Assembly: GCA_040218145.1 (NCBI GenBank)
Contig: JAVJQK010000138.1
Span: 1-64,000, forward strand
Reading direction: 5' to 3'
DNA: 64,000 bases
Origin: Sandaracinaceae bacterium
GTDB taxonomy: Bacteria > Myxococcota_A > Polyangia > Polyangiales > Sandaracinaceae
Position 1 is the stretch's first letter. The number at the start of each line of letters is the position of its first letter. A program made the position numbers and the translations under genes. Shown here in pieces: positions 1 through 64,000 of the stretch. The notes under the pieces are model-generated. The model saw only the letters and a program-made list of their open reading frames with translations, was not told the origin of the DNA and did no database searches.

Positions 1-79
1 CTCCCATGCCCGAGCCGATCACGATGTAATCCCACGCACCGTCGGGGATGTCCTTGCTCCAGGGCCGTCCGTCCTTCAT
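1..79 (-). CDS. FAD-dependent oxidoreductase, N-terminal fragment
   Basis: Partial gene running off the left edge. The 26 visible codons start at the ATG at 77-79 and lead into DYIVIGSGMG, a beta strand followed by the GxGxxG loop that binds the ADP part of FAD in Rossmann-fold flavoenzymes. The wording of the motif resembles phytoene-desaturase/retinol-saturase-like and related oxidoreductases, but with only this motif visible the substrate cannot be named. The frame stays open upstream of the ATG, so a somewhat longer N-terminus is possible. Confidence 0.7.
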   Translation of the reverse strand, partial: MKDGRPWSKDIPDGAWDYIVIGSGMG

Positions 80-264
80 CGGCCCGGAGGGTAGCAGGCC
101 GTTGAAGTACCGAGTCCGAAGGATCTCGGAGCGCGACGGCCCGGTTCTCGGTTCGGGGCGACGAGGAAATGCTTCAGCATTTTCGAGGAGACACGGGCCG
201 AGAGACGGGCCGTCCCGCCCGAGAGACGAGGAGCGAGGTGCTTCAACGGACTGCGAGTCTCAGA

Positions 265-1191
265 TCAGTCCACGGGCGCGTCGAAGTCGATGTCCGGCAT
301 CACGGGCACGATGCGGTGAGGGTTCACCGACTCGTGGCTGTAGAAGTAGTGCCGCCGGATCTCGGTCATGTTCACCGTCTTCTTCACCGCGGGCATCTGG
401 TAGATGCGGCGGGTGAGGCGCCACAGGTTCGGGTAGTCGGAGATCCGCCGCCGGTCGCACTTGAAGTGCACGTGGTAGACGGGGTCGAAGCGGAGCAGGG
501 TGGTGAACAGTCGCAAGTCGGCTTCGGTCAGCCGCTCGCCGACGAGGAAGGTCTTGCCCTCGAGGCGCGCCTCCAGCCAGTCGAGCGTGTCGAAGAGCGC
601 GGTGACCGCCTCGTCGTAGGCCTCCTGCGTGGTCGCGAAGCCGCACTTGTAGACGCCGTTGTTGACGTCCTCGTAGACGCGCGGGTTGATCGCGTCGATC
701 TCCGCGCGCAGCGCCACGGGGCGCAGATCGGGCGCGTCGACGCCGAATTCCTCGTCGAGCATGCGGATGATCTCGGAGGACTCGTTGTTGACGATGGTCT
801 CTGCCTGCTTGTCCCAGAGCACCGGCACGGTGACGCGGCCGGTGAAGCCCGGGTCCGCCTTCTGATAGACCTCGTAGAGGCGCTGGCTGCCGAAGAGGTG
901 GCCGGGGTGGTCGGCGTCGAAGACCCAGCCCTCGTCGAGCATGTCCGGCGCGACGACGCTCACCGAGATGGCGTCCTCGAGGCCGAGAAGGCTGCGATAG
1001 ATGAGTGTGCGGTGCGCCCAGGGGCACGCGTTGGCCACGTAGAGGTGGTAGCGACCGGCCTCGGGAGGGTGCTCGGCGTCGCCGCGCCTGACCCACTTGC
1101 GGTACTGCGCCTCCCCGCGGACGAAGCGCCCGCCGCTCTCGGAGGTGTCGTACCACCGATTCTTCCACTCACCTTCGACGAGCAATCCCAT
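265..1191 (-). CDS. Glutathionyl-hydroquinone reductase (Xi-class GST, YqjG/ECM4 family)
   Basis: 308 aa cytosolic enzyme expected to remove glutathione from glutathionyl-hydroquinones and so recycle quinones. The thioredoxin-fold N-terminal half carries the family signature CPWAHR, with the catalytic cysteine at residue 56. The helical GST C-terminal half follows, including the segment INPRVYEDVNNGVYKCGFA, which is typical of this family. Length matches the family (about 300-330 aa). The ATG at 1191 is preceded by a purine-rich AGGAAGAGG. It is divergent from the gene starting at 1348, with a 156-base spacer. Nothing unusual in the protein. Confidence 0.93.
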   Translation of the reverse strand: MGLLVEGEWKNRWYDTSESGGRFVRGEAQYRKWVRRGDAEHPPEAGRYHLYVANACPWAHRTLIYRSLLGLEDAISVSVVAPDMLDEGWVFDADHPGHLFGSQRLYEVYQKADPGFTGRVTVPVLWDKQAETIVNNESSEIIRMLDEEFGVDAPDLRPVALRAEIDAINPRVYEDVNNGVYKCGFATTQEAYDEAVTALFDTLDWLEARLEGKTFLVGERLTEADLRLFTTLLRFDPVYHVHFKCDRRRISDYPNLWRLTRRIYQMPAVKKTVNMTEIRRHYFYSHESVNPHRIVPVMPDIDFDAPVD

Positions 1192-1347
1192 GCGTGCCTC
1201 TTCCTGCTCTCCTCATCATGGGACCTGAGCCCGCCCGGCACCGCTTCAAACCTTCGAAGGCGTCCATCGGATTCTTCGAAGGCACCCGCGAAGGCTCGTT
1301 TGCGAGCCTCTCCGAACTGCGATATCTGAGCCCGGGAGCAGAACGAC

Positions 1348-3699
1348 GTGCGAACGCCCATCGCGATCCTCCGACGCCCCGACCGGCTCTCTCGCCTCTG
1401 GCTCGTGCGGGATCCGGAGCCCCGCCTCGAGGAGACGCCCGTCGACGGTGCGCTCGCGTCGCAGCTCACCCGCATGGCGCGCTTCGACGTGGAGCGCGAC
1501 GTGGACAACCTGCGCGCGCTCTGGCGCGACACGCTCCCCGCGCCCGACGGCTGGCCCGGGCGACCGCCCCCCGCCGCCGTCGCGCCGAAGCCGCCGCCCC
1601 GACCTACCGCGGCGCACCCGCGCGCGTTCTGGGGGACCAAGCGCCAGCCGCCGAAGCAAGAGCGCCCTCGCATCGATCTGCGCCCGCTGCTCGAGCGGCT
1701 CGCCGTGGTGCGCGCGGCCGGCGTCGCGCTCGCGGGGGATCCCTACCTCGCGCTCCACCACGGCGGCGACGGAGACCTGGACGCGCTCGACCCGCGCTTC
1801 CGCGCGTGGGTGCTCCCGTCGCTGCGCGGGCGCGCGTGGCCCGAAGTGGACGCGGCGCACCGGCGCTTCGTCTCGCTCCTCCACGTCTGGCCGGACGCCG
1901 CGGTGGAGCTGGCCGCGAACGCGGCGGCGGGGGGCGTCGCGCTCTGGGACGGGCTGCTCCGCCGGCCGTCCAGCACGGGCAGGGCGTGGCTCTCGGCGCT
2001 GTCCCGAATGACCGACCTCTCCGGGACGGACGCGGCGGCGCTCGACGGCGCGTTGACCCGTGTGGAGACGCTCGGCGACGTGCCGAATCACGTGACTCAG
2101 CTCCTGGGGCTCGTCTCGCGCGGCGCGTCGGCCGCGTACGCGGCGTCCGGACTCGAGCTCGCGGCCCGCTTCCCGGCTCGAAGCTGGCGTCTCGAGGAGG
2201 CGCCAGCCGGGCGCGCGGACGGCGCCTGCATCACCACCGCGCTCGACAGAGGAGTGGTCGTCGAGGACTACGACGTCTGCTTCGCCTGGCAGGCGCTCGG
2301 AAAGAGGCCGGAGCTCGGTCCCCACTACGCCTCGCTCGGATCCCTCGAGCCGGCCCGAGGGAGCGCCGCGTTTCGGTCGCTGACATCTCTGGCGACGCTG
2401 CCGGACGAGGCGTGGGAGTGGGCGTCGCGGTTGCTGGCGTGGGGCCTCGCCGACGGTCACGTGGCTCCGACCACGCTCGTGCGGCTCGTGCGCGCCGGCG
2501 CCGACGACCCGAGCGAGGCGCGCGCCGATCGCGTCAAGCGTCTAGCGCTGGCCGTCGGGGATCGCGATCCAGACGTGGCGGTCCTTCTGGACCAGATCTC
2601 GTTCGCGGGGGACCTCTCCCCGAAGCTGCTCGACGCGCTCGAGTCCGCGCTCTCGACGACGATCGACACGGAGTGTCTCTACGCCTCGATCCCCCTGCTC
2701 GACGAGGTCGCGCCGACGTGGACCTCGGAGCTGCTGGCCCGTCACCCCAGCGCGCTCCTCCGCGTCGGCGCGCGCCTCGGGTTGCTGCCCCTCGACCGCA
2801 TGGTGGGCCTGGTGCGTGCGGTGCTGTCTCATCCCGACTTCATGCCTCCCGAGACGCCCTCTGGGTGGCGCCGGGCGTTGGCGCTCCCTCGCCGCCGCGA
2901 TCCGTTCTCGCGCGCTCTCCGAGAGCACTACGCGGACCGGCGCCGTCTCCGGCCCGGGCAGCTGAGGCGCCACGAAGAGCGGGCGAGGGCGCGGTGGTGT
3001 CTCGCGCGCCTCGATCTGGTCGAAGATCTCGCGTGGGGCGACGTCAGCCGCTCGCTGGAGGGAGCAGACCGCACGGAGGCCCTCGAGCACGCGGCTGCGT
3101 TGCTCACACGGGCCGGACCCCATCGTCGGGGGCTACGGCGCTTGTTGCGCGCCCATCTTCGAGGCGATCGAGACTGGGTATGGCGTCACCAGGCTTCTCG
3201 CGACTGGATCCGGCGGCACCCCGCGCTGGACGCCGCGCGCTGGCGAAGCGGGATCACCACGACCAGGGTCATCTCCGGTCGAGGCTCGCTCCGCCTCTCG
3301 TTCGAGCAGGACCCCTTGGAGGTGGTCCGCCTGGGCACCTACGTCGGGAGCTGCCTGGCCCTGGGTGGCGTCTTCGACGACGACGCTGCGGGGATCGCGC
3401 TGGACGTGAACAAGCGTGTGATCTTCGCCCGCGACGAGGCCGACCGGGTCGTCGCCCGTCAGCTCGTCGCGGTCTCGGAGGCCGACACGCTGGTGTGCTT
3501 CCACGTCTACCCGGTCGGCTCGCCCGAGCCGATCCAGCGCGCGTTCGCGGAGTACGACCGCGCGCTGGCCGAGCACCTCGGCGTGCCCATCCACCGGGAG
3601 GATCCCGACGGCCCCGGCGACAGCTACGAGATCGCCAGCGTGCTCTCGGCGAGCCTCTGGGACGACGGCGCCTGGGACCTCGAGCCCGTCACGGGTTGA
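1348..3699 (+). CDS. Large uncharacterised protein with conserved-looking C-terminal module
   Basis: 783 aa, GTG start chosen because coding bias begins here. I do not recognise the family. Residues about 60-100 are Pro/Arg-rich. The middle (about 110-620) is rich in Leu, Ala and Arg and reads like a helical-repeat (HEAT-like) array. The last ~140 residues look like a separate compact domain, with LGTYVGSCLALGG, then ALDVNKRVIFARDEADRVVA, then FHVYPVG. No signal peptide or membrane helix is seen, so it is probably cytosolic. Its 3' end overlaps the convergent gene at 3689 by 11 bases. Function unknown. Confidence 0.8.
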   Translation: MRTPIAILRRPDRLSRLWLVRDPEPRLEETPVDGALASQLTRMARFDVERDVDNLRALWRDTLPAPDGWPGRPPPAAVAPKPPPRPTAAHPRAFWGTKRQPPKQERPRIDLRPLLERLAVVRAAGVALAGDPYLALHHGGDGDLDALDPRFRAWVLPSLRGRAWPEVDAAHRRFVSLLHVWPDAAVELAANAAAGGVALWDGLLRRPSSTGRAWLSALSRMTDLSGTDAAALDGALTRVETLGDVPNHVTQLLGLVSRGASAAYAASGLELAARFPARSWRLEEAPAGRADGACITTALDRGVVVEDYDVCFAWQALGKRPELGPHYASLGSLEPARGSAAFRSLTSLATLPDEAWEWASRLLAWGLADGHVAPTTLVRLVRAGADDPSEARADRVKRLALAVGDRDPDVAVLLDQISFAGDLSPKLLDALESALSTTIDTECLYASIPLLDEVAPTWTSELLARHPSALLRVGARLGLLPLDRMVGLVRAVLSHPDFMPPETPSGWRRALALPRRRDPFSRALREHYADRRRLRPGQLRRHEERARARWCLARLDLVEDLAWGDVSRSLEGADRTEALEHAAALLTRAGPHRRGLRRLLRAHLRGDRDWVWRHQASRDWIRRHPALDAARWRSGITTTRVISGRGSLRLSFEQDPLEVVRLGTYVGSCLALGGVFDDDAAGIALDVNKRVIFARDEADRVVARQLVAVSEADTLVCFHVYPVGSPEPIQRAFAEYDRALAEHLGVPIHREDPDGPGDSYEIASVLSASLWDDGAWDLEPVTG

Positions 3700-6600
3700 C
3701 GACGCCCACGCTCCCCGCGCCTCCGTCGTCGGTCGCCGGGTCGTAGCCGAAGCCGCCGGGCCCGCCGGCCACGCTCACCGTCGCGCCAAACGCGCCGCTC
3801 GTCGCCACCGTGCCGCCCGCGCCGCCGCCGCCGGGGCCCGAGTAGTCCCAGCAGCTGGTGGTGGAGGCGCCAGTGCAGCTGACGCCCATCGGGTCGCCCT
3901 CGCCGGACGCTCCCTCCGCGAGCACCGCGCCGGCCCCCGAGACGTCGCCGATCAGCACCGCGATGCCGCCGCCCGCGCCGCCGAAGCCGCCGGGCGGGTT
4001 GTCGGCGAGGGTGTTGTCCGCGCCGCCCGAGCCGCCGCCCGAGCCGAAGAGCCAGCGACCGGCCACGCCGTACGCCATGCCCGCGCCGCCGCCGCAGCCG
4101 CCTCCCGCGCCCGCGCCGCCCGCCGCCGTGTGGCCGCCGCCGCCGCCCGGGTGTCCGAACGAGCCGCACGCCTCGCCCGTGCCGCCGCCGCCGCCGCCGA
4201 CGTTCGCGCTCGTCGTGTTGGGGGCGCCGACGCCCACGATCGACTCGCCCTGCGCGCCGTTGAAGAACGCGGTCGTGTTGCGCGCGCCGCCGCGGTAGCC
4301 GCGCCCGCTGACGTCCACCGCGCCGTCGAGCGTGAAGCCGCTCGTGGCGCGCATCGCGAAGACGCCGCCGCGCGTTCCGTCCCAGGGGCTCACCGTCAGC
4401 GTGACGCCCGCGGCGACGGTGACGGCGTCGAACACCGGGACGCGCTGCAGCACGACGCGCTGCGTGCCCGCGCCCGCGCCGAGGTTGGTGTCGTCGCTCG
4501 CGCCGTCGCCGTAGAAGTTGGACTTGGGCGCCGTGAACGTGACGGTGGAGCCCGCCACGCTCGCGACCTGGAGCACCTCGACGTTGCCCACGTTCACCGC
4601 GGAGCCGGCGTGGCCCTGCAGGTTGATCAGGAGCACCTCGTCCCCGGCCGACAGGCAGCCCGCGCTCGGCGCCGCGCTCAGCGTCGCGTCCATCGCGCCC
4701 AGGCCCGTCACCGAGTACGAGACCATCTCGCCGCCGTCGGCGCAGCTGCGGCCCGCCGTGTTGAAGGTGCTCAGGTTCGCGTCTCCCGAGAACGCCGTCA
4801 CCACCCGACGCCGCCGCACGTAGACCTCGGTGTAGGGCAGCGGGTGGTCCCCCGCGTTCTCGGAGTAGAGGAACGTCGTCGGGCTCGTCGAGCCGCCCGT
4901 GGTCGACAGCCCGTAGCCGAAGCCGTCCTTGTTGCCGTGTCCGCCCCAGTCCCAGGTGAACACGCGCTGGTAGTCGTTCGGCGTGACGGATCCGTAGGCG
5001 AAGGTGTCCTCGGTGTTGGTGCTGGGGTAGGTGCCGCCCGGCCCGAAGGCCGACGGGCCCACCACGTGCGAGATCCCGAAGCCGATCGGCGCGCCGTAGG
5101 ACTCCACGCCCGGGCCGCCGCCGTCGTAGACCCACGTCCAGGTCGTCCGGCTGAGCGGGCGCCAGCGCACGTCCTGATAGCCGCTTCCGTCCGCCGCCGC
5201 CGCGCGCCGGAGCCAGATCTCCGTGTCCGTGAAGTCGATGCCCGCGCTGTTGTCGATGAGCTCCTGGATGAGCGCGCTCGCGAGGTAGGTCGGCGTGAAC
5301 GCGGCCGTGGTCCCGCGCCCGGTGCGCACGTCCTCCGGCATGCCCGCGCCCGCGTCCGAGAAGCCCCAGTCCTCGCGGCCGCGGCCGACGAGGACCCAGC
5401 CGCCGCCGTCGAAGTCGTCGTCGACGTAGAGCGGGACCGTGCCGCCTCCGATGGCGAACTCGTGCTCGCCCGTGCCGAGGCCGAACGCGGCGTCGAGCGA
5501 GCGGTGGCCGCAGCTGCCCGCGTCGCACACGCCGCTCGCGCAGACGTTGCCGCACGCGCCGCAGCTCGAGGCGGAGCTCAGGTCGGCCTCGCAGCCATCC
5601 GACAGATCGACGTTGCAGTCCGCGAAGCCCGAGTTGCACACCTGACCGCAGCCGCCGCCCACGCAGACCGGGGTCGCGTTGGTGGCCGCCGCGCAGGCCG
5701 TGCCGCAGCCGCCGCAGTTCGCCGGGTCGATGTCGGTGTCCGTGCAGACCCCCATGCAGTCCGAGAAGGGCATGCTGCAGCTCGTCGTGCACGCGCCCAT
5801 CGCGCAGATCTCGCCGGGGCTGCAGGTGGTGCCCGCGCTCATCCCGGCGCAGGTGCCCGACGCGCCGCAGAACGCGCGGTCGGTGTCGGGGTCGACGCAG
5901 CGTCCGCCGCACGCGATCTGGCCGGACGGGCAGCTCAGCGAGCAGGTGCCCATGCCGCAGACCTCGCCCGACGCGCAGGTGTCGCCCGCGTTGACTCCCG
6001 CGCAGTCACCCGCCGCGCCGCAGTAGACGGGGTCGGTGTCCGGGTCGACGCAGCGTCCGCCGCAGGCGAGCTGACCCGAGGGGCAGCTGACCGTGCACGT
6101 GCCCATGCCGCAGACCTCGCCCGACGCGCAGGTGTCGCCGGCGTTCATGCCCGCGCAGTCGGCGCTCGCCCCGCAGTAGACGGGGTCGGTGGACGGGTCG
6201 ACGCAGCGTCCGCCGCAGGCGACCTGTCCGCTCGGGCAGCTGGCGCTGCAGACGCCCGCCGCGCAGACCTCGCCCGCGGTGCAGGTGTCGCCGGCGTTCA
6301 TGCCCGCGCAGTCCGCGCTCGCGCCGCAGTAGGTCGGGTCGGTCGACGGGTCGACGCAGCGTCCCGCGCAGTCGACCTGGCCGCTCGGGCACGAGGTCGC
6401 GCAGGTCCCGGCCGCGCACACCTCTCCCGCGCTGCACATCGCGCCCGCGTTGGCGCCCGCGCAGTCCATCGACGCGCCGCAGAAGACGCGATCGGTGTTC
6501 GGGTCGACGCAGCGACCGCCACAGGCGATCTGCCCGGCCGGGCAGCTCGTGTCGCAGATCCCCGCCGCGCAGACCTCGCCCGCGCCGCAGGTGACGCCCG

Positions 6601-7954
6601 CGTTGGCGCCGCCGCAGTCCATCGACGCGCCGCAGTAGGCGCGGTCCGTGTTCGGATCGACGCAGCGCCCGCCGCACGCGATCTGCCCGCTCGGGCAGCT
6701 GGTGGCGCAGGCGCCGGCCACGCAGATCTCTCCCGAGACGCAGGCCGCGCCCGCGTCGGGTCCGCTGCAGGTGCCCGCCGCGCCGCAGAACGCGCGGTCG
6801 GAGCTCGGGTCGACGCAGCGCCCACCGCAGACGAGCTGTCCGCTCGGGCAGCTCGTCGCGCACGTGCCCGCGGCGCACACCTCACCCGCGCCGCAGATGT
6901 CGCCCGCGTCGGGGCCGGCGCAGCTGGCCGAGGCGCCGCAGAAGTTCCGGTCGGAGTCCGGGTCGACGCAGCGACCGCCGCACTCGATCTGCCCGGGAGG
7001 GCAGCTGGTGGCGCAGGCGCCGGCCGCGCAGACCTCTCCCGCGGCGCAGCTGGCCCCCGCGTCGGCGCCCGTGCAGGCGCCGGACGCTCCGCAGAAGTCA
7101 CGGTCGGTGGCGGGATCGACGCACGCGCCGCCGCACTCGATCTGTCCCGCGGGGCAGCTCACGTCGCAGCTTCCCGCCGCGCAGAGCTCTCCCGCGGCGC
7201 AGGTCGCGCCGGCGTCGGAGCCGGTGCAGTCGCCCGAGGCGCCGCAGAACGCGCGGTCGGTGCTCGGGTCGACGCAGCGCCCACCGCACTCGAGCTGTCC
7301 CGCGGGGCAGCTCGTCGCGCACGCTCCGTCCACGCACACCGCGCCCGGGTCACAGGTCACCCCGGCCTCGGCGTCGGCGCAGCTGCCGGTCGCGCCGCAG
7401 TAGGCGCGGTCGGTGTCGGGATCCACGCAGAGCCCGTCACAGACGAGCTGTCCGCTCGGGCAGCTGGTGGTGCACACGCCGTCGGCGCAGACCTCTCCGT
7501 CGCCGCACGCCAGATCGCACCCGCCGCAGTGGTCTCGGTCCCGGCCCGTGTCGACGCAGCCGCCGCCGCAGAGCGTCGGGGTGTCGCCGCCGCAGGACAG
7601 CCCGCAGCTCCCGCTCGAGCAGACCTCGCCGTCTCCGCACGCCGCGCCGCACGCGCCGCAGTGCGCGCGGGCGACGTCGGTGTCGAAGCAGCCGCCCTCG
7701 CAGTCCGTCTGGCCGGCCGGGCAGGTGGTGGCGCACATCCCCCCCGAGCACACCTCGCCGTCACCGCACGCGACGTCGCAGGCGCCGCACGCATCGGGCG
7801 AGCTGGAGACGTCGACGCAGCGATCGCCGCAGCGCACGAGCCCGGTCGCGCAGTCGTCGGCGCCGTCGAGCGCTCCCCCGTCGACGGGATCGCCGCCCCC
7901 ACCGCAGCCGTGCATCGCCGCGACCAAACCCACGCACCACAAGAATCGCTTCAA
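3689..7954 (-). CDS. Giant Cys-rich repeat lipoprotein with fibrinogen-like domain
   Basis: 1421 aa. The TTG at 7954 is chosen as start because an excellent ribosome site, GGGAGG, lies five bases upstream and the product begins with a signal peptide (KRFLWCVGLVAAMHGC) ending in a lipobox-like Cys. Residues about 35-760 hold 16 Cys-rich units, eleven of them exactly 51 aa (pattern CPSGQxxCGGRCVDPxTD). A region with GGGWVLVGRG, W-rich spacing and EVYVRRR resembles a fibrinogen-like C-terminal domain. The last ~350 residues are Gly/Ala-rich, probably beta-structured. It is probably anchored on the outer membrane, but its partner is unknown. It is third in an operon with the genes at 9928 and 8002. 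Confidence 0.85.
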   Translation of the reverse strand: MKRFLWCVGLVAAMHGCGGGGDPVDGGALDGADDCATGLVRCGDRCVDVSSSPDACGACDVACGDGEVCSGGMCATTCPAGQTDCEGGCFDTDVARAHCGACGAACGDGEVCSSGSCGLSCGGDTPTLCGGGCVDTGRDRDHCGGCDLACGDGEVCADGVCTTSCPSGQLVCDGLCVDPDTDRAYCGATGSCADAEAGVTCDPGAVCVDGACATSCPAGQLECGGRCVDPSTDRAFCGASGDCTGSDAGATCAAGELCAAGSCDVSCPAGQIECGGACVDPATDRDFCGASGACTGADAGASCAAGEVCAAGACATSCPPGQIECGGRCVDPDSDRNFCGASASCAGPDAGDICGAGEVCAAGTCATSCPSGQLVCGGRCVDPSSDRAFCGAAGTCSGPDAGAACVSGEICVAGACATSCPSGQIACGGRCVDPNTDRAYCGASMDCGGANAGVTCGAGEVCAAGICDTSCPAGQIACGGRCVDPNTDRVFCGASMDCAGANAGAMCSAGEVCAAGTCATSCPSGQVDCAGRCVDPSTDPTYCGASADCAGMNAGDTCTAGEVCAAGVCSASCPSGQVACGGRCVDPSTDPVYCGASADCAGMNAGDTCASGEVCGMGTCTVSCPSGQLACGGRCVDPDTDPVYCGAAGDCAGVNAGDTCASGEVCGMGTCSLSCPSGQIACGGRCVDPDTDRAFCGASGTCAGMSAGTTCSPGEICAMGACTTSCSMPFSDCMGVCTDTDIDPANCGGCGTACAAATNATPVCVGGGCGQVCNSGFADCNVDLSDGCEADLSSASSCGACGNVCASGVCDAGSCGHRSLDAAFGLGTGEHEFAIGGGTVPLYVDDDFDGGGWVLVGRGREDWGFSDAGAGMPEDVRTGRGTTAAFTPTYLASALIQELIDNSAGIDFTDTEIWLRRAAAADGSGYQDVRWRPLSRTTWTWVYDGGGPGVESYGAPIGFGISHVVGPSAFGPGGTYPSTNTEDTFAYGSVTPNDYQRVFTWDWGGHGNKDGFGYGLSTTGGSTSPTTFLYSENAGDHPLPYTEVYVRRRRVVTAFSGDANLSTFNTAGRSCADGGEMVSYSVTGLGAMDATLSAAPSAGCLSAGDEVLLINLQGHAGSAVNVGNVEVLQVASVAGSTVTFTAPKSNFYGDGASDDTNLGAGAGTQRVVLQRVPVFDAVTVAAGVTLTVSPWDGTRGGVFAMRATSGFTLDGAVDVSGRGYRGGARNTTAFFNGAQGESIVGVGAPNTTSANVGGGGGGTGEACGSFGHPGGGGGHTAAGGAGAGGGCGGGAGMAYGVAGRWLFGSGGGSGGADNTLADNPPGGFGGAGGGIAVLIGDVSGAGAVLAEGASGEGDPMGVSCTGASTTSCWDYSGPGGGGAGGTVATSGAFGATVSVAGGPGGFGYDPATDDGGAGSVGVVNP
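5780..7462 (-). repeat. Eleven tandem 153-nt coding repeats
   Basis: The stretch equals exactly 11 x 153 nt (51 codons each) inside the Cys-rich lipoprotein gene, with no indels between units. Each unit encodes eight cysteines around CGGRCVDP, FCGAS and GEVCAAG. Neighbouring units differ at scattered positions, so the array is old or gene-converted rather than freshly expanded. Flanking units on both sides are shorter and less regular (about 42-47 aa). Confidence 0.92.
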
Positions 7955-8001
7955 GACGACCTCCCTCGACTGCACACGATGCCGGGGAGTCGGGGCCGTC
8001 G

Positions 8002-9894
8002 TCAACGGATTGTTTTGGTATTCGTGGAAAAGGCGTCATGGGCTCGGCGCCGACGCACCAGGAGGGCCCCGAAGAGGAGCAGGGCCCAACCGGGCAGCCG
8101 CGGCGGCGTCGGTGTGGAGACCGCGCAGCCCCCGCCTCCGGATCCCGCGCCCGCGTCGATCCCGGGGATCACGCCGCCTTCGCCGATCACACCCCCGTCG
8201 GGGAGACCCGCGTCGAGCGGCGGCAGATCCGGATCGCGCACCACGAAGAACGCGGCCTGTCGCCACTCGCTGTCGACCGAGCCGTCGTTGGCCTTCACGC
8301 GCCAGAAGTAGAGGTGGTTCTCCTCGAGCGGCGGATCGAGCCGCCACTCGGTGAAGCCGGGCGTCTCCTCGAGGGGCTCCGAGGTGCGAAGGTCCTCCGA
8401 GTCGAAGGTGTCGACGGTGTCGATCTCGAAGACGTAGCGCAGCGGATCGAGGTCGGGATCCTCGGCGTTCTGGGCCACGAGCCGCGGCGCGCGATCGAGC
8501 AGCGCGACGCGGTCGGTGGGGAAGGCGGGCGTGGGGGCGCTCGGGGGGCGGTTGGGCGAGACCATGAGCGCCCAGCGGTGCTCGATGACGCCGTCGTCGC
8601 CGTCGTCGATCGAGACGGCGACGTCGATGGCCTCGCCCGCCAAGGTGACGTCGGACTCGGTCGGGACCCAGCTGACGCGCCCGCCGTCGGAGACCGTCAT
8701 GCGGGCCGGGCCCTCGACGAGGGCGAAGCGCGGCGGGTCCATCGCGCCCGCGGGGTCCTCGACCTCGATGTCGTACGCGAGATCGACGCCGACGCTGGTC
8801 ACCGCGGGCGGCGCGCTCGTGACCCGCGGCGCGACGTTGTCGACCCGGATGGCGCGGTAGCGCTGCGCCGTGTTGCCCATCGCGTCGGTGGCCTCGATGC
8901 CGACGCGGACCACCCCCGGACCGTCCGTCGCGCCCGCCGGCGCGGTGTAGGTGAGGGCGCCGACCGCCTCACCGAACACCCCGTCGTCGTCGAGGTCCCA
9001 CGAGTGATCGAACGCGTCGCCCTCGAGGTCCTCGATCGTCGCCTCCACGACGAACGACGCGCCCTCCGGCACCTCGAACGGGCTGCTGAAGGTGATGCGC
9101 GGCGCGCCCTCGCTCGCGAGATCGAAGTTGACGATGGCGTCCAGGTAGGGGTCGGCGCCCATCAGCGCGGTGTCCGGCGTCGCCTCGAGCCGCATCGCCT
9201 CGGCGGCGGCCATCGCGCGGGTCATCGCCTGCACCGCGAAGTGCATGATCACCACGCGGCCGCTCGCCGGAACGGTGACCGACCAGGTGTAGCCGAGGTT
9301 GTCGCCGCTCAGCGAGATCGCGCTCGGGCTCACGGCGGGAGCGGCCCCGCTGAACACGTGGGCGAGCGAGGGGTCGCCGCTTCCGTCCGCCGCGTCGTCG
9401 CTCGCGAACCAGGTGTCGGCCGCGCTCACGATCGTGTCCCCGGAGCTCGTCGCGGTCACGACCGTGCCGGAGTCGCTGCCGAGGTTTCCGTAGATCTCGA
9501 CCGCGATCGTGATCGGGCTGGCCCCGTCGTTCTCGAGCACCTCGAGGTAGCGCGCGAAGTCACCCCCGGCTGCAGGGACGTAGACGATCCGCCGCACGTT
9601 CAGCCCGCCCATCGCCTGGACCGGCATCTCGACTTGCCGGCCGCCGAGCGAGAGCGTCGAGGCGCCCGCGGGCATGTACTCGTCGCGCCCGACGCGGAGC
9701 GAGTAGCAGGTGTCGTAGGCGTCGACGCTGCCGTTGGCGAGCGAGCCGGCGGAGGCGAAGTCGTCCGACTCGTTGATGTCGAAGAGGAAGCCGCCGCCGC
9801 TCGTCAGGTCCACCCGCGCGAGGGCCGGGCTGGCGCCGAACACGACGGACGAGCACACGAGGAGCAGCGACCCGGGATGGAGAAGAGCGCGCAT
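8002..9894 (-). CDS. Secreted MYXO-CTERM protein with Ig/Fn3-like domains
   Basis: 630 aa from the ATG at 9894, which gives a compact signal peptide (MRALLHPGSLLLVCSS, cleaved near ASPALA). A GTG at 9924 lies three bases after the upstream stop and could extend it by ten residues through coupled translation. Residues about 30-290 form an unrecognised beta-rich domain. Several Ig/cadherin-like and fibronectin-like stretches follow (VDNVAPRVTSAPP, YFWRVKANDGSVDSEW). The tail has GGGGCAVS, then a hydrophobic helix, then RRRR, a MYXO-CTERM-type signal thought to be processed by myxosortase for surface attachment. It is the middle gene of a three-gene envelope operon. Confidence 0.85.
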   Translation of the reverse strand: MRALLHPGSLLLVCSSVVFGASPALARVDLTSGGGFLFDINESDDFASAGSLANGSVDAYDTCYSLRVGRDEYMPAGASTLSLGGRQVEMPVQAMGGLNVRRIVYVPAAGGDFARYLEVLENDGASPITIAVEIYGNLGSDSGTVVTATSSGDTIVSAADTWFASDDAADGSGDPSLAHVFSGAAPAVSPSAISLSGDNLGYTWSVTVPASGRVVIMHFAVQAMTRAMAAAEAMRLEATPDTALMGADPYLDAIVNFDLASEGAPRITFSSPFEVPEGASFVVEATIEDLEGDAFDHSWDLDDDGVFGEAVGALTYTAPAGATDGPGVVRVGIEATDAMGNTAQRYRAIRVDNVAPRVTSAPPAVTSVGVDLAYDIEVEDPAGAMDPPRFALVEGPARMTVSDGGRVSWVPTESDVTLAGEAIDVAVSIDDGDDGVIEHRWALMVSPNRPPSAPTPAFPTDRVALLDRAPRLVAQNAEDPDLDPLRYVFEIDTVDTFDSEDLRTSEPLEETPGFTEWRLDPPLEENHLYFWRVKANDGSVDSEWRQAAFFVVRDPDLPPLDAGLPDGGVIGEGGVIPGIDAGAGSGGGGCAVSTPTPPRLPGWALLLFGALLVRRRRAHDAFSTNTKTIR

Positions 9895-9927
9895 GGCGCG
9901 GGCAGCATAGCCGAGGCCACGCACCTC

Positions 9928-11175
9928 TCACATGAGCGCGAGCTGCACGAGCAGGCCGAGCGCGCCGAGCGCCGCGCCGCCCATCCACCAGCCGGCCCGC
10001 TGCGCCAGGGCGCGGGCGAGCGCCGCGCGGGGGCCCGCCCATGCGCGGCGGGCGCGGAGCCGCGGCGCGCCATCCCGGAACGGGCCGACGTCGGGCGGAT
10101 CGCGGCGGACGCCGAGCAAGGTCACGTGCGATCCCTCGGCCGGCTGCCCCCCGCCCCCGATCGCGACGTGGGTGGGGTCGTCGAGGCCGTCTCGCTCCAG
10201 CGTCAGCCCGCCGTCCTCGCTCGCGCGCGCGACCCCGGAGGGCGCGTGGCGCGCGGCGAGGGCGCGGACGAGCAGCCACGCCGCGGCGGAGAGGCAGGCG
10301 AGCGCGGAGAGGAGGGGCAGCGCGAGCAGCACCCCGCCCGCCGGAGAGGCGCCTCGGCGCATGGACCAGAGCGCGTCCTCGAGCGCGTCGACCTCGGCCA
10401 GGCCGAAGACGATCGCCGCGGCCCAGGCCATGACCGCGAGGATCCAGGGCGTCGCCCCGCGCGGGTTGGGGGCGGGGATGCGCATCGCGCGCGGTCGACC
10501 GCAGCGCGCGGCGGCCAGGGGCAGGGCGATCAGCGCGCCGATCCACGGCGAAGCCTTCCACGCGAGCGGGAGCGACTCCGGCGGCGGCGCGTAGAGCATG
10601 CCCGGCGCCCGATAGGGGGACCACACGAAGCACGCGAGCGCGACGAGCGCGAACGCGGGGTAGGCGACGGCGTCGAGCCCGAACGAGCGACGCTCGTCTT
10701 TGGTCAGCCCGCTCGTCGCGGCGAGGATGGGCGCGACCTCGTAGATCGCCACGCAGATCACGAGCGCGACGAGCGCCCGCGCCGGGTCGTCGAGGCTCGC
10801 GACGCCCCGCGCGCGGCCCATGTCCGTCAGCGCGTTCGCGAGCAGCTCTCCCATCAGCCCGGTGCCGAGCACGGCGCCGAGCCAGCGCGCGGCAGATCGT
10901 CTGGGCGGCCGGTGCGTCCAGAGCACCATGAGGGCGAGCACCAGCGCGAGCGCGAAGGGGCCGTGCACGAGGCGGCCGAGGTGCAGCGCGCCCGGCACGC
11001 CGAGCGCGAGCACGAGGGCCCAGGCCGGCCACGGGGCGAGGGCGCGCGCGGTCAGGAGGGCCGAAGACTCCACGCCATCCCAGGACGCCCGCGCGCGGGG
11101 CGCGGTGTCGGTCGGCGCGGGGGCGTGGGCGGCTTCGGTGGACACGGGACACATGGGCGCGGCGGCTGAGGACAT
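9928..11175 (-). CDS. Polytopic membrane protein, unknown function
   Basis: 415 aa. The ATG at 11175 is chosen because AAGGAG lies a few bases upstream. About eight hydrophobic segments lie between residues 40 and 315. A polar segment with GGLTLERDGLDD and GSHVTLLGVRRDPPDV follows, then a last helix at the very C-terminus (WWMGGAALGALGLLVQLALM). I do not recognise a family. The stop codon is three bases from the alternative GTG start of the next gene and it heads the operon that makes the MYXO-CTERM protein and the giant Cys-rich lipoprotein. This suggests a role in handling or sensing at the envelope (inference). Confidence 0.8.
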   Translation of the reverse strand: MSSAAAPMCPVSTEAAHAPAPTDTAPRARASWDGVESSALLTARALAPWPAWALVLALGVPGALHLGRLVHGPFALALVLALMVLWTHRPPRRSAARWLGAVLGTGLMGELLANALTDMGRARGVASLDDPARALVALVICVAIYEVAPILAATSGLTKDERRSFGLDAVAYPAFALVALACFVWSPYRAPGMLYAPPPESLPLAWKASPWIGALIALPLAAARCGRPRAMRIPAPNPRGATPWILAVMAWAAAIVFGLAEVDALEDALWSMRRGASPAGGVLLALPLLSALACLSAAAWLLVRALAARHAPSGVARASEDGGLTLERDGLDDPTHVAIGGGGQPAEGSHVTLLGVRRDPPDVGPFRDGAPRLRARRAWAGPRAALARALAQRAGWWMGGAALGALGLLVQLALM

Positions 11176-11274
11176 CCGGCGCTCCTTCAGCAGTGTGGCA
11201 AGGCTACCCCTCGGGGGACAGCGGGACGGCGAATCCCGCGTGCGACCCGGTGCTCCGAGGAGAGCTTGGGTCCA

Positions 11275-11300
11275 GTCAGGGGGCTGAAAAGCCCCCTGAC
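11275..11300. other. Perfect 11-bp hairpin with GAAA tetraloop
   Basis: The stem GTCAGGGGGCT pairs with AGCCCCCTGAC around a GAAA loop. It lies 100 bases upstream of the membrane-protein gene start and at the left edge of the hexamer-bounded element. There is no T-run on either side, so it is not a standard intrinsic terminator. It could be an RNA structure or the end of a repeated element. Confidence 0.75.
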
Positions 11301-11558
11301 CCCTTGCCCTGCCCTTGCCCGCGCGCTCGAGGCGACGCACCGCCCGACGGGGGCAGAGTGTTGGGAGATCGGCGACTTGCTCTGCGCCCGCCGCGCGCTC
11401 GAGGGCGATGTGGGAGCAAGGGCGACTCGAGAGCAGTGTTGGGGGCAGAGTGTTGGGGAGCAGAGTGTTGGGGGGCAGAGTGTTGGGAGGCAGAGCGTTG
11501 GGGGATCGGCGAGCTGCTCATCGCGGGCACGGGCAGGGGCACGGGCACGGGCACGGGG
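11301..11558. repeat. Hexamer-bounded non-coding element (copy 1)
   Basis: This fills most of the gene-free stretch 11176-11595. Its left edge is a degenerate TGCCCT/TGCCCG array (11305-11321). Its right edge is the inverse type, GGGCAC/GGGCAG units (11525-11558). Inside, a phrase like GTTGGGAGATCGGCGA near 11363 recurs as GTTGGGGGATCGGCGA near 11497. A tandem array of GCAGAGTGTTGGGG-like units also lies inside. An open frame on the minus strand is low-complexity and probably not a gene. The same layout of inverted hexamer borders recurs at 36535-36785. Confidence 0.65.
11432..11510 (+). repeat. Tandem array of ~15-nt GCAGAGTGTTGGGG units
   Basis: Five imperfect copies of GCAGAGTGTTGGG with one to three extra G or A as spacer. 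The first copy lacks the inner GA and the last reads GAGCGTTGG. A sixth, isolated copy sits near 11353-11366. Runs of G make the plus strand strongly G-rich, so G-quadruplex formation is conceivable. No coding role is evident. Confidence 0.85.
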
Positions 11559-11594
11559 CAGGCGCCGCTCGGCCTGACGGCCTCTCGGCGCCTG
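11559..11594. terminator. Long GC hairpin just after a stop codon
   Basis: CAGGCGCCG pairs perfectly with CGGCGCCTG, and GGCC-TGAC-GGCC forms an inner stem, giving an extended stem-loop. It begins one base past the stop codon (11596-11598) of the minus-strand lipoprotein gene. It could end that transcript or protect its 3' end. It lacks a U-tract, so termination strength is uncertain. Confidence 0.5.
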
Positions 11595-11595
11595 C

Positions 11596-12285
11596 TCAGC
11601 GCTCGAGGGCGTGGGTCGCGGTGGCGCGGCCGTCCCGGTAGCGCGGGCGCAGGTCCTGGACGCCGGCGCGGATTCCGTCGCGGTAGGACTCGATGCGCAT
11701 CTCCGCGGGGCAGGCGGCGGGCTCGAAGCGGAGCGCGGCCAGCTCGCCGTCCCCGGCGTCGCAGCCGGAGGTCTCGACCACCACCTGTGGAGCGCCGGGT
11801 GAGGCCTGGCACGCGACGGGCGCGGCGTCGTCGCAGGGCAGGGTCACGGCGCAGCGGATGTGGTTGCCCTCGGTCAGGATCTCGAAGGCGTACTCGGCCG
11901 CGCGCCAGCCCCGGCGGCGGCGCAAGGCGACGCGCACCCCGCAGTCTTCGCAGTCCGCGCTCGGCTCGGGCTCGCAGCGCGTGAAGGTCGCGTGCGAGGG
12001 CGTGCTGCTGATCGAGTCCGGGTTGGGGGCCGCGTCCTCGACTTCGACTTCGTCGCCCTCCGCGGCTTCGTCGATCTCGGCCTCGTCGACCTCGGCCGCA
12101 GCCGTGGCGCCTTCGCTGCGTGCGTCCGCGCTCGACATCGCCTCGGGCGTGCTCGCTTCGGAGGTGGCGCTCGCCTCGGCGCCCTCGCTTCTCTCGTCCG
12201 CGCGAGGCGGCGCCGTCGCACGTTCGGGAGCGCCGCAGGCGCAGGAGAGGACGAGGCAGAGGAGTGCCGACGAGAAGCGGAGCAT
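11596..12285 (-). CDS. Lipoprotein, acidic linker plus unknown domain
   Basis: 229 aa. The signal peptide MLRFSSALLCLVLSCACG ends in a lipobox-like SCAC. Residues about 20-95 are a low-complexity Glu/Ala/Asp/Ser linker. The folded part (about 100-225) has seven or eight cysteines, including CEPEPSADCEDCG, CAVTLPCDD and a CPAEM, which suggests disulfide bonds outside the cytoplasm. I do not recognise the domain. A gene-free stretch with a hairpin and a repeat element lies downstream. It is divergent from the hybrid kinase gene at 12348. Confidence 0.78.
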   Translation of the reverse strand: MLRFSSALLCLVLSCACGAPERATAPPRADERSEGAEASATSEASTPEAMSSADARSEGATAAAEVDEAEIDEAAEGDEVEVEDAAPNPDSISSTPSHATFTRCEPEPSADCEDCGVRVALRRRRGWRAAEYAFEILTEGNHIRCAVTLPCDDAAPVACQASPGAPQVVVETSGCDAGDGELAALRFEPAACPAEMRIESYRDGIRAGVQDLRPRYRDGRATATHALER

Positions 12286-12347
12286 CCGGTGAGGCTACCT
12301 CATCATTTCTCCGGTTCCGTTCTTCTCGGCGGGACTACAATCCACCC

Positions 12348-14273
12348 GTGAGCTCCTCCATCGACTCCCTGTTCGGGGGCGATCTCGATCACGAATCCCG
12401 CCTGCGCCTCGAGAACGAGCTCCGGCGGGCCATCGAGCAGGCCGTCCCCGACGGAATCGCGGCCGCCGACGCGACGGGGCGACAGGTGTACGTCAACCCG
12501 GCCCTGTGCGAGATGCTGGGGTGGCCGGCCGAGGAGCTGGTGGGGGCCATGCCGCCCTATGTGTACTGGCCTCAGGCGGAGATCCCTCGCATCCAGGCCG
12601 CGTTCGAGCAGACCATCCGCGGCGAGTCTCCCCCCAACGGCTACGGGCTCTCCTTCCAGCGCCGCTCGGGGGAGCAATTCCACGTGCGAGTACGCATCGG
12701 CGCCATGGAGCTCCCCGGCGGCGTCGCCGCGTTCCTCGCGGCCGTGACCGACATCGACGCCCAGCATCGCGCGGAGGAGGCGCTCCGGCGGAGCGAGCGC
12801 ATCTACCGGGCCATCGGCGAATCCATGGACTACGGGATCTGGATCTGCGACGCCGACGGCAGGAACACCTACGCGAGTCAGTCCTTCCTCGATCTGGTCG
12901 GCATCACCCAGCAGGAGTGCTCGGAGTTCGGGTGGGGAGAGGTGCTGCACCCCGACGACGCCGAAGGCACCATCGCGGCGTGGAAAGAGTGCGCGCGGAC
13001 GGGGGCGTTCTGGGAGCGCGAGCACCGCTTCAAGGGGGTCGACGGCGAGTGGCACTCGGTGCTCGCGCGCGGGGTCCCCATCCGCGACGAGCGCGAGGAG
13101 ATCGTGTGCTGGGCCGGCATCAACCTCGACATCCAGGCGCTGAAGGACGCCGAGCGCGCGGTCCGCGAGAGCGACCGCCGCAAGAGCGAGTTCATCGCGG
13201 TGCTCGCCCACGAGCTGCGCAACCCGCTCGCGCCCCTGCAGAGCGCGATCGAGCTGCTCGAGGAGGATCGCTCCGAGGCGGTCGTCGACCGGTCGCTCGA
13301 GGTCATGCGTCGACAGGTCGCGCACATGACCCGCCTCGTGGACGACCTGCTCGAGGTCAACCGCATGAGCCGCGGCACGATCGAGCTCCGGCGCGAGCTG
13401 GTCGATCTGCGCGACGTCATCCAGGCCGCGGTCGAGTCGGTGAGCGGCGGGGTGAAGCGCCAGGACCACGTCCTGTCGAGCGACGTGGCGCCCGGGGCCA
13501 TGGTGATGGACGCCGACCCGGTGCGCGTGACCCAGGCGATCTCCAACGTGCTCGACAACGCGGTGAAGTACACGCCGAAGGGGGGCGCGATCACGCTCCA
13601 CGCGGAGCGCGAGGCCGACGAGCTGGTGATCCGCGTCGTCGACGACGGGATCGGCGTGGAGCCGGAGGAGCTCGACGCGATGTTCGACATGTTCACCCAG
13701 CTCGAGGTCGGCGCGGGCAGCGCGCGCGCCGGGCTGGGGATCGGTCTCTCGCTCGTGCGGGAGATCGTCGCGTTGCACGGTGGGCGCATCTCCGCGCGGA
13801 GCGAAGGGCGAGGCCGCGGGCTCGAGCTCGAGCTGCGATTCCCCGCGAGCGACCGAGACGTCGCGGCGCCGTCCTCCGACGCAGCCTCCGCGCAGACCCG
13901 TCGCGCCCTCCTCGTCGTCGACGACAACCGAGACGCCGCCGACATGCTGGCGGTGCTGCTCGAGCGCCACGGCCACGACATCGAGACGGTCTACGACGGC
14001 CGCGCCGCGCTCGAGCGCCTGCGCACGGGGCGCTTCGACGCCGCGCTCGTCGATCTGGGCATGCCCGGGCTCGATGGCTTCGAGGTGGCGCAGGCGGCGC
14101 GCGGCGACGCGTCCATCGGCGACGTGAAGCTCATCGCGTTGACGGGGTGGGGGCGCGAAGAGGACCGCGACCGGTCGCGCGAGGCGGGCTTCGACGGACA
14201 CGTCGTCAAGCCGCCGAAGGTGAAGGAGCTCTTCGCGCTGCTCGAGACGCTCTCGGCCCGTACCCCGGAGTGA
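12348..14273 (+). CDS. Cytosolic hybrid histidine kinase PAS-PAS-HisKA-HATPase-REC
   Basis: 641 aa from a GTG; upstream codons in frame lie inside the divergent promoter region and look non-coding. Two PAS domains (about residues 25-140 and 145-270) are followed by a HisKA domain with phospho-acceptor His288 in LAHELRNP. The HATPase domain follows (N box NVLDNAVKY, then VVDDGIGV and GLGIGLSLV). The C-terminal receiver has the acidic pair VVDDN and phospho-Asp569 in LVDLGMPG. No membrane helix is present, so it should sense a soluble ligand or redox/light signal through PAS. No partner regulator gene is adjacent. Confidence 0.95.
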   Translation: MSSSIDSLFGGDLDHESRLRLENELRRAIEQAVPDGIAAADATGRQVYVNPALCEMLGWPAEELVGAMPPYVYWPQAEIPRIQAAFEQTIRGESPPNGYGLSFQRRSGEQFHVRVRIGAMELPGGVAAFLAAVTDIDAQHRAEEALRRSERIYRAIGESMDYGIWICDADGRNTYASQSFLDLVGITQQECSEFGWGEVLHPDDAEGTIAAWKECARTGAFWEREHRFKGVDGEWHSVLARGVPIRDEREEIVCWAGINLDIQALKDAERAVRESDRRKSEFIAVLAHELRNPLAPLQSAIELLEEDRSEAVVDRSLEVMRRQVAHMTRLVDDLLEVNRMSRGTIELRRELVDLRDVIQAAVESVSGGVKRQDHVLSSDVAPGAMVMDADPVRVTQAISNVLDNAVKYTPKGGAITLHAEREADELVIRVVDDGIGVEPEELDAMFDMFTQLEVGAGSARAGLGIGLSLVREIVALHGGRISARSEGRGRGLELELRFPASDRDVAAPSSDAASAQTRRALLVVDDNRDAADMLAVLLERHGHDIETVYDGRAALERLRTGRFDAALVDLGMPGLDGFEVAQAARGDASIGDVKLIALTGWGREEDRDRSREAGFDGHVVKPPKVKELFALLETLSARTPE

Positions 14274-14296
14274 GCGGCCGCGGAGTGAGCGGGCCC

Positions 14297-15775
14297 TCAG
14301 GCGGGGCGCCAGAGCCCGTGGAATGTCAGCGGCACGTGGTGATCCATGTGCGCCGTCGCCACCGGGCCGTCCGACACGCGCGCCGCGTCGAGCACGGCCC
14401 AGCTCGTGCGGTGCTGCTTCGCGTCGTAGACCGAGGTCAACAGCCAGCCGTCGTCCTCCGCCTCTCTGCCGGGGCGAGGCGCGAAGATGGCTTCGGATGG
14501 ATACTGTCCCTCGGGGAAGGTGAACGCGTCGACGTCTCCGCGCTCGACGTCGACCCGGACCACGGTGTCCGGAGGGCCCGAGCGGCCCACCTCCTCTGTC
14601 GAGTGCTCGGTCCAGTAGAGCGTGCTCGCCGCGCGGGCCTCTCGACCGGGCGCGACGCGCGGGAACTCCCCCGTGCGGTCGCGGAGCGGGGTGAAGTCCA
14701 GCGACTCGGCCTTCGGGTCGATCACCGCGCGGCTCAGGATCCCGTCCGCGCCGTCGACTCGCATCTCGCGGCGCGCGATCCCGGCGAGCCACGCCGCGCT
14801 GGTCGGGAAGTCCCGGTAGCGGACGAGGTCGACCACGATCTTCCCGTCTCGCTCGAACGCGTTGCCGTAGTGCCAGGCCCAGAAGGACGGCACGCGGAAG
14901 CGCCGCGCGGAGGCGGGCGCGTCGAGGGGCACGAGGATCACCTCGGTGCCGCGCGCGTGATCCCACTCGAGCGAGTCCGCGAAGGCGCGGCGACCGAGCA
15001 GGGTCGGCAGGAGCCGCAGCCGGAGCGGCGCGACGAAGATCACCGCGTGGCGCTCGGTGACCGCGAAGTCGTGCACCATCGTCGGCGCCTCGAGCGGCAG
15101 GGTCACGAGCCGCCCCGCGCTGCCGTCCGCGCGCATCACGAAGAGATCGAGCGCGTTCGGCCGCCCGATGCGCGTGCCGATGTTGTACTGCGCGCCGCGC
15201 GCCGCGACGCCGTGGGGGTGCGCGCTGAAGCTCCGGGGGATCACCCCGCCCAGGTCCGTCTCACCGATCGCGTCCAGGGTCTCCGGGTCGACCTCGAAGG
15301 GCCTCCCGATCTCGCAGAGCGCGAAGAGGCGCCCGTCCCAGGCCATCAGCGCCGTGTTCGCCGGGTTCTTGCTCGTGCCCTTCGCGGCGCGGATCACCCG
15401 CATCGGGTTGAACATGCCGGGCGGCCGCGTGCCGTAGGCGCCGAAGTACGGCTTGCCTCGCTCTCGCTCCTCGAGCAGGCCCTGCGTCTGGGTGATCTTC
15501 GCCGCGCCGTGGGCGCCCGCGTCGCTGAACCGCACCGCGCTGATCAGCCCGTCGCCGTCGAACCAGTGCCCGTAGCGGCGGCCCATCAGCTCCACCAGGC
15601 CAGGCCCGTTGCGGTACTGCGTGCCGCGCAGCTCGGCCGGGATGGATCCGTCCACGGCGAGCGCCTCGAAGCCGTGCTCGCGCGGCACGTTGGTCATCGC
15701 GCCGGCCCACGCATCGGAGCCCGCGCGCGGGCGAGGGGCGGGCGAGGGAGCGCTCAGCGAGGGCGACGTGGTCAC
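14297..15775 (-). CDS. Carotenoid oxygenase family protein (RPE65/CCD type)
   Basis: 492 aa non-heme iron dioxygenase expected to cleave double bonds of carotenoids, apocarotenoids or stilbenes. The four iron-binding histidines of the seven-bladed propeller are visible: H186 in SAHPHG, H235 in VHDF, H302 in WHYGNAFE and H486 in FHGLW. Length fits the family (about 470-500 aa). No signal peptide is seen; the first 25 residues are a Ser/Pro/Arg-rich lead. Whether the cleavage product is retinal-like or something else cannot be read from the sequence. It ends 24 bases from the convergent hybrid kinase. Confidence 0.94.
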   Translation of the reverse strand: MTTSPSLSAPSPAPRPRAGSDAWAGAMTNVPREHGFEALAVDGSIPAELRGTQYRNGPGLVELMGRRYGHWFDGDGLISAVRFSDAGAHGAAKITQTQGLLEERERGKPYFGAYGTRPPGMFNPMRVIRAAKGTSKNPANTALMAWDGRLFALCEIGRPFEVDPETLDAIGETDLGGVIPRSFSAHPHGVAARGAQYNIGTRIGRPNALDLFVMRADGSAGRLVTLPLEAPTMVHDFAVTERHAVIFVAPLRLRLLPTLLGRRAFADSLEWDHARGTEVILVPLDAPASARRFRVPSFWAWHYGNAFERDGKIVVDLVRYRDFPTSAAWLAGIARREMRVDGADGILSRAVIDPKAESLDFTPLRDRTGEFPRVAPGREARAASTLYWTEHSTEEVGRSGPPDTVVRVDVERGDVDAFTFPEGQYPSEAIFAPRPGREAEDDGWLLTSVYDAKQHRTSWAVLDAARVSDGPVATAHMDHHVPLTFHGLWRPA

Positions 15776-15806
15776 GCCACAGAGGTAGCGGTCCGCCGGT
15801 TTCAGT

Positions 15807-17084
15807 TCAACGCCTCAGCCGCGCCACCAGCTCCACGTGCGGGGTCTGCGGGAGGCTGTCGAACGCGGCGAGTGAGCTGAGCGTGAAGCCCGCCGCCCGG
15901 AGCCGCTCGAGGTCGCGCGCGAGGCCGACCGGGCCGCACGCCATGATGTGCACGCGTCGACAGCCGAGCCGGTCGAGGGCCGCGCAGACCTCCTCGCCGA
16001 GACCGCGCCGCGGAGGGTTGGCGATCACGAGGTCGGGCGCGTCCGCCTGGGCGGTCAGGAACGCCTCCGCCGTCTGCGGCGCGACGCCCAGCGCGGCCGC
16101 GCTCTCCGCGTGACTCTCGGCCGCGCGCACCGTCTCGAAGCGCGCGCGGAGCCTGCGCGCGGTGGCGCCGCTCCCCGCGTAGAGATCCCACGCGAGCGCG
16201 CCCGAGAGCGGCTCCCCCTGCGCGTCGGTCAGCAGGCGATCCTGCGCCCGCGCGATCACATCGGGGTTGGGCTGCAGGAACCCGAGCGGGCCGACCTCGA
16301 TCACCTCACCGCCGACGGTGGGCCGCACGGAGCCCTCCCCGCGCAGCACGCGCGCCTCGACCCCGCGCATGGCGTTGCCCCCCTCGCCGTGCACGCTCCA
16401 CGCGACGCCGGTCGGCACCTGCAGGCGCTCGGCGAGGGCGGCGGCCGCGCTCTCCTCGCTCGCCGTGACGAGCGTGACCAGGATCCGCTCGCCGTCCGTC
16501 TTCAGCCAGACGTAGCGGAGGTCGCCGCGGCCGGAGCCCTCGTCGTAGGCGACGACGCCGAGCGCGTTCGCCTCGCGCGCCAGCTCGTCCGCGGCGGCGC
16601 TCAGGCCGGGGTGATCGACGAGGCAGCCCTCCATCGAGGCGCCGACGTGGGTGCCCTTGGCCCAGCTCCCGAGCGCGAGCTTTCCGTCTTCTTCGAACGC
16701 GACGCGCTTGCTCGACCAGCGGTAGCCCAGCCCGTCGCCGCCGATGACCTCCTGCACCTCGAGCCCGAGCGCGGCGAGCATCTCCCGCTTCTGCTCGCGC
16801 TGCGCGCGGATGGACAGCGCCATCAGGGGGCAGCCCCCGCAGCGCCCCTCCACCGAGGCGTGGCGAGGGCAGGGCGGCGTCCGGCGCTTGGGGTGCGGGG
16901 TGACGATCTCCGACAGCTCCGCGAAGTCGCGCGCGTGATGGCGGGAGCGGGCGGTGATCGTCGCGCGGATCGTCTCGCCGCCGAAGGCGCCGGCCACGCG
17001 CACCTCGCGCTCCGCGTGCACCGCGACCGCGTCCCCCTCGAGCGTGAGGTGGGTAGGTCGCAGCTCGATCCGATCGGCCGTCAT
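15807..17084 (-). CDS. TrmA/RumA-type RNA (uracil-5-)-methyltransferase
   Basis: 425 aa SAM-dependent enzyme that makes 5-methyluridine in rRNA or tRNA. The Fe-S cluster cysteines appear as C-x9-C-x2-C in CPRHASVEGRCGGC, with a further Cys in SMEGCLVDHP. The SAM loop is DLYAGSGA and the NPPRRG motif is present. The catalytic Cys lies in MACGPVGLARDL. The N-terminal part (about 1-60) may be a short TRAM-like RNA-binding barrel. The ATG at 17084 is chosen; longer in-frame extensions upstream look like non-coding shadow. Whether it modifies 23S rRNA (RlmD-like) or another RNA is not clear. Confidence 0.92.
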   Translation of the reverse strand: MTADRIELRPTHLTLEGDAVAVHAEREVRVAGAFGGETIRATITARSRHHARDFAELSEIVTPHPKRRTPPCPRHASVEGRCGGCPLMALSIRAQREQKREMLAALGLEVQEVIGGDGLGYRWSSKRVAFEEDGKLALGSWAKGTHVGASMEGCLVDHPGLSAAADELAREANALGVVAYDEGSGRGDLRYVWLKTDGERILVTLVTASEESAAAALAERLQVPTGVAWSVHGEGGNAMRGVEARVLRGEGSVRPTVGGEVIEVGPLGFLQPNPDVIARAQDRLLTDAQGEPLSGALAWDLYAGSGATARRLRARFETVRAAESHAESAAALGVAPQTAEAFLTAQADAPDLVIANPPRRGLGEEVCAALDRLGCRRVHIMACGPVGLARDLERLRAAGFTLSSLAAFDSLPQTPHVELVARLRR

Positions 17085-17312
17085 CTCCGGGTGGTAGCAG
17101 GCAGATTGAAGCGAACGCCAGGCTCGCCCGTCGATCCCGACGTGCTCCAAACCCGCGAATCCGAACCCGGGGGGCTTTCCCCTCACCGTCGTAGGGTCCT
17201 CGCCACGACCCCCGCCTCTCTGGTAGGGCTCCGGCGAGTGATCTCCGCGATTGCGCCTACATGGGGCGCGCGGCCCGAGCCTTGCAGCCACTCCGGCTGC
17301 CCCTCGGGCGAC

Positions 17313-17326
17313 CTCGCGTTCGCGAG
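17313..17326 (+). promoter_or_regulatory. Palindrome CTCGCG-TT-CGCGAG next to a ribosome site
   Basis: A perfect inverted repeat with a two-base centre lies directly before the purine-rich ribosome site AAAGGAAAGAG of the lipoprotein gene at 17340. Its position in the 255-base divergent spacer (17085-17339) suits an operator or a leader hairpin. No other feature was found in that spacer. Confidence 0.4.
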
Positions 17327-17339
17327 AAAGGAAAGAGCC

Positions 17340-18488
17340 ATGCTTCAGCTCCGGCAGACCACGCTCCTCTTGCTCATCGCCGCCGCCCTCGGCCTCTCCG
17401 GGTGCTACGGACGCGCCCGCGTCGCCTTCCGGGCGCAGGTGCCCTCCACCGTCACCGTGACGGCGGCCCCCCCGGCCGTGCGCCCCGCGGCCACGCAGCC
17501 CCCCAAGCCGGGGGACGACGCGGTCTGGGTGGCCGGCTACTACGAGTGGCGTGCCGGCGCCTGGGTCTGGGTCGACGGGCACTGGGAGCGTGACCGCGCG
17601 GGCTACGTGTGGGTCGCCCCGGTCGCGAACGACGTCGGCGGCCGCGTCGAGTACCACCCCGGCTACTGGCGCCCCGAGAGCGCGCAGCCCGCGCCGGCCT
17701 ACCGGTCGGGCGGCAACGTGCGGGTGACCGCGCACACGCGCACCCAGGGTCACGTCGAGCCCGGGCCGACCGTCACCGCGCGCAGCCCGAGCCAGGGTCG
17801 CGTCGAGGCGCGCAGCCCGAGCGGCGGCAGCGTGCGGGCCAGCGGCGGCGCGACGGTGACGGCGCGCACCCCGAGCGGCGGCGCCCAGACGGGCGGCGGC
17901 GCGACGGTGACGGCGCGCACCCCGAGCGGAAGCGCGCGCACCAGCGGCGGCGCGACGGTGACCGCGCGCGGCGGCACGCAGGGAGGTACGGTGCATCGCG
18001 CCGACGACACCCCGGCCCGCGCGGAGGTCACCCGTCCCAGCGAGCGCGGCGCGACCACCGCGCGCGGCAGCGCCGTGGCCACCCGTCCGCACGAGCGAGG
18101 CGCGACCACGGCCCGAGGCAGCGCTCCGGCCACGCGTCCGCACGAGCGTGGCGCGACCACCGCGCGCGGCAGCGCGCCGACCACCACCCCGCGCACGCCT
18201 CCGACCGTGCAGCGCCCGACCCCCAGCGACAACCCGGGCGGCACCCCGCGCGCGCTGTCCTGCCAGGTCGACACCCCGCGCGCCCCCGAGGGCGGCATCG
18301 TCTCCATCACGGGCGTGTTCAGCGGTCAGGCTCGGGTGCAGATCGGCGGCCAGTTCGCGCCGACGGTCCGCCGCACGCAGGGTGAGATCAGCGTGCGCGT
18401 CCCGGGCAGCTCGGGCGGCGGCATGGTCCGCGTGCTCGACGAGGGTCGCACCGCCAACTGCGGCAACATGACCGTCATCGGGCGCTGA
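17340..18488 (+). CDS. WxxGxW-repeat lipoprotein with low-complexity middle
   Basis: 382 aa. The signal peptide ends in the lipobox LGLSGC. Residues about 60-120 carry YxWxxGHW-type motifs (AWVWVDGHWERD, YVWVAPVA, YHPGYWRPE) of the YXWXXGXW repeat family found in envelope proteins. The middle is built from repeated Arg/Thr/Ala/Gly phrases such as GGATVTARTPSG and ERGATTARGSA. The last ~80 residues start at LSCQVDTP and look like one small beta domain with two cysteines, perhaps IPT/TIG-like. The ribosome site GGAAAGAG supports the ATG. The stop codon abuts the stop of the next, convergent gene (TGATCA). Function unknown. Confidence 0.82.
   Translation: MLQLRQTTLLLLIAAALGLSGCYGRARVAFRAQVPSTVTVTAAPPAVRPAATQPPKPGDDAVWVAGYYEWRAGAWVWVDGHWERDRAGYVWVAPVANDVGGRVEYHPGYWRPESAQPAPAYRSGGNVRVTAHTRTQGHVEPGPTVTARSPSQGRVEARSPSGGSVRASGGATVTARTPSGGAQTGGGATVTARTPSGSARTSGGATVTARGGTQGGTVHRADDTPARAEVTRPSERGATTARGSAVATRPHERGATTARGSAPATRPHERGATTARGSAPTTTPRTPPTVQRPTPSDNPGGTPRALSCQVDTPRAPEGGIVSITGVFSGQARVQIGGQFAPTVRRTQGEISVRVPGSSGGGMVRVLDEGRTANCGNMTVIGR
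18033..18185 (+). repeat. Three tandem 51-nt coding repeats
   Basis: Three consecutive 17-codon units inside the WxxGxW lipoprotein gene, each coding for RPxERGATTARGSAxxT. Units two and three are nearly identical. The upstream part of the gene holds a related but looser repeat (GGATVTARTPSG at about 17844-17970). These are good candidates for copy-number variation between strains. Confidence 0.88.
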
Positions 18489-19475
18489 TCACCCGCCCGC
18501 GAGGGTGACGACGATCTTGCCGTTGGCGCGGTCGTCGTCCATCGCGCGGTGGGCCTCTCGGAGCTCGTCGAAGTCGAACGTCGGCCCGCGCGTCACGCGC
18601 AACCGACCCGACTCGACGAGCTCCACGTAATTGGAGAGCTCCGCCGCGCTGATGTCGCTCGAGCCGCCCGAGTAGGCGGTCAGCTTCACCCCGGTCGGGA
18701 TCTGCTCCATCGGCCGGAAGCCGCTCAGCTCCCACTCGCCGCCGAGGATGCCGGTCATGCAGACCACGCCGCCCGTCGCCGCGCAGGCGAGCGAGTCGAG
18801 CAGCGTCTTGGTGCCGATGAGCTCGAGCACGCGGTCGACCCCGCCCGGGAAGCAGGCGCGCACGTCGGCCGCGATGCGCTCCCCGTCGACGATCACGTGG
18901 TCGGCGCCGGCCTCCCGGAGGAGCGCGCCCTTCTTCTCGCTCCGCGTGGTCGTCGCCACCGTCAGCCCCGCCCGCTTGGCGAGCGCGAGCGCGGTCAGCC
19001 CGATCGACGACGTGCCCCCGCGGATCAGCAGCGTCTTCGCCCGCTCGATCTCGAGCCCCGTGTGCAAGCTCCCGTGCGTCGTCTGGAGCATCTCTGGCAG
19101 CGCCGCGAGCGCCTCCCAGTCCAGTGTCGTCTCGAGGGGGAAGACGTGATCGCGCGGGACCCGCGTCTGCTCGGCGTAGGAGCCGTCGTAATCGCGCCCC
19201 ATGCCGCCCATCATCGCGGCGACCTTCTGGCCGGGCGCGAGATCGGTGCCCGGCGCGGCGATCACCTCGCCCACGCACTCGATGCCGAGCACCCGCGGGA
19301 AGCGCACCGACGGCGAGTCACCCCGGCGCGTGAACCACTCCGAGCGGTTCAGCCCGAAGGCGCGCACGCGGATCGACACCTCGCCCTCGCGCGGCGGCGG
19401 GACGGGCACGTCTCTCAGGAGCAGCTTCTCCGGCCCGCCCGCCTCCTCGATCACCCACGCGCGCATCGTCGTCAT
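18489..19475 (-). CDS. Zinc-independent quinone reductase/MDR-family oxidoreductase
   Basis: 328 aa NADPH-dependent reductase of the medium-chain dehydrogenase family, quinone reductase branch. The GroES-like N-terminal half has RAFGLNRSEWFTRRG and GIECVGEV. The Rossmann half has IRGGTSSIGLTALALAK for cofactor binding. The catalytic-zinc Cys/His set of alcohol dehydrogenases is absent, as expected for this branch. The ATG at 19475 gives the normal length; a second Met three codons later is possible. Substrate (quinone or enone) is unknown. It is convergent with the lipoprotein at 17340, with no spacer. Confidence 0.9.
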   Translation of the reverse strand: MTTMRAWVIEEAGGPEKLLLRDVPVPPPREGEVSIRVRAFGLNRSEWFTRRGDSPSVRFPRVLGIECVGEVIAAPGTDLAPGQKVAAMMGGMGRDYDGSYAEQTRVPRDHVFPLETTLDWEALAALPEMLQTTHGSLHTGLEIERAKTLLIRGGTSSIGLTALALAKRAGLTVATTTRSEKKGALLREAGADHVIVDGERIAADVRACFPGGVDRVLELIGTKTLLDSLACAATGGVVCMTGILGGEWELSGFRPMEQIPTGVKLTAYSGGSSDISAAELSNYVELVESGRLRVTRGPTFDFDELREAHRAMDDDRANGKIVVTLAGG

Positions 19476-19566
19476 GTCCGCGACCCTGTGGCCCGCTGCC
19501 CCGATCCGCAATGCGCGCCGTCGATTGCCGGGGCTCTTCGCGCGTGAAAGACTCGCCCCCGCTCGC

Positions 19567-19797
19567 ATGATCCGCATCCCCCCCGAACGGCTCTCTCCCG
19601 ACGCGCTCGCGGGCGTGATCGACGACTTCGTGCTGCGCGAGGGGACCGACTACGGGCACGACGAGCCCACCCTCGACCGCAAGCGCGCGGAGGTCCGGCG
19701 GCAGCTCGACGACGAGGAGATCGTGGTGGTCTTCGACCCGAAGACCGAGACGGTGAACCTCATGCTCGAGCGAGACCTGCCTTCGGGGATGCGCTGA
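19567..19797 (+). CDS. yheU: YheU family protein (UPF0270)
   Basis: 76 aa. The core phrase VIDDFVLREGTDYG, followed by a Lys/Arg-rich helix and VVVFDPKTETVNLM, matches the small conserved YheU family of proteobacteria, and the length (about 70-80 aa) agrees. Function is unknown in the family. The ATG at 19567 is the natural start. It is followed 29 bases later by a methyltransferase gene, so the two may be co-transcribed. Confidence 0.88.
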   Translation: MIRIPPERLSPDALAGVIDDFVLREGTDYGHDEPTLDRKRAEVRRQLDDEEIVVVFDPKTETVNLMLERDLPSGMR

Positions 19798-19825
19798 GGC
19801 GATCGGCGCGCCATCCTTCCGCGGC

Positions 19826-20620
19826 ATGGAGGTATCCGAGCGCTGGCGCGGCTGGCAGAACGCAGAGCGGTACGATCACTTCGTCCGGCATCACGCCATC
19901 TACGGCTGGCTGAACGACCAGCTCGCCGAGCGCGCGGAGCTCGAGAGCGCGCAGCGGGTGCTCGACCTCGGCTGCGGCACGGGCGCCACGACCGCCTCGG
20001 TGCTCCGCCGCATCCGCCCCGACGCCGAGGTGCTCGGGGTCGACGCCTCCCCCGAGATGATCGCGGTCGCGCAGGCGAACACGCTCGACCCGCGCGCCGC
20101 CTTCGTCGTCTCCCCCGCGGGCGGGCTCGCCACCGTCGCGCGCGGCCGCTACGACCGGGTGCTCTCGAACGCCGCGTTCTGGCAGTTCCCGCACGCCGAG
20201 TCCGTGCTCGCGCAGATCGCGGCCCTCGTGCCGCGCGGCGGCTCGTTCGTCTTCAACGTCCCGAGCGAGCGTCGCCCCGGCGCGCGCGGCTCACACCCGT
20301 TCCAGGTGGCGCTCGCCCGCGCGGTCGAGTCGCGCACGGAGGAGCCGTTCGTGCCCACCGCGCGGCGCTTCGAGCCCACGGCGATGGCCGAGGCCGCGGC
20401 CGCGCTCGGGTTCGTGGAGGAGCTGCGCGAGGAGCTGGTCTACCGCGGCCGGCAGGGCGAGCTGATGGAGCTGATGAGCATCCCCGCGATGATCACCCCC
20501 ATCGCGGCCGATCTCAGCGTGGCCGAGGCCGACGGAGCGCTCGAGGAGGCGCGGGCGCGCACCGACCCCGACGAGCGGGTCGAGGTGGCGTGGCTCTTCG
20601 TGCGCTATCGCCGGACCTGA
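19826..20620 (+). CDS. Class I SAM-dependent methyltransferase
   Basis: 264 aa soluble enzyme. Motif I is VLDLGCGTGA (about residues 47-56), followed by the acidic end of strand beta2 in LGVDASPEMI. Motif IV-like YDRVLSNAAFWQF and the post-motif LVPRGGSFVFNVP follow. This is the UbiE/trans-aconitate-type fold. The last ~100 residues form a helical cap that could define the substrate, which I cannot name. Start supported by position after yheU. Its 3' end overlaps the convergent hydrolase by 16 bases. Confidence 0.88.
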   Translation: MEVSERWRGWQNAERYDHFVRHHAIYGWLNDQLAERAELESAQRVLDLGCGTGATTASVLRRIRPDAEVLGVDASPEMIAVAQANTLDPRAAFVVSPAGGLATVARGRYDRVLSNAAFWQFPHAESVLAQIAALVPRGGSFVFNVPSERRPGARGSHPFQVALARAVESRTEEPFVPTARRFEPTAMAEAAAALGFVEELREELVYRGRQGELMELMSIPAMITPIAADLSVAEADGALEEARARTDPDERVEVAWLFVRYRRT

Positions 20621-21414
20621 AGCGCCGCGGACAGGAACGCGTGAACGCGCTCGGCGGTGTCGTCGCCCTCGACCGCGGCCGGCACGTGCCCCGCCCCGGG
20701 CACGACCACCAGCTCGGCGCCCGGGGTCGCAGAGGCCACGCAGCTCGCCTGGTGCGGCGTGACCACGCCGTCGCGCTCTCCGCTGATCACCAGCACGGGG
20801 TCCGTGGTCCGGCAGCGCGGCGTCGGCTTGGAGAGCAGGAGCGAGAGCTGCTTGAGCAGCGCCTCGTGCTCCTGAGGCGCGCGGACCTGACAGTGGGTCA
20901 CCGCGTCGACGAAGCGCGCCGTCGGCGGGCGCCCGGTCTCGTGCGCGATCTCGGCCAGGAGCGCCTGACGCATCGCGTCCGTGGTCATGCGCCGCTCGCG
21001 TCGGACCCGCGGCCAGGCCAGCGTCGCTCGCTCGCGATCTCCGGCCGGCGGCGCGATCCAGACGTTGGCCTTGGGTCGCACCGCGCCTCTGCGCACCAGC
21101 TCGCGCGCCAGGAGCGCGCCCAGCGAGTGGCCGGCCAGCACGTCGAGCGCGCCGCCCATCCCGGCCAGGCCGCGCTCCAGCTTGGTGAGCGTCTCGCTCA
21201 GGCTGGGGGCGCGCCGCTTGCTCGCGCGCGCGCCATGGCCCGGCAGGTCGGGGAGCCAGACCTCGTAGTGCGCGGCCAGCTGCTCCGCGAACGGGAGGAG
21301 CACGTGGTGGTCGAGCCCGGGTCCCCCATGCAGGAGCACCACCCGCGGGCCGGCGCCGATGATGTGCGCGCGAAACACCTGGGGCAGCTCGTTGCTCTCG
21401 CGACGCCGCTTCAT
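20605..21414 (-). CDS. Alpha/beta hydrolase
   Basis: 269 aa. The fold is shown by the oxyanion strand VVLLHGGPGLDHH, the nucleophile elbow AGHSLGA (Ser), the acid in VISGERDGVV (Asp) and the catalytic His in VPGAGHVPA. It is in the size range of esterases, epoxide hydrolases and proline iminopeptidases, but no signature picks one. No signal peptide. The 118-base spacer to the divergent gene at 21532 should hold both promoters. Confidence 0.9.
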   Translation of the reverse strand: MKRRRESNELPQVFRAHIIGAGPRVVLLHGGPGLDHHVLLPFAEQLAAHYEVWLPDLPGHGARASKRRAPSLSETLTKLERGLAGMGGALDVLAGHSLGALLARELVRRGAVRPKANVWIAPPAGDRERATLAWPRVRRERRMTTDAMRQALLAEIAHETGRPPTARFVDAVTHCQVRAPQEHEALLKQLSLLLSKPTPRCRTTDPVLVISGERDGVVTPHQASCVASATPGAELVVVPGAGHVPAAVEGDDTAERVHAFLSAALQVRR

Positions 21415-21531
21415 GGGGACGGCTCACCATCGCTGGCCCCGCCCCTTCGGTTCAACCCTTTCTGTCCTCGATGTCCCTGTCGGGGGGATCCCGGACCGAT
21501 GTTTCCCTCGCGTGAGGGGGCCGAAACGGCC

Positions 21532-22596
21532 ATGCTTCGAGGAGTGAGGAAGCGACGCACATCGAGCTTCATCATGCCGGAGGTCATCAGCCGTCTGCGG
21601 CGCATGCAGCCCGACGAGGCCTATGTTCAGGCCGCGCAGCGCGTGGTGCTGGACTGCCTGGCCGTGAAGCCCGGCGAGCGTCTCCTGATCGTCTATCAGC
21701 AGCGCGCGCCCTTCGAGGAGCTCGCCGCGGCGCTGATGATGGCCGCCGATGAGGTGGGGGCGGAGATCGACGCGGTCACCGTCACCAGCGACGAGACCTC
21801 GCCGCGCCTGATGGCCAAGCTGAAGGAGCGCTGCGACAAGGCGGCCGCGAGCGCGATGCTGGCCGGCTACGAGTTCTCGCGCGACATCCGCCGCGTGGTC
21901 GCGACCCCCGAGGGCGAGCGGCGGCATGTCCACATGCTCGGGCTCACCGACGCGGTCGTCCGGCAGTCGCTGCGCATCGACTACCGCGACGTGCACGCGC
22001 TCGGGGAGCGGCTGCGCGCGCGCCTGCAGCCCACGAGCGAGATCCGGGTCGAGAGCGCGGCCGGCACGTCGCTCACGGTCAAGGGCGACCCGAGCGCGCG
22101 CTGGATCAACGCGGGCGGCCTCCAGCACGGACCCGGCTGGACCAACCTGCCCGCGGGCGAGCTCGTCACCACGCCGAGCGCGGTGGACGGCGTCTTCGTG
22201 CCCGACGGCGGCCTCCGCCTGTCGGACGGCGCGATGCTCGACCGCGCGGTGCTGCGACGCATGCAGCTGACGTTCATGGGCGGGCGGCTCACCCAGATCG
22301 AGGGGCCCGAGGCGCAGGTCCAGCAGCTCGAGGCGCACCTGGACTCGGGCGCCGAGGGCCGCCGCGTGGGCCAGATCATCTTCGGCACCAACGTCGGCGT
22401 CATCGCGCCGATCGGCGTGGCGTGCCAGGACGGGAAGCTCCCGGGGCTGCACCTCGTGCTCAGCTACACCGCGCCCGAGGTGACCGGCGCGCGCTGGTGC
22501 GGCGAGCTGCTCGTCCAGCTCCTGGGCCGGCAGAGCACGGTGCGGATCGACGGCGTGACGGTGATGGACAAGGGCCGCTACGTCGCGGACCTCTGA
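21532..22596 (+). CDS. M29 aminopeptidase-like protein with altered metal site
   Basis: 354 aa from the ATG at 21532; an internal Met at codon 15 (MPEVISRL) is an alternative start. The Rossmann-like N-terminal half (GERLLIVYQQRAPFEELAAAL) and the C-terminal phrases VTTPSAVDGVFVPDGGLRLS, FGTNVGVI and RIDGVTVMDKGRYV follow the order seen in M29 peptidases and their dioxygenase-like relatives. In the classic motifs ExGxGTN, DEK, GTxHxA and HxD, this protein shows QIIFGTN, QDGK, GLHL and RID, so several metal ligands are replaced. It may be inactive or do other chemistry. It overlaps the convergent sigma gene by 19 bases. Confidence 0.75.
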   Translation: MLRGVRKRRTSSFIMPEVISRLRRMQPDEAYVQAAQRVVLDCLAVKPGERLLIVYQQRAPFEELAAALMMAADEVGAEIDAVTVTSDETSPRLMAKLKERCDKAAASAMLAGYEFSRDIRRVVATPEGERRHVHMLGLTDAVVRQSLRIDYRDVHALGERLRARLQPTSEIRVESAAGTSLTVKGDPSARWINAGGLQHGPGWTNLPAGELVTTPSAVDGVFVPDGGLRLSDGAMLDRAVLRRMQLTFMGGRLTQIEGPEAQVQQLEAHLDSGAEGRRVGQIIFGTNVGVIAPIGVACQDGKLPGLHLVLSYTAPEVTGARWCGELLVQLLGRQSTVRIDGVTVMDKGRYVADL

Positions 22597-23264
22597 TCGA
22601 TCCGGTCGAGCACGAAGGCGACGATGCGGTCGCACCGCTCGCCCGCGAACGAGAAGGCCTCCCCCACCAGCGCGTCGGCGCGCTCGTAGAGCCACTCGCG
22701 CAGGGTACGGCGCGCCCGGTGGAGGCGGACGCGCACGGCCTCCTCGCTGAGCTCGAGGCAGGCGGCCGTCTCGCGCGTGTCCAGCTCCTCGAGCTCACGC
22801 ATCACGAAGACCACGCGGTAGCTCTGGGGCAGCGCGTCGATCGCCTCCTCGAGCAGCGCGCGCAGCTCTCCGTCTCCGGCCAGCTGCTCGGGGGAGCGCG
22901 CGGGCGCGGTGAGCGCATTCTCGTGGGGCTCGGGGGCCAGCTCCAGGTCGTCGAGGCGCCCGCGCTTGCGACGGCGCCGCAGCGACTCGTTGACCGCGAT
23001 CCGGGTCAGCCAGGTCGAGAAGCGCGCCCGGCCCTGGAACTGCCCGAGCTTGGCGTAGGCCGTCAGGTAGGACTGCTGCACCGCGTCCTCGGCCTCCGCG
23101 TCGTCCTTCAGGATCGCGCGGGCCGTCCGGAACAGCCGTTGGTTGTGCCGGCGCATGAGGACCTCGAAGCGAGCGGACTCGCCGTCGAGCACCTCTTCGA
23201 CGACCGCCTCGTCGCTGGCCGGATCGTGCGCCAGGGCGGGGCCACGGAGCTGGGGAAGCGCCAT
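22578..23264 (-). CDS. ECF-type RNA polymerase sigma factor
   Basis: 228 aa. Region 2 is clear (MRRHNQRLFRTARAIL, then DAEAEDAVQQSYLTAY, then FSTWLTRIAVNES). Region 4 follows (LPQSYRVVFVMRELEELDTR, then LSEEAVRVRLHRARRTL). The ~35-residue C-terminal tail with FAGERCDRIVAFVLDRI is an extension and could hold a small regulatory segment. No anti-sigma gene is adjacent; the nearest same-strand gene upstream is a membrane Ser/Thr kinase. A good ribosome site (AAGGAG) precedes the ATG. A 15-base tandem repeat lies upstream and may be its own promoter. Confidence 0.95.
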   Translation of the reverse strand: MALPQLRGPALAHDPASDEAVVEEVLDGESARFEVLMRRHNQRLFRTARAILKDDAEAEDAVQQSYLTAYAKLGQFQGRARFSTWLTRIAVNESLRRRRKRGRLDDLELAPEPHENALTAPARSPEQLAGDGELRALLEEAIDALPQSYRVVFVMRELEELDTRETAACLELSEEAVRVRLHRARRTLREWLYERADALVGEAFSFAGERCDRIVAFVLDRIDQRSAT

Positions 23265-23308
23265 CGGGAATTCTCCTTCGGAGAGGGGAGTCTCGCGGCC
23301 GCACTCAT

Positions 23309-23338
23309 GTTACCGGCGCAGGCGTTACGAGCGCAGGC
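23309..23338 (-). promoter_or_regulatory. Tandem 15-nt repeat upstream of the ECF sigma gene
   Basis: On the minus strand two adjacent 15-base units read GCCTGCGCTCGTAAC and GCCTGCGCCGGTAAC (13 of 15 identical). They sit 45-75 bases upstream of the sigma ATG. GTAAC is similar to the AAC-containing -35 elements that ECF sigma factors recognise, so the pair may be doubled -35 boxes or a binding site for a regulator. Autoregulation is inference. Confidence 0.5.
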
Positions 23339-23356
23339 AACAGTTGGGTACGGCGC

Positions 23357-24949
23357 TCACGCCGACAAGCCCGCGTCTGGCAGCGTCGGCGAGAGGGCGA
23401 AGGCCTTCGCGCTCCGGCTCGCCTCGGCCTCCCACCACGCCTGCGCGCGCGCCGCCGTCCAGCCCGCGGCCAGGCCGGTCTCCCGCAGCGCGTCCTCCAG
23501 CGCGGCCACCGAGGCGGGGCGGTCCGCCGGATCCTTCGCGAGGCACGCGAGCACCAGCGCCTCGAGCCGCTCGGAGACGCCGAGCGCGGGGTCGAGCCCG
23601 GGCGGCGGCTCCTGCGCGTGGGCGAAGATCTGCTGCATCGGGTGCGAGCGGTCGGGGAAGACCATGTGCCCCGAGAGCAGCTGGTAGGCGACGCAGCCGA
23701 GCGCGTAGAGATCGGAGCGCGGCGTGGCGTCGTCGCCCTGGGCGAGCTCGGGGGCCATGTAGGCCGGCGTCCCGGGCACCGCGCCGAGCTCCGTCAGCTT
23801 CGCGTCCGGCTCCGTCGCCTCGACCTTCACCAGCCCGAAGTCCAGCACCTTGACGAAGTCTCGGTCCGCGCCGCGCCGGCAGACGAAGAGGTTGGCGGGC
23901 TTGATGTCCCGGTGGACCAGCCCGTTCTCGTGCGCGTCCCGGAGCGAGTGGCAGACCTGGAGCAGCAGGTGCACGACCCGCTCCTCCGGCATCACGCCGT
24001 GGCGCTGCGTCAGGGCCTCGAGGTCCATGCCCTCGAGCAGCTCCATCACGTAATAGAAGCTGCCGTCGTCGGCGCGCCCGAAGTCGTAGACCTCGATGGT
24101 GTGCGGAGAGGTCAGCACCGCCGTCGCGCGGGCCTCCCGCTCGAAGCGCGTCAGCGTTCGCATCGCCTCGTCGCTGTCCCGCGCGCCGAGCAGCTCCGGT
24201 CGGACGAGCTTGATCGCGGCCGGCCGGGCCAGGGTGCGGTGGTCGGCGCGCCAGACCTCGCCCATCCCGCCCACGCCGAGCCGCTCGATCAGCCGGTAGG
24301 CCCCCATCTCCTGCGCGCGCCGCACCGTCTCGCCCAGGCGGTAGAGCGTCCGCGCGATGAAGACGGCCACGGGGATCACGACGACGTTCGGCAGCAGGAG
24401 CCACAGCCAGAGGTTCCACGGCGGGGTCGGGTTCGACGTCAGGAGCAGGGTGATCCCGAGCGCGGCGGCGTCCGCGATCGTCGCGCCGACCGCGGCCGCG
24501 GCCATCTTCACGGGCGGCACCGGGGCGATGACGGCGATGAAGAGCACCACGAGCGCGACGGGCGAGACGCCGCGCACGACGTCGCTCTCGACGTAGGGGA
24601 GCCAGTGTCGGAAGAGGCCCGCCACCAGCGACATCGCGACCACGCACACGAGGCTGAGGTCGATCTTGCGCGAGGGCTCGAGCCGCTCGGTCTTGTTGAT
24701 GGCGAACATCGCGGCCGCCACCGCGAGCCCGACGCCGATGACCCAGATCGGACGCGCGGTCCCGGCGCGCGCCCCGAGGTTGGGCTGCCGGAGCAGCAGC
24801 AAGGGCAGCGTGAGGAGCCCGATCGCCACCCCGAGCGCGGCCGTGAGCCTGAGCCGCTGCACGGCCAGCTGTGACAGGTCGGCCGCGCCGCTCAGCGAGG
24901 CCCCCGCCTCACCCGACCTCCACGCGCGGACGAGGCCGTCGTCTGCCAT
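23357..24949 (-). CDS. Ser/Thr protein kinase with six-helix membrane sensor at the N-terminus
   Basis: 530 aa from the ATG at 24949. Six hydrophobic helices lie between residues about 30 and 200 (for example GVAIGLLTLPLLLL and LVCVVAMSLVAGLF). The kinase domain follows (about 215-495) with glycine loop LGVGGMGEVW, ATP lysine in AIKLV, catalytic Asp348 in HRDIKPAN, DFG and GTPAYMAPE. This order reverses the common bacterial layout of kinase first and membrane helix last. All key residues are present, so it should be active. It lies upstream of the ECF sigma gene on the same strand. Confidence 0.93.
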   Translation of the reverse strand: MADDGLVRAWRSGEAGASLSGAADLSQLAVQRLRLTAALGVAIGLLTLPLLLLRQPNLGARAGTARPIWVIGVGLAVAAAMFAINKTERLEPSRKIDLSLVCVVAMSLVAGLFRHWLPYVESDVVRGVSPVALVVLFIAVIAPVPPVKMAAAAVGATIADAAALGITLLLTSNPTPPWNLWLWLLLPNVVVIPVAVFIARTLYRLGETVRRAQEMGAYRLIERLGVGGMGEVWRADHRTLARPAAIKLVRPELLGARDSDEAMRTLTRFEREARATAVLTSPHTIEVYDFGRADDGSFYYVMELLEGMDLEALTQRHGVMPEERVVHLLLQVCHSLRDAHENGLVHRDIKPANLFVCRRGADRDFVKVLDFGLVKVEATEPDAKLTELGAVPGTPAYMAPELAQGDDATPRSDLYALGCVAYQLLSGHMVFPDRSHPMQQIFAHAQEPPPGLDPALGVSERLEALVLACLAKDPADRPASVAALEDALRETGLAAGWTAARAQAWWEAEASRSAKAFALSPTLPDAGLSA

Positions 24950-25030
24950 CGCCTCGTTTGTACCACGCGGGCCGCGCGCCTTGCGCACCGGGCCGCTTGG
25001 TCCGAGGGTGAGTCGGGAACGGAGGCGAGC

Positions 25031-25315
25031 ATGGCGAAGGCGAGCTGGAACGGGACGGTGATCGCACAGAGCGACGACTTCGAGGTCGTCGAAGGGAACG
25101 TCTACTTCCCGCCCTCTGCGCTGCGGGAGGGACACTTCCGGCCGAGTGACCACACGAGCGTCTGCGGCTGGAAGGGCACCGCGAAGTACTACGACGTGGT
25201 CGTCGGCGACGACGTCAACCGCAACGCGGCCTGGTTCTATCCGGACGCCATGGAGAAGGCGAAGAACATCGAGGGCTACGTCGCCTTCTGGAACGGCGTG
25301 AACGTCGAGAGATAG
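25031..25315 (+). CDS. DUF427 family protein
   Basis: 94 aa, a single DUF427 domain of the usual length. Typical phrases are AKASWNGTVIAQSDDFEVVE, NVYFPPSAL and the WKGTAKYYDV followed by AAWFYPD. The family forms a small beta fold; its biochemical role is not established. The ribosome site GGAGG precedes the ATG. The gene runs 17 bases ahead of a lipoprotein gene on the same strand. Confidence 0.92.
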   Translation: MAKASWNGTVIAQSDDFEVVEGNVYFPPSALREGHFRPSDHTSVCGWKGTAKYYDVVVGDDVNRNAAWFYPDAMEKAKNIEGYVAFWNGVNVER

Positions 25316-25332
25316 CGAGCTACCGTCGCGCC

Positions 25333-25917
25333 ATGCGCGCCACGCTGCTGTGCTCGATCTCGATCTGCCTCGCGGCCTGCGCGGGCAGCGCCTCGCGGGA
25401 GCCGATCGAGCCGGTTCGGGGCGAGCCGCCCAGGAACGAGCCACGCGGGGAACCGGGGCCCTCGCTCTCGCGCCTGATGGTGGAGGCGGTGCGCGGCGAG
25501 CGCTCCCTGGCGAGCGTCGTCGACCGCGACCGCGGCCTCGTCTACGTGCTCTGGCAGACCGACGCCTCGGACGAGGATCCGCGGGCCGACGAGCAGGGCG
25601 TCATCCGGCAGGCCGAGCGGCTCTGCGGCGAGGACCTCGACGCGGCGATCGCGCGACTGGACGCCGATCTCCAGCGACGCAATCAGGACCCGAGCGATGA
25701 GCCGTCGATCTCGTGCGTGGACGAGACCTGCTCCCACCGCGCGCTGATGGAGTTCGACGTGATGGGCGAGTACGTGTTCGTCCGGGGCGCGCAGCCAGCG
25801 GTGCTCGATCATGTCGTGCACGTCGAGGGGCACCTCACCGACGAGGCGACGTCCGGGGCGCGCCGCTGGGTGGACGAGCGGCTCAGCGAGCTCGCCGGCG
25901 GATCCTGCGCGCGCTGA
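25333..25917 (+). CDS. Lipoprotein, unknown
   Basis: 194 aa. The signal peptide MRATLLCSISICLAAC ends in a lipobox-like LAAC. A Pro/Glu-rich linker (about 17-48) leads to a folded domain with VVDRDRGLVYVLWQTD, a Cys pair (SISCVDETCSH) and FDVMGEYVFVRG. The fold is not recognised. The 3' end overlaps the convergent amidase gene by 35 bases, the largest such overlap in the window. Confidence 0.8.
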   Translation: MRATLLCSISICLAACAGSASREPIEPVRGEPPRNEPRGEPGPSLSRLMVEAVRGERSLASVVDRDRGLVYVLWQTDASDEDPRADEQGVIRQAERLCGEDLDAAIARLDADLQRRNQDPSDEPSISCVDETCSHRALMEFDVMGEYVFVRGAQPAVLDHVVHVEGHLTDEATSGARRWVDERLSELAGGSCAR

Positions 25918-27502
25918 TCAGCCCGAGGAGGGCGAGCCCCCAGCCGAGCGCGGTGGGCGAGCGGCCCGAGACGCGACAGCCGCAGCCGCTCGAGAGTGGC
26001 GCTCCGTCGCCCGCGTCGACGGGGACGAAGGCGCCGCCGTCCGCGCGGCCCTCGCCGCCATCCGCCCCACCGTCCGCGGGCCGGGGAGGCGTCACGCCCG
26101 CGTCGGCCGGCTCCCAGGGCGCCACGTCCAGGGTGGTCACGCGGATCTGGATCTGATCGTCCGCGGGGCCGCCCTGCCCGGGATCGCCGAACCAGGCCAC
26201 GCCCTCCTGCACGAGGTTGAAGTACTGCGGGTAGTCCCCGGGGCCGAGCGGCGCGCGCACGCTGAACACGAAGCGGCCCGTCTCGTTCGGCGCCACCACG
26301 CGGTCGATGGTCGCGGCGCGGTGGTCGCTCGGCCAGTCGTCGCCCGCGATTGGGCTCGCGCCGTCGCGCGGCTCGGTCGTGCCGAGGAAGGTCTCCCCCG
26401 GCCGCCACGTCTCGGTGCCCACGTTGCGCATCTCGAGGTATCCGCTCGAGGGCTCCCCCGGCGCGAGCTCGAAGGGCGCGCTGGCGAGCGGGAAGCTCTG
26501 CGCGACGTACTGCGCGCCCCAGGCGGGCCCGCCGGCCATGCCGCTCCGCAGGTCGTTCAAGCGCGCGTGCAGGTGGTCGCCCGGGCACGCGGTGGTCGAG
26601 CCCGAGTGGTCGCGGTGGCCTTTGATGCTCGTGGCGTCGCGGGGGATCGCGTAGATCTCCGCGAGGCCCGCGATCACCCCGGCCGCGCCTGCGATCATTC
26701 CGTCCGGCGGGACCTGCGGGGGGAAGCTCGTGCAGTCGCTCGTCGGGTGGAAACACCCCATGAACGACACGCCGATGTTGCCCGTGTTGTGGCCGCCCAC
26801 GTGGGCGCCGAGCAGATGCACGGGCCGGCCCTCCCAGACGCGTCCGTCGAGCGACACGAGGAAGTGGTAGCCCACGTCGCACCAGCCGCGGCCGTCCATG
26901 TGGTAGCTCTGGATGCCGCGCAGGTTGCTCGCGGGGTCGCCCATCGCCGCGGTCACGGTGTGGTGCACGGCGATGCGGTACTTGCTCGCGTTGTTGTCCG
27001 AGCAGCGCGTCGCGCGCGCGCCCCAGTCCTCTCGTGGGATGACGCCCAGGGCCGCGATCTCCGCGCTCAGGCCCAGGCGAGCCGCGCCGACGTCGGGACG
27101 CTCGCGCACGGGCTCGGGGATCACCGCCGACCAGGTCAGGAAGGTGACCTCGCCCTCGACCCGCAGCTCGACCTCGGACGCGACCCGGTCGAGATCCGTC
27201 ACCGCGACCAGCATCCCGTCCTCGCGCCACGTCACGCGCATCGGCTGCCAGGTGCCCGGGCCGCTCGCGTCGAGGGCGCGCGCATAGAGCCGCGGCGTGA
27301 TCTCGCCCGCGAGGGTCACCAGCGCCGACGCACGTGTGGCGCCAGCGGGGGTGTCCAGTCGCAAGATGGGTTCCGCCCTCAGCGCCTCGCCGTCCACCGA
27401 TTGCTCGGGGATCTCCACGTAGGCCTCCTCCGGTTCGTCGGGGATCGAGGAGGGGCTGCAGCCGGTCAACAGACAGCAGAAGACGGCGAGTCGGCGAAGC
27501 AC
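25883..27502 (-). CDS. PGRP-type N-acetylmuramoyl-L-alanine amidase with MYXO-CTERM tail
   Basis: 539 aa from a GTG. The N-terminus ends in a lipobox-like LLTGC. The amidase_2/PGRP domain (about residues 150-320) has the likely zinc ligands His180 or His181 (VHHTVTA), His296 (KGHRDHSG) and Cys306 (ACPGDH), plus CDVGYHFLV. A beta domain with GYLEMRNVGTETWRPGE resembles NBR1-type Ig domains. The tail SGCGCRVS, helix and RRIRRR is MYXO-CTERM-like. It should cleave the amide between MurNAc and the stem peptide outside the cell membrane. It is last in a run with an M15-like peptidase and a Ser/Thr kinase. Confidence 0.9.
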   Translation of the reverse strand: MLRRLAVFCCLLTGCSPSSIPDEPEEAYVEIPEQSVDGEALRAEPILRLDTPAGATRASALVTLAGEITPRLYARALDASGPGTWQPMRVTWREDGMLVAVTDLDRVASEVELRVEGEVTFLTWSAVIPEPVRERPDVGAARLGLSAEIAALGVIPREDWGARATRCSDNNASKYRIAVHHTVTAAMGDPASNLRGIQSYHMDGRGWCDVGYHFLVSLDGRVWEGRPVHLLGAHVGGHNTGNIGVSFMGCFHPTSDCTSFPPQVPPDGMIAGAAGVIAGLAEIYAIPRDATSIKGHRDHSGSTTACPGDHLHARLNDLRSGMAGGPAWGAQYVAQSFPLASAPFELAPGEPSSGYLEMRNVGTETWRPGETFLGTTEPRDGASPIAGDDWPSDHRAATIDRVVAPNETGRFVFSVRAPLGPGDYPQYFNLVQEGVAWFGDPGQGGPADDQIQIRVTTLDVAPWEPADAGVTPPRPADGGADGGEGRADGGAFVPVDAGDGAPLSSGCGCRVSGRSPTALGWGLALLGLISARRIRRRAR

Positions 27503-27524
27503 GCCTGCCAGGATAGCGCAGACC

Positions 27525-28076
27525 TCACATCTGGAGGTGGAAGTGCGGCGGGCGGCCCTCTTCGAGGAGGGAGACGTCCGGGAAACCCTCGACGACCTGC
27601 TGGAAGATGCGCCGCTCGCGGCGGCTCATGTCCCGGCTCCGGACGTCGACCGCGCTCGCGCGGAGGTGCCGAGAGATGAAGCAGCCGCGTCGGACCTGGC
27701 GACGGATCACCCGCGCGATCTCCCGCACGCAGCGGCTGCGCGGGCGGCGGCGGCAGTCGTGATAGGTCGACTGGATCTCCGAGGCCGCGTCGAAGTCCCG
27801 GTAGAGGTGGGTCAGCCGCACGCCCAGCCGGAGCTTGTCGTACATCGCGTCGGCCTGCTCCCGCGGGGTGCGGGTGCCGCTCGTGACGTGGATGCCGCGG
27901 CCCGTGCGGCGGTGGAACGCGTCGGCGATCTGCGCGAGCGTGCCGCGCATCTCGGGGGCCAGCCGCACGCCCTCGGCGAGGGTGTAGTGGGGCGCCTCGG
28001 CCCGGCTCGGCTCCGGGCCGAGCGCGAAGGCGACACAGAGGAGCGCGCCCATCCACCACGGCAACTGCTTTCGCAC
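27525..28076 (-). CDS. M15-like murein peptidase/carboxypeptidase homologue
   Basis: 183 aa from a GTG with a purine-rich leader. A signal peptide (about 1-26) precedes one domain that carries the M15/LAS zinc pattern: His137 and Asp144 in SRHLRASAVDV, and the HxH of PHFHLQ at the C-terminus (His178/His180). The SGTRTPREQADAMY phrase fits the substrate-binding face of these enzymes. It probably trims peptidoglycan peptides in the periplasm. It lies 39 bases after the kinase gene and 22 bases before the amidase gene, so an operon is likely. Confidence 0.8.
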   Translation of the reverse strand: MRKQLPWWMGALLCVAFALGPEPSRAEAPHYTLAEGVRLAPEMRGTLAQIADAFHRRTGRGIHVTSGTRTPREQADAMYDKLRLGVRLTHLYRDFDAASEIQSTYHDCRRRPRSRCVREIARVIRRQVRRGCFISRHLRASAVDVRSRDMSRRERRIFQQVVEGFPDVSLLEEGRPPHFHLQM

Positions 28077-28115
28077 CGCCCCCGAAGCTACCAGCGACCG
28101 GGCCGTGGTCCGAAT

Positions 28116-29945
28116 TTATGGAGACGCGTTCTCGGGAGGCGCGAGCGGCTCGATGGGCTCGAGGGCCACCTCCACCACCACGTGCGCGTTGCTCGCCACG
28201 TCCAGCTCGCGCGTCGTGTCGTGGTAGCCGTCGGCGAGGATCGTCACCGCGTGCTGGCCCGGGGCCACCTCCTCGAGGCGCAGCGGCGCGGTGCCCCGGC
28301 TCGCTCCGTCGAAGAGCACCATCGCGCCGACGTCCGGCACCGTGCGCACCTCGATCGTCGCGCGGCCGCCCATCGTGAACCAGACCCAGCCGCCCGCGAT
28401 GCCGAGGGTCAGGAACACCATCGCGAGGAGGACCTTCGCGAAGAACCCGCCCGAGGATCGATGCGGCGGGGACACGGGCTCGGAGCGGTCGAGGCGCTGT
28501 CGGGCCGTGGGCTCGCGGGCGGAGCGCTTCCGGTCCTCGGCCTCCTCCGTGGGCATGAGCGAGCGGATGACCTGCGAGTCGATGCGCTGGGGGGCGACCG
28601 AGACGTCGTCGCTCTCGGGGTCTGGATCGGGCGGCGGCAGCTCCGCGGGCGGCACCAGCACCGGCGGGATCGACTCGCCGGCCTCGTTCATCTGCGTCGT
28701 CGGCGGCTCCTCGTCGATCGCCTGCCCCGGATCCGTCACGGGGATCGGGGGCTCGGTGATCTCGGTGGCGCTGAAGAAGACCTCGTCCGGTCCGACCGGG
28801 CCGCCGCCGTCGAAGGACGCGACCATGTCCAGATCGATCGTCGGGTACTCGGTCGCCCACTCGGGGTCGGGGGCGCCGGCGTCGGGGATCTGGAGATCCA
28901 CCACCGAGGTGCGGCGGGGCTCGTCGGTGGGTCGGACCTGCGGTCGGCCGAGCTGGTCGAAGGCCTCGAGCCGACCCCGCTCGAGGTGGAACTCCTTCCG
29001 GAAGGCGTCGCGCATCCAGCCCACCGTGGAGACGCGGTCGAAGTTCGGGTCGACGTCGCTGACGAAGCGGAGCAGCGCCTCCTTCATGTCCCGCGCGCTC
29101 TGCCATCGCAGATCGGGGTCGCCCGCGAGCGCGCGGTCGAGCACGGCGGAGAAGTCGTCCGGCACGTCCGGCCGCAGCTTCTGCACCGGGAAGGTGCGCG
29201 CGTGCCGCACGTTCTCCATCGCGTCGTAGTTGTTCTCGCGCGCGAAGAGCGAGCGGAGGGTCAGCAGCTCCCAGAGGCAGGTGCCCACCGCGAAGAGATC
29301 CGAGCGGTGGTCGATGCGCTTCCCCTGCACCTGCTCCGGGCTCATGTAGCCGACCTTGCCCTTGAGCACGCCCGCCTGGGTGTGGGTGCTGCGCGAGGCG
29401 GCCTTGGCGATGCCGAAGTCGATGACCTTCACGCGCCCGTCGAAGCTCACCAGCACGTTCTGCGGCGAGACGTCGCGGTGGATCAGGTGCATCGGCGCGC
29501 CGCGCTTGTCGGTGCGGGTGTGCGCGTAGTGCAGCGCCTCGCAGAGGTGCGCGCCGAGCCACGCGACCAGCTGGGGCGAGAGCTGCGCGCCGAGCAGCCG
29601 GCAGCGGCGGATGATCTGGAGGAGATCCTTGCCCCAGACGAAGTCCATCGCGAGGTAGTGGCTGCTGCCCACGCGGCCCAGCTCGCGGATCTGCACGATG
29701 CCGGGGTGCTCGAGCTGGCCGGCGATCTTGGCCTCGTCGAGGAACATGCGGATGAAGTCCGCGTCGGCGGCGAGCGACGGCAGGATGCGCTTGACCGCCA
29801 GCAGATCGCTGACCTGACCGCCCTCGCCGAAGTGCTTGGCGAGGTAGACCTCCGCCATGCCCCCGGTCGCCATCCGCTCGAGGAGCAGATAGCGGCCGAA
29901 CGCGGCGAAGCGCGGTGGGGCGGGGACGGCGGACGGAGACGGCAT
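28116..29945 (-). CDS. Ser/Thr protein kinase with C-terminal PEGA domain
   Basis: 609 aa. The kinase domain (about 17-290) has the glycine loop MATGGMAEVY, Lys52 in AVKRIL, HRDVSPQN with Asp158 and DFG at 176-178. The activation segment ends KVGYMSPEQ. The HRDVSPQN spelling is common in myxobacterial kinases. A long acidic/Pro linker leads to one membrane helix (about 503-523) and a PEGA domain outside (TVPDVGAMVLFDG and GQHAVTILADGY). So the kinase is inside and PEGA is outside. The gene leads into two cell-wall hydrolase genes on the same strand. Confidence 0.95.
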   Translation of the reverse strand: MPSPSAVPAPPRFAAFGRYLLLERMATGGMAEVYLAKHFGEGGQVSDLLAVKRILPSLAADADFIRMFLDEAKIAGQLEHPGIVQIRELGRVGSSHYLAMDFVWGKDLLQIIRRCRLLGAQLSPQLVAWLGAHLCEALHYAHTRTDKRGAPMHLIHRDVSPQNVLVSFDGRVKVIDFGIAKAASRSTHTQAGVLKGKVGYMSPEQVQGKRIDHRSDLFAVGTCLWELLTLRSLFARENNYDAMENVRHARTFPVQKLRPDVPDDFSAVLDRALAGDPDLRWQSARDMKEALLRFVSDVDPNFDRVSTVGWMRDAFRKEFHLERGRLEAFDQLGRPQVRPTDEPRRTSVVDLQIPDAGAPDPEWATEYPTIDLDMVASFDGGGPVGPDEVFFSATEITEPPIPVTDPGQAIDEEPPTTQMNEAGESIPPVLVPPAELPPPDPDPESDDVSVAPQRIDSQVIRSLMPTEEAEDRKRSAREPTARQRLDRSEPVSPPHRSSGGFFAKVLLAMVFLTLGIAGGWVWFTMGGRATIEVRTVPDVGAMVLFDGASRGTAPLRLEEVAPGQHAVTILADGYHDTTRELDVASNAHVVVEVALEPIEPLAPPENASP

Positions 29946-30018
29946 GCGGGCGCTCGCGCCAACTTACGCGGGCGGGCGCGAAATCTTCAACGTGATTCGC
30001 CGGTTCGACGCGCGCCTA

Positions 30019-30465
30019 TCAGCCGCGCAGGCGGTCGCGGAGCCCCTCGACCTCGGCTTCCCAGCCGTCGAGATCACCCGCCTCTTCGTAGATCTCGCGC
30101 AAGGCGGACTCGCCGAGGACCACGCCGAGCGCCTGCAGCGCCCGCGGGGTGATCTCGTCGAGCTCGGCGCCCGGGTTGTCGAAGCACCACTGACGGACCT
30201 CTTCGGGCAGCGACGACGCGGGCTCGCTCGCGAGCGCGGCGACGGTCTCCGCGGCGGCGATGGCGCGCGACGCGGAGCGCGAGTCGGGGGCGTCCCCCGC
30301 CTCGTCGAGCTCCAGCACCTCGTCCAGCGAAGACACCACCCACTCCAGGTCGGGCGCGTCCTCCAGGTGCTCCACCCAGCGCATGGCCGCTTCGTTCTCG
30401 AAGCTGCCGGTTCCCCAGACGCGAAGGTCACCGCGCTCGGATGATCGGACCGAGACCGCTCGCAT
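30019..30465 (-). CDS. DUF4259 family protein
   Basis: 148 aa. The WGTGSFENEAAMRWVEHL opening and the acidic helical body with AAAETVAALASEPA match the DUF4259 family, whose function is unknown. The ribosome site AAGGAG lies ahead of the ATG. It ends 73 bases before the PEGA kinase on the same strand. Confidence 0.85.
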   Translation of the reverse strand: MRAVSVRSSERGDLRVWGTGSFENEAAMRWVEHLEDAPDLEWVVSSLDEVLELDEAGDAPDSRSASRAIAAAETVAALASEPASSLPEEVRQWCFDNPGAELDEITPRALQALGVVLGESALREIYEEAGDLDGWEAEVEGLRDRLRG

Positions 30466-30528
30466 GCTTGCTCTCCTTCAGGCGAAAATGGACCGCGAGC
30501 CCGTCACCGGGCCGCGACCCCCGCAGCG

Positions 30529-30558
30529 CTGATAGATCAACGCGGGGTCCGGATGCAA
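30529..30558 (-). promoter_or_regulatory. Possible sigma70-like promoter for the DUF4259 gene
   Basis: On the minus strand TTGCAT, an 18-base spacer and TATCAG lie about 65 bases upstream of the start. Both boxes match consensus in four to five of six bases. This is the AT-richest part of a GC-rich spacer. It is a weak prediction. Confidence 0.3.
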
Positions 30559-30599
30559 GGCTTCGATCTTTTTTGGTGCCCGCCGCGCGCCAGCGGCGT

Positions 30600-32303
30600 T
30601 CAGCCCGGGGGCGCGTGGCTCTCGGGCCGCTCGAGGCCGAGGATCTGGGCCTGAGCGCCGCTGAGGAGCAGGTGGAGGCGGAGCGGCGCGGGGTGATCCT
30701 GGCCGGGGCTCCGGGCCGTCACGTCGAGCACGACGTAGCCGTCTTCGGGGCGCGAAGGAGAGAGCGCCGGGAGCGGGACGCAGAGCTCCCCGGTCGAGCC
30801 GTGGTGAACGGTGGGCGTCGCGAGCGGGGTCAGCGGCTCGCCCGCGTAGGCGCGCGCGGAGTGCTCGCGCCCCGCGGCGTCGCGCAGCCCGCTCGTGATG
30901 GAGAGGTCGGTGACGCACAGCTCGGCCCCGGCGGCGGAGCTGCGGATCCGCGGGTCGGCGAGCGGCGACAGGCGCGTCAGGTAGCGCTCGAGGATGCGCG
31001 CGCGGCGTCCCTCGAGGACGCGCACCAGCTCCCGCTCCACCGCAGGATCCGCGTAGCGGCCGAGCCGCGCCACCGCCTCGAGGTGCGAGCGATCGAAGCG
31101 CGCGATGATGCGCGCCATCCACGCCGAGTCCGCCTCCGAGCGGGCGTCGAACGCGCCGTTCCAGTAGTCGGGGCGGAACTCGTCCGGGTCGAAGTGCTCG
31201 ACGTCGAAGTTGCCCAGGACCTCGGGGCCGTCCGGCGCGTCGTCCCACGGGCGGTGCACGATGCCGAGGGTCAGCGCGTCCTCGACGACGTGCTGGGTGT
31301 CGAGCCACTGCGAGTGGCCGAAGCGGCGCGCGCGGCGGTGGTTGCCCTCGACGAGGCCCAGGCACTCACCGAAGTCGATCACGTAGTGGCGCACGTAGCC
31401 GCCCTGGCTCCCGCGCTCGACCCAGGCGCTCAGCGTGTTGTGGGGGCGCGCGTCCCAGCGCCCGACCCAGGAGGCGAGCACGAACATGCCCCGCAGCTCG
31501 CGGCGCCGCTCGTGCGGGATCACGTCGTTCGGGTCGCCCTCGCGCGTGCCGCGGTAGTCCCAGGGGCCGATCGGGCGCCCGTCGATGAAGAGGCTCACGG
31601 CCGCGCGGTAGCGGCCATCCGCCGCCCGGTGCGCCGCGTCCAGCACGCGCTCGACGTGCTCGGGCGTCAGCGGCTCCTCCGCCCCGCCCGCGCGGCTGAG
31701 CGTCGCGTCGGCTGCGATCACCAGCTCGTCTCGCTCGAAGTGGACCACACGATTGCAAGGCACGTGATAGCCCGCCGCGTGAAAGATCGACGAGACGACC
31801 GCGTCCGCGGCGGTGGCCTGCTCGGGCTGCTGAGCCCGGTCGATCTTGAGCACGTAGCGGTTCTCGTCCGCGTCTTCGATCTGGAAGCCGAGGGTCGCGC
31901 CGTCGACCTTGCCGGCGACGATGCGCCACGGCCGTCGCACGTCCATGTCCTGCTCGGGACACGCGCCGCGCGCGACCTCGGCCGGGCTCATCGGGCGCCG
32001 AGACAGCCGGTTCTCGTACCAGCTCGAGTCCGGGACCTCGTCCAGCGCGTTGACGTTCAGCGAGCGCGTTCCCGGCTCGAACAGCCAGACGCGGCTCAGC
32101 GGCCGGAACAACAAGCTGTCCATGGCCGGCCACGAGTTGGTCACGTGGGTCTCCTCCGGCGCGGGCCGGAAGGGGCGCCGGTCCGCGTCGTCGTCCCAGA
32201 TCACCGGGCGCGCCGCGAAGCGACGCAGGCTGGAGCCGCCGCACGCGCTCATGGCGAGCGCCGCGGCGAGCAGGGGGAGGGAGCGCAGTGCGACCTTCTT
32301 CAC
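30600..32303 (-). CDS. Lipoprotein with HipA/PI-kinase-like fold signature
   Basis: 567 aa from the GTG at 32303, supported by GGAGAAGGGG just upstream. The signal peptide ends in the lipobox LAMSAC. Residues about 130-330 look like a kinase-like fold. NRYVLKIDR would carry the ATP lysine, followed by AVVSSIFHAAGYHVPCNRVV. WVGRWDARPHNTLS is a D-x4-N catalytic-loop pattern, and VIDFGECLG is a DFG-like metal site. The last ~130 residues look like a beta domain. If real, this would be a kinase placed outside the cytoplasm, where ATP is scarce. Function is unknown; a pseudokinase is possible. Confidence 0.75.
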   Translation of the reverse strand: MKKVALRSLPLLAAALAMSACGGSSLRRFAARPVIWDDDADRRPFRPAPEETHVTNSWPAMDSLLFRPLSRVWLFEPGTRSLNVNALDEVPDSSWYENRLSRRPMSPAEVARGACPEQDMDVRRPWRIVAGKVDGATLGFQIEDADENRYVLKIDRAQQPEQATAADAVVSSIFHAAGYHVPCNRVVHFERDELVIAADATLSRAGGAEEPLTPEHVERVLDAAHRAADGRYRAAVSLFIDGRPIGPWDYRGTREGDPNDVIPHERRRELRGMFVLASWVGRWDARPHNTLSAWVERGSQGGYVRHYVIDFGECLGLVEGNHRRARRFGHSQWLDTQHVVEDALTLGIVHRPWDDAPDGPEVLGNFDVEHFDPDEFRPDYWNGAFDARSEADSAWMARIIARFDRSHLEAVARLGRYADPAVERELVRVLEGRRARILERYLTRLSPLADPRIRSSAAGAELCVTDLSITSGLRDAAGREHSARAYAGEPLTPLATPTVHHGSTGELCVPLPALSPSRPEDGYVVLDVTARSPGQDHPAPLRLHLLLSGAQAQILGLERPESHAPPG

Positions 32304-32349
32304 GCCCCTTCTCCTAGGACCACACGCGCGCGACACAATCTGGAGCACT

Positions 32350-32874
32350 TCAATCTTCCTCCTCCTCCTCCGCGTCACCCTCGCCGGGGCCGGGCACTCC
32401 GTCGTCCCATTGCTCGTTGCCGTTCATCTGCTTCTTGACCGGCCCCATCACGCGCAGGGTCAGGAAGCTCACCAGGCTCAGCACCACCGCGACCTCGTAG
32501 AGGCCGTGCGCGACCGCGGCGCCGATCCCGGCCGTCCCCCAGAGCGCCGCCGCCGTGGCCGCGCCGAGCACCCGCTCGCGTCGCTTCAAGATGGCGCCAC
32601 CGCCGATGAAGCCGATGCCGGTGAGCACTCCCTGGAGCACGCGCGCCTGCGCGTCCGGCGCGCCCTCGAACGCCGAGCGCGCCATCATCACGAACGCCGC
32701 GCTGGCGACGGCCACCAGGGGGAACGTGCGCAGCCCCATCGTCCGCGTGCTCTTCTCGCGATCCCAGCCCACCGGAAGCGCGATCACGAAGGCGAGCGCC
32801 AGCGCGATCACGTTGACGCTCAGCTCGACTGCGTCGAAGCGGTGCAGGTGAAGGCGAGTGATGATCTCTTCCAC
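32350..32874 (-). CDS. MgtC/SapB family inner-membrane protein
   Basis: 174 aa from a GTG. The family core is clear: VGWDREKSTRTMGLRTFPLV, then GVLTGIGFIGGGAIL, then AALWGTAGIGAAV. Four to five membrane helices span about residues 15-145. The C-terminal tail is short and ends in a Glu/Asp run instead of the ACT-like domain of long MgtC proteins. In other bacteria MgtC proteins affect magnesium stress and F-ATPase activity; the role here is not shown. It is divergent from the gene at 33056. Confidence 0.92.
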   Translation of the reverse strand: MEEIITRLHLHRFDAVELSVNVIALALAFVIALPVGWDREKSTRTMGLRTFPLVAVASAAFVMMARSAFEGAPDAQARVLQGVLTGIGFIGGGAILKRRERVLGAATAAALWGTAGIGAAVAHGLYEVAVVLSLVSFLTLRVMGPVKKQMNGNEQWDDGVPGPGEGDAEEEEED

Positions 32875-33055
32875 GCCCCACCTGGGAGCACGCGGTGTGC
32901 CGGCTTGCCTCGCTCGCGTCTGTCGTCTCCGCGGCGTGTCGCGATGCCACGCCGTGGTGTCCGAGCGCCGCCCGAGCGGTGCAGCCCGTCCGCACGCGCG
33001 GCTGGTTCGGGTCTTGCGGACTCCTCGGGAGACCCTCAACCCAGGAGCGACCGAG

Positions 33056-33298
33056 ATGGAAGACGACGACCTGAACCTCGACCCGAACACAGACGACCTC
33101 GAGCCCAGCGACGAGGTGTATGACGTGTTCGAAGACGACGGCGACGGCCCGCCCAAGCGTCAGCCCCTCAACCCGGGGATCGACGATCTGGGGCGGCGCT
33201 ATCTCGAGGACGCGACGGAGGCGCCGGCCAAGCCGATGAAGAAGCGAACTCTCCAGAGCATCACCGCCTACCCGCTCGCGGATCTGTTCCGACGCTGA
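33056..33298 (+). CDS. Small acidic protein, unknown
   Basis: 80 aa. The ATG is preceded by AGGAG at good spacing. The first ~35 residues are almost all Asp, Glu and Pro (MEDDDLNLDPNTDDLEPSDE), then a basic C-terminal third with KPMKKRTLQSITAYPLADLF. It resembles no family I know. Charge segregation suggests a peptide that binds a partner. It ends six bases before the convergent PP2C gene. Confidence 0.7.
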   Translation: MEDDDLNLDPNTDDLEPSDEVYDVFEDDGDGPPKRQPLNPGIDDLGRRYLEDATEAPAKPMKKRTLQSITAYPLADLFRR

Positions 33299-33304
33299 TC
33301 GCGA

Positions 33305-34207
33305 TCAGAAGGACGCGACGACCACGGTGATGTTGTCGAAGCCGCCGCCGGCCTTGGCGGCCTCGATCAGGTTCGCGCAGACCTCGCGTGAGGTGTGCGC
33401 GCCGCGGAGCTCGCTCAGCATCGCCGCGTCGGAGACGTGCCCGGTGAGCCCGTCGCTGCAGATCAGGACGCGGTCGCCGGGCTCGAGCGTCAGGGCGTGC
33501 GCCTCCGCGTTCACCGTCTCTCCGCCGCCCCCGACCACGTTGACGAGGATGTGGTCGAAGCGGCTCGGCCCCGCCGGGATGGCCCCGGACTCCCGCAGCG
33601 CCTGGCCGACCGTGTGGTCGCGCGTGATCTGGACCAGGCTCTCGCCGCGCTGGAGATACAGGCGGCTGTCGCCCGCGTGGCTGACGTAGAGCTTCGGCCA
33701 CAGCACGTACCCCACGGTCAGGGTCGTGCCCGGGTTGAGCTGGTCGATCTCCTTGCGGAGCGCGACCTTCTCGAGCCGCGACTGGCACTGACTGAGCGCG
33801 TTCCCGAGCTGCTCGCAGAGCTCCTTCTCGTCTTCTTCGTTGGGCGCGGTCACCCACGGCATCGCGTAGAGCGCGAACTGGGCGATCATGTCGACCGCCA
33901 CCGCGCTGGCCACCTCTCCGCCCCCGTGCCCGCCCATCCCGTCGGCGACCATCAGGAAGGTCCCCTTGGGGCCCGGGATGCGCCGCTGCGCCTCCGGCAT
34001 CGAGAGCGAGGCGTCGCGCACCTCGAGCCAGCGGCCGAGGTCGGCGATCAGGTAGGTGTCCTCGTTGTGGTCGCGCACGCAGCCGATGTCGGTCTGACCC
34101 GCCACGTCCATCGGGTGCGCCTCGGGCGCCTTGCGCGCCGCCTGCCGCGGACGCAGCACGGGGAGCGTCTCGTCGGCGAAGTCTGGTCCGTTCCACTCTT
34201 CCGCCAT
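33305..34207 (-). CDS. PP2C-type Ser/Thr protein phosphatase
   Basis: 300 aa, soluble. The PPM/PP2C metal-site motifs appear in order: DIGCVRDHNEDTYL, MVADGMGGHGGGEVAS, YVSHAGDSRLYL, ITRDHTV, LICSDGLTGHVSD and GGFDNITVVV. All the aspartates needed for the Mn/Mg centre are present, so it should be active. A ~60-residue insert (NEEDEKELCEQLGN) lies between motifs 2 and 5. It could reverse the action of one or more of the three Ser/Thr kinases in this window (inference). Confidence 0.95.
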   Translation of the reverse strand: MAEEWNGPDFADETLPVLRPRQAARKAPEAHPMDVAGQTDIGCVRDHNEDTYLIADLGRWLEVRDASLSMPEAQRRIPGPKGTFLMVADGMGGHGGGEVASAVAVDMIAQFALYAMPWVTAPNEEDEKELCEQLGNALSQCQSRLEKVALRKEIDQLNPGTTLTVGYVLWPKLYVSHAGDSRLYLQRGESLVQITRDHTVGQALRESGAIPAGPSRFDHILVNVVGGGGETVNAEAHALTLEPGDRVLICSDGLTGHVSDAAMLSELRGAHTSREVCANLIEAAKAGGGFDNITVVVASF

Positions 34208-34356
34208 CAGCCTCCCTTTCCGCGCCTGGAGCATACTCTGAATCGCTCTCCGCGGCGCCATCCTTCCGGAGATGGCGGACCCTCGTCGGCGGTCTCCATC
34301 ACCGGAGTGGCGCGGCGGCGCCCAGCGGTCCATCATCTTGCTCGCGTGAGGACGTC

Positions 34357-34818
34357 GTGCAGAGAGTGATCGTCGTGCGTCCCTACCCGGCGCGTATCCG
34401 GAGGAAGGTGTTCGGCATCCTCCGGTCGGTCGGGCTGAGCATCGTCGACGCGGACATCATCGCGGCCGGCACCTCCGACGACGAGGTCATGGCGAGGCTG
34501 GCGAGGGAGGGCCCGTGCGCGGCGCTGCTGGTGCCCTTCCATGCCCACCGCGACGCGAACGGCGATCTCGTCAACGGGCTCGAGGTGCTGCGCCGCCTGC
34601 CGGGGGAGGCGCCGCGTCTCGTCGGCACGGCCGTCTTCTGCCCCATCTCACGCATGGGGCGGGCGGCCGCGGACTTGATGCTCACGCGCTCGAAGGAGAG
34701 CGGCGGGCTCGACCGCGCGGAGCTGTCCAAGGTGCTCTTCCTGCACGAGGGTGACCTCGACGCGCCCGAGATCGGCGGCCGCGTGCGACGCCACGTCGGT
34801 GCCCTCGGCGAGCGCTAG
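34357..34818 (+). CDS. Conserved-looking small protein, unknown
   Basis: 153 aa from a GTG with GAGG upstream. It opens with RVIVVRPYPARIRRKVFGIL and SVGLSIVDADIIAAGTSDDE, an alpha/beta pattern reminiscent of a receiver or nucleotide-binding fold, but it lacks the receiver aspartate pattern. AALLVPFHAHRDANGDLVNG and LVGTAVFCPISRMG follow. I cannot assign it. Its TAG stop shares a CTAG palindrome with the stop of the convergent OmpA-like gene. Confidence 0.72.
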   Translation: MQRVIVVRPYPARIRRKVFGILRSVGLSIVDADIIAAGTSDDEVMARLAREGPCAALLVPFHAHRDANGDLVNGLEVLRRLPGEAPRLVGTAVFCPISRMGRAAADLMLTRSKESGGLDRAELSKVLFLHEGDLDAPEIGGRVRRHVGALGER

Positions 34819-35306
34819 CGCGAGTCGACGAAGAACTCGACGCGGCGGTTCTCTTCGTTGCACGCGTCGCTCTCTTCCCGGCAGATCGGGTAGGTCTCTC
34901 CGTAGCCCTGGAACGTGACCTCCTGCGTCACGCCCTGGCTGCGGAGGTACTCGGCCACCGCCTCCGCGCGCGCGGCGGACAGCTCCTGATTGTGCTGGAC
35001 CTCGCCGTCGACGCTGGTGTGCCCTTGCACCTGCACGCGGAAGATCTCCTCGTGCTCGCCCAGCAGCTCGCAGATGCGGTCCAGGACGGGGAAGGACGGC
35101 TCGAGGATCTCGGCGCTGTCGTGCCCGAACTGCAGCTGGTGGTTGAAGACGATGCGGTTGCCCCGCAGCTCCACCTCGAGCGGCTCCTCCCCCTCCGCGA
35201 CGGGCGGCGTCGACGCGCCGCAGGCGGAGGCCGAGAGGAGCGCGCCGAGCAACCCGAGGAGGGTGCGTCGGCGGAGTCGTGGGCGGGCGGTGAGAGATGT
35301 GGTCAT
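34815..35306 (-). CDS. OmpA/Pal-like lipoprotein
   Basis: 163 aa. The signal peptide has an Arg-rich start (RPRLRRRTLLG) and a lipobox-like SASAC. The OmpA-family domain (about 55-160) has FGHDSAEILEPSFPVLD, VQVQGHTSVDGEVQHNQELS, SAARAEAVAEYL and FQGYGETYPI, ending in NRRVEFFVD. It should bind the diaminopimelate of peptidoglycan and tie the outer membrane to the wall. The usual GHTD is GHTS here. GGAGG precedes the ATG. Confidence 0.92.
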   Translation of the reverse strand: MTTSLTARPRLRRRTLLGLLGALLSASACGASTPPVAEGEEPLEVELRGNRIVFNHQLQFGHDSAEILEPSFPVLDRICELLGEHEEIFRVQVQGHTSVDGEVQHNQELSAARAEAVAEYLRSQGVTQEVTFQGYGETYPICREESDACNEENRRVEFFVDSR

Positions 35307-35425
35307 GGGAGTCCTCCGAAGCCGGCCGAGCATACGACGTGGGCCGCTCGAGGTGGACAGCGAAGGCGCCGGCGCTATCACGCGGCTGAACATCTCGAGG
35401 CCGACCGACGTCGGAGGATCGACTC

Positions 35426-36517
35426 ATGCGAACCCTCTCCATCTCATCTCACGCGGCGCTCGCGCTGCTGGTCCTGACCGGTTGTTACGTGGAGCGCGTG
35501 GACGACCCCGTGCGCCACGGAGGCGTCGTCACCGCGGAGGTGCCGCGCCCGCGGGGGCCCGAGGACGTCCAGATCGCCGACAACGTTCACTTCGGCGAGA
35601 CGCGCGAGGGGCAGTTCACGGGCCAGGACGGCGTCGCCATCGGCTACGTGCTCGCCGCGGCGGCGGGGACCTCGTTCGGCGTCGCGCTGACGGCGGAGCC
35701 GACCAGCGAAGTGCTCGTCTACGGCCCCCTCGCGGAGGGCTGGCACGACGCTCCCTTCCTCGCGCGCGGCGGCGGCGATGGCGAGCTGAGCGTGAGCGCG
35801 CCGCAGGACGGGAGCTACCTGCTCGCCGTGCTCGGTCCGGCCGGCACCCACCGCGGCTTCTCGCTCACCGTGCGCTGCGCCTCGGAGGAGTGCCGCGTGG
35901 AGTGCGGTGAAGGGGGCGCCTGCCCGACCGGATCTCAGTGCGCGTTCGTGCAGTGCATCCGCGCGCCGTGCCCCTCGTACTGCCAGGGCATGCCGCCGGT
36001 CAGCGAGCCTCCGGAGGCGAGCGAGCCGCCGGGCGCGGGCGGAGACCGGATGGGGACCGAAGGCGAGACCTGTGGGACCCGCGGGTTCGCGCCCTGCGGG
36101 GAGGGCCTCTTCTGCCGTCACCCCGAGACCGCGCGGTGCGGAGAGACCGACGCGCCCGGAACGTGCCAGCGCCGCCCCGACATGTGCACCCGCGAGTACC
36201 GGCCGGTCTGCGGCTGTGACGGCCGCACCTACGGCAACGCCTGCGGCGCCTGGGCGAACGGCGTCTCGGTCCGCCACCAGGGCGAGTGCGGTGGGCAGCG
36301 CCCCGACCCGGGCGCGCAGGCCTGTCGGCGCACCGGCTGCGGCGACGAGCTGTGCGTGGATCCGAGCCGGGGCGACATGATGGGCACCTGCGTCGCCCGC
36401 CCCGAGCACGCCTGCTACCGCAACGCGACGTGCGAGAGGCAGGCGGGCGGTGACTGCGGCTGGACGCAAACCCCCGAGCTCCGCGCCTGCCTCCAGAGCC
36501 CGCCGCCGCTCCGCTGA
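35426..36517 (+). CDS. Lipoprotein with Kazal inhibitor domain and Cys-rich C-terminus
   Basis: 363 aa. The lipobox is LTGC at residue 20. Residues about 40-150 form a beta domain (QDGVAIGYVLAAAAGTSF). A Cys-rich region follows. The Kazal-type serine-protease-inhibitor domain sits at about 254-288 with CTREYRPVCGCDGRTYGNAC. The C-terminal part (CRRTGCGDELCVDPSRGD to CGWTQTPELRACL) matches an eight-cysteine cluster often found in myxobacterial lipoproteins. It may protect the cell from proteases (inference). The hexamer-bounded element begins just past the stop. Confidence 0.85.
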   Translation: MRTLSISSHAALALLVLTGCYVERVDDPVRHGGVVTAEVPRPRGPEDVQIADNVHFGETREGQFTGQDGVAIGYVLAAAAGTSFGVALTAEPTSEVLVYGPLAEGWHDAPFLARGGGDGELSVSAPQDGSYLLAVLGPAGTHRGFSLTVRCASEECRVECGEGGACPTGSQCAFVQCIRAPCPSYCQGMPPVSEPPEASEPPGAGGDRMGTEGETCGTRGFAPCGEGLFCRHPETARCGETDAPGTCQRRPDMCTREYRPVCGCDGRTYGNACGAWANGVSVRHQGECGGQRPDPGAQACRRTGCGDELCVDPSRGDMMGTCVARPEHACYRNATCERQAGGDCGWTQTPELRACLQSPPPLR

Positions 36518-36534
36518 CCAGCCTGCGTGCTCCT

Positions 36535-36785
36535 TGCCCGTGCCCTTGCCCCTGCCCCTGCCCCTGCCCGCGAATCAGCGGACGCAGTGTTCGAGGACGC
36601 GACGAGATTCGAGACGACTCGTTCGAGCTGCCCGAGCGCCGTCGCCAGCGCGGCCTGGTGCGCTTCTCCGCGGCGCGCGATCGCCGCGCCATTCGGTAGA
36701 AGCGGAGGTTGGCGCTCGAGCTGAACTCGCTCAGCGCCTTCGGTGATGTTCGCCACGCCTCGAGATCCGAGGGCAGGGGCAGGGG
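36535..36785. repeat. Hexamer-bounded element (copy 2)
   Basis: This lies in the 282-base gene-free stretch 36518-36799. Six TGCCCx hexamers (36535-36570) form the left edge and two to three GGGGCA hexamers (36771-36785) form the right edge, in inverted orientation. The interior holds a broken four-helix-bundle gene on the minus strand. The border layout matches the element at 11301-11558, although the interiors differ. No transposase or recombinase is linked. Confidence 0.65.
36580..36757 (-). pseudogene. Decayed four-helix-bundle (23S rRNA-IVS-type) protein
   Basis: On the minus strand, pieces of the four-helix-bundle/S23 family can be read across two frames. ANITEGA lies in one frame (from about 36757), then EFSSSANLRFYRMARRS in a second frame, then HQAALATALGQLERVVSNLV back in the first. 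The N-terminal ~60 residues normally ahead of AN(I)xEG are missing, cut at the hexamer array. After NLVASSNTASADSRAGAG the frame runs into the left hexamers, which encode Gly-Ala repeats. At least two frameshifts make it non-functional. Family assignment is by eye. Confidence 0.55.
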
Positions 36786-36799
36786 AGCAGGCTGCTTCT

Positions 36800-37201
36800 T
36801 CAGCCGCCTGCCAGGCCGTCGAGCACGTGCTTCGCGAGCACGAAGGCGGTCAACGTGCCGGTGAGCACCTCGCGCTCACCGACGCGGGCGCGGACCTCGA
36901 CCTGGCGCTTCTTGCCCTGGGCTTCCTGGACGCGCGCGCTCGCGACGACCGTCTCGCCGACCTTCACCGGGGCGGTGAATCGGAGCTCGGCCGCGCCGAG
37001 GACCACGAATGGATCGTTGACGGCCAGCATCGCCGCGTGGTCGGCCAGCCCGAACACGAACCCGCCGTGCACGAGGCCGCGCTCGTCGGTGCCCATCTCC
37101 TCGGTCGTGACGAAGCGGGTGGTCGCCTCCCCGTCGGAGAGGGACACGATCTCGCCGCAGAGCCGGGTGGAGATCTTCGGGTGCGTGTTCGGCTTCGTCA
37201 T
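36800..37201 (-). CDS. Hotdog-fold thioesterase
   Basis: 133 aa, single hotdog domain. GLVHGGFVFGLADHAAMLAVN covers the long central helix and catalytic region, and ELRFTAPVKVGETVVASARV is the following strand set; both are typical of PaaI/4HBT-type acyl-CoA thioesterases. Substrate unknown. The gene starts four bases after the stop of the Pro-rich membrane protein gene (37205), so the two are almost certainly one operon. Confidence 0.88.
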   Translation of the reverse strand: MTKPNTHPKISTRLCGEIVSLSDGEATTRFVTTEEMGTDERGLVHGGFVFGLADHAAMLAVNDPFVVLGAAELRFTAPVKVGETVVASARVQEAQGKKRQVEVRARVGEREVLTGTLTAFVLAKHVLDGLAGG

Positions 37202-37204
37202 GGA

Positions 37205-37837
37205 TCAGCCTGCGCGGAAGACGAAGAAGAGCACGCCGGTCCCGACGCAGCTGCCGAGCACGAAGACGATCCCGAGGCTGACGAGGAAGAGCATCATCGG
37301 GCTCATCCCACCGCCGCCCTGCGCGGGCTGCGCGACGGGTGCGGGCTGCTGGGGCGCCTGCGGCTGCCAGGGTGAGCCGCCGGGTCCCCACCCGCCCGGC
37401 GCGGCCGCGCCAGCTCCCTGAGCGGCCGACGCGCTGCCCGGGCTGCTCACGGGCGCCGGCGTCGCCGGAGCTGGGGTGGGCTGCGCGGTGGGCGGACCGG
37501 GGAAGGGCGCGTTCGCGCCCGAAAAGGGCGACGCGGGCGCGGGAGCGGCGCCCGGAGGCTGCGGCATCGCGGGCGCAGGCGGCTGGGGTGGCGCGGGCTG
37601 CGCGGGCGCGATCGGGCCACCCGCGGACGGGGGCGGCGCGAACGGATCGGGCTGCGCGTGCTGCTGCGCTTTGAGCCGCTCATCGTAGGACGGACCCATG
37701 GCGGTCTGGGCGTAGGCCGGATCGATCGGCGTCTCGCGCTCGCCGCCTCCGCGGCCCTGCGCTTCCAGCATCTCATCGAACGACGGCGCCGAGATCATCG
37801 TCGGCTGCGCATCGAGCTCTTCGTCGTCTCCGCTCAC
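37205..37837 (-). CDS. Pro/Ala-rich protein with one C-terminal membrane helix
   Basis: 210 aa from a GTG. Residues about 1-45 are acidic and hold two similar phrases, SFDEMLEAQ and SYDERLKAQ. Residues 65-175 are a Pro/Ala/Gln linker. One helix near the end (MMLFLVSLGIVFVLGSCVGTG) anchors it, leaving a very short tail FRAG. The N-terminal part would then be cytosolic, with the repeated phrase as a possible binding or phosphorylation site. No family recognised. It is upstream of the thioesterase in one operon. Confidence 0.78.
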   Translation of the reverse strand: MSGDDEELDAQPTMISAPSFDEMLEAQGRGGGERETPIDPAYAQTAMGPSYDERLKAQQHAQPDPFAPPPSAGGPIAPAQPAPPQPPAPAMPQPPGAAPAPASPFSGANAPFPGPPTAQPTPAPATPAPVSSPGSASAAQGAGAAAPGGWGPGGSPWQPQAPQQPAPVAQPAQGGGGMSPMMLFLVSLGIVFVLGSCVGTGVLFFVFRAG

Positions 37838-37894
37838 GTCTCGGCCACTATCCCCATGAACTGCCCTCCTTGAAAAGGATGAGAAGCTCGTAGC

Positions 37895-39376
37895 TCATTC
37901 TCGGTCATCGTCACCTCTCCGGCGTACCGCCGCCGCGCCGAGGATCGCCGCGCCCGTGAGCGCGCCCAGCGAGTCGCGCGCGCCCGCGCCGGGGGCGCTG
38001 CAGCCGCAGCCGCCGTCCTCGTCGGTCGGGGCGCCCGCGTCGACGAGGCTCCCCGCGTCGCCGCCGGCTCCGCCGTCAGCGGTCGGCGTCACGCCCGCGT
38101 CGAGGTCCACCCCACCATCGGTCGGCGGCGTGACGGAGGGGAAGGGCCCGGTGATCACCAGCGTCAGGCCGTCGACCTGCATGTTCACGAAGAGCGCGTC
38201 GCCGTAGGGGGAGAAGGTCACCCCCGCGAGCTCGCTCGAGCTCCGCGCGTTGCGGGCGAAGTCGTAGATCTCGCCGCTGCGGGTCAGCCCGCGCAGGTAA
38301 GGCTGCCCGCCCGGATCCTCGGCCATGATCACGTCGCCCCACGGCGCGACCACGATGTTGTCGGGCGAGTCGAGCACGCTGCCCGCGGGCGACTCGCCGA
38401 CCACCGTCAGCGTGCTCGCCTCGGGGTCGAGCATGAAGATCTGTCCGCGCCCGGACGGGCCGCCGCGCGTCGTGCAGATGAACACCTGCCCGTCCGCGAA
38501 GTCGATCCCCTCACCCCGCTGGAAGATCGCGGCTCCCGCCGCCTGCGCCTCGTCGCGCAGCGTGTCGCCCGAGGGCGTCGGGTCGGTCAGGCCCACCCAC
38601 TCCACGTCCAGCACCGCGCCGAGCCGCTCGTCCCCCGTGTCGAGTCGATCTGCGCCGACGACCTTCAGCGCCTGCAGCTCGCCCGCGCCGTACGGGGCCG
38701 AGGCGTCGTCGGGCACGAAGCGGTAGAAGCACGAGTCACCGCGGTCCTCGGTGAGGTACGCGATGGCGGTGCTCGGATCGTAGGCGGCCGCCTCGTGGTT
38801 GAAGCGCCCGTACGCGTCGATGCGCTCGGGCGTGCGGATGGAGGTCGCGTCGATCGGGCAGCGGAAGACGTAGCCGTGGCCGTCTTCGGTGCTCTCCTCG
38901 CAGCTCATCCACGCGCCGGGGAAGACGCCGCCGGCGCAGTTCCGCGCGGTGCCGAGCAGCACGAGGTTGCTCGAGACGCGGGTGTAGTCGCTCGGGTCGA
39001 CGACGAGCCGCGAGACCCCGCCCTCGAATCCGTCGCCCTCGCGGTAGGTCTCCGGCGGCCGCGCGCCCGGGCCGCCGCCGCGTGAGTTCTCGTGGTTGCG
39101 CATGAGGACCACGAGTCCGTCGTCCGCCATGAACGCGCCCATTCCGTCGGGGCGCCCCGGCACCTGGAGGCCGTCGTCCATCGGGTCCCCGACGTGCTCG
39201 AGGATCGCGTAGGAGAAGCCGGCCGGCAGATCCAGCACTCCGTCGGGGTCGCTCACCAGCGGCCCGAACGGGGACTCCTGCGCCCTGGCCGTGCGCGTGA
39301 ACAGCGCCTGGAAGGGGACCGAGGCGGCCCCGGCCGCGAGGACCGAGCCGCGGAGGAACTTTCGTCGACCGAGCAT
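37895..39376 (-). CDS. PhoX-family (DUF839) secreted protein, Tat signal and MYXO-CTERM tail
   Basis: 493 aa. The N-terminus has the twin-arginine motif RRKFLRG followed by a hydrophobic stretch, so it is folded and loaded with metal before export. The body has the PhoX/DUF839 signatures LVVLMRNHENSRGG, AGGVFPGAWMSCEES, FNHEAAAYDP and DSPDNIVVAPWGDVIMAED, a beta propeller that in PhoX binds Fe and Ca for phosphatase activity. A Asp/Gly/Ala linker leads to GGCGCSAP, a helix and RRRG. Phosphatase activity is expected from family but not proven. Confidence 0.92.
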   Translation of the reverse strand: MLGRRKFLRGSVLAAGAASVPFQALFTRTARAQESPFGPLVSDPDGVLDLPAGFSYAILEHVGDPMDDGLQVPGRPDGMGAFMADDGLVVLMRNHENSRGGGPGARPPETYREGDGFEGGVSRLVVDPSDYTRVSSNLVLLGTARNCAGGVFPGAWMSCEESTEDGHGYVFRCPIDATSIRTPERIDAYGRFNHEAAAYDPSTAIAYLTEDRGDSCFYRFVPDDASAPYGAGELQALKVVGADRLDTGDERLGAVLDVEWVGLTDPTPSGDTLRDEAQAAGAAIFQRGEGIDFADGQVFICTTRGGPSGRGQIFMLDPEASTLTVVGESPAGSVLDSPDNIVVAPWGDVIMAEDPGGQPYLRGLTRSGEIYDFARNARSSSELAGVTFSPYGDALFVNMQVDGLTLVITGPFPSVTPPTDGGVDLDAGVTPTADGGAGGDAGSLVDAGAPTDEDGGCGCSAPGAGARDSLGALTGAAILGAAAVRRRGDDDRE

Positions 39377-39415
39377 GGCCCCTTCTACGCCTCGGACGCG
39401 GAGGCTGTCGACCGA

Positions 39416-41728
39416 TCAGCGCCCCGCGAGCCTCCGGCGGCGCCAGCCCAGAGCCAGCAGCAGCACGAGGAGCCAGCCCGGATTCGGCGCGCCGCCGCCC
39501 GCCGCGCGGCAGCCGCAGCCGCCCTCGACCGTGGCCGCCCCGCCGTCGCCCATGCCGCCGTCGCTCGCGCACGTGGCGCACGCGGAGTCGTCGAGCGTCA
39601 CGCCGCCGCCCGGGTCACAGCGCTCGCCGGTGTCGACCACGCCGTCGCCGCAGTACGCGGGCACGCAGGTGCTCCGGCACGCGTCCGCCGCCTCGTCGCT
39701 CACCGCGTCGCCCGTGTCGCAGACCTCGCCCGTGTCGAGCACTCCGTCGCCGCAGTGCGCCGCGCGGCAGGTGGTGCGGCAGGCGTCCGGCTCGGAGTCC
39801 GAGTTGGCCTCCGCGTCGTCGCAGTCCTCCCAGCCGCGATCGATCAGCCCGTCGCCGCAGGTCTGCCGGCAGGTGCTCCTGAGCCCGTCCGGCTCCACGC
39901 AGGCCCATGTCTCCTCGACCTCGCAGGAGGCGTCGCAGCCGTCGCCGTCGTCCGTGTTGCCGTCGTCGCAGGACTCGCCCGCCGTGCGCTGGCCGTTGCC
40001 GCAGCCCGCGACGCACGTGCCCGTCTCGTCGCGGTCGAACCCGGGCGCGCAGAGGCAGTCGTTCGGCATGCCCTCACGGTTGACGCACATCTCGCCCGGC
40101 TGGCAGCCGCTCGTGCCGCGCGCGCACTCGTCGATGTCGGAGCAGATCGAGCCCGAGCCCTCCCAGCCGTCGAGGCAGGTGCAGCTGAAGCTCCCGGTCG
40201 TGTTGGTGCACGCCGCGTGGGGGTCGCACGTGTGGGTGCCGGTCGCGCACTCGTCCACGTCGACGCAGTTGAGGCCGTTGCCCTCGTAGCCCTCGTTGCA
40301 CACGCAGCGGAAGCTGCCGACGCTGTTCTCACAGCGCGCGTCGCTGCTGCACGGGGCGAGCATCGGGTCGAGGCACTCGTCCACGTCGACGCACGTCGTC
40401 CCGTCGAAGCGGTACCCGGCCGCGCACGCGCAGCCGTAGCCGGGCGGCGGGAAGGTCTGCACGCAGGAGCCGCGGCCGCACGGGTCGGTCGCGCACTCGT
40501 CCACGTCCTGACACGTGGTGCCGTCGAACATGTAGCCCGGGTCGCAGCTGCAGCCGTAGCCGCCCGCGGTGTTGGTGCAGGTCCCTGCGCCGCAGAGGCC
40601 GGGCGTCTCTCTACACTCGTCGATGTCGGTGCAGGTCCCGCCCGTCGCGGGCGCGCGGTAGCCCCGCGGGCATGTGCAAGAGTAGCTGCCGGGGAGGTTC
40701 GTGCAGATGCCGAGCCCGCAGGTCCCGGGCGTCTCTCTACACTCGTCGATCTCCGCGCACATGTCGCCGGTGCCACGGAAGCGCGAGCCGGTCCCTCGAT
40801 AGCCGCTGTTGCAGGTGCAGTCCCAGCTCGAGCCGCCCACGGGCGTGCACGCCGCGTTGCGATCGCAGTCGTCGGTGCCCGCGGTGCACGGGTTGGTCAC
40901 GACGCAGGTCGTGCCGTCGAAGTCGTAGCCGCTGGGGCAGCTGCAGGTGTAGCTGCCGATCGAGTTGGAGCACGAGCCGGGCCCGCAGATCCCCGGGGTG
41001 GCGCACTCGTTGATGTCGCTGCAGGTGCCGCCGCTCGAGGGGGCGCTGTAGCCGCTCGGGCAGCTGCAGTGATAGGTGCCCGGATCGTTGACGCAGCCGC
41101 CGACGCCGCACGGGTTGCTGCCGGCGCACTCGTTGATGTCCGAGCAGCGGGTGCCGAACGTGAAGGAGAAGATGTCGTAGCGCTGCGTCCCCGCGCCGCC
41201 GCTCCAGACGTGCGACGAGGTGCGGCGGTAGCTCGCGCCCGTGTAGCCGCTGCCGCACGAGCAGTCGTAGCGGCCGGTGCCGCTGTAGCCGTCGAAGCAG
41301 ACCCCGCCCGAGCCCGGGCTCGTGCAGTCGTTGTAGACGCTGCTCGCGCACAGGTTGAAGTTGCTGGGCTGGTTGCTGCCCCCCACGCCGGGGTTGGAGC
41401 GGTACGAGGACATCGGGGTGCCCCCCGAGGACCAGTACGCGAAGGGGTCGCCGAGCTCCTGGCCGTTGGTCCAGCCGTCGCCGTCGGAGTCCCGCCCCGC
41501 GAGCCAGCGTGACCAGATGTGGTCGTCCGAGGTCCCGGCCACGCCGTTGGGGCCGCGCTCGAAGTCCTGGCCGAAGACCGTGCGCGCGCCGCCGCCCGCC
41601 GGGTCGATGTGGCAGACGGCGCAGCCGCCGGTCGCGCCGTTCGGGATGGCGTCCGGATAGAACGCCGAAGCGGGAGCGACCCAGAAAACGGTCAGACCCC
41701 CGAGTAGCCAGGCCCACGTGGCGCGCAT
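39416..41728 (-). CDS. Temptin-like/EGF-repeat secreted protein with CxxCH motif and MYXO-CTERM
   Basis: 770 aa. GGGAGGGG precedes the ATG at 41728. After a signal peptide (cleaved near PASA) comes a domain with CAVCH at 36-40, GGGARTVFGQDFERG and DSDGDGWTNGQELGDP at 80-95, which looks like the temptin domain. About eight calcium-type EGF repeats follow (DINECA, DIDECRETPG, DVDECAT and similar). Then come Cys-rich repeats like CGNGQRTAGESCDDGN and CGDGVLDTGEVCDTG (DUF4215-like). The tail GGCGCRAA, helix and RRRR is MYXO-CTERM. It is probably an adhesive surface protein. CAVCH could bind heme, but no axial ligand can be named. Confidence 0.88.
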   Translation of the reverse strand: MRATWAWLLGGLTVFWVAPASAFYPDAIPNGATGGCAVCHIDPAGGGARTVFGQDFERGPNGVAGTSDDHIWSRWLAGRDSDGDGWTNGQELGDPFAYWSSGGTPMSSYRSNPGVGGSNQPSNFNLCASSVYNDCTSPGSGGVCFDGYSGTGRYDCSCGSGYTGASYRRTSSHVWSGGAGTQRYDIFSFTFGTRCSDINECAGSNPCGVGGCVNDPGTYHCSCPSGYSAPSSGGTCSDINECATPGICGPGSCSNSIGSYTCSCPSGYDFDGTTCVVTNPCTAGTDDCDRNAACTPVGGSSWDCTCNSGYRGTGSRFRGTGDMCAEIDECRETPGTCGLGICTNLPGSYSCTCPRGYRAPATGGTCTDIDECRETPGLCGAGTCTNTAGGYGCSCDPGYMFDGTTCQDVDECATDPCGRGSCVQTFPPPGYGCACAAGYRFDGTTCVDVDECLDPMLAPCSSDARCENSVGSFRCVCNEGYEGNGLNCVDVDECATGTHTCDPHAACTNTTGSFSCTCLDGWEGSGSICSDIDECARGTSGCQPGEMCVNREGMPNDCLCAPGFDRDETGTCVAGCGNGQRTAGESCDDGNTDDGDGCDASCEVEETWACVEPDGLRSTCRQTCGDGLIDRGWEDCDDAEANSDSEPDACRTTCRAAHCGDGVLDTGEVCDTGDAVSDEAADACRSTCVPAYCGDGVVDTGERCDPGGGVTLDDSACATCASDGGMGDGGAATVEGGCGCRAAGGGAPNPGWLLVLLLALGWRRRRLAGR

Positions 41729-41804
41729 CACCCCTCCCGCCGCGGAATGTAGCCGATGAATCGGTGTGCGACACCGTCGGTTCGCTTGGGGTATTCTCTC
41801 GCGC

Positions 41805-42800
41805 GTGAGTGGACCTCCGTCCTCGGACGCCCCCATCAGCCCCGACGCCCTCGACGACTTCGCGATGCTCGAAGGCGTCGGTCTCACCGCCCGCCGTGAG
41901 CTGCTCGCCACCGCCGCGCGTCGCGTCCTCGCGCCGGGCGAGGTCCTCATCGAGCAGGGCAAGCGTCACGCGCGCATGTTTCTGCTGCTCCGGGGCGCGC
42001 TCAGCGTGCACCTCGACAGCCCCACGGCCGATCCCGTGGCCACCATCGAAGCGGGCGAGACGGTGGGCGAGCTGAGCCTGCTCGACGGCAGCGAGGCGAG
42101 CGCGTTCGTCGTCGCCAAGGAGAAGGCGCGTCTGCTCGAGGTCGGCGAGGACGCCTTCTGGCAGCTGACCAACGTCAGCCACGCGTTCGCGGTGAACCTG
42201 CTGGTCAAGACCGCGGCGCGGCTCCGGGCCAACAACGCGACGGTCAGCCAGAACGTGCAGAAGCGGCGGCAATACGAGCGCGCCGCGATGTTCGACGGGC
42301 TGACCGGCATCCACAACCGCCGCTGGCTCGACGAGACCCTGAGCCGCATGGTCCGCCGCCACCAGGGGGAGCGCGGCAAGCTGTCTCTGTCGCTGATCGA
42401 CATCGATCACTTCAAGAGCTTCAACGACACCTACGGGCATGCGGCGGGCGACCACGTGCTGACGGTGGTCGCTTCCACCTTGAGCGGGAACCTCCGCCCG
42501 ACCGATCTCGTCGCGCGCTTCGGCGGCGAGGAGTTCGTCATCATCTTCCCGGACACCGACGTGGAGCTCGCCCAGGTCGCGGCGGAGCGCGTGCGCGAGG
42601 CCATCTCGAAGGAGAAGCTCGCGATGCCGGACGGCACGGAGCTGCCGAGCGTGACCATCTCCATGGGCGTCTCCCAGCTCGCCGACGGTCAGTCCGTGCC
42701 CGAGCTGCTCAAGGTCGCGGACATGGCGATGTACCGCGCGAAGCAGGCGGGTCGGAACCGCGTGATGGTCGGGGACGCCAGCGATCTCGAAGGCGCCTGA
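41805..42800 (+). CDS. Diguanylate cyclase with N-terminal cNMP-binding-fold domain
   Basis: 331 aa from a GTG. Residues about 15-130 form a cyclic-nucleotide-binding fold (APGEVLIEQGKRHARMFLLLRG and GETVGELSLLDGSEASAFV). In the phosphate-binding cassette the usual Arg is replaced (SEASAF), so it may not bind cAMP. A linker helix leads to the GGDEF domain with DGLTGIHNRRWLD, DIDHFKSFNDTYGH and active-site GGEEF. RPTD five residues ahead forms the inhibitory I-site, so c-di-GMP should limit its own synthesis. No membrane helix. It ends three bases from the convergent gene. Confidence 0.95.
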   Translation: MSGPPSSDAPISPDALDDFAMLEGVGLTARRELLATAARRVLAPGEVLIEQGKRHARMFLLLRGALSVHLDSPTADPVATIEAGETVGELSLLDGSEASAFVVAKEKARLLEVGEDAFWQLTNVSHAFAVNLLVKTAARLRANNATVSQNVQKRRQYERAAMFDGLTGIHNRRWLDETLSRMVRRHQGERGKLSLSLIDIDHFKSFNDTYGHAAGDHVLTVVASTLSGNLRPTDLVARFGGEEFVIIFPDTDVELAQVAAERVREAISKEKLAMPDGTELPSVTISMGVSQLADGQSVPELLKVADMAMYRAKQAGRNRVMVGDASDLEGA

Positions 42801-42803
42801 GGG

Positions 42804-44660
42804 TCAGCGCGCGGTGAGCTGCGGGAGCGGGCGGCCGAAGAGCTCCGCCCAGAGCTCGGTCGCGGCGGCGGTGATCGCGGCGCCGTCGCGCTCGCGGATC
42901 TCGAGGAAGGCGAACGCCACGCTCTGCCGATCGATGCGCCGGCCCTCGATGAAGGGCCGATGCGCCAGCCCGAGCGCGTCGGCCAGCCCCGCGAAGATCA
43001 CGAGCGCCGCGTAGCACTCCGGGCTGCCCCAGTTGTGCCGCGCCAACACGTGCCGCGAGAGGAGCGCGAGGTTCATCTTCACCACGCCCGGCTCGCGGGC
43101 CAGCTCGCTCAGGTACGCGCTCAGCTCGGCCACCGCGCGAGACGCGCGCGGGTTGTCGCCCAGCTCGGTCTCGAGCGGGCCGGTCATCGCCTCGAGCGCG
43201 GGCGGGATCGCGTCGAGCGTGCCCGACTCGTAGTCCAGTCGGTGCTGCACCTCGTGTCGCTCCACGCTCTCGATCAGCCGCTCCTCGAGCTCGCGGTACG
43301 CGGCCCGCGGCACGTCGCTCCGCAGATCGCTCGCCACGCTCGACAGCTCGCGCCACTCCGCGACCGGGACCCGATCTTCGAGCCGCCGGTACGAGTCCAT
43401 GTCGAAGTCGACCGTGGTCGGGCGGGTGACCGTCAGGCCCGCGTTCTGGAAGCGGTCTCGCCACGCGTCGAGGATGGCGCGCCGGCGGCCGAAGAGCCGG
43501 CCGAGCTCGAGCGCGCCCTCGCCGGTCAACGCCACGGCCTCCGCTTGCGCGTCGCGCGCCGCCATCTCCTCGACCCGGTCGACCCAGAGCGCGCGGCTGT
43601 CCTCGCGCGTGTCCGTGTCCACGATGGGCATGCGCGCGTCGGGCCCGAGCGCGGGGAGGATCGCGTCGACCAGGTAGCGCTCGATGCGCCCGAGCAAGAC
43701 GAGCCCGTCCTGCACCTGCGGCCGCGTGAAGCCGAGCACCGCGCGCGCGAAGTTCAGCCGGTCGAGCCGCTTCAGGCGAAGCGCCCGGACGCGCCGCCCT
43801 CCGTCGGTGTCGAAGAAGCGCACCCGCTCCACCGTGAAGGTGGACAGGTAGATCCGGTGGCGGCCCTGCGTGTCCGTCCGGACGTCCGCGTCGACGTAGT
43901 AGCCCAGGCCGAGCTCCGCGACGGCGGCGTTGAGCGCGTCGACGGAGCGGAAGTGGCTGTCGCTGGCGCTCGCGCCGTCGTTCGCCACGATGTCGCGCGA
44001 CTGGTCGAAGACCGCGCGGAGGAACGACGTCGTCTCGGCGCCGAGCGCGTCGTCGCTCATGGCCACGCCCGCCGCGGCCGCGCGCGCCAGATCCTCGCGC
44101 TCCCGGGCCTCGTCCGCGCCGCCCCGCGCGCGCCGGAACGCGTCGATCGCGACGACGTAGTCGGGCAGGGCGTCCTCGAAGACCGCGTGCTGTTCGAGCG
44201 TGCCCGCGAGGGGGCGGCCGCCTTCGGTCCACGCCGTCTCCGAGCGCGCCAGCTCGTTGTGCAGCGACGCGGGCGGCCGGGTCAGCCAGTACCCGCTCGC
44301 GCCGCCCACGACCAGGAGGAGCAGCAGCGCCGCGCCGACGGCCCGCGTCGGCCCGAGCCGCGACGGCGCCCGCGTGGGGCGCTTGGCGAGGAACTCGGCC
44401 TCGACCGCCTCCACGTCGTCCGGGTTGCCGAAGGGCTGGCCCATCGCGCGCAAGGTCGCGAGGCGGTGCACGTGCGCCTCGTCGTCCGTGCGGGTCGTCT
44501 CGAACATCGCCGCCGCCACCGCGCGCTCGGCCCGGCCGCGGATCAGCCCGCGGAAGACGGGATCGAGCTCCGCGTAGGTCTCCCGGCGCGCGGCGCGGAG
44601 GTCTCCGTCCTCGCGGCTGGCCAGCTGGGCGAGCGCCCACGTCACGCGGCTCCGGATCAT
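42804..44660 (-). CDS. Single-span membrane protein with HEXXH motif
   Basis: 618 aa. A cytosolic N-terminal part (about 1-105, with helices like HVHRLATLRAMGQPFGNPDD) precedes a strong membrane helix (AVGAALLLLLVVGGASGYWL). The rest lies outside the membrane. SVERHEVQHRLDYE places HEVQH at 469-473, fitting the zincin HEXXH pattern in a helical setting. A further E for the third ligand could be E490s-530s but is not clear. I do not recognise a family. It may be a periplasmic metallopeptidase or a non-enzyme with a chance motif. Confidence 0.78.
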   Translation of the reverse strand: MIRSRVTWALAQLASREDGDLRAARRETYAELDPVFRGLIRGRAERAVAAAMFETTRTDDEAHVHRLATLRAMGQPFGNPDDVEAVEAEFLAKRPTRAPSRLGPTRAVGAALLLLLVVGGASGYWLTRPPASLHNELARSETAWTEGGRPLAGTLEQHAVFEDALPDYVVAIDAFRRARGGADEAREREDLARAAAAGVAMSDDALGAETTSFLRAVFDQSRDIVANDGASASDSHFRSVDALNAAVAELGLGYYVDADVRTDTQGRHRIYLSTFTVERVRFFDTDGGRRVRALRLKRLDRLNFARAVLGFTRPQVQDGLVLLGRIERYLVDAILPALGPDARMPIVDTDTREDSRALWVDRVEEMAARDAQAEAVALTGEGALELGRLFGRRRAILDAWRDRFQNAGLTVTRPTTVDFDMDSYRRLEDRVPVAEWRELSSVASDLRSDVPRAAYRELEERLIESVERHEVQHRLDYESGTLDAIPPALEAMTGPLETELGDNPRASRAVAELSAYLSELAREPGVVKMNLALLSRHVLARHNWGSPECYAALVIFAGLADALGLAHRPFIEGRRIDRQSVAFAFLEIRERDGAAITAAATELWAELFGRPLPQLTAR

Positions 44661-44712
44661 CGCGACGGGGAGAGTGGATCGAGGCGCGCACTTCGTCTAG
44701 CTTCGCCTGGTC

Positions 44713-45162
44713 ATGGACGATCTCTCCGACGCGGATCTGAAGGCGGCCGAGCCGTCGATGATCGTCAAAATGGCGTGTATCGCCCAGGGCCTGACCGGCC
44801 TGGTGGTCGCGCTCTCCGGCGTGCAGCTCTTCGGGGTGCGATCCCACGAGTACGCCTTCGTGAAGATGGTGCCGTGGTTCCTGCTGGTCAGCGGCGTGGT
44901 CCAGATCGCGGTGGCGGCGCAGGTCTTCCGCGCGCGCCCGTGGGCGGCCTATTTCGGCGCGGGGCACGGCGCCGTCGTCGCGCTGTCGATGGTCGGGTGG
45001 TTCTTCTTCTCCTTCCCCGACATCCTCTCGTGCATGCAGCTCATCGGGACCCCGCTCAGCGTGCTCAGCGCGATCCTCGCCGCGGTGGCCATCGGCGGCG
45101 TGCTTCACACGGCGGCCGCCCGCCAGCGCCTCGCCGACCAGGGCACTCCGCTGGGCTTCTGA
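44713..45162 (+). CDS. Small four-helix membrane protein, unknown
   Basis: 149 aa. Four hydrophobic stretches are visible, for example ACIAQGLTGLVVALSGVQLF, VPWFLLVSGVVQIAVAA and ILAAVAIGGVLHTAAA. The N- and C-termini are polar. No family recognised and no catalytic motif visible. A 67-base spacer separates it from the tandem-SH3 protein gene. Confidence 0.78.
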   Translation: MDDLSDADLKAAEPSMIVKMACIAQGLTGLVVALSGVQLFGVRSHEYAFVKMVPWFLLVSGVVQIAVAAQVFRARPWAAYFGAGHGAVVALSMVGWFFFSFPDILSCMQLIGTPLSVLSAILAAVAIGGVLHTAAARQRLADQGTPLGF

Positions 45163-45229
45163 CGTGTGCTGCTCAGTGGGGCTTCCGGGCGGGCGCCCGG
45201 CGGAGCCGCGCGCTAGGCTCTGCGCCTCC

Positions 45230-45598
45230 ATGAGCGACCTCCCCGACATGTTCAAGAAGGGCGACCGCGTGTTCGCCCGTCAGCTGGGCAAGCCCGACGT
45301 CCGCGGCAAGATCTCCTGGGTCGGCCAGAGCCGCTTCGGCATCGGCATGCGCTACGGCGTCAAGGGCGACGACGGCATCACGTACTGGTTCGACGAGGAG
45401 CACGTCGAGCCCGAGTCGAACCCCGGCGAGCGCGGCCCGAACGAGATGGGCAAGGGCAGCCGCGTGCGCGTCGTCTCCGGCCCGCACGAAGGCGTCATCG
45501 GCGACATCTACCTCTGGGTCCCCACCGGCCGCATCGGGATCCGGGACGACGACGAGAACACCTACTGGGTCGAGCGCAAGCAGATCGAGCTCGAGTAG
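45230..45598 (+). CDS. Protein of two tandem SH3-like (KOW-type) units
   Basis: 122 aa, soluble, no signal peptide. Two related halves are visible: FKKGDRVFARQLGKPDVRGK with YWFDEEHVEPE, and MGKGSRVRVVSGPHEGVIGD with YWVERKQIELE. Each half looks like a small beta barrel of the KOW/SH3-like type, which often binds nucleic acid or ribosome partners. ATG at 45230 is chosen; the 22-residue in-frame extension upstream looks non-coding. Function unknown. Confidence 0.8.
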   Translation: MSDLPDMFKKGDRVFARQLGKPDVRGKISWVGQSRFGIGMRYGVKGDDGITYWFDEEHVEPESNPGERGPNEMGKGSRVRVVSGPHEGVIGDIYLWVPTGRIGIRDDDENTYWVERKQIELE

Positions 45599-45649
45599 CG
45601 GTCCCCGTCGATCGGGGGAGGGTGCACGCGCCTGGCTCGTAGATGGGTC

Positions 45650-47161
45650 ATGCCGGTCTCGTCCCGCCTCGCGCTCCTGTCCGTCGCCGCGCTCTCGGCC
45701 GGGCTCGTCGTCGCGTGCGAGGAGGAGCCCGAGGTGGTCCTGAGGCCGGAGCCGCCGCCGGCGAGCGCCCCCGCCGCGTCTCCGCCCGCGCCTCCGCCCG
45801 CGCCTGCGGGGCCCTGGGCCGTCCGGACCGTGCTCTCGTGCTCGGAGTGGGCCGGGGTCGACGCCTTCGCCACGGCCACGCACGTCTTCGGGTGTGACGG
45901 CGCGATCTTCGACCGGGCGTCGGGCGCGTTGATCGACGCCAGGCTCCGCCGAGGCGCGCCGATCGCCCGGTTCGGTCAGGGAACGGTCTGGCGCACCGGG
46001 ACGTACGACGAGCCCACGCTCACGTTTCGAGACGCGCAGCTCCGGCCGCGCCCCGCCGTCGCGATGCCGCCGGGCGTCTCCCTCGAAGGCGCAGCCGCGG
46101 GAGGGGATCTGCTGCTGCGTGGAGACGCGCGGTACACGGACGTGGCGGTCTACGAGCTCGACCCGACGCGTGGCGCGGCGCGCCCCCTCGAGGGGAGCGA
46201 GGTGTGCGCGGGCGCGCGAGGGCTCGGCCGAACGCCTTCGGGTGTGCAGTGCGTCGTGCCGTGCGCCGACGACGCGGATCGCTCGTGCCTCCGCACGGTC
46301 GGCGTCGACGGCGAGCTCCCGATCCCCGCCGTGCACGGCGTGATCTGGGTGGGCGACGCGGGGCGCTTCGTCGCGCGCGGCGTCGACGGCACCGCTCGCC
46401 TGATGAGCAGCGGCGGAGAGGTGCTCGCGACGCGCGAGGGGTGTCAGGACGTCGAGCTCCGCGACGTGTCGGGGGACGCGCTGCTCGTCGCGCGTGAAGA
46501 CCGCGCGGAGCTCTGGCGGGTCGTCGATGACGCCCTGGAGGTCGAGCTCGTCTACGGCCGCCGCCCGAGCGAGGGCGCCTTCGCGGGGGACGAGATCGTG
46601 CTCGCCGTCTCCCACGGGCTGGTCTGGCTTCACCGCGGCGCGCCGCGCGCGCTCCCGCCGCTGCCGCTCCCCACCCCGCCCGACGGGTTCACCGCGCTGC
46701 GATCCACGGCGGACGGGGAGTCGGCGAGCTTCGAGGGCGAGGGGGAGACCTATCCGCGAGGCCCCAACGACGTCGCGGCGTTCGTGGCGCGCGATCGGTT
46801 CGCCCTCGTCGTCGTCTCGCGCAGCGACGCGGTGGAGCTGTCGCGCTTCGACGACCTCGAGGGGTGGGCGAGCGCGGCGGCGGCCCGCTACGTCGATCCC
46901 GGATCGCAGCGCTGGGCCAAGGCCTGGCGCGGCGAGGCGGGGCGCGAGATGCGCGGCCACGCCTACATCGGCGGCTGCGAGCGGACCCACATCGACGTCG
47001 TCGTCCGGGAGCGCGGCCCGGTGCTCGAGCGCTGGCGCGTGTACACCTCCGACGGAGAGGGCCTCGACGCGATCCTGGGCGAGACCCCGAGCCACGCGCG
47101 CTCCCTCGCGGACGTGCGCGGCGACTCCTACGAGGGCGACCCGTCCATCGGTCGCTGGTGA
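45650..47161 (+). CDS. Lipoprotein, probable beta-propeller
   Basis: 503 aa. The lipobox is VVAC. A Pro/Ala linker (residues 27-52) leads to a long body made of short beta-strand phrases (VFGCDGAIFDRASGALIDA, IWVGDAGRFVARGVDG, EIVLAVSHGLVWLHRG) suggestive of a propeller. Eight or so cysteines suggest disulfides. I do not recognise a family. It lies 31 bases before the LytS-like kinase gene on the same strand and may be read with it. Confidence 0.78.
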   Translation: MPVSSRLALLSVAALSAGLVVACEEEPEVVLRPEPPPASAPAASPPAPPPAPAGPWAVRTVLSCSEWAGVDAFATATHVFGCDGAIFDRASGALIDARLRRGAPIARFGQGTVWRTGTYDEPTLTFRDAQLRPRPAVAMPPGVSLEGAAAGGDLLLRGDARYTDVAVYELDPTRGAARPLEGSEVCAGARGLGRTPSGVQCVVPCADDADRSCLRTVGVDGELPIPAVHGVIWVGDAGRFVARGVDGTARLMSSGGEVLATREGCQDVELRDVSGDALLVAREDRAELWRVVDDALEVELVYGRRPSEGAFAGDEIVLAVSHGLVWLHRGAPRALPPLPLPTPPDGFTALRSTADGESASFEGEGETYPRGPNDVAAFVARDRFALVVVSRSDAVELSRFDDLEGWASAAAARYVDPGSQRWAKAWRGEAGREMRGHAYIGGCERTHIDVVVRERGPVLERWRVYTSDGEGLDAILGETPSHARSLADVRGDSYEGDPSIGRW

Positions 47162-47191
47162 GCGGGCCCGCCTTCTGAGACGCTTCGGCGG

Positions 47192-48172
47192 GTGAGCGAG
47201 ACGCAGACGCTTCGGGGGCTCCTCGCGCCGCAGCGCGCGTTGCCGCTCGGGCTCGTGTTCGTGTCGGTGGGCGTGGTCGAGTGGATCGCCGTGGCGAGCG
47301 TGTCCGCGATGGTGGTGGACCTCGTGTTCTGTGTCGCGTTCGTGCTCGTGGTGCCGGTCGCGTGGCGAAGCCTCTGCGCTCCGGGCGCCACGCGGGCGCT
47401 CGGGCTCGCGGTCTACGTCGCGATCTGCGCGGCCCTGGTGGCGGCGCTCGGCTTCGCGCTGCCGCGCGCGCTCGAGGTGCGGAGCTACGTGCTCGACCCG
47501 TCGGCGCTGGGCATCCTCGGCGTGCTCGTCGCGGTCGGCGGCTGGGGGCTCGGGCGGGACCTGGATCTCGAGGCGCGCGCCACCCGGTCCGAGGTGGAGG
47601 CCGAGCACGCGCAGCTCCTCGCGCTCCGCGCCCAGCTCGACCCGCACTTCTTGTTCAACACCCTCAACGCCATCGCCGAGTGGTGCCGCGAGGACCCCGA
47701 GGTCGCGGAGCGCGCGCTGCTCGAGCTGGCGCGCATCCTCCGCGGAGTGCTCGAGGGCGTGCACGAGCCGACCTGGCCGCTCGCCTCGGAGCTCGCGCTC
47801 TTGCGGGATCTGTTCGCGATGTACGCGATCCGCGACGCGTCGCGCTACCGCTTGCGCGTGGAGCTCCCGGACCCGATCCCCGACGTCGACGTGCCGCCGA
47901 TGTTGCTCTTGCCCGCGTTCGAGAACGCGATCACCCACGGCCCCGGGGCGGGTCACGACGGGGAGGTCGTCTTGCGGGTCACGGTGAACGAGCAGCTCCA
48001 GGTCGAGATCGACAACCCCGGCGCCTACGCGGGCCGACGCGAGGGAGGCCACGGCATCGCCACGGTCGAGCGCCGACTCGCGCTGGCCTACGGGCGGGAG
48101 GGCCGCATGCAGATCGAGGCCGTGGACGGGCGCACGCGCACGACGATCACCGCGCCCCTGGAGCCGGCGTGA
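47192..48172 (+). CDS. LytS-type sensor histidine kinase
   Basis: 326 aa from a GTG. Four to five membrane helices occupy about residues 15-125. The His_kinase (PF06580-type) dimerisation segment is LDPHFLFNTLNAIAEW with phospho-acceptor His152. A HATPase domain with LLLPAFENAITHG and GGHGIATVERRL follows. The sensor lacks a clear extracytoplasmic loop, so the stimulus may be in the membrane. The stop codon overlaps the GTG start of the response regulator (GTGA). Confidence 0.94.
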   Translation: MSETQTLRGLLAPQRALPLGLVFVSVGVVEWIAVASVSAMVVDLVFCVAFVLVVPVAWRSLCAPGATRALGLAVYVAICAALVAALGFALPRALEVRSYVLDPSALGILGVLVAVGGWGLGRDLDLEARATRSEVEAEHAQLLALRAQLDPHFLFNTLNAIAEWCREDPEVAERALLELARILRGVLEGVHEPTWPLASELALLRDLFAMYAIRDASRYRLRVELPDPIPDVDVPPMLLLPAFENAITHGPGAGHDGEVVLRVTVNEQLQVEIDNPGAYAGRREGGHGIATVERRLALAYGREGRMQIEAVDGRTRTTITAPLEPA

Positions 48173-48864
48173 CCCTGCGGACGCTCATCGCGGACGACGA
48201 GCAGATGGCGCGGCGGCGGCTCCGGCGCCTGCTCGAGGCCATCGGCGACGTGGAGATCGTGGCCGAGGCGACGTCGGGCGAGGAGGCGCTCGCCGCGCTC
48301 GATCCGCGCGAGGTCGACCTCGCGGTGCTCGACGTGCGCATGCCGGGGCTGAGCGGGATGGACGTCGCCCAGCTCGCCGCCGACCGCGGCATCGCGATCG
48401 TCTTCGCGACCGCGCACCCCGAGCACGCGGCGGACGCCTTCGACCAGGGCGCGGTGGACTACGTGCGCAAGCCCATCGACGCGGCGCGGCTGGCCCTCGC
48501 CGTCGAGCGCGCCCGCGCGCGGGTGGGGGCGCGCAAGACCGGCCGGGTCGCGCTGACGGTGCGCGACGAGGTGCGCCTGGTGCGCCCCGAGGACATCAGC
48601 CACGCGCAGATCGACGGCGCGCTCGTCAGCGTCTGGGTGGGGGCCGAGGTCCTCGTCACCGAGCTGTCGCTCGCGAAGCTCGAGCGGCGTCTGCCCTCCG
48701 AGCGCTTCGAGCGGGTGCATCGACGCGCGCTCCTGAACCTCGACCGGGTGGACCGCCTCCGCCCGGAGGACAGCGGCGGCTACACCGCGATCACCGACGC
48801 CGGGCACGAGGTGCCGGTGTCCCGGCAGGCGGCCCGCGCGCTCCGCAAGCGTCTGGGTCTCTGA
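48169..48864 (+). CDS. LytTR-family response regulator
   Basis: 231 aa from the GTG at 48169, sharing a GTGA overlap with the kinase gene, so the two are translated together. The receiver has IADDEQMARRRL and phospho-acceptor Asp55 in VLDVRMPG. The C-terminal LytTR DNA-binding domain is recognised by FERVHRRALLNLDRVDRL and the closing PVSRQAARALRKRL. It should switch genes through LytTR direct-repeat sites; none could be located with confidence in the window. Confidence 0.96.
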   Translation: MTLRTLIADDEQMARRRLRRLLEAIGDVEIVAEATSGEEALAALDPREVDLAVLDVRMPGLSGMDVAQLAADRGIAIVFATAHPEHAADAFDQGAVDYVRKPIDAARLALAVERARARVGARKTGRVALTVRDEVRLVRPEDISHAQIDGALVSVWVGAEVLVTELSLAKLERRLPSERFERVHRRALLNLDRVDRLRPEDSGGYTAITDAGHEVPVSRQAARALRKRLGL

Positions 48865-48941
48865 GGCCCTTCGGGTGTGCGGTCAGGCGGGGAAAGCGTC
48901 GGTCCGTCGCCCTCGCGCCGCCACGCCGGCAAGCTCCTGAC

Positions 48942-50141
48942 ATGTCGTCCTCCCTCCTGCTCCGGCTCCTCGCGCTGGCCCTCCTCGTGACCGGCTGCGG
49001 AGAGCCCGCTCCATCTGCCGACGCGGGCCGCGACGTCGACGCCGAGGTCTCCGACCCACCGGACGCGGCCTCCCCGGACGCTGGCCGGGACGACGCCGGT
49101 CCGATCCAGGCGGACGCCAGCGTCCCTCCCTGCCCCGATGGCGAGGGCCCCACCATCACCGCGGTCCTCGGCGACACCGACCACGGCGGCGCGATGGAGA
49201 TCCGGGGATGCGGCCTGGGGGAAGAGGCGAGCCCGAGCCCGCTGATCTGGGACGACTTCGAGGGTGGGACGCTCGGCGAGCTGGCGGGCGACGGATGGCG
49301 TCTCCAGCGCGAGCGCGAGACCCACCCGATCTACACCGACGTGCAGCGCTACGGTCAGGGGCGCCTCTCGCTGACCAACCACGTCGAGCCGAACGTCAAC
49401 GACGCGCCGGGCTGCCAGTTCTGCGGCGCCTACCAGGAGGTCGAGCCGAGCAACGAGCTCTACGTCTCGTACCGCTTCCGCTTCGACGTGACCGGCGACG
49501 ACTACGGCGTCCTCAAGCTGGCTCGGCTGGCCTCGAGCCCCAACTACGGCGGCGTCGACCACTACAACGGCGTCGGCACGCTCAAGTACCAGTACCAGCC
49601 GCACGCGGGCTGGGGCTACATCAACCTGGAGAACAACCGGGAGGAGATCCCGTCGGTCAGCGTCGGCGGCGTCCCCCCCGGGGAGTGGCACCGCGTCGAG
49701 ATGTACTACCGCCTCTCCTCCCCCGCGGGGGCGTCGAACGGCGCGGCCTACATCGCGATCGACGGCGAGCACGAGCGCCGCTTCGACATCGACGACGCCG
49801 TCACGCTCGACGGCGACTACCCCACGCAGCTGCACTCCTTGTTGCTGCCCCTGATGCTCGCGAACCCGCGCGACGACGGCGTCTTCGACCTCTACGTCGA
49901 CGACGTGTACCTCGACGACTCGCGCGCGAGGGTCGAGGTCGCCGACGCGCCGCGCTGGCTCGACACCCGGCGTCGAGAGATCCAGCCGGCGACCGCGTGG
50001 GCTCCCGACCGGATCGACGTGACCGTGCACCAGGGCGCCTTCGAGGCCTGCGAGCCCGTCTACCTCTACGTCCTCGACGCGAGCGGAGCCCCGCTGAGCG
50101 AGGCCGGGTTCCCCCTCGCGCTCGGGAGCGGCTGCCCCTGA
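48942..50141 (+). CDS. Lipoprotein with lectin/lyase-like jelly-roll domain
   Basis: 399 aa. The lipobox is LLVTGC, followed by an Asp/Ala/Gly linker to about residue 60. From about 95 the body starts with WDDFEGGTLGELAGDGW, then ELYVSYRFRFD, YINLENNREEIPSV, GEWHRVEMYYRL and DLYVDDVYLDD. These phrases are typical of jelly-roll (LamG/polysaccharide-lyase-like) folds that bind or cut glycans. No catalytic residues could be picked. A Cys pair (CQFCG) sits in the middle. Function unknown. Confidence 0.78.
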   Translation: MSSSLLLRLLALALLVTGCGEPAPSADAGRDVDAEVSDPPDAASPDAGRDDAGPIQADASVPPCPDGEGPTITAVLGDTDHGGAMEIRGCGLGEEASPSPLIWDDFEGGTLGELAGDGWRLQRERETHPIYTDVQRYGQGRLSLTNHVEPNVNDAPGCQFCGAYQEVEPSNELYVSYRFRFDVTGDDYGVLKLARLASSPNYGGVDHYNGVGTLKYQYQPHAGWGYINLENNREEIPSVSVGGVPPGEWHRVEMYYRLSSPAGASNGAAYIAIDGEHERRFDIDDAVTLDGDYPTQLHSLLLPLMLANPRDDGVFDLYVDDVYLDDSRARVEVADAPRWLDTRRREIQPATAWAPDRIDVTVHQGAFEACEPVYLYVLDASGAPLSEAGFPLALGSGCP

Positions 50142-50252
50142 GGCGCGCTGCGATGAGCCGCTCGCGGCGGCTCGCGACCGCTCGCGCGCGGGACGCGACC
50201 GCTCGCGGAGAGACCCGCGGTGGCGCCTCCTCGGCGTCCTCACCCTGCGGGC

Positions 50253-51824
50253 ATGACCAAGCTCCCCAAGATCACGGCCACGATCCACCTCTCGCTCGTC
50301 GCGGCCATCGCCGCCTTCCTCTTCTTCCTCCCCGGGGTGCGCGTCGTGCGCGACCTGCGCGACCCCGCGCTCGCCGGTCCCGGGGTGCCCGAGCGCGCCC
50401 GCGCCATGCACCGCGAGCTGAGCCCGCGCCTCGAGGTCTGGGCCCGCGAGCGGGTGGAGCACGCGCGCGGCGCAGACACGGCGCTCCTCGACGTGCCCTC
50501 CACCGAGTGGCCGCTCTTCACCGCCGTCTTCTACCTGATGGCGACCGAGCAGCTGCACGACGACTGGGTCGCGAACGGGCGTCAGGGCGAGTCTCCCATG
50601 CGCTGGGCGCGCGGCGCCGTGGACGCCTCGCGGGATCTCCTGCTCGATCCGTCCCACCACAGCTGGGTGCGCCGTCACTGGGGGGACGACTATCTCCACG
50701 AGGAGAACGTCTTCTTCCGCTCGCTCCTCATCGCCGGCCTCACCAGCCACGCGAAGCTCACGGGGGACGTCTCGCCGGTGCTGCGCGACCAGGTCGAGAC
50801 CCTCGCGGCCGACCTCGACGCGTCCGCGCTCGGCCTCCTGCACGACTACCCCGGCGAGTGCTACCCGATCGACGTGCTCGCCGCGGTCGGCCTCCTTCGC
50901 CGCGCCGACGCGGTGCTCGACACCGACCACTCGGCGTTCGTCGCCCGACAGCTGCGCGCCTTCGTCGGCCCGCGCGAGGACGCGCTCGGCCTCGTGCCCT
51001 ACCGCGTGAGCCTGCCCGACGCCGAGATCGTGCAGCCCGGCCGCGGGGTCGGCACCTCGTGGACCCTGGTGTTCGCGCCCGAGGTCTACCCGGAGGAGGC
51101 GGCGCGCTGGTACGACGCGCACGAAGCCCACTTCTGGCAGGAGCGCTTCTGGGCCCACGGCTTCCGTGAGTTCGCGGCGGGCAGCGAGCTGGCCGACGCC
51201 TACGGCGAGTGGACCTGGGAGGTCGACGCGGGGCCCATCCTCGGCGGCTTCGGCACCGCGTCCAGCGCGTTCGGGCTCGGCGCCGCGCGCGCGAACGGCC
51301 GCTTCGACCACGCCTACACGCTCGCCTCGGAGATGGTCGCCACCTCGTGGCCGCTCCCCGATGGCACGCACCTCTTCCCGCGCTTGATCTCGAGCGCCGC
51401 CGACGCCCCCCTCCTCGGCGAGGTCGCCATCGCCTACTTCCTCGCCGTGCCTCCCGCGCCCGGCGTGACCGTCGTCCGGGGCGGCGCGCTGTCGGGCCTC
51501 GTCTGGATCAGCCTCGCCATCTACTTCGGCGTCAGCCTCGTCGTGTTCCTCGGCGTGGGCCTCCGGCTCCGCGAGATCTGGCGCCCGGGCTTCGCGCCGG
51601 CCGCGCCCGCCGTCCAGCTGGGCCTTCAGGTGGGGCTCGGCGTGGCCGCGGTGGCCTCTCTGTTCGCGGGCTGGATCCTCGTCGGCGCCATCCTGCTCCT
51701 CGTCGGCGCGCTGCTGCCCAGGGCGGGGTCCCGGCCGACCGATCCGAGCCCCGCGCGGGCTCACGCGACGGTGGCGCCTCGCCCCCTGGCCCGTGCTACG
51801 TCAGGTGGACGGCGACGACCATGA
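50253..51824 (+). CDS. Membrane protein with alpha/alpha-barrel-like domain, unknown
   Basis: 523 aa from the ATG at 50253. One helix near the start (LSLVAAIAAFLFFLPG) and two near the end (about 410-490) anchor it. The long middle domain is made of paired helices with phrases like YLMATEQLHDDWVANG, LHDYPGECYPIDVLAAVGLL and EWTWEVDAGPILGG, which look like an (alpha/alpha)6-type barrel. No family recognised. The stop overlaps the next start (ATGA), so the downstream 89-aa protein is coupled to it. Confidence 0.78.
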   Translation: MTKLPKITATIHLSLVAAIAAFLFFLPGVRVVRDLRDPALAGPGVPERARAMHRELSPRLEVWARERVEHARGADTALLDVPSTEWPLFTAVFYLMATEQLHDDWVANGRQGESPMRWARGAVDASRDLLLDPSHHSWVRRHWGDDYLHEENVFFRSLLIAGLTSHAKLTGDVSPVLRDQVETLAADLDASALGLLHDYPGECYPIDVLAAVGLLRRADAVLDTDHSAFVARQLRAFVGPREDALGLVPYRVSLPDAEIVQPGRGVGTSWTLVFAPEVYPEEAARWYDAHEAHFWQERFWAHGFREFAAGSELADAYGEWTWEVDAGPILGGFGTASSAFGLGAARANGRFDHAYTLASEMVATSWPLPDGTHLFPRLISSAADAPLLGEVAIAYFLAVPPAPGVTVVRGGALSGLVWISLAIYFGVSLVVFLGVGLRLREIWRPGFAPAAPAVQLGLQVGLGVAAVASLFAGWILVGAILLLVGALLPRAGSRPTDPSPARAHATVAPRPLARATSGGRRRP

Positions 51825-52090
51825 TCTACCCCTACGACAACGAGACGCAGACGCGCTGGGACCGGGGCGAGCTCCAGGTCCAGATCCTCGTGCCCGGCAA
51901 CGCGAAGCCGATCGGGTTCTGCGACGGCAGCGACGCCGACCTCGCGGAGATCCAGGCCCGCGCCGAAGAGGAGGGCGCGGGGGAGGTCCGCGTCGAGCAG
52001 AAGCCGCTCAAGACGGGGCGGCAGATCTGGACCGTGCAGGTCGAGCGCACGGACGAAGACGCCGACGTCGACGACGCGTTCGACGACTGA
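51821..52090 (+). CDS. Small acidic protein, translationally coupled
   Basis: 89 aa. It starts inside the stop codon of the membrane protein (ATGA). It begins MIYPYDNETQTRWDRGELQV and ends in an Asp-rich tail. The middle has GNAKPIGFCDGSDADLAEIQ. No signal peptide or membrane helix. The coupling suggests a cytosolic partner made in fixed ratio to the membrane protein. No family recognised. Confidence 0.78.
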   Translation: MIYPYDNETQTRWDRGELQVQILVPGNAKPIGFCDGSDADLAEIQARAEEEGAGEVRVEQKPLKTGRQIWTVQVERTDEDADVDDAFDD

Positions 52091-52142
52091 GGCCACCCGA
52101 GGCGGTATGGCGCCCGGCGCCGTCGGTACGGTACCTTGAGGA

Positions 52143-53999
52143 GTGGCGCCCGGAGACCGCGACGAGTCGCTCGAGTCCCTCTTCGAGGCCATCGCCAAGC
52201 ACACGCCCGACTCGATCATGGTGCTGGACCGCGAGGCGCGCATCCAGTTCATCAACCGCACCGCGCCCGGCCTGAGCGTCTCCAGCGTGTCGGGGACGCA
52301 GGTCTACGACTACGTCGGCGAGGAGCAGCACGCGGCGATGCGGAGCTGCTTCGCGCGCGTGCTCGAGACGGGCGAGGCGAGCCGCTACGAGAACCTCTTC
52401 ACGCTCCCCGACGGGACGCTCACGCGCTGGGAGTCGCGGGTGGGCCCCATCCGCGAGGGCGGCGCGATCACCGGGTTCATCGTCATCGCGAGCGACGTCA
52501 CCGAGCGGACCTCGGCCGCCATCCAGCGCGACCGCGTGTTCGAGCTGGCCAAGGACCTGCTCTGCGTCGTCGATCTGGAGGGCCGCTTCCTGCGCGTGAG
52601 CCCGGCCTTCGTCGAGACGCTCGGCTACGCGGAGGAGGAGCTCATCGCGCGGCCCCTGCTCGAGCTCGTGCACCCGGAGGATCGCGAGGCCACCGAGGCC
52701 GTCTTCGCCCACGCGAAGGAGAGCGAGGTGACGGTCTTCGAGAACCGGTACGTCTGCCAGGACGGGAGCGTGCGCGTCCTGCAGTGGACGAGCCGGCCGG
52801 ACCCGCTGCTGAAGCAGATCGTCGCGGTGGCGCGCGACGTGACCGAGCAGCGAGAGCTCGAGGCGCGCCTGCAACAGGCCCAGAAGATGGATGCGGTCGG
52901 GCAGCTCGCGGGGGGCGTCGCGCACGACTTCAACAACCTCGTGCAGGCCATCCTGGGCAACGTGCACTTCGCGCTCTCCGCCGGTCCGAGCGGCGAGATG
53001 CAGGAGTACCTGCAGGACATCGAGTCGGCGGCCAACCGCGCGGCGGAGCTGACCCGCCAGCTGCTGACCTACAGCCGGCAGCAGCCGCTCTCGGTGTCGC
53101 GCGTGGATTTCAACGTGATGGTGCGCGAGCTGCTGCTGCTGCTGCGACGCGTCATCCCCGAGAGCATCGAGGTCGTCTTCGACGGCTCGGACGCGCTCGA
53201 TCCGGTGGAGGTCGACCGCTCGCAGCTCGAGCAGGTCCTGATGAACCTCTGTCTCAACGCGCGCGACGCCATGCCGTCCGGGGGGCGGCTGACCATCGAG
53301 ACCGAGAGCGTGACGGTGGACGAGGCGTTCTCACGGACGCACCCCACCGTCCGGCCCGGGCGCTTCCTCCGCGTCGCCGTCTCCGACACGGGCGTGGGCA
53401 TGAGCGCGGCGGTGCGGAGGCGCGTGTTCGAGCCCTTCTTCACGACCAAGCCGCTCGGGGAGGGCAACGGGCTCGGCCTCTCCATGGCGTATGGCATCGT
53501 CCAGCGGCACGGAGGCATCATCGACGTCTCCTCCGAGCCGGGCAAAGGGGCGACGTTCGAGCTCTACCTCCCGGTCTCGCGCCACCCCGTGACGCCGGTC
53601 GAGCCGAAGAACGAGGTGCAGAGCGAGGGGGGCGGCGAGACGATCCTCGTGGCCGAGGACGAGTCCATGGTGCGGCGGGTCGTCGTGCGCGTCCTCGAGC
53701 GCGCGGGCTATCGGGTCCTGGAGTCGGGGAGCGGGCTCGAGGCGATCGAGGTGTTCGAGGCCCACCCGGAGGTCGATCTGCTCCTGCTCGACGTCGTCAT
53801 GCCCACGCTCAGCGGCCCCGAGGCGCTCGAGCGCATGCGCGCCATCCGCCCCGGGGTGCCCGCGGTGTTCAGCAGCGGCTACAGCGACGGCGGTCGCTTC
53901 GCGCACGCGATCCCCGAGGGCACGACCATGGTCGCCAAGCCGTTCAAGGCCGACGCCTTGCTCGGGGCGATCCGCGAAGCGCTCGACGCGCGTCCCTGA
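52143..53999 (+). CDS. Hybrid histidine kinase PAS-PAS-HisKA-HATPase-REC (second)
   Basis: 618 aa from a GTG with GAGG just upstream. Two PAS domains (about 14-120 and 130-250) precede the HisKA region with His261 in VAHDFNNL, a class common in myxobacteria. The HATPase domain shows LMNLCLNARDAMP, VSDTGVGM and GNGLGLSMAYGIVQ. The receiver has VAEDESMVRR and phospho-Asp550 in LLLDVVMP. No membrane helix. It may pass phosphate from H to D inside the protein and then to an unlinked HPt. Confidence 0.95.
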   Translation: MAPGDRDESLESLFEAIAKHTPDSIMVLDREARIQFINRTAPGLSVSSVSGTQVYDYVGEEQHAAMRSCFARVLETGEASRYENLFTLPDGTLTRWESRVGPIREGGAITGFIVIASDVTERTSAAIQRDRVFELAKDLLCVVDLEGRFLRVSPAFVETLGYAEEELIARPLLELVHPEDREATEAVFAHAKESEVTVFENRYVCQDGSVRVLQWTSRPDPLLKQIVAVARDVTEQRELEARLQQAQKMDAVGQLAGGVAHDFNNLVQAILGNVHFALSAGPSGEMQEYLQDIESAANRAAELTRQLLTYSRQQPLSVSRVDFNVMVRELLLLLRRVIPESIEVVFDGSDALDPVEVDRSQLEQVLMNLCLNARDAMPSGGRLTIETESVTVDEAFSRTHPTVRPGRFLRVAVSDTGVGMSAAVRRRVFEPFFTTKPLGEGNGLGLSMAYGIVQRHGGIIDVSSEPGKGATFELYLPVSRHPVTPVEPKNEVQSEGGGETILVAEDESMVRRVVVRVLERAGYRVLESGSGLEAIEVFEAHPEVDLLLLDVVMPTLSGPEALERMRAIRPGVPAVFSSGYSDGGRFAHAIPEGTTMVAKPFKADALLGAIREALDARP

Positions 54000-54003
54000 G
54001 CTT

Positions 54004-54040
54004 CACTCACAGGCCTCACTCACAGGCCTCACTCACAGGT
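54004..54040. repeat. Three tandem 13-nt repeats at a gene end
   Basis: CACTCACAGGCCT occurs twice in direct succession, followed by a third copy cut to CACTCACAGG. They lie between the convergent hybrid kinase and LDL-receptor-A genes and include the stop codon of the latter (TGTGAGTGA on the minus strand). They look like slippage duplication of the 3' end. Confidence 0.85.
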
Positions 54041-54580
54041 GGCGAGGAAGGTGGCGCAGCCCTCCTCGTCGCTTCCGTCCTCGCAGATCGTCCAGCCGTT
54101 GCAGCGGTGGTGGACCTCGTACTCCCTCCCGTCGCCGCATACGAAGTCGGGCGCGCAGCCCTCCTCGTCGCTGCCGTCGCGGCAACCCGACCAGCCGTTG
54201 CAGCGGTGGTCGGACCCCATCAGCTCCTGCCCGTCGTCGCAGACGTAGGGCGCGCAGCCCTCCTCGTCTTCGCCCCCCTCGCAGTCCTCGAAGCCGTTGC
54301 AGACGCGCTCGAGCCCGATGAGGGATCCGTCGTCGCAGCGAGGCGCGCACTGCTGGTCGCACTCGACGAGGAGCGACACGTCGGTGCGGCAGATCGCCCC
54401 CAGGAGGGCGTCGCACTCGGCGCCCGCGAAGCACGCCCGGTAGCAGGCGTCGTCGTAGAAGTTGAGCCGCGGCAGGTAGCCCTCGCTGACGATCCCGCAC
54501 GCGCGGAGCCGGTCCTCGGTGGTGGCGTCGCAGCCGAACGACGCGAGGACGAGCAAGGCCAGAGGGACGTGACGAAGCAT
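54029..54580 (-). CDS. Lipoprotein with three LDL-receptor class A modules
   Basis: 183 aa from the ATG at 54580. The lipobox is LASFGC. Residues about 20-80 hold a Cys-rich lead (CYRACFAGAECDALLGAICR). Three LDL-A-like units follow, each with a Cys spacing and the acidic calcium loop at the end: FEDCEGGEDEEGC, WSGCRDGSDEEGC and WTICEDGSDEEGC. The modules are a metazoan hallmark but occur in some myxobacteria. Likely a surface ligand-binding protein. The product ends at a 13-nt tandem repeat. Confidence 0.88.
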   Translation of the reverse strand: MLRHVPLALLVLASFGCDATTEDRLRACGIVSEGYLPRLNFYDDACYRACFAGAECDALLGAICRTDVSLLVECDQQCAPRCDDGSLIGLERVCNGFEDCEGGEDEEGCAPYVCDDGQELMGSDHRCNGWSGCRDGSDEEGCAPDFVCGDGREYEVHHRCNGWTICEDGSDEEGCATFLATCE

Positions 54581-54723
54581 GACCGTCTGCAACGCAAGGT
54601 GTGTGCCTGCTGCGGACTGGTCGCGTCTGTCTCGGCGGCTGTGCCGGCCTGCGCCGCGAGGCCCCTCAGCGGGGCCGAATTGGCGTCTTCCGGGCTGGAG
54701 CGGATCGTGCAAATCCCTCCGGC

Positions 54724-56430
54724 ATGACACGCCTCATCACCCCTCGACGCTTCGCGCTCTTCGCCAGCGCGCTCGCCGCCATGGCCCTCGCCGCCCCCGA
54801 GCGCGCCTCGGCGTGTGGCGGCTTCTTCTGTGACAGCTCCCAGCCCGTCAACCAGCAGGCGGAGCGCATCGTCTTCGCCCAGGAGGCGGACGGGAGCGTC
54901 ACCGCGGTCATCCAGATCCAGTACCAGGGCCCGTCCGAGCGCTTCGCGTGGATGCTGCCCGTGGCCGGCAGCCCCGAGATCTCGGTCTCCTCCGACGCGG
55001 CGTTCCAGCGCCTGCAGCAGGCGTCGAACCCGCAGTACCGGCTCACGACGCGCGTCGAGGGCACCTGCGGCGGCGGCCCCTCGCGCGCGTTCGACAGCGC
55101 AGGCAGCCCCGGCGGCAGCGCGGACGCAGGCGCGGCCGACGCGGGCGCGCCCCCCGTCTCGGTCGTCGACAGCGGCTACGTCGGCCCCTACGACTACATC
55201 ATCATCTCGGTCGACCCCTCCACCCCGGACGTGGCCGAGACCGGCATCGCGTGGCTGCAGGACAACGGCTACGACGTCCCGAGCATGGGCGCCGAGGTGC
55301 TCCGCCCCTACCTCGAGTCGGGCATGAACCTGCTCGCGTTCCGGCTCGTCAAGGGCAACGACGCGGGCTCCATCCGCCCCGTGAGCCTGTCCTTCGGGCC
55401 GGGCCTCCCGTCGATCCCGCTCCGCCCGACCGCGCTCGCGACCCAGCCCGACATGGGCATCCTCGTCTGGGTGCTCGGGCCGAGCCGGGCCATCCCCGCG
55501 AACTACCGCGACCTCGAGCTCAACGAGGCGCTCATCAACTGGCTCAGCCCCGGCTCCACCTACGACGCGGTCGTGACCCGCGCCGCGAACGAGGCGGGCG
55601 GCCAGGGCTTCGTGACCGAGATGGCGGGCGCGGCCGCGCCGTTGGCCGACGTCATCTGGAGCGAGGACGAAGCGGCGCGCTGGGCCGCCCTCCGCGCCGA
55701 GACCTGGACCGGGCGCGAGGGAGAGCTCGTCTTCCGCATCGCGGAGCTCGCGGCGCTCGACGGCGTGCGCGAGGTGTTGACGGCCGCCTTGACCATCCCC
55801 GACGGCGTCTCCGAGGACCAGTTCTTCGCCTGCCTCGGCTGCTACGTGGACGCGAGCGAGGCCGACCTGCCGGGCGTCGAGCCGGCCGCCTTGCTCGACG
55901 CCGTGCAGGCCGACGTCATCGACCCGATGGTCGACACCCGCGCGCTCTTCATCGAGTCGCCCTACATGACGCGCCTCTACACGACGATGTCGGCCGACGA
56001 GATGACCGTGGACCCCATCTTCGACTTCAACGACACGCTCGGCGACTACTCGAACGTGCACGAGGCGGAGCGGATCATCGAGTGCTCGCCGAGCATCTCG
56101 CAGTTCGAGGCGCCCTGGCGCGTCGAGCTCGACGCGGACACCACCGTGCGCGGTCGCGGCAACACCTGGCCCTTCGACCCCGACGGCGGCGCGATGCCGG
56201 CCAACGCGCGCGTCCGCCGCATCGGCAACACGGGCGAGGGTGAGGTCATCGAGGACAACACCGCCGCCATCGCCGCGACCCTCGTCGAGCACAACGCGTC
56301 CGTGCCCGGCGCGCCCCCGGCCTCGGCCAGCGGCTGCTCCGCCAGCGCGGCCAGCTCCCGCTCGGCGCTCGGCTTCGGCTTCGCGCTCGCCTTCGGCCTC
56401 GGCTTCTTCCTGCTGCGCCGCCGCGACTGA
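54724..56430 (+). CDS. DUF2330 secreted protein with MYXO-CTERM tail
   Basis: 568 aa. A signal peptide ends near RASA. DUF2330 begins at CGGFFCDSSQPVNQQAERIVFA and continues with WMLPVAGSPEISVSSDAAF. A small Gly/Ala/Asp insert (about 120-145) splits the domain. GFVTEMAGAAA and FSACLGCY-like segments follow, with DPIFDFNDTLGDYSNVHEAE. The tail ASGCSASA, helix and RRR is MYXO-CTERM-like. Function unknown; the family is common in myxobacteria. It overlaps the next gene by one base (TGATG). Confidence 0.9.
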   Translation: MTRLITPRRFALFASALAAMALAAPERASACGGFFCDSSQPVNQQAERIVFAQEADGSVTAVIQIQYQGPSERFAWMLPVAGSPEISVSSDAAFQRLQQASNPQYRLTTRVEGTCGGGPSRAFDSAGSPGGSADAGAADAGAPPVSVVDSGYVGPYDYIIISVDPSTPDVAETGIAWLQDNGYDVPSMGAEVLRPYLESGMNLLAFRLVKGNDAGSIRPVSLSFGPGLPSIPLRPTALATQPDMGILVWVLGPSRAIPANYRDLELNEALINWLSPGSTYDAVVTRAANEAGGQGFVTEMAGAAAPLADVIWSEDEAARWAALRAETWTGREGELVFRIAELAALDGVREVLTAALTIPDGVSEDQFFACLGCYVDASEADLPGVEPAALLDAVQADVIDPMVDTRALFIESPYMTRLYTTMSADEMTVDPIFDFNDTLGDYSNVHEAERIIECSPSISQFEAPWRVELDADTTVRGRGNTWPFDPDGGAMPANARVRRIGNTGEGEVIEDNTAAIAATLVEHNASVPGAPPASASGCSASAASSRSALGFGFALAFGLGFFLLRRRD

Positions 56431-56915
56431 TGCGCCGCTGGCTCGCCATCGCCCTGCTCGCCTCGGCGCCGCTCACCTCGCTGGGTGGCTGCGCCGAGGC
56501 GCCCACCGAGGAGGCCGCCATCGAGGTGGGCACCGGCTCGTGGCGCTTCGAGCCCATCGAGGACGGGCAGGAGGTCGCGCTGGTGCGCGGCGCGCAAGGA
56601 GGCTGGCATCTCTGGATCAGCGTCCGCGTGCGGGGCATCGAAGGTGACGCGCCGCCGCTGCGCCTCTCCCTCCAGCCCGCCGACGAGAGCGCCCCTGCCT
56701 ACGAGACCGACGTCCAGCTCCGGCTCGACCCGCCCGACGCCGATGGCTGGCGCGAGCTGGTCGGCTACACCGGGATCCTGCCCGAGCCGTCGTGCGTGGT
56801 GGGCGAGCTGCTCCGGGTGCGCGTCTCCACCCCGATGGAGGACGGCCGCGTCATGGCATCCGAGCGTGACGTGCGCGTGCTCGGCGGCGCCTACCCGCCG
56901 CCCGTCTGCGAGTGA
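56430..56915 (+). CDS. Small lipoprotein, coupled to DUF2330 gene
   Basis: 161 aa. The signal peptide ends in the lipobox SLGGC. A single beta-rich domain follows (VALVRGAQGGWHLWISVRV, then LVGYTGILPEPSCVVGELLRV), Ig-like in appearance. The start overlaps the stop of the DUF2330 gene, so the two are made together and may work as a pair on the surface. No family recognised. Confidence 0.8.
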   Translation: MRRWLAIALLASAPLTSLGGCAEAPTEEAAIEVGTGSWRFEPIEDGQEVALVRGAQGGWHLWISVRVRGIEGDAPPLRLSLQPADESAPAYETDVQLRLDPPDADGWRELVGYTGILPEPSCVVGELLRVRVSTPMEDGRVMASERDVRVLGGAYPPPVCE

Positions 56916-56928
56916 TTCCATCGAAGGG

Positions 56929-56956
56929 TTGCCACCCGCCGCGGGGGGAGCATGAT
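56929..56956 (+). promoter_or_regulatory. Possible promoter of the peroxiredoxin gene
   Basis: TTGCCA, a 16-base spacer and CATGAT fit a sigma70-like -35/-10 pair (five and four of six bases). It lies about 48 bases upstream of the start in an 88-base spacer. Weak evidence; it has not been tested against an oxidative-stress regulator site. Confidence 0.35.
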
Positions 56957-57003
56957 CGGGCGCGCCGGCCGAGGTCGGCGTCCACCCCGAACAGGAGGCA
57001 ACC

Positions 57004-57660
57004 ATGGGACTTCGCATCAACGACACCGCGCCGAACTTCACCGCCGACTCGACCGCGGGCGAGATCACGCTGCACGACTGGATCGGCGACGGCTACGCCA
57101 TCCTGTTCTCGCACCCCAAGGACTTCACGCCGGTCTGCACCACCGAGTTCGGCGCCGTGGCCCGGCTCGTGCCCGAGTTCGCCAAGCGCAACACCAAGGT
57201 CATGGGCGTCTCGGTCGACAGCGTGGACGACCACGTCAAATGGAAGAAGGACATCGAGGCTTTCGCGGGCGCGCCGGCGGACTTCCCGATCATCGACGAC
57301 ACCTCGCTGGCCGTCGCGAAGCTCTACGACATGCTCCCGGCCGAGGCCTACATGCCGGACGGCCGCACCGCCAAGGACAGCGCGACCGTGCGGACGGTCT
57401 TCATCATCGGCCCGGACAAGAAGATCCGCCTGACGATGACCTACCCCATGTCCGTCGGCCGCAACTTCGGCGAGATCGTGCGCGCGCTCGACGCCGTGAA
57501 GGCGACCGACGCCGCTCCGATGGCCACGCCCGCCGACTGGACCCCGGGGAAGGACGTGATCGCCAGCCCCAGCCTCGACGACGCGGCCGCGAAGGAGAAG
57601 TTCGGCGAGCTCGACATCAAGCTCCCGTACCTGCGCTTCGTCAAGGCGCCCAAGTCCTGA
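57004..57660 (+). CDS. 1-Cys peroxiredoxin (Prx6 type)
   Basis: 218 aa thiol peroxidase that reduces hydrogen peroxide and organic peroxides. The peroxidatic Cys45 sits in HPKDFTPVCTTEFG. I see no other cysteine in the protein, which fits the 1-Cys class that relies on an external thiol. DHVKWKKDIE, FPIIDDTSLAVAKLYDM and MTYPMSVGRNFGEIVRALDA are typical of Prx6. AGGAGG precedes the ATG. It stands alone, with the convergent gene 25 bases beyond. Confidence 0.96.
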   Translation: MGLRINDTAPNFTADSTAGEITLHDWIGDGYAILFSHPKDFTPVCTTEFGAVARLVPEFAKRNTKVMGVSVDSVDDHVKWKKDIEAFAGAPADFPIIDDTSLAVAKLYDMLPAEAYMPDGRTAKDSATVRTVFIIGPDKKIRLTMTYPMSVGRNFGEIVRALDAVKATDAAPMATPADWTPGKDVIASPSLDDAAAKEKFGELDIKLPYLRFVKAPKS

Positions 57661-57685
57661 GCTGGCTCGGCGCGCGGCTCCGCGC

Positions 57686-59257
57686 TCACTCGTCTTCGAC
57701 GAAGGAGTGCAGGAGCTGCTTCCGGCCGACCCCCTCGAACTCGATCAGCAGCTTGGGCCCACGCGGCCCGGGGGTGGAGCCCACGACCAGACCCCGGCCG
57801 TAGCGCGCGTGCACGACCCAGCGCTCGCTCGCGGCGCCCTCGCTGCGCGCACGCGTCCCCACCACGAGGAAGCTCCGCGGCGAGCGCACCGGCTCGGTCA
57901 GCGCCTCCCGCTTCAGGGCCATCGCGACCAGGGGCCGGTCGGACGGCTCGAAGCCCGCGACCAGCGACGCCTCGTCACCCCGGTCGACCTCCCACGCGCC
58001 GAACGGCCCCTCCGGCGCGACCAGGGCGAGCGACCCCTCTGTCAGCCGGACGAGCACGCGTGAGCGAGTCGTCTCCACCGACGCGAACACGACCTCCACC
58101 ACCTCGCCCGCGAGCTCCGGCGCGAGCCGCGAGAGCACCGCCGCGGCGTCGAGCGCGAGCACGAACGAGCGCCGCGCCGCGGGCCGCCGTTCCCGGTAAC
58201 GCTCGGCCAGGTGCGCGCCCACCCGCGCCGGGCTCGACACGAGCAAGTCTTCTCCCTCGCGTCGCCCGAGCTCGAACGCGCAGAGCTGCGCCGGCAGGCT
58301 GCGGATCTCCTCGTCCCACGTGACGTCCACGTCGTCGGGCGGCGAGTCCAGCCCGTCCCGGCCGCCGTCCCAGCGCTGCACCATGTCGTCGTATGCGCGC
58401 CCGCGGCGACGATCGTCCCGGTCCTGCGCGCCCGCCAACCACGCGCGCCGACCCGCGTCGTCCATCGCCCGGATCCGCGCCAGCTGCGCGCGCTCCGCCT
58501 CGTCCGCGAGCGCCTCGAAGCGCGCGTGGACGAAGGGCGCGAGCGCGTCGTAGTCGGGCTCGAGCGCCGGCCCGCCGAAGAACCACGGGTGCGGCACCCG
58601 CTCCCGGAGCGTCCGATGCGTCTCCCACGAGAGCGCGGGGATCCAGAACGACCAGGCGTGGTGCAGCTCCGTCTGCGGCCCGCTCGAGTGCTCGAAGGCC
58701 TGCCAGATCCGGCGCACGAGCGCGTCGCGCGCCTCGGCCGTCGGCGTCGGGTCTCGGCCTGCGTCGACGAGCGCGCGAAACATCGAGGCCAGCGCCTCCT
58801 CCTCCTCGTGCTTCAGGTCGTGGACGCCGAGCAAGCGCCGCGCGGCGACCTCCACCTCGTCGAGCCGTCCCTCCGCCAGCGCCACCCGTCCGCGGAGCGC
58901 CGTCGCCTCCGGGCCGAGGTCGTCCACGATGGCGCGCAGGTAGCGCTCGAGCTCCTCCCGCACCGAGGCCGCGTCCAGCGCGAATCGCCGCGCGTGCTCC
59001 CACCGGCGCAGCGCCTCGCTCGCGCGATCGCGCGGCGTCCGGAACACGCGCACGTGCGCCAGGTGCAGCCGCTTCTCGTGCCGGCTCGGCCGCTCGTAGC
59101 GCCCCACCAGCGTGAGCACCGTCAGCGGCGGGAACCCCTCCCGCGCCACGTCGAGGCAGCGACAGCCCTGTCCCGGCGCCGGCCAGAGGAGCGTACCCTC
59201 CTCCCAGCGCACCGCTCGGTCTTCCCCGACCGACGTCTCGAACCGAGCCTCGCTCAT
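57686..59257 (-). CDS. Uncharacterised soluble protein with UvrD-like C-terminal module
   Basis: 523 aa from the ATG at 59257 (GGAG upstream). The last ~45 residues (HARYGRGLVVGSTPGPRGPK to EGVGRKQLLHSFVEDE) resemble the small beta module that ends UvrD/PcrA helicases and RNA polymerase-binding proteins. The rest is helical and acidic, with Trp/Glu-rich phrases such as ALSWETHRTLRERVPHPWFFG, but lacks helicase motifs. It is not a truncated helicase as far as I can see. Function unknown; nucleic-acid or polymerase binding is inference. Confidence 0.75.
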   Translation of the reverse strand: MSEARFETSVGEDRAVRWEEGTLLWPAPGQGCRCLDVAREGFPPLTVLTLVGRYERPSRHEKRLHLAHVRVFRTPRDRASEALRRWEHARRFALDAASVREELERYLRAIVDDLGPEATALRGRVALAEGRLDEVEVAARRLLGVHDLKHEEEEALASMFRALVDAGRDPTPTAEARDALVRRIWQAFEHSSGPQTELHHAWSFWIPALSWETHRTLRERVPHPWFFGGPALEPDYDALAPFVHARFEALADEAERAQLARIRAMDDAGRRAWLAGAQDRDDRRRGRAYDDMVQRWDGGRDGLDSPPDDVDVTWDEEIRSLPAQLCAFELGRREGEDLLVSSPARVGAHLAERYRERRPAARRSFVLALDAAAVLSRLAPELAGEVVEVVFASVETTRSRVLVRLTEGSLALVAPEGPFGAWEVDRGDEASLVAGFEPSDRPLVAMALKREALTEPVRSPRSFLVVGTRARSEGAASERWVVHARYGRGLVVGSTPGPRGPKLLIEFEGVGRKQLLHSFVEDE

Positions 59258-59277
59258 CTGGCACGTCTCCGGCCACC

Positions 59278-61224
59278 TCAGCGGCAGCAGAGCGCGACGC
59301 CGCACGTCTCGCTGACCGAGCTCGTGCACGTGCTGCCCGCGATGCACCCTGGGAAACCCGCGCCGCGCACGTAGTAGGGCCGGTCCATCGAGCCGGTGAC
59401 GTGGATGTAGAGGTTCGCCGCGCTCCCGCATGCGCAGGTCGCCGCGCCGCCGCCGCAGCCGCAGCCGGAGCTGGCGAGGTAGCTGTGCGTCGCCGGATCG
59501 CAGAGCTCCGCGGCCGAGCAGAGGCTCCAGGTAGGCCCGAGCGCAGAGCAGGCCGCCGCCGCCGCGGCGCGGTTCGTCGACGACACCGTGGTCGGCAAGT
59601 AGACGCAGCGGCCGCCGACCCTCACCCCGGGGCAGTCGCCGCAGAAGCCCATCGTGCACATGCCCGTCACGCAGTCGGCCGGCGTCGCGCAGCCCTGGCC
59701 GTCGGGGCAGCGGGGGCAGGCCGTCGCGCCGCCGCAGTCCACGCCCGTCTCGCCGCCGTTCTGCACCCCGTCGCTGCAGGTCGGCGCCACACACGCGCCG
59801 CCCATGCAGATGCCCGACAGACAGTCGCCGCCGGCCGCGCACATCTCGCCCGTGTCGCAGCCCATGCAGGTCCCGCCGCCGCAGTCCACGTCCGTCTCCG
59901 CGCCGTTGAGCAGCCCGTCGCCGCAGCCCGGCGCGTTGCAGCGCATCGTGCCCGCGTCGCAGATCCCCGACGCGCAGTCCGCCGGCCCGGTGCACATCTG
60001 ACCGGTGCCGCAGCCCGGGCAGATCGCGCCGCCGCAGTCCACGTCGACCTCGTCCTGGTTGCGCACCATGTCCGCGCAGCTGACGCAGGTGCCCGCCTCG
60101 CAGACGCCCGACGCGCAGTCCCCGCCCGCCGTGCACGACCGTCCGTCCGCGCACGCCGCGCAGATCGCACCGCCGCAGTCGACGTCGATCTCGTCCTGGT
60201 TGAGCACGCCGTCCGAGCAGCTGACGCACGCGCCGGCCTCGCACGTGCCGGACGCGCAGTCGCCGTCCGCCGCGCACGCGAGCCCATCGGCGCAGCCGGC
60301 GCAGACTGCGCCGCCGCAGTCCACGTCGGACTCGTCCTGGTTGAGCGCGCCGTCCGAGCAGCTGACGCACGCGCCGCCCTCGCAGGTCCCGCCCTCGCAG
60401 TCCCCGTCCACCGCGCACATCTGCCCGTCGGCGCAGGCGTCGCAGGACGCGCCGCCGCAGTCCACGTCGGTCTCGTCGCCGTTCCTCATCAGGTCCATGC
60501 ACGACACGCAGCCGCCCATGACGCAGCGCGCGCTCGCGCAGTCCATGTCGACGTTGCACGCGAGCCCGTCGGCGCAGGGCGGGCAGATGGACCCGCCGCA
60601 GTCGAGGCTCGTCTCGTCCTGGTTCTGCACCGAGTCGTTGCAGGCCGCCGCGGTGCAGGTCCCGTCCGCGCAGATCAGGCTCTCGCAGTCGCGGTCCTCG
60701 ACGCACGACAGCTCCGCCCCGCACGGCGCGCACATCTCGCCGCCGCAGTCGACGTCGGTCTCGTCGAGGTTCTGCCGCCCGTCGTCGCACGAGCTCATCG
60801 TGCACATGCCGCCCTGACAGCGGCCGCTGAGGCACTGGTCGTTCGTCGTGCAGGGCTCGCCGCCGCCGCAGAGCGGGCACGGCTCCGCGCCGCAGTCGAC
60901 CCCCGTCTCCGGCCCGTTGCGCACCCCGTCCATGCAGCTGGGCACCAGGCATCGCCCGCGCCCGCACACCGCGCTCAGGCAGTCGCTCCCCTCGCGGCAG
61001 CTCTCGCCGTCCGCGCACGGATCGCACGACCCACCGCAGTCGATCCCCGTCTCGTCCCCGCCCCGCTCGCCGTCGTCACACAGCGGCTCGGGCGGCCCCG
61101 CGTCCAGCGTCCGCCCCGAGTCCGCCGGGATCGTCCCCGAGTCGAGCTCTCCGGTCCCGGAGTCACAGGAGGTGAGGGCGACGGCACACGAGAACGTGCC
61201 GAGGAGTACGCAGAGTCGTCTCAT
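59278..61224 (-). CDS. Cys-rich repeat lipoprotein (ten-unit)
   Basis: 648 aa. The lipobox is LTSC, followed by a short Asp/Ser/Gly linker. Ten Cys-rich units of about 42-47 aa follow, with the pattern CxDGxxNxxETDVDCGGxxCxxC and ADCASGxCxxGxCV. The last ~105 residues form a separate domain with VYLPTTVSSTNRAAAAAACSAL and AELCDPATHSYLASSG, also Cys-rich. It should be an elongated, disulfide-rich surface protein. It differs from the 153-nt repeat protein at 3689, though both occur in the same window. It is downstream of the Ser/Thr kinase at 61414. Confidence 0.88.
   Translation of the reverse strand: MRRLCVLLGTFSCAVALTSCDSGTGELDSGTIPADSGRTLDAGPPEPLCDDGERGGDETGIDCGGSCDPCADGESCREGSDCLSAVCGRGRCLVPSCMDGVRNGPETGVDCGAEPCPLCGGGEPCTTNDQCLSGRCQGGMCTMSSCDDGRQNLDETDVDCGGEMCAPCGAELSCVEDRDCESLICADGTCTAAACNDSVQNQDETSLDCGGSICPPCADGLACNVDMDCASARCVMGGCVSCMDLMRNGDETDVDCGGASCDACADGQMCAVDGDCEGGTCEGGACVSCSDGALNQDESDVDCGGAVCAGCADGLACAADGDCASGTCEAGACVSCSDGVLNQDEIDVDCGGAICAACADGRSCTAGGDCASGVCEAGTCVSCADMVRNQDEVDVDCGGAICPGCGTGQMCTGPADCASGICDAGTMRCNAPGCGDGLLNGAETDVDCGGGTCMGCDTGEMCAAGGDCLSGICMGGACVAPTCSDGVQNGGETGVDCGGATACPRCPDGQGCATPADCVTGMCTMGFCGDCPGVRVGGRCVYLPTTVSSTNRAAAAAACSALGPTWSLCSAAELCDPATHSYLASSGCGCGGGAATCACGSAANLYIHVTGSMDRPYYVRGAGFPGCIAGSTCTSSVSETCGVALCCR
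59648..61080 (-). repeat. Ten coding repeats of about 126-141 nt
   Basis: The Cys-rich units of the lipoprotein gene, marked by the recurring VDCGG codons and the CASG phrase. Unit length varies, unlike the strictly 153-nt array at 5780-7462. Units four to eight are most alike. Confidence 0.85.
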
Positions 61225-61311
61225 ATCGGGGCAAAGCAAAGCGCGTGTCCGCGGCCCTGGCAAGTGACGAAGCACGTACGAGACCGCCGCCCGGATCCTC
61301 GGGGACGCTAT

Positions 61312-61331
61312 GTTGACTCGTTGACTTGTTG
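61312..61331 (+). promoter_or_regulatory. Tandem GTTGACT octamers
   Basis: GTTGACTC and GTTGACTT follow each other with an exact eight-base period, then GTTG begins a third. They sit in the 189-base spacer between the kinase stop (61414) and the repeat-lipoprotein start (61224). TTGACT resembles a -35 box, but the repetition fits a regulator-binding array better. Confidence 0.45.
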
Positions 61332-61413
61332 GCGGCGCGGAGCCGGGCTCGCGAGCGGCAGCGGCAGACGGCACGGCCACCGTACAGCGTGACCTCGAGC
61401 TCGACTCAGCGGT

Positions 61414-62520
<1,107 letters not shown>

Positions 62521-62655
62521 GCGCGACAGGGTTCGGCGCGCCGCCCTCGCTGCCAAGCTCGAAGCTGCATCTGGCGCGATGGGTCCATGATTCTGGCACC
62601 GCGGGTCACTGCGCGCGCATCTGGGGCGAGCCACGCTGGGTCCGAGGAGGCACTC

Positions 62656-63960
62656 ATGGACTGGAATCACGCTCCCGCGGACATCACCGCGCCAACGCTC
62701 GCAGGGGGAGGTCACGCCGGCGGACGCCCCACCCTGCTCCTCCGAGCCTCGCTCTCGGTGGGCCTCCTCGGAGCTTCGCTCTTGGTGGGCGGCTGCGCGT
62801 CCACGGCCAGCGAGCCGACCCGGTGCGAGCTGGCCGCGCGCGAGATCGAGGCGTGTGTCGCGACCACAGTCGAGACGCCCTTCAGCGCCGAGTGCAACAC
62901 GGAGGAGGCCCAGCGAGCCGGCGCCCTGCTCGACCAGCTGGAGCGGGCGGGCTGCGACGGCCCGGCGGGCGGCAAGGCGGACGGGTTCTTCTGTGGCTTC
63001 TGGGATCCGCTCGGCTGGTGCGACCCTCCGCTCGCCGCGCTCGGCCCGGAGCCGGAGGGAGAGCCGACCGCCTTCCCGATCCTCCTCGCGCATGGCTTCA
63101 ACACGAGCACCACGAACTTCTGGCGCTTCAACGACGTCGACGTCGCCCTCGCCGAGGACGGTCACGAGGTCGTGCTCGGTAGCGTGCCTCCCTTCGACGG
63201 CCCCGAGGTGCGCGCGAGCCACCTCGCCGAGCAGGTGGACGCGCTGCTGGCCGAAACCGGCGCGGAGCGAGTCAATCTCGTGTGCTTTTCTCAGGGTGGT
63301 GTCGACTGCCGCTACCTCGTGAGCCCGAACGGGCTCGACTACGGAGGCCGTGTCGCCAGCGTCACCACCATCTCGTCGCCTCATCGCGGGACCTATGTGG
63401 CCGACGCGGCCGTCGCCGCCCTCCCGGACGCGGACAGCGCGGTCGGGGGCGTCGTCGATCTCCTGGCGAGCTGGTACGGCGGCACCTTCAGTGAGCTGGC
63501 GGAGGACAGTCACTTCATCGACGCGATGACCTCGATGTCCGAGGCCTCGATGGTGCGCTTCAACGAGGAGATCCTCGACCACCCCGACGTCTACTATCAG
63601 TCGTGGGCCGGCTTCTCCTACGTCGGCGGCTTCCGCAACCCGCGCGACACGATCGACGAGGTGTGTCGCGACCAGGACGGCGTCCTGCAGATCCTCTGGC
63701 ACGAGGGCAAGCGCGACATCATGGACCCGCTGCTCGTCGGCGGCGCGTTGTTCACGGCGCACGGCACGGAGCTGCGTCCCAACGACGGCGTGTCGACGGT
63801 CGAGAGCGCCCACTGGGGCGTCTTCCGCGGCTGCATCCCCGCCGACCACCTCGACCAGGTCGGGCAGATCCGGGATCGCACCCCGAACCGGCGCACCGGC
63901 TTCGACTACCTCCGCTTCTACCGCAACATCGCCTACGACCTCTCCGAGCGGGGTTTCTAG
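62656..63960 (+). CDS. Secreted triacylglycerol-lipase-like hydrolase
   Basis: 434 aa. GAGGAGG lies just upstream of the ATG at 62656. A membrane-targeting stretch ends in LVGGC, a possible lipobox. The alpha/beta-hydrolase core has the oxyanion motif LLAHGFNTSTTNFWRF and nucleophile Ser212 in VCFSQGGVDC. The first Gly of the GxSxG box is Cys here, which is uncommon. The acid is probably the Asp of RPNDGVST and the His that of ESAHWGVF, as in Pseudomonas/Burkholderia-type lipases. No foldase (Lif) gene is visible nearby. Confidence 0.88.
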   Translation: MDWNHAPADITAPTLAGGGHAGGRPTLLLRASLSVGLLGASLLVGGCASTASEPTRCELAAREIEACVATTVETPFSAECNTEEAQRAGALLDQLERAGCDGPAGGKADGFFCGFWDPLGWCDPPLAALGPEPEGEPTAFPILLAHGFNTSTTNFWRFNDVDVALAEDGHEVVLGSVPPFDGPEVRASHLAEQVDALLAETGAERVNLVCFSQGGVDCRYLVSPNGLDYGGRVASVTTISSPHRGTYVADAAVAALPDADSAVGGVVDLLASWYGGTFSELAEDSHFIDAMTSMSEASMVRFNEEILDHPDVYYQSWAGFSYVGGFRNPRDTIDEVCRDQDGVLQILWHEGKRDIMDPLLVGGALFTAHGTELRPNDGVSTVESAHWGVFRGCIPADHLDQVGQIRDRTPNRRTGFDYLRFYRNIAYDLSERGF

Positions 63961-64000
63961 CATCCAGGCTTCCCCGACGACCGCCCCCAGTGTCAGGCCA

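What the first reader, a model, noticed from the sequence alone, without database searches (positions are those of the whole stretch)
11301..11558. Two short elements with inverted hexanucleotide borders (copy 1 here, copy 2 at 36535)
Both gene-free spots longer than 250 bases hold a ~250-nt block flanked by TGCCCx hexamers on the left and xGGGCA hexamers on the right. The interiors differ, so the shared part is the border. This layout suggests a small non-autonomous mobile or recombining element without a linked transposase.
Basis: partly seen in the sequence, partly recalled or inferred. Interest (0 to 1): 0.6.

Follow-up and report, generated by a model that had tools for sequence, protein, structure and literature searches.

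The report
Remnants of array-bordered S23-protein mobile elements
The two short blocks are worn copies of a small mobile DNA element, found in many bacterial phyla, that carries a ring-forming protein gene between two mirrored rows of 6- or 7-base repeats, and the repeat length goes with the type of protein, which hints at how an element without a recognisable transposase might work.

Summary
The layout is real: (TGCCCN)n facing (NGGGCA)n at both spots. Chance gives none of this strength, and the genome holds at least 60 such arrays. Neighbouring arrays face inward (15 cases, none outward). Outside the arrays lie hairpins, and the adjoining gene often stops at a TAG at the hairpin's foot.

Copy 2 contains the wreck of a PF05635 gene (23S_rRNA_IVP / S23, four-helix bundle). 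Sister copies carry clearer remains. A genome of the same class holds the intact form: TAG-hairpin-array-IVP gene-array-hairpin-CTA (L315). Copy 1 has the same borders but no readable IVP.

Elsewhere, IVP genes in many phyla sit between inverted arrays whose sequence differs from genome to genome. Repeat period follows protein clade: 7 nt in 46 of 46 clade-A loci, 6 nt in 33 of 36 clade-B loci. Solved relatives have five chains; arrays here most often hold five units. I propose that an IVP pentamer reads one unit per subunit. That binding is inferred, not shown.

The transposing enzyme is unknown; I found no earlier description.

The parts
11275..11300 (.). copy 1, left terminal hairpin GTCAGGGGGCTGAAAAGCCCCCTGAC
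   Evidence: sequence; predicted stem; hairpins lie outside half of the arrays against 2.5% of random stretches
11301..11321 (+). copy 1, left array, three TGCCC units at slightly irregular spacing
11322..11523 (.). copy 1 interior; no IVP remains found; includes a 15-nt tandem repeat at 11435-11504
11524..11562 (-). copy 1, right array (NGGGCA)5 plus GGGGCAGG
11559..11594 (.). copy 1, right terminal hairpin CAGGCGCCG...CGGCGCCTG
11596..11598 (-). stop codon TGA of the gene 11596-12285 (-), directly at the foot of the right hairpin (TGAGCAGGC; compare TAGCAGGC in other copies)
36533..36570 (+). copy 2, left array, (TGCCCN)6 from 36535; gene 35426-36517 (+) stops 17 nt before it
36571..36767 (-). 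copy 2 interior: decayed IVP (PF05635) gene on the minus strand, pieces VANITEGAE 36730-36756, EFSSSANLRFYRMARRS 36678-36728, EAHQAALATALGQLERVVSNLVASSNT 36586-36666, in two frames
   Evidence: DNA match to relic L106 (83% over 60 nt) and to L104 (77% over 102 nt); protein match to the L315 IVP; coordinates
36768..36785 (-). copy 2, right array, two to three NGGGCA units
36787..36811 (.). copy 2, right terminal hairpin GCAGGCTGC TTCTTCA GCCGCCTGC
36800..36802 (-). stop codon TGA of the converging gene 36800-37201 (-), inside the hairpin loop, so the element supplies the end of that gene

Best explanation
Both blocks are decayed copies of one family of small mobile elements. The full element reads: TAG (often the stop codon of the adjoining gene) - hairpin - about five hexamers TGCCCN - gene for an IVP/S23 four-helix-bundle protein of clade B - about five hexamers NGGGCA - hairpin - CTA. 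Copies lose the gene by internal deletion and frameshift and leave array-to-array remnants such as these. SHOWN: the anatomy, the IVP remains in copy 2 and in sister copies, an intact relative (L315), inverted short-repeat arrays around IVP genes in many phyla, and the tie between repeat period (6 or 7 nt) and IVP clade. INFERRED: a pentameric IVP ring binds one array arm with one repeat unit per subunit, so that the protein fixes the unit length while the unit sequence drifts. Two such rings, or the paired arms, hold the element ends together as a stem in single-stranded DNA or RNA, and a host or unknown enzyme does the cutting and joining. The terminal hairpin and TAG let the element sit at gene ends with little harm.
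For: Strict facing and at least 60 arrays. Hairpins outside arrays 30 of 60 against 2.5%. TAG stop codons next to arrays 21 of 33 against 146 of 706 overall, p 4e-8. IVP remains: L106 E 6e-9, copy 2 by DNA match to L106 and L104 and protein match to L315; IVP 3'-end motif just inside 14 of 82 arrays, outside 1 of 82, random 0.55%. Intact form L315 and further dispersed copies in the same genome. Across phyla ten or more shared inverted 8-mers around 53% of IVP genes against 1.2% of control positions, p 8e-32. Period against clade: 46 of 46 and 33 of 36; 4 changes on the tree against 26 for shuffled labels, p 8e-20 without correction for relatedness. One genome, G014, holds both kinds, each with its own period. 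Solved relatives 2gsc and 2rld have five chains each; arrays here peak at five units. Insertion into a methyltransferase gene, with homologues that lack it.
Against: Copy 1 shows no IVP remains. Copy 2's protein match alone is weak (E 0.009) because of frameshifts. The hairpins of one copy differ from each other in this genome, unlike clean terminal repeats. No clean empty site or target duplication was found for this genome's copies; the G001/G006 comparison gave absence at orthologous spots but not simple empty sites. The clade-B set comes from one phylum. About a quarter to a third of IVP loci show no clear periodic array. Unit number in clade A is nearer four than five. Binding and movement are untested.
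Confidence: 0.7

Rival explanations
1. They are bidirectional transcription terminators or mRNA-end stabilisers: a hairpin plus C-rich tail for each converging gene, kept for that function and not mobile.
For: Arrays mostly face gene 3' ends, 16-51 nt after the stop codon, with a hairpin between.
Against: Copy 1's left hairpin and array stand upstream of a gene start; IVP gene remains and an intact IVP gene lie between the arrays; similar array pairs sit inside a coding gene in other genomes. A terminator role of the hairpins may coexist with mobility.
Confidence: 0.12
2. They are REP/REPIN-like elements moved by a RAYT (Y1) transposase in trans, and the arrays are incidental.
For: Pairs of inverted palindromes in spacers, a TAG at the foot that resembles the GTAG tag of REPs; the window genome has one strong Y1_Tnp match.
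Against: G126, which holds the intact element and dispersed copies, has no Y1_Tnp match; its ends read CTAG, not GTAG; REPs are not known to enclose an IVP gene or short arrays (own knowledge).
Confidence: 0.06
3. They are RNA-level elements like rRNA intervening sequences: transcribed arms pair, RNase III cuts the element out of the RNA, and the protein has a role in RNA; DNA mobility is rare.
For: rRNA intervening sequences have the same gene and terminal inverted repeats cut by RNase III (PMC4990558); arms are predicted to pair in both copies (single-strand DNA folding, z -2.75 and -3.67).
Against: A copy inside an open reading frame would destroy the mRNA if cut out without religation, yet the host frame is kept open there. 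Does not by itself explain dispersal.
Confidence: 0.15
4. Plain microsatellite expansion by replication slippage, with chance facing orientation, or G-quadruplex elements.
For: The arrays here fit a G3N3 quadruplex pattern on one strand; unit numbers vary.
Against: Strict facing, hairpins and IVP remains beside arrays; arrays around IVP genes elsewhere have no G runs (GAGTATT, TCACATC, AGGCAAT).
Confidence: 0.03

Closest known systems
23S rRNA intervening sequences (IVS) with an S23/IVP gene (PF05635), e.g. Coxiella burnetii (PMC4990558)
   Same: Same protein family between terminal inverted repeats that form a stem; called selfish and suggested to have been mobile once.
   Different: Here the elements lie in spacers between protein genes or inside a protein gene, not in rRNA; the borders are tandem arrays of 6-7 nt units plus hairpins; most copies in this genome are gene-less remnants.
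REP / BIME / REPIN sequences with RAYT transposases (PMC3116915, PMC2817692)
   Same: Short non-coding elements at gene ends built of inverted palindromes, in many copies.
   Different: No RAYT in the genome with the intact element; CTAG/TAG foot; tandem arrays; an IVP gene inside the full form.
Diversity-generating retroelement accessory protein Avd
   Same: Related four-helix-bundle pentamer (own knowledge).
   Different: No reverse transcriptase of the searched family in G126; no template/variable repeat noted.
Cyanobacterial STRR heptamers and TAACTGA repeats of Beggiatoaceae (PMC4679880)
   Same: Short tandem repeats of 7 nt, dispersed in spacers.
   Different: Described as direct repeats upstream of genes with one inverted case; the paper's text has no mention of S23 or a four-helix protein.

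Membership tests
23S rRNA IVS (S23 type) | lies in a 23S rRNA gene | tested here: not met
   no Rfam match in the window; copies lie between protein genes
23S rRNA IVS (S23 type) | encodes an S23/IVP (PF05635) protein | tested here: met
   intact in L315; decayed in copy 2, L104, L106; not found in copy 1
23S rRNA IVS (S23 type) | terminal inverted repeats that can form a stem | tested here: met
   facing arrays; predicted pairing
23S rRNA IVS (S23 type) | cut out of RNA by RNase III | not testable with these tools
   needs an experiment
REP/REPIN-RAYT | Y1 (RAYT) transposase in the genome | tested here: not met
   none in G126 with the intact element, nor in G001 and G006; one strong match in the window genome
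REP/REPIN-RAYT | GTAG or CGTC tag at the palindrome foot | tested here: inconclusive
   G126 ends read CTAG; in the window genome the base before TAG varies
MITE of a DNA transposon | terminal inverted repeats shared with an autonomous element, and target duplication | tested here: inconclusive
   L315 has identical hairpins at both ends and CTAG outside both; no transposase-bearing partner sought beyond Y1 and RT families; duplication cannot be told from a palindromic CTAG end
Diversity-generating retroelement (Avd) | reverse transcriptase | tested here: not met
   no RVT_1 match in G126
cyanobacterial STRR / TAACTGA heptamers | heptamer arrays in those genomes beside IVP genes or not | not tested
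   no such genome was examined here

The most novel reading that the evidence does not exclude
IVP elements are a class of mobile DNA of their own: the only protein is a non-catalytic pentameric ring that counts repeat units (6 nt in one clade, 7 nt in the other) on mirrored arrays at the element ends, and movement borrows host enzymes. rRNA intervening sequences would be one special landing site of this class, and many unexplained short tandem repeats in bacterial spacers would be its scars.
Probability: 0.35. Interest if true: 0.9.

Novelty: new variant of a known kind. Interest (0 to 1): 0.72.

Why it matters
The function of the widespread S23/IVP family is unknown. A tie between repeat period and IVP clade gives it a likely ligand and a direct test. 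It would also explain dispersed short-repeat arrays in bacterial spacers and show how rRNA intervening sequences may have arisen. If it holds, it is a mobile element with no recognisable catalytic transposition gene.

Tried and rejected
Rfam on the window: nothing. Intact PF05635 genes of this genome as the source of the elements: they lie in another context, with long TCCGNN-type hexamer arrays and with few or no TGCCC arrays. The broad IVP alignment A1 as a collection query: not conserved enough, so the closer set A2 was used. G028's TGCCC elements as further copies: they are a MITE with its own roughly 30-nt ends that carries the arrays inside. Clean empty sites between G001 and G006: the elements are absent from the sister species' orthologous spots, but those hold other DNA. 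G-quadruplex as general principle: most arrays beside IVP genes elsewhere have no G runs. A plain IVP profile scores near zero on copy 2 because of frameshifts; DNA matches to clearer relics and the L315 protein were used instead. Literature searches found no description of array-bordered IVP elements outside rRNA; the library holds open-licence papers only, so this is not proof of novelty.

Full report
WHAT IS THERE. The window is 73% GC and lies in an 11 Mb, 148-contig genome. Sequence simulated from the window's own word statistics never gave three or more units in a row. The weak arms (copy 1 left, copy 2 right) have only two or three units.

GENOME-WIDE. A 3-unit pattern matches 161 times with overlaps, a 5-unit pattern 37 times. 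I took about 1 Mb around these places and beyond. Neighbouring arrays are oriented >< 15 times and <> never; among 58 arrays an inward partner is seen 22 times and an outward one never. Unit number peaks at five (28 of 58). A few arrays lie in coding or other repeat sequence (L081, L109, L112) and were left out of these counts.

ENDS. Within 55 nt outside the array lies a hairpin with a stem of 9 bp or more in half the cases by a strict rule, against 2.5% of random stretches. Typical is TAGCAGGC-GCTGAAGAACGC-GAGC-GTTCTTCAGC-GCCTGCCCCT. The hairpin sequence varies, also between the two ends of one copy. The adjoining gene usually ends there (35 gene 3' ends against 15 5' ends; my gene calls are rough), and its stop codon is TAG in 21 of 33 cases against 146 of 706 overall (p 4e-8). 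Copy 1 suggests that the hairpin belongs to the element and not only to gene ends: its left hairpin stands about 100 nt upstream of what I read, from a ribosome-binding-site-like GAAGGAG and an ATG, as the start of the minus-strand gene on its left.

INTERIOR. Relic L106 (contig 105) reads LFPRTARARLRNQLERSATSIVANIAEGAGELSPSE, then a deletion, then NCDR-stop two bases before the array. It matches a profile of IVP proteins at E 6e-9, while 1000 control segments gave nothing better than 0.019 (at a larger search size). The whole-genome Pfam search found the same spot independently. Copy 2 of the window matches L106 over 60 nt at 83% and L104 over 102 nt at 77%. Read on the minus strand it gives VANITEGAE, EFSSSANLRFYRMARRS and EAHQAALATALGQLERVVSNLVASSNT in order, in two frames. 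The middle piece is the best hit in the whole window to the intact IVP of L315 (12 of 17, E 0.009). The IVP 3'-end motif lies just inside 14 of 82 arrays, outside 1 of 82, and in 0.55% of random windows. Copy 1 shows none of this; it is placed in the family by its borders only.

THE INTACT FORM. A search of 282 genomes of the phylum brought L315, from a genome of the same class (G126). Its order is: gene ending in TAG; hairpin GCGGAAGAACGC-GGA-GCGTTCTTCCGC; CCTGCCCC and TGCCCN units; an open IVP gene (VHFDHDRLDVYN...VVSMLTNLVRGD) whose frame runs on through the right array as Gly-His repeats; GGGCAN units; the same hairpin; CCTGCTAG, where by my reading TAG again ends the gene converging from the right. 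Other G126 loci share TAGGAGCGTGACCCC...GGGGTC(T)CGCTCC and then mostly five TGCCCG units, with flanks that differ up to the C of CTAG. That is what dispersed insertions look like.

BEYOND THIS GENOME. Intact IVP genes of related genomes first showed the pattern by eye. A scan of genome contigs with a closer IVP set gave 80 loci from many phyla. Comparing 200 nt before the gene with the reverse complement of 200 nt after it, 53% share ten or more 8-mers, against 1.2% of shifted control positions in the same loci and 9% in direct orientation (p 8e-32). The shared parts are mostly tandem arrays with a different unit in each genome: AGGTCGT, GAGTATT, GCGAGTG, TCACATC, AGGCAAT and others.

PERIOD FOLLOWS THE PROTEIN. 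In that set the flank period is 7 in 60 of 61 periodic flanks. In relatives of the window-type IVP it is 6 or its multiple 12. On a tree of 82 IVP proteins with a period call, clade A has period 7 in 46 of 46 and clade B has period 6 in 33 of 36; the tree needs 4 changes where shuffled labels need 26. Clade A spans many phyla while the clade-B set comes from one, so host lineage could explain part of this; but G014 alone holds a clade-A gene with 7-nt arrays (L151) and a clade-B gene with 6-nt arrays (L168). One of the three exceptions (L306) shows a clear 6-nt array by eye next to a 7-nt one. Many inner forks of the tree are unresolved; the A/B split has support 99.

INSERTION SEEN IN GENES. 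In seven genomes of several phyla (L178-L184) the array-IVP-array unit sits in a site-specific DNA-methyltransferase gene. In six of the seven the host frame stays open through the insert while IVP uses another frame. Plasmid homologues lack most of the insert at that place (L337 has some other sequence there). An array-like, IVP-less insert stands elsewhere in the same protein in most of the seven and is missing in L183 and the plasmid homologues. This is an occupied-versus-empty comparison at protein level between homologues about 60-70% identical, in a variable linker, not a polymorphism within a species.

MECHANISM. The two solved relatives, 2gsc and 2rld, are listed with five chains each, and the Xanthomonas protein is described as a homopentamer of four-helix bundles making a toroid (PMC4990558). 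A protein clade that fixes unit length while unit sequence drifts points to geometry: one unit per subunit around a ring. This is inference. How the DNA is cut and joined is unknown; G126 has no match to the Y1 transposase or reverse transcriptase families searched. A trans-acting enzyme of another family cannot be excluded.

KNOWN OR NEW. Parts are known: the IVP family, its rRNA intervening sequences with terminal inverted repeats, and the suggestion that these were once mobile. I found no report of IVP genes between inverted short-repeat arrays outside rRNA, nor of the period-clade link, in the open library searched. I file this as a new variant of a known kind. It works like a small selfish insertion with stem-forming ends. 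It is not a member of the rRNA IVS class (location not met), nor of REPIN/RAYT (transposase not met in G126), nor of DGRs.

Noticed in passing
L178-L184 (e.g. L181 456-3734): An array-IVP-array unit sits in a DNA-methyltransferase gene; in six of seven genomes the host frame stays open through it while the IVP gene uses another frame, so the stretch may code for two proteins.
   Followed up: partly
L122, L126, L141, L149, L258-L277 (genome G028): About 25 copies of a roughly 300-nt MITE with ends like GTACGTTCTCAAAAAGTSGTGGC that carries facing (TGCCCN)n / (NGGGCA)n arrays around a conserved core of about 80 nt; how it relates to the IVP elements is unclear.
   Followed up: partly
L031-L060 (window genome): About 25 nearly identical intact IVP genes of 125 aa, many at contig ends, next to long TCCGNN-type hexamer arrays and, in some, 90-nt palindromic repeats starting GGGACGCTCGTCGTCTTGTCGTCAT: a second, seemingly younger IVP-linked repeat family.
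   Followed up: partly
window 11435-11504: A 15-nt tandem repeat (AGTGTTGGGGGGCAG, 4.7 copies) inside copy 1, with GGGCAG in each unit.
   Followed up: no
L169 and L171 (genomes G001, G006): Orthologous IVP elements beside a tRNA-like gene with anticodon CAT by eye; the two arms of each element match each other almost perfectly although the arrays differ between the species, as if the arms evolve together.
   Followed up: no
L157, L170 (genome G011): Pairs of different IVP genes on opposite strands about 45 nt apart, repeated at several places in the genome, with (GACAGT)n-type arrays nearby.
   Followed up: no
L154 1826-1907: A stretch of about 80 nt right after the IVP stop codon matches more than 40 places in genome G001, some in tandem: another dispersed repeat.
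   Followed up: no
window 5777-7498 and 59723-60631: Long tandem repeats with units of 141-459 nt.
   Followed up: no
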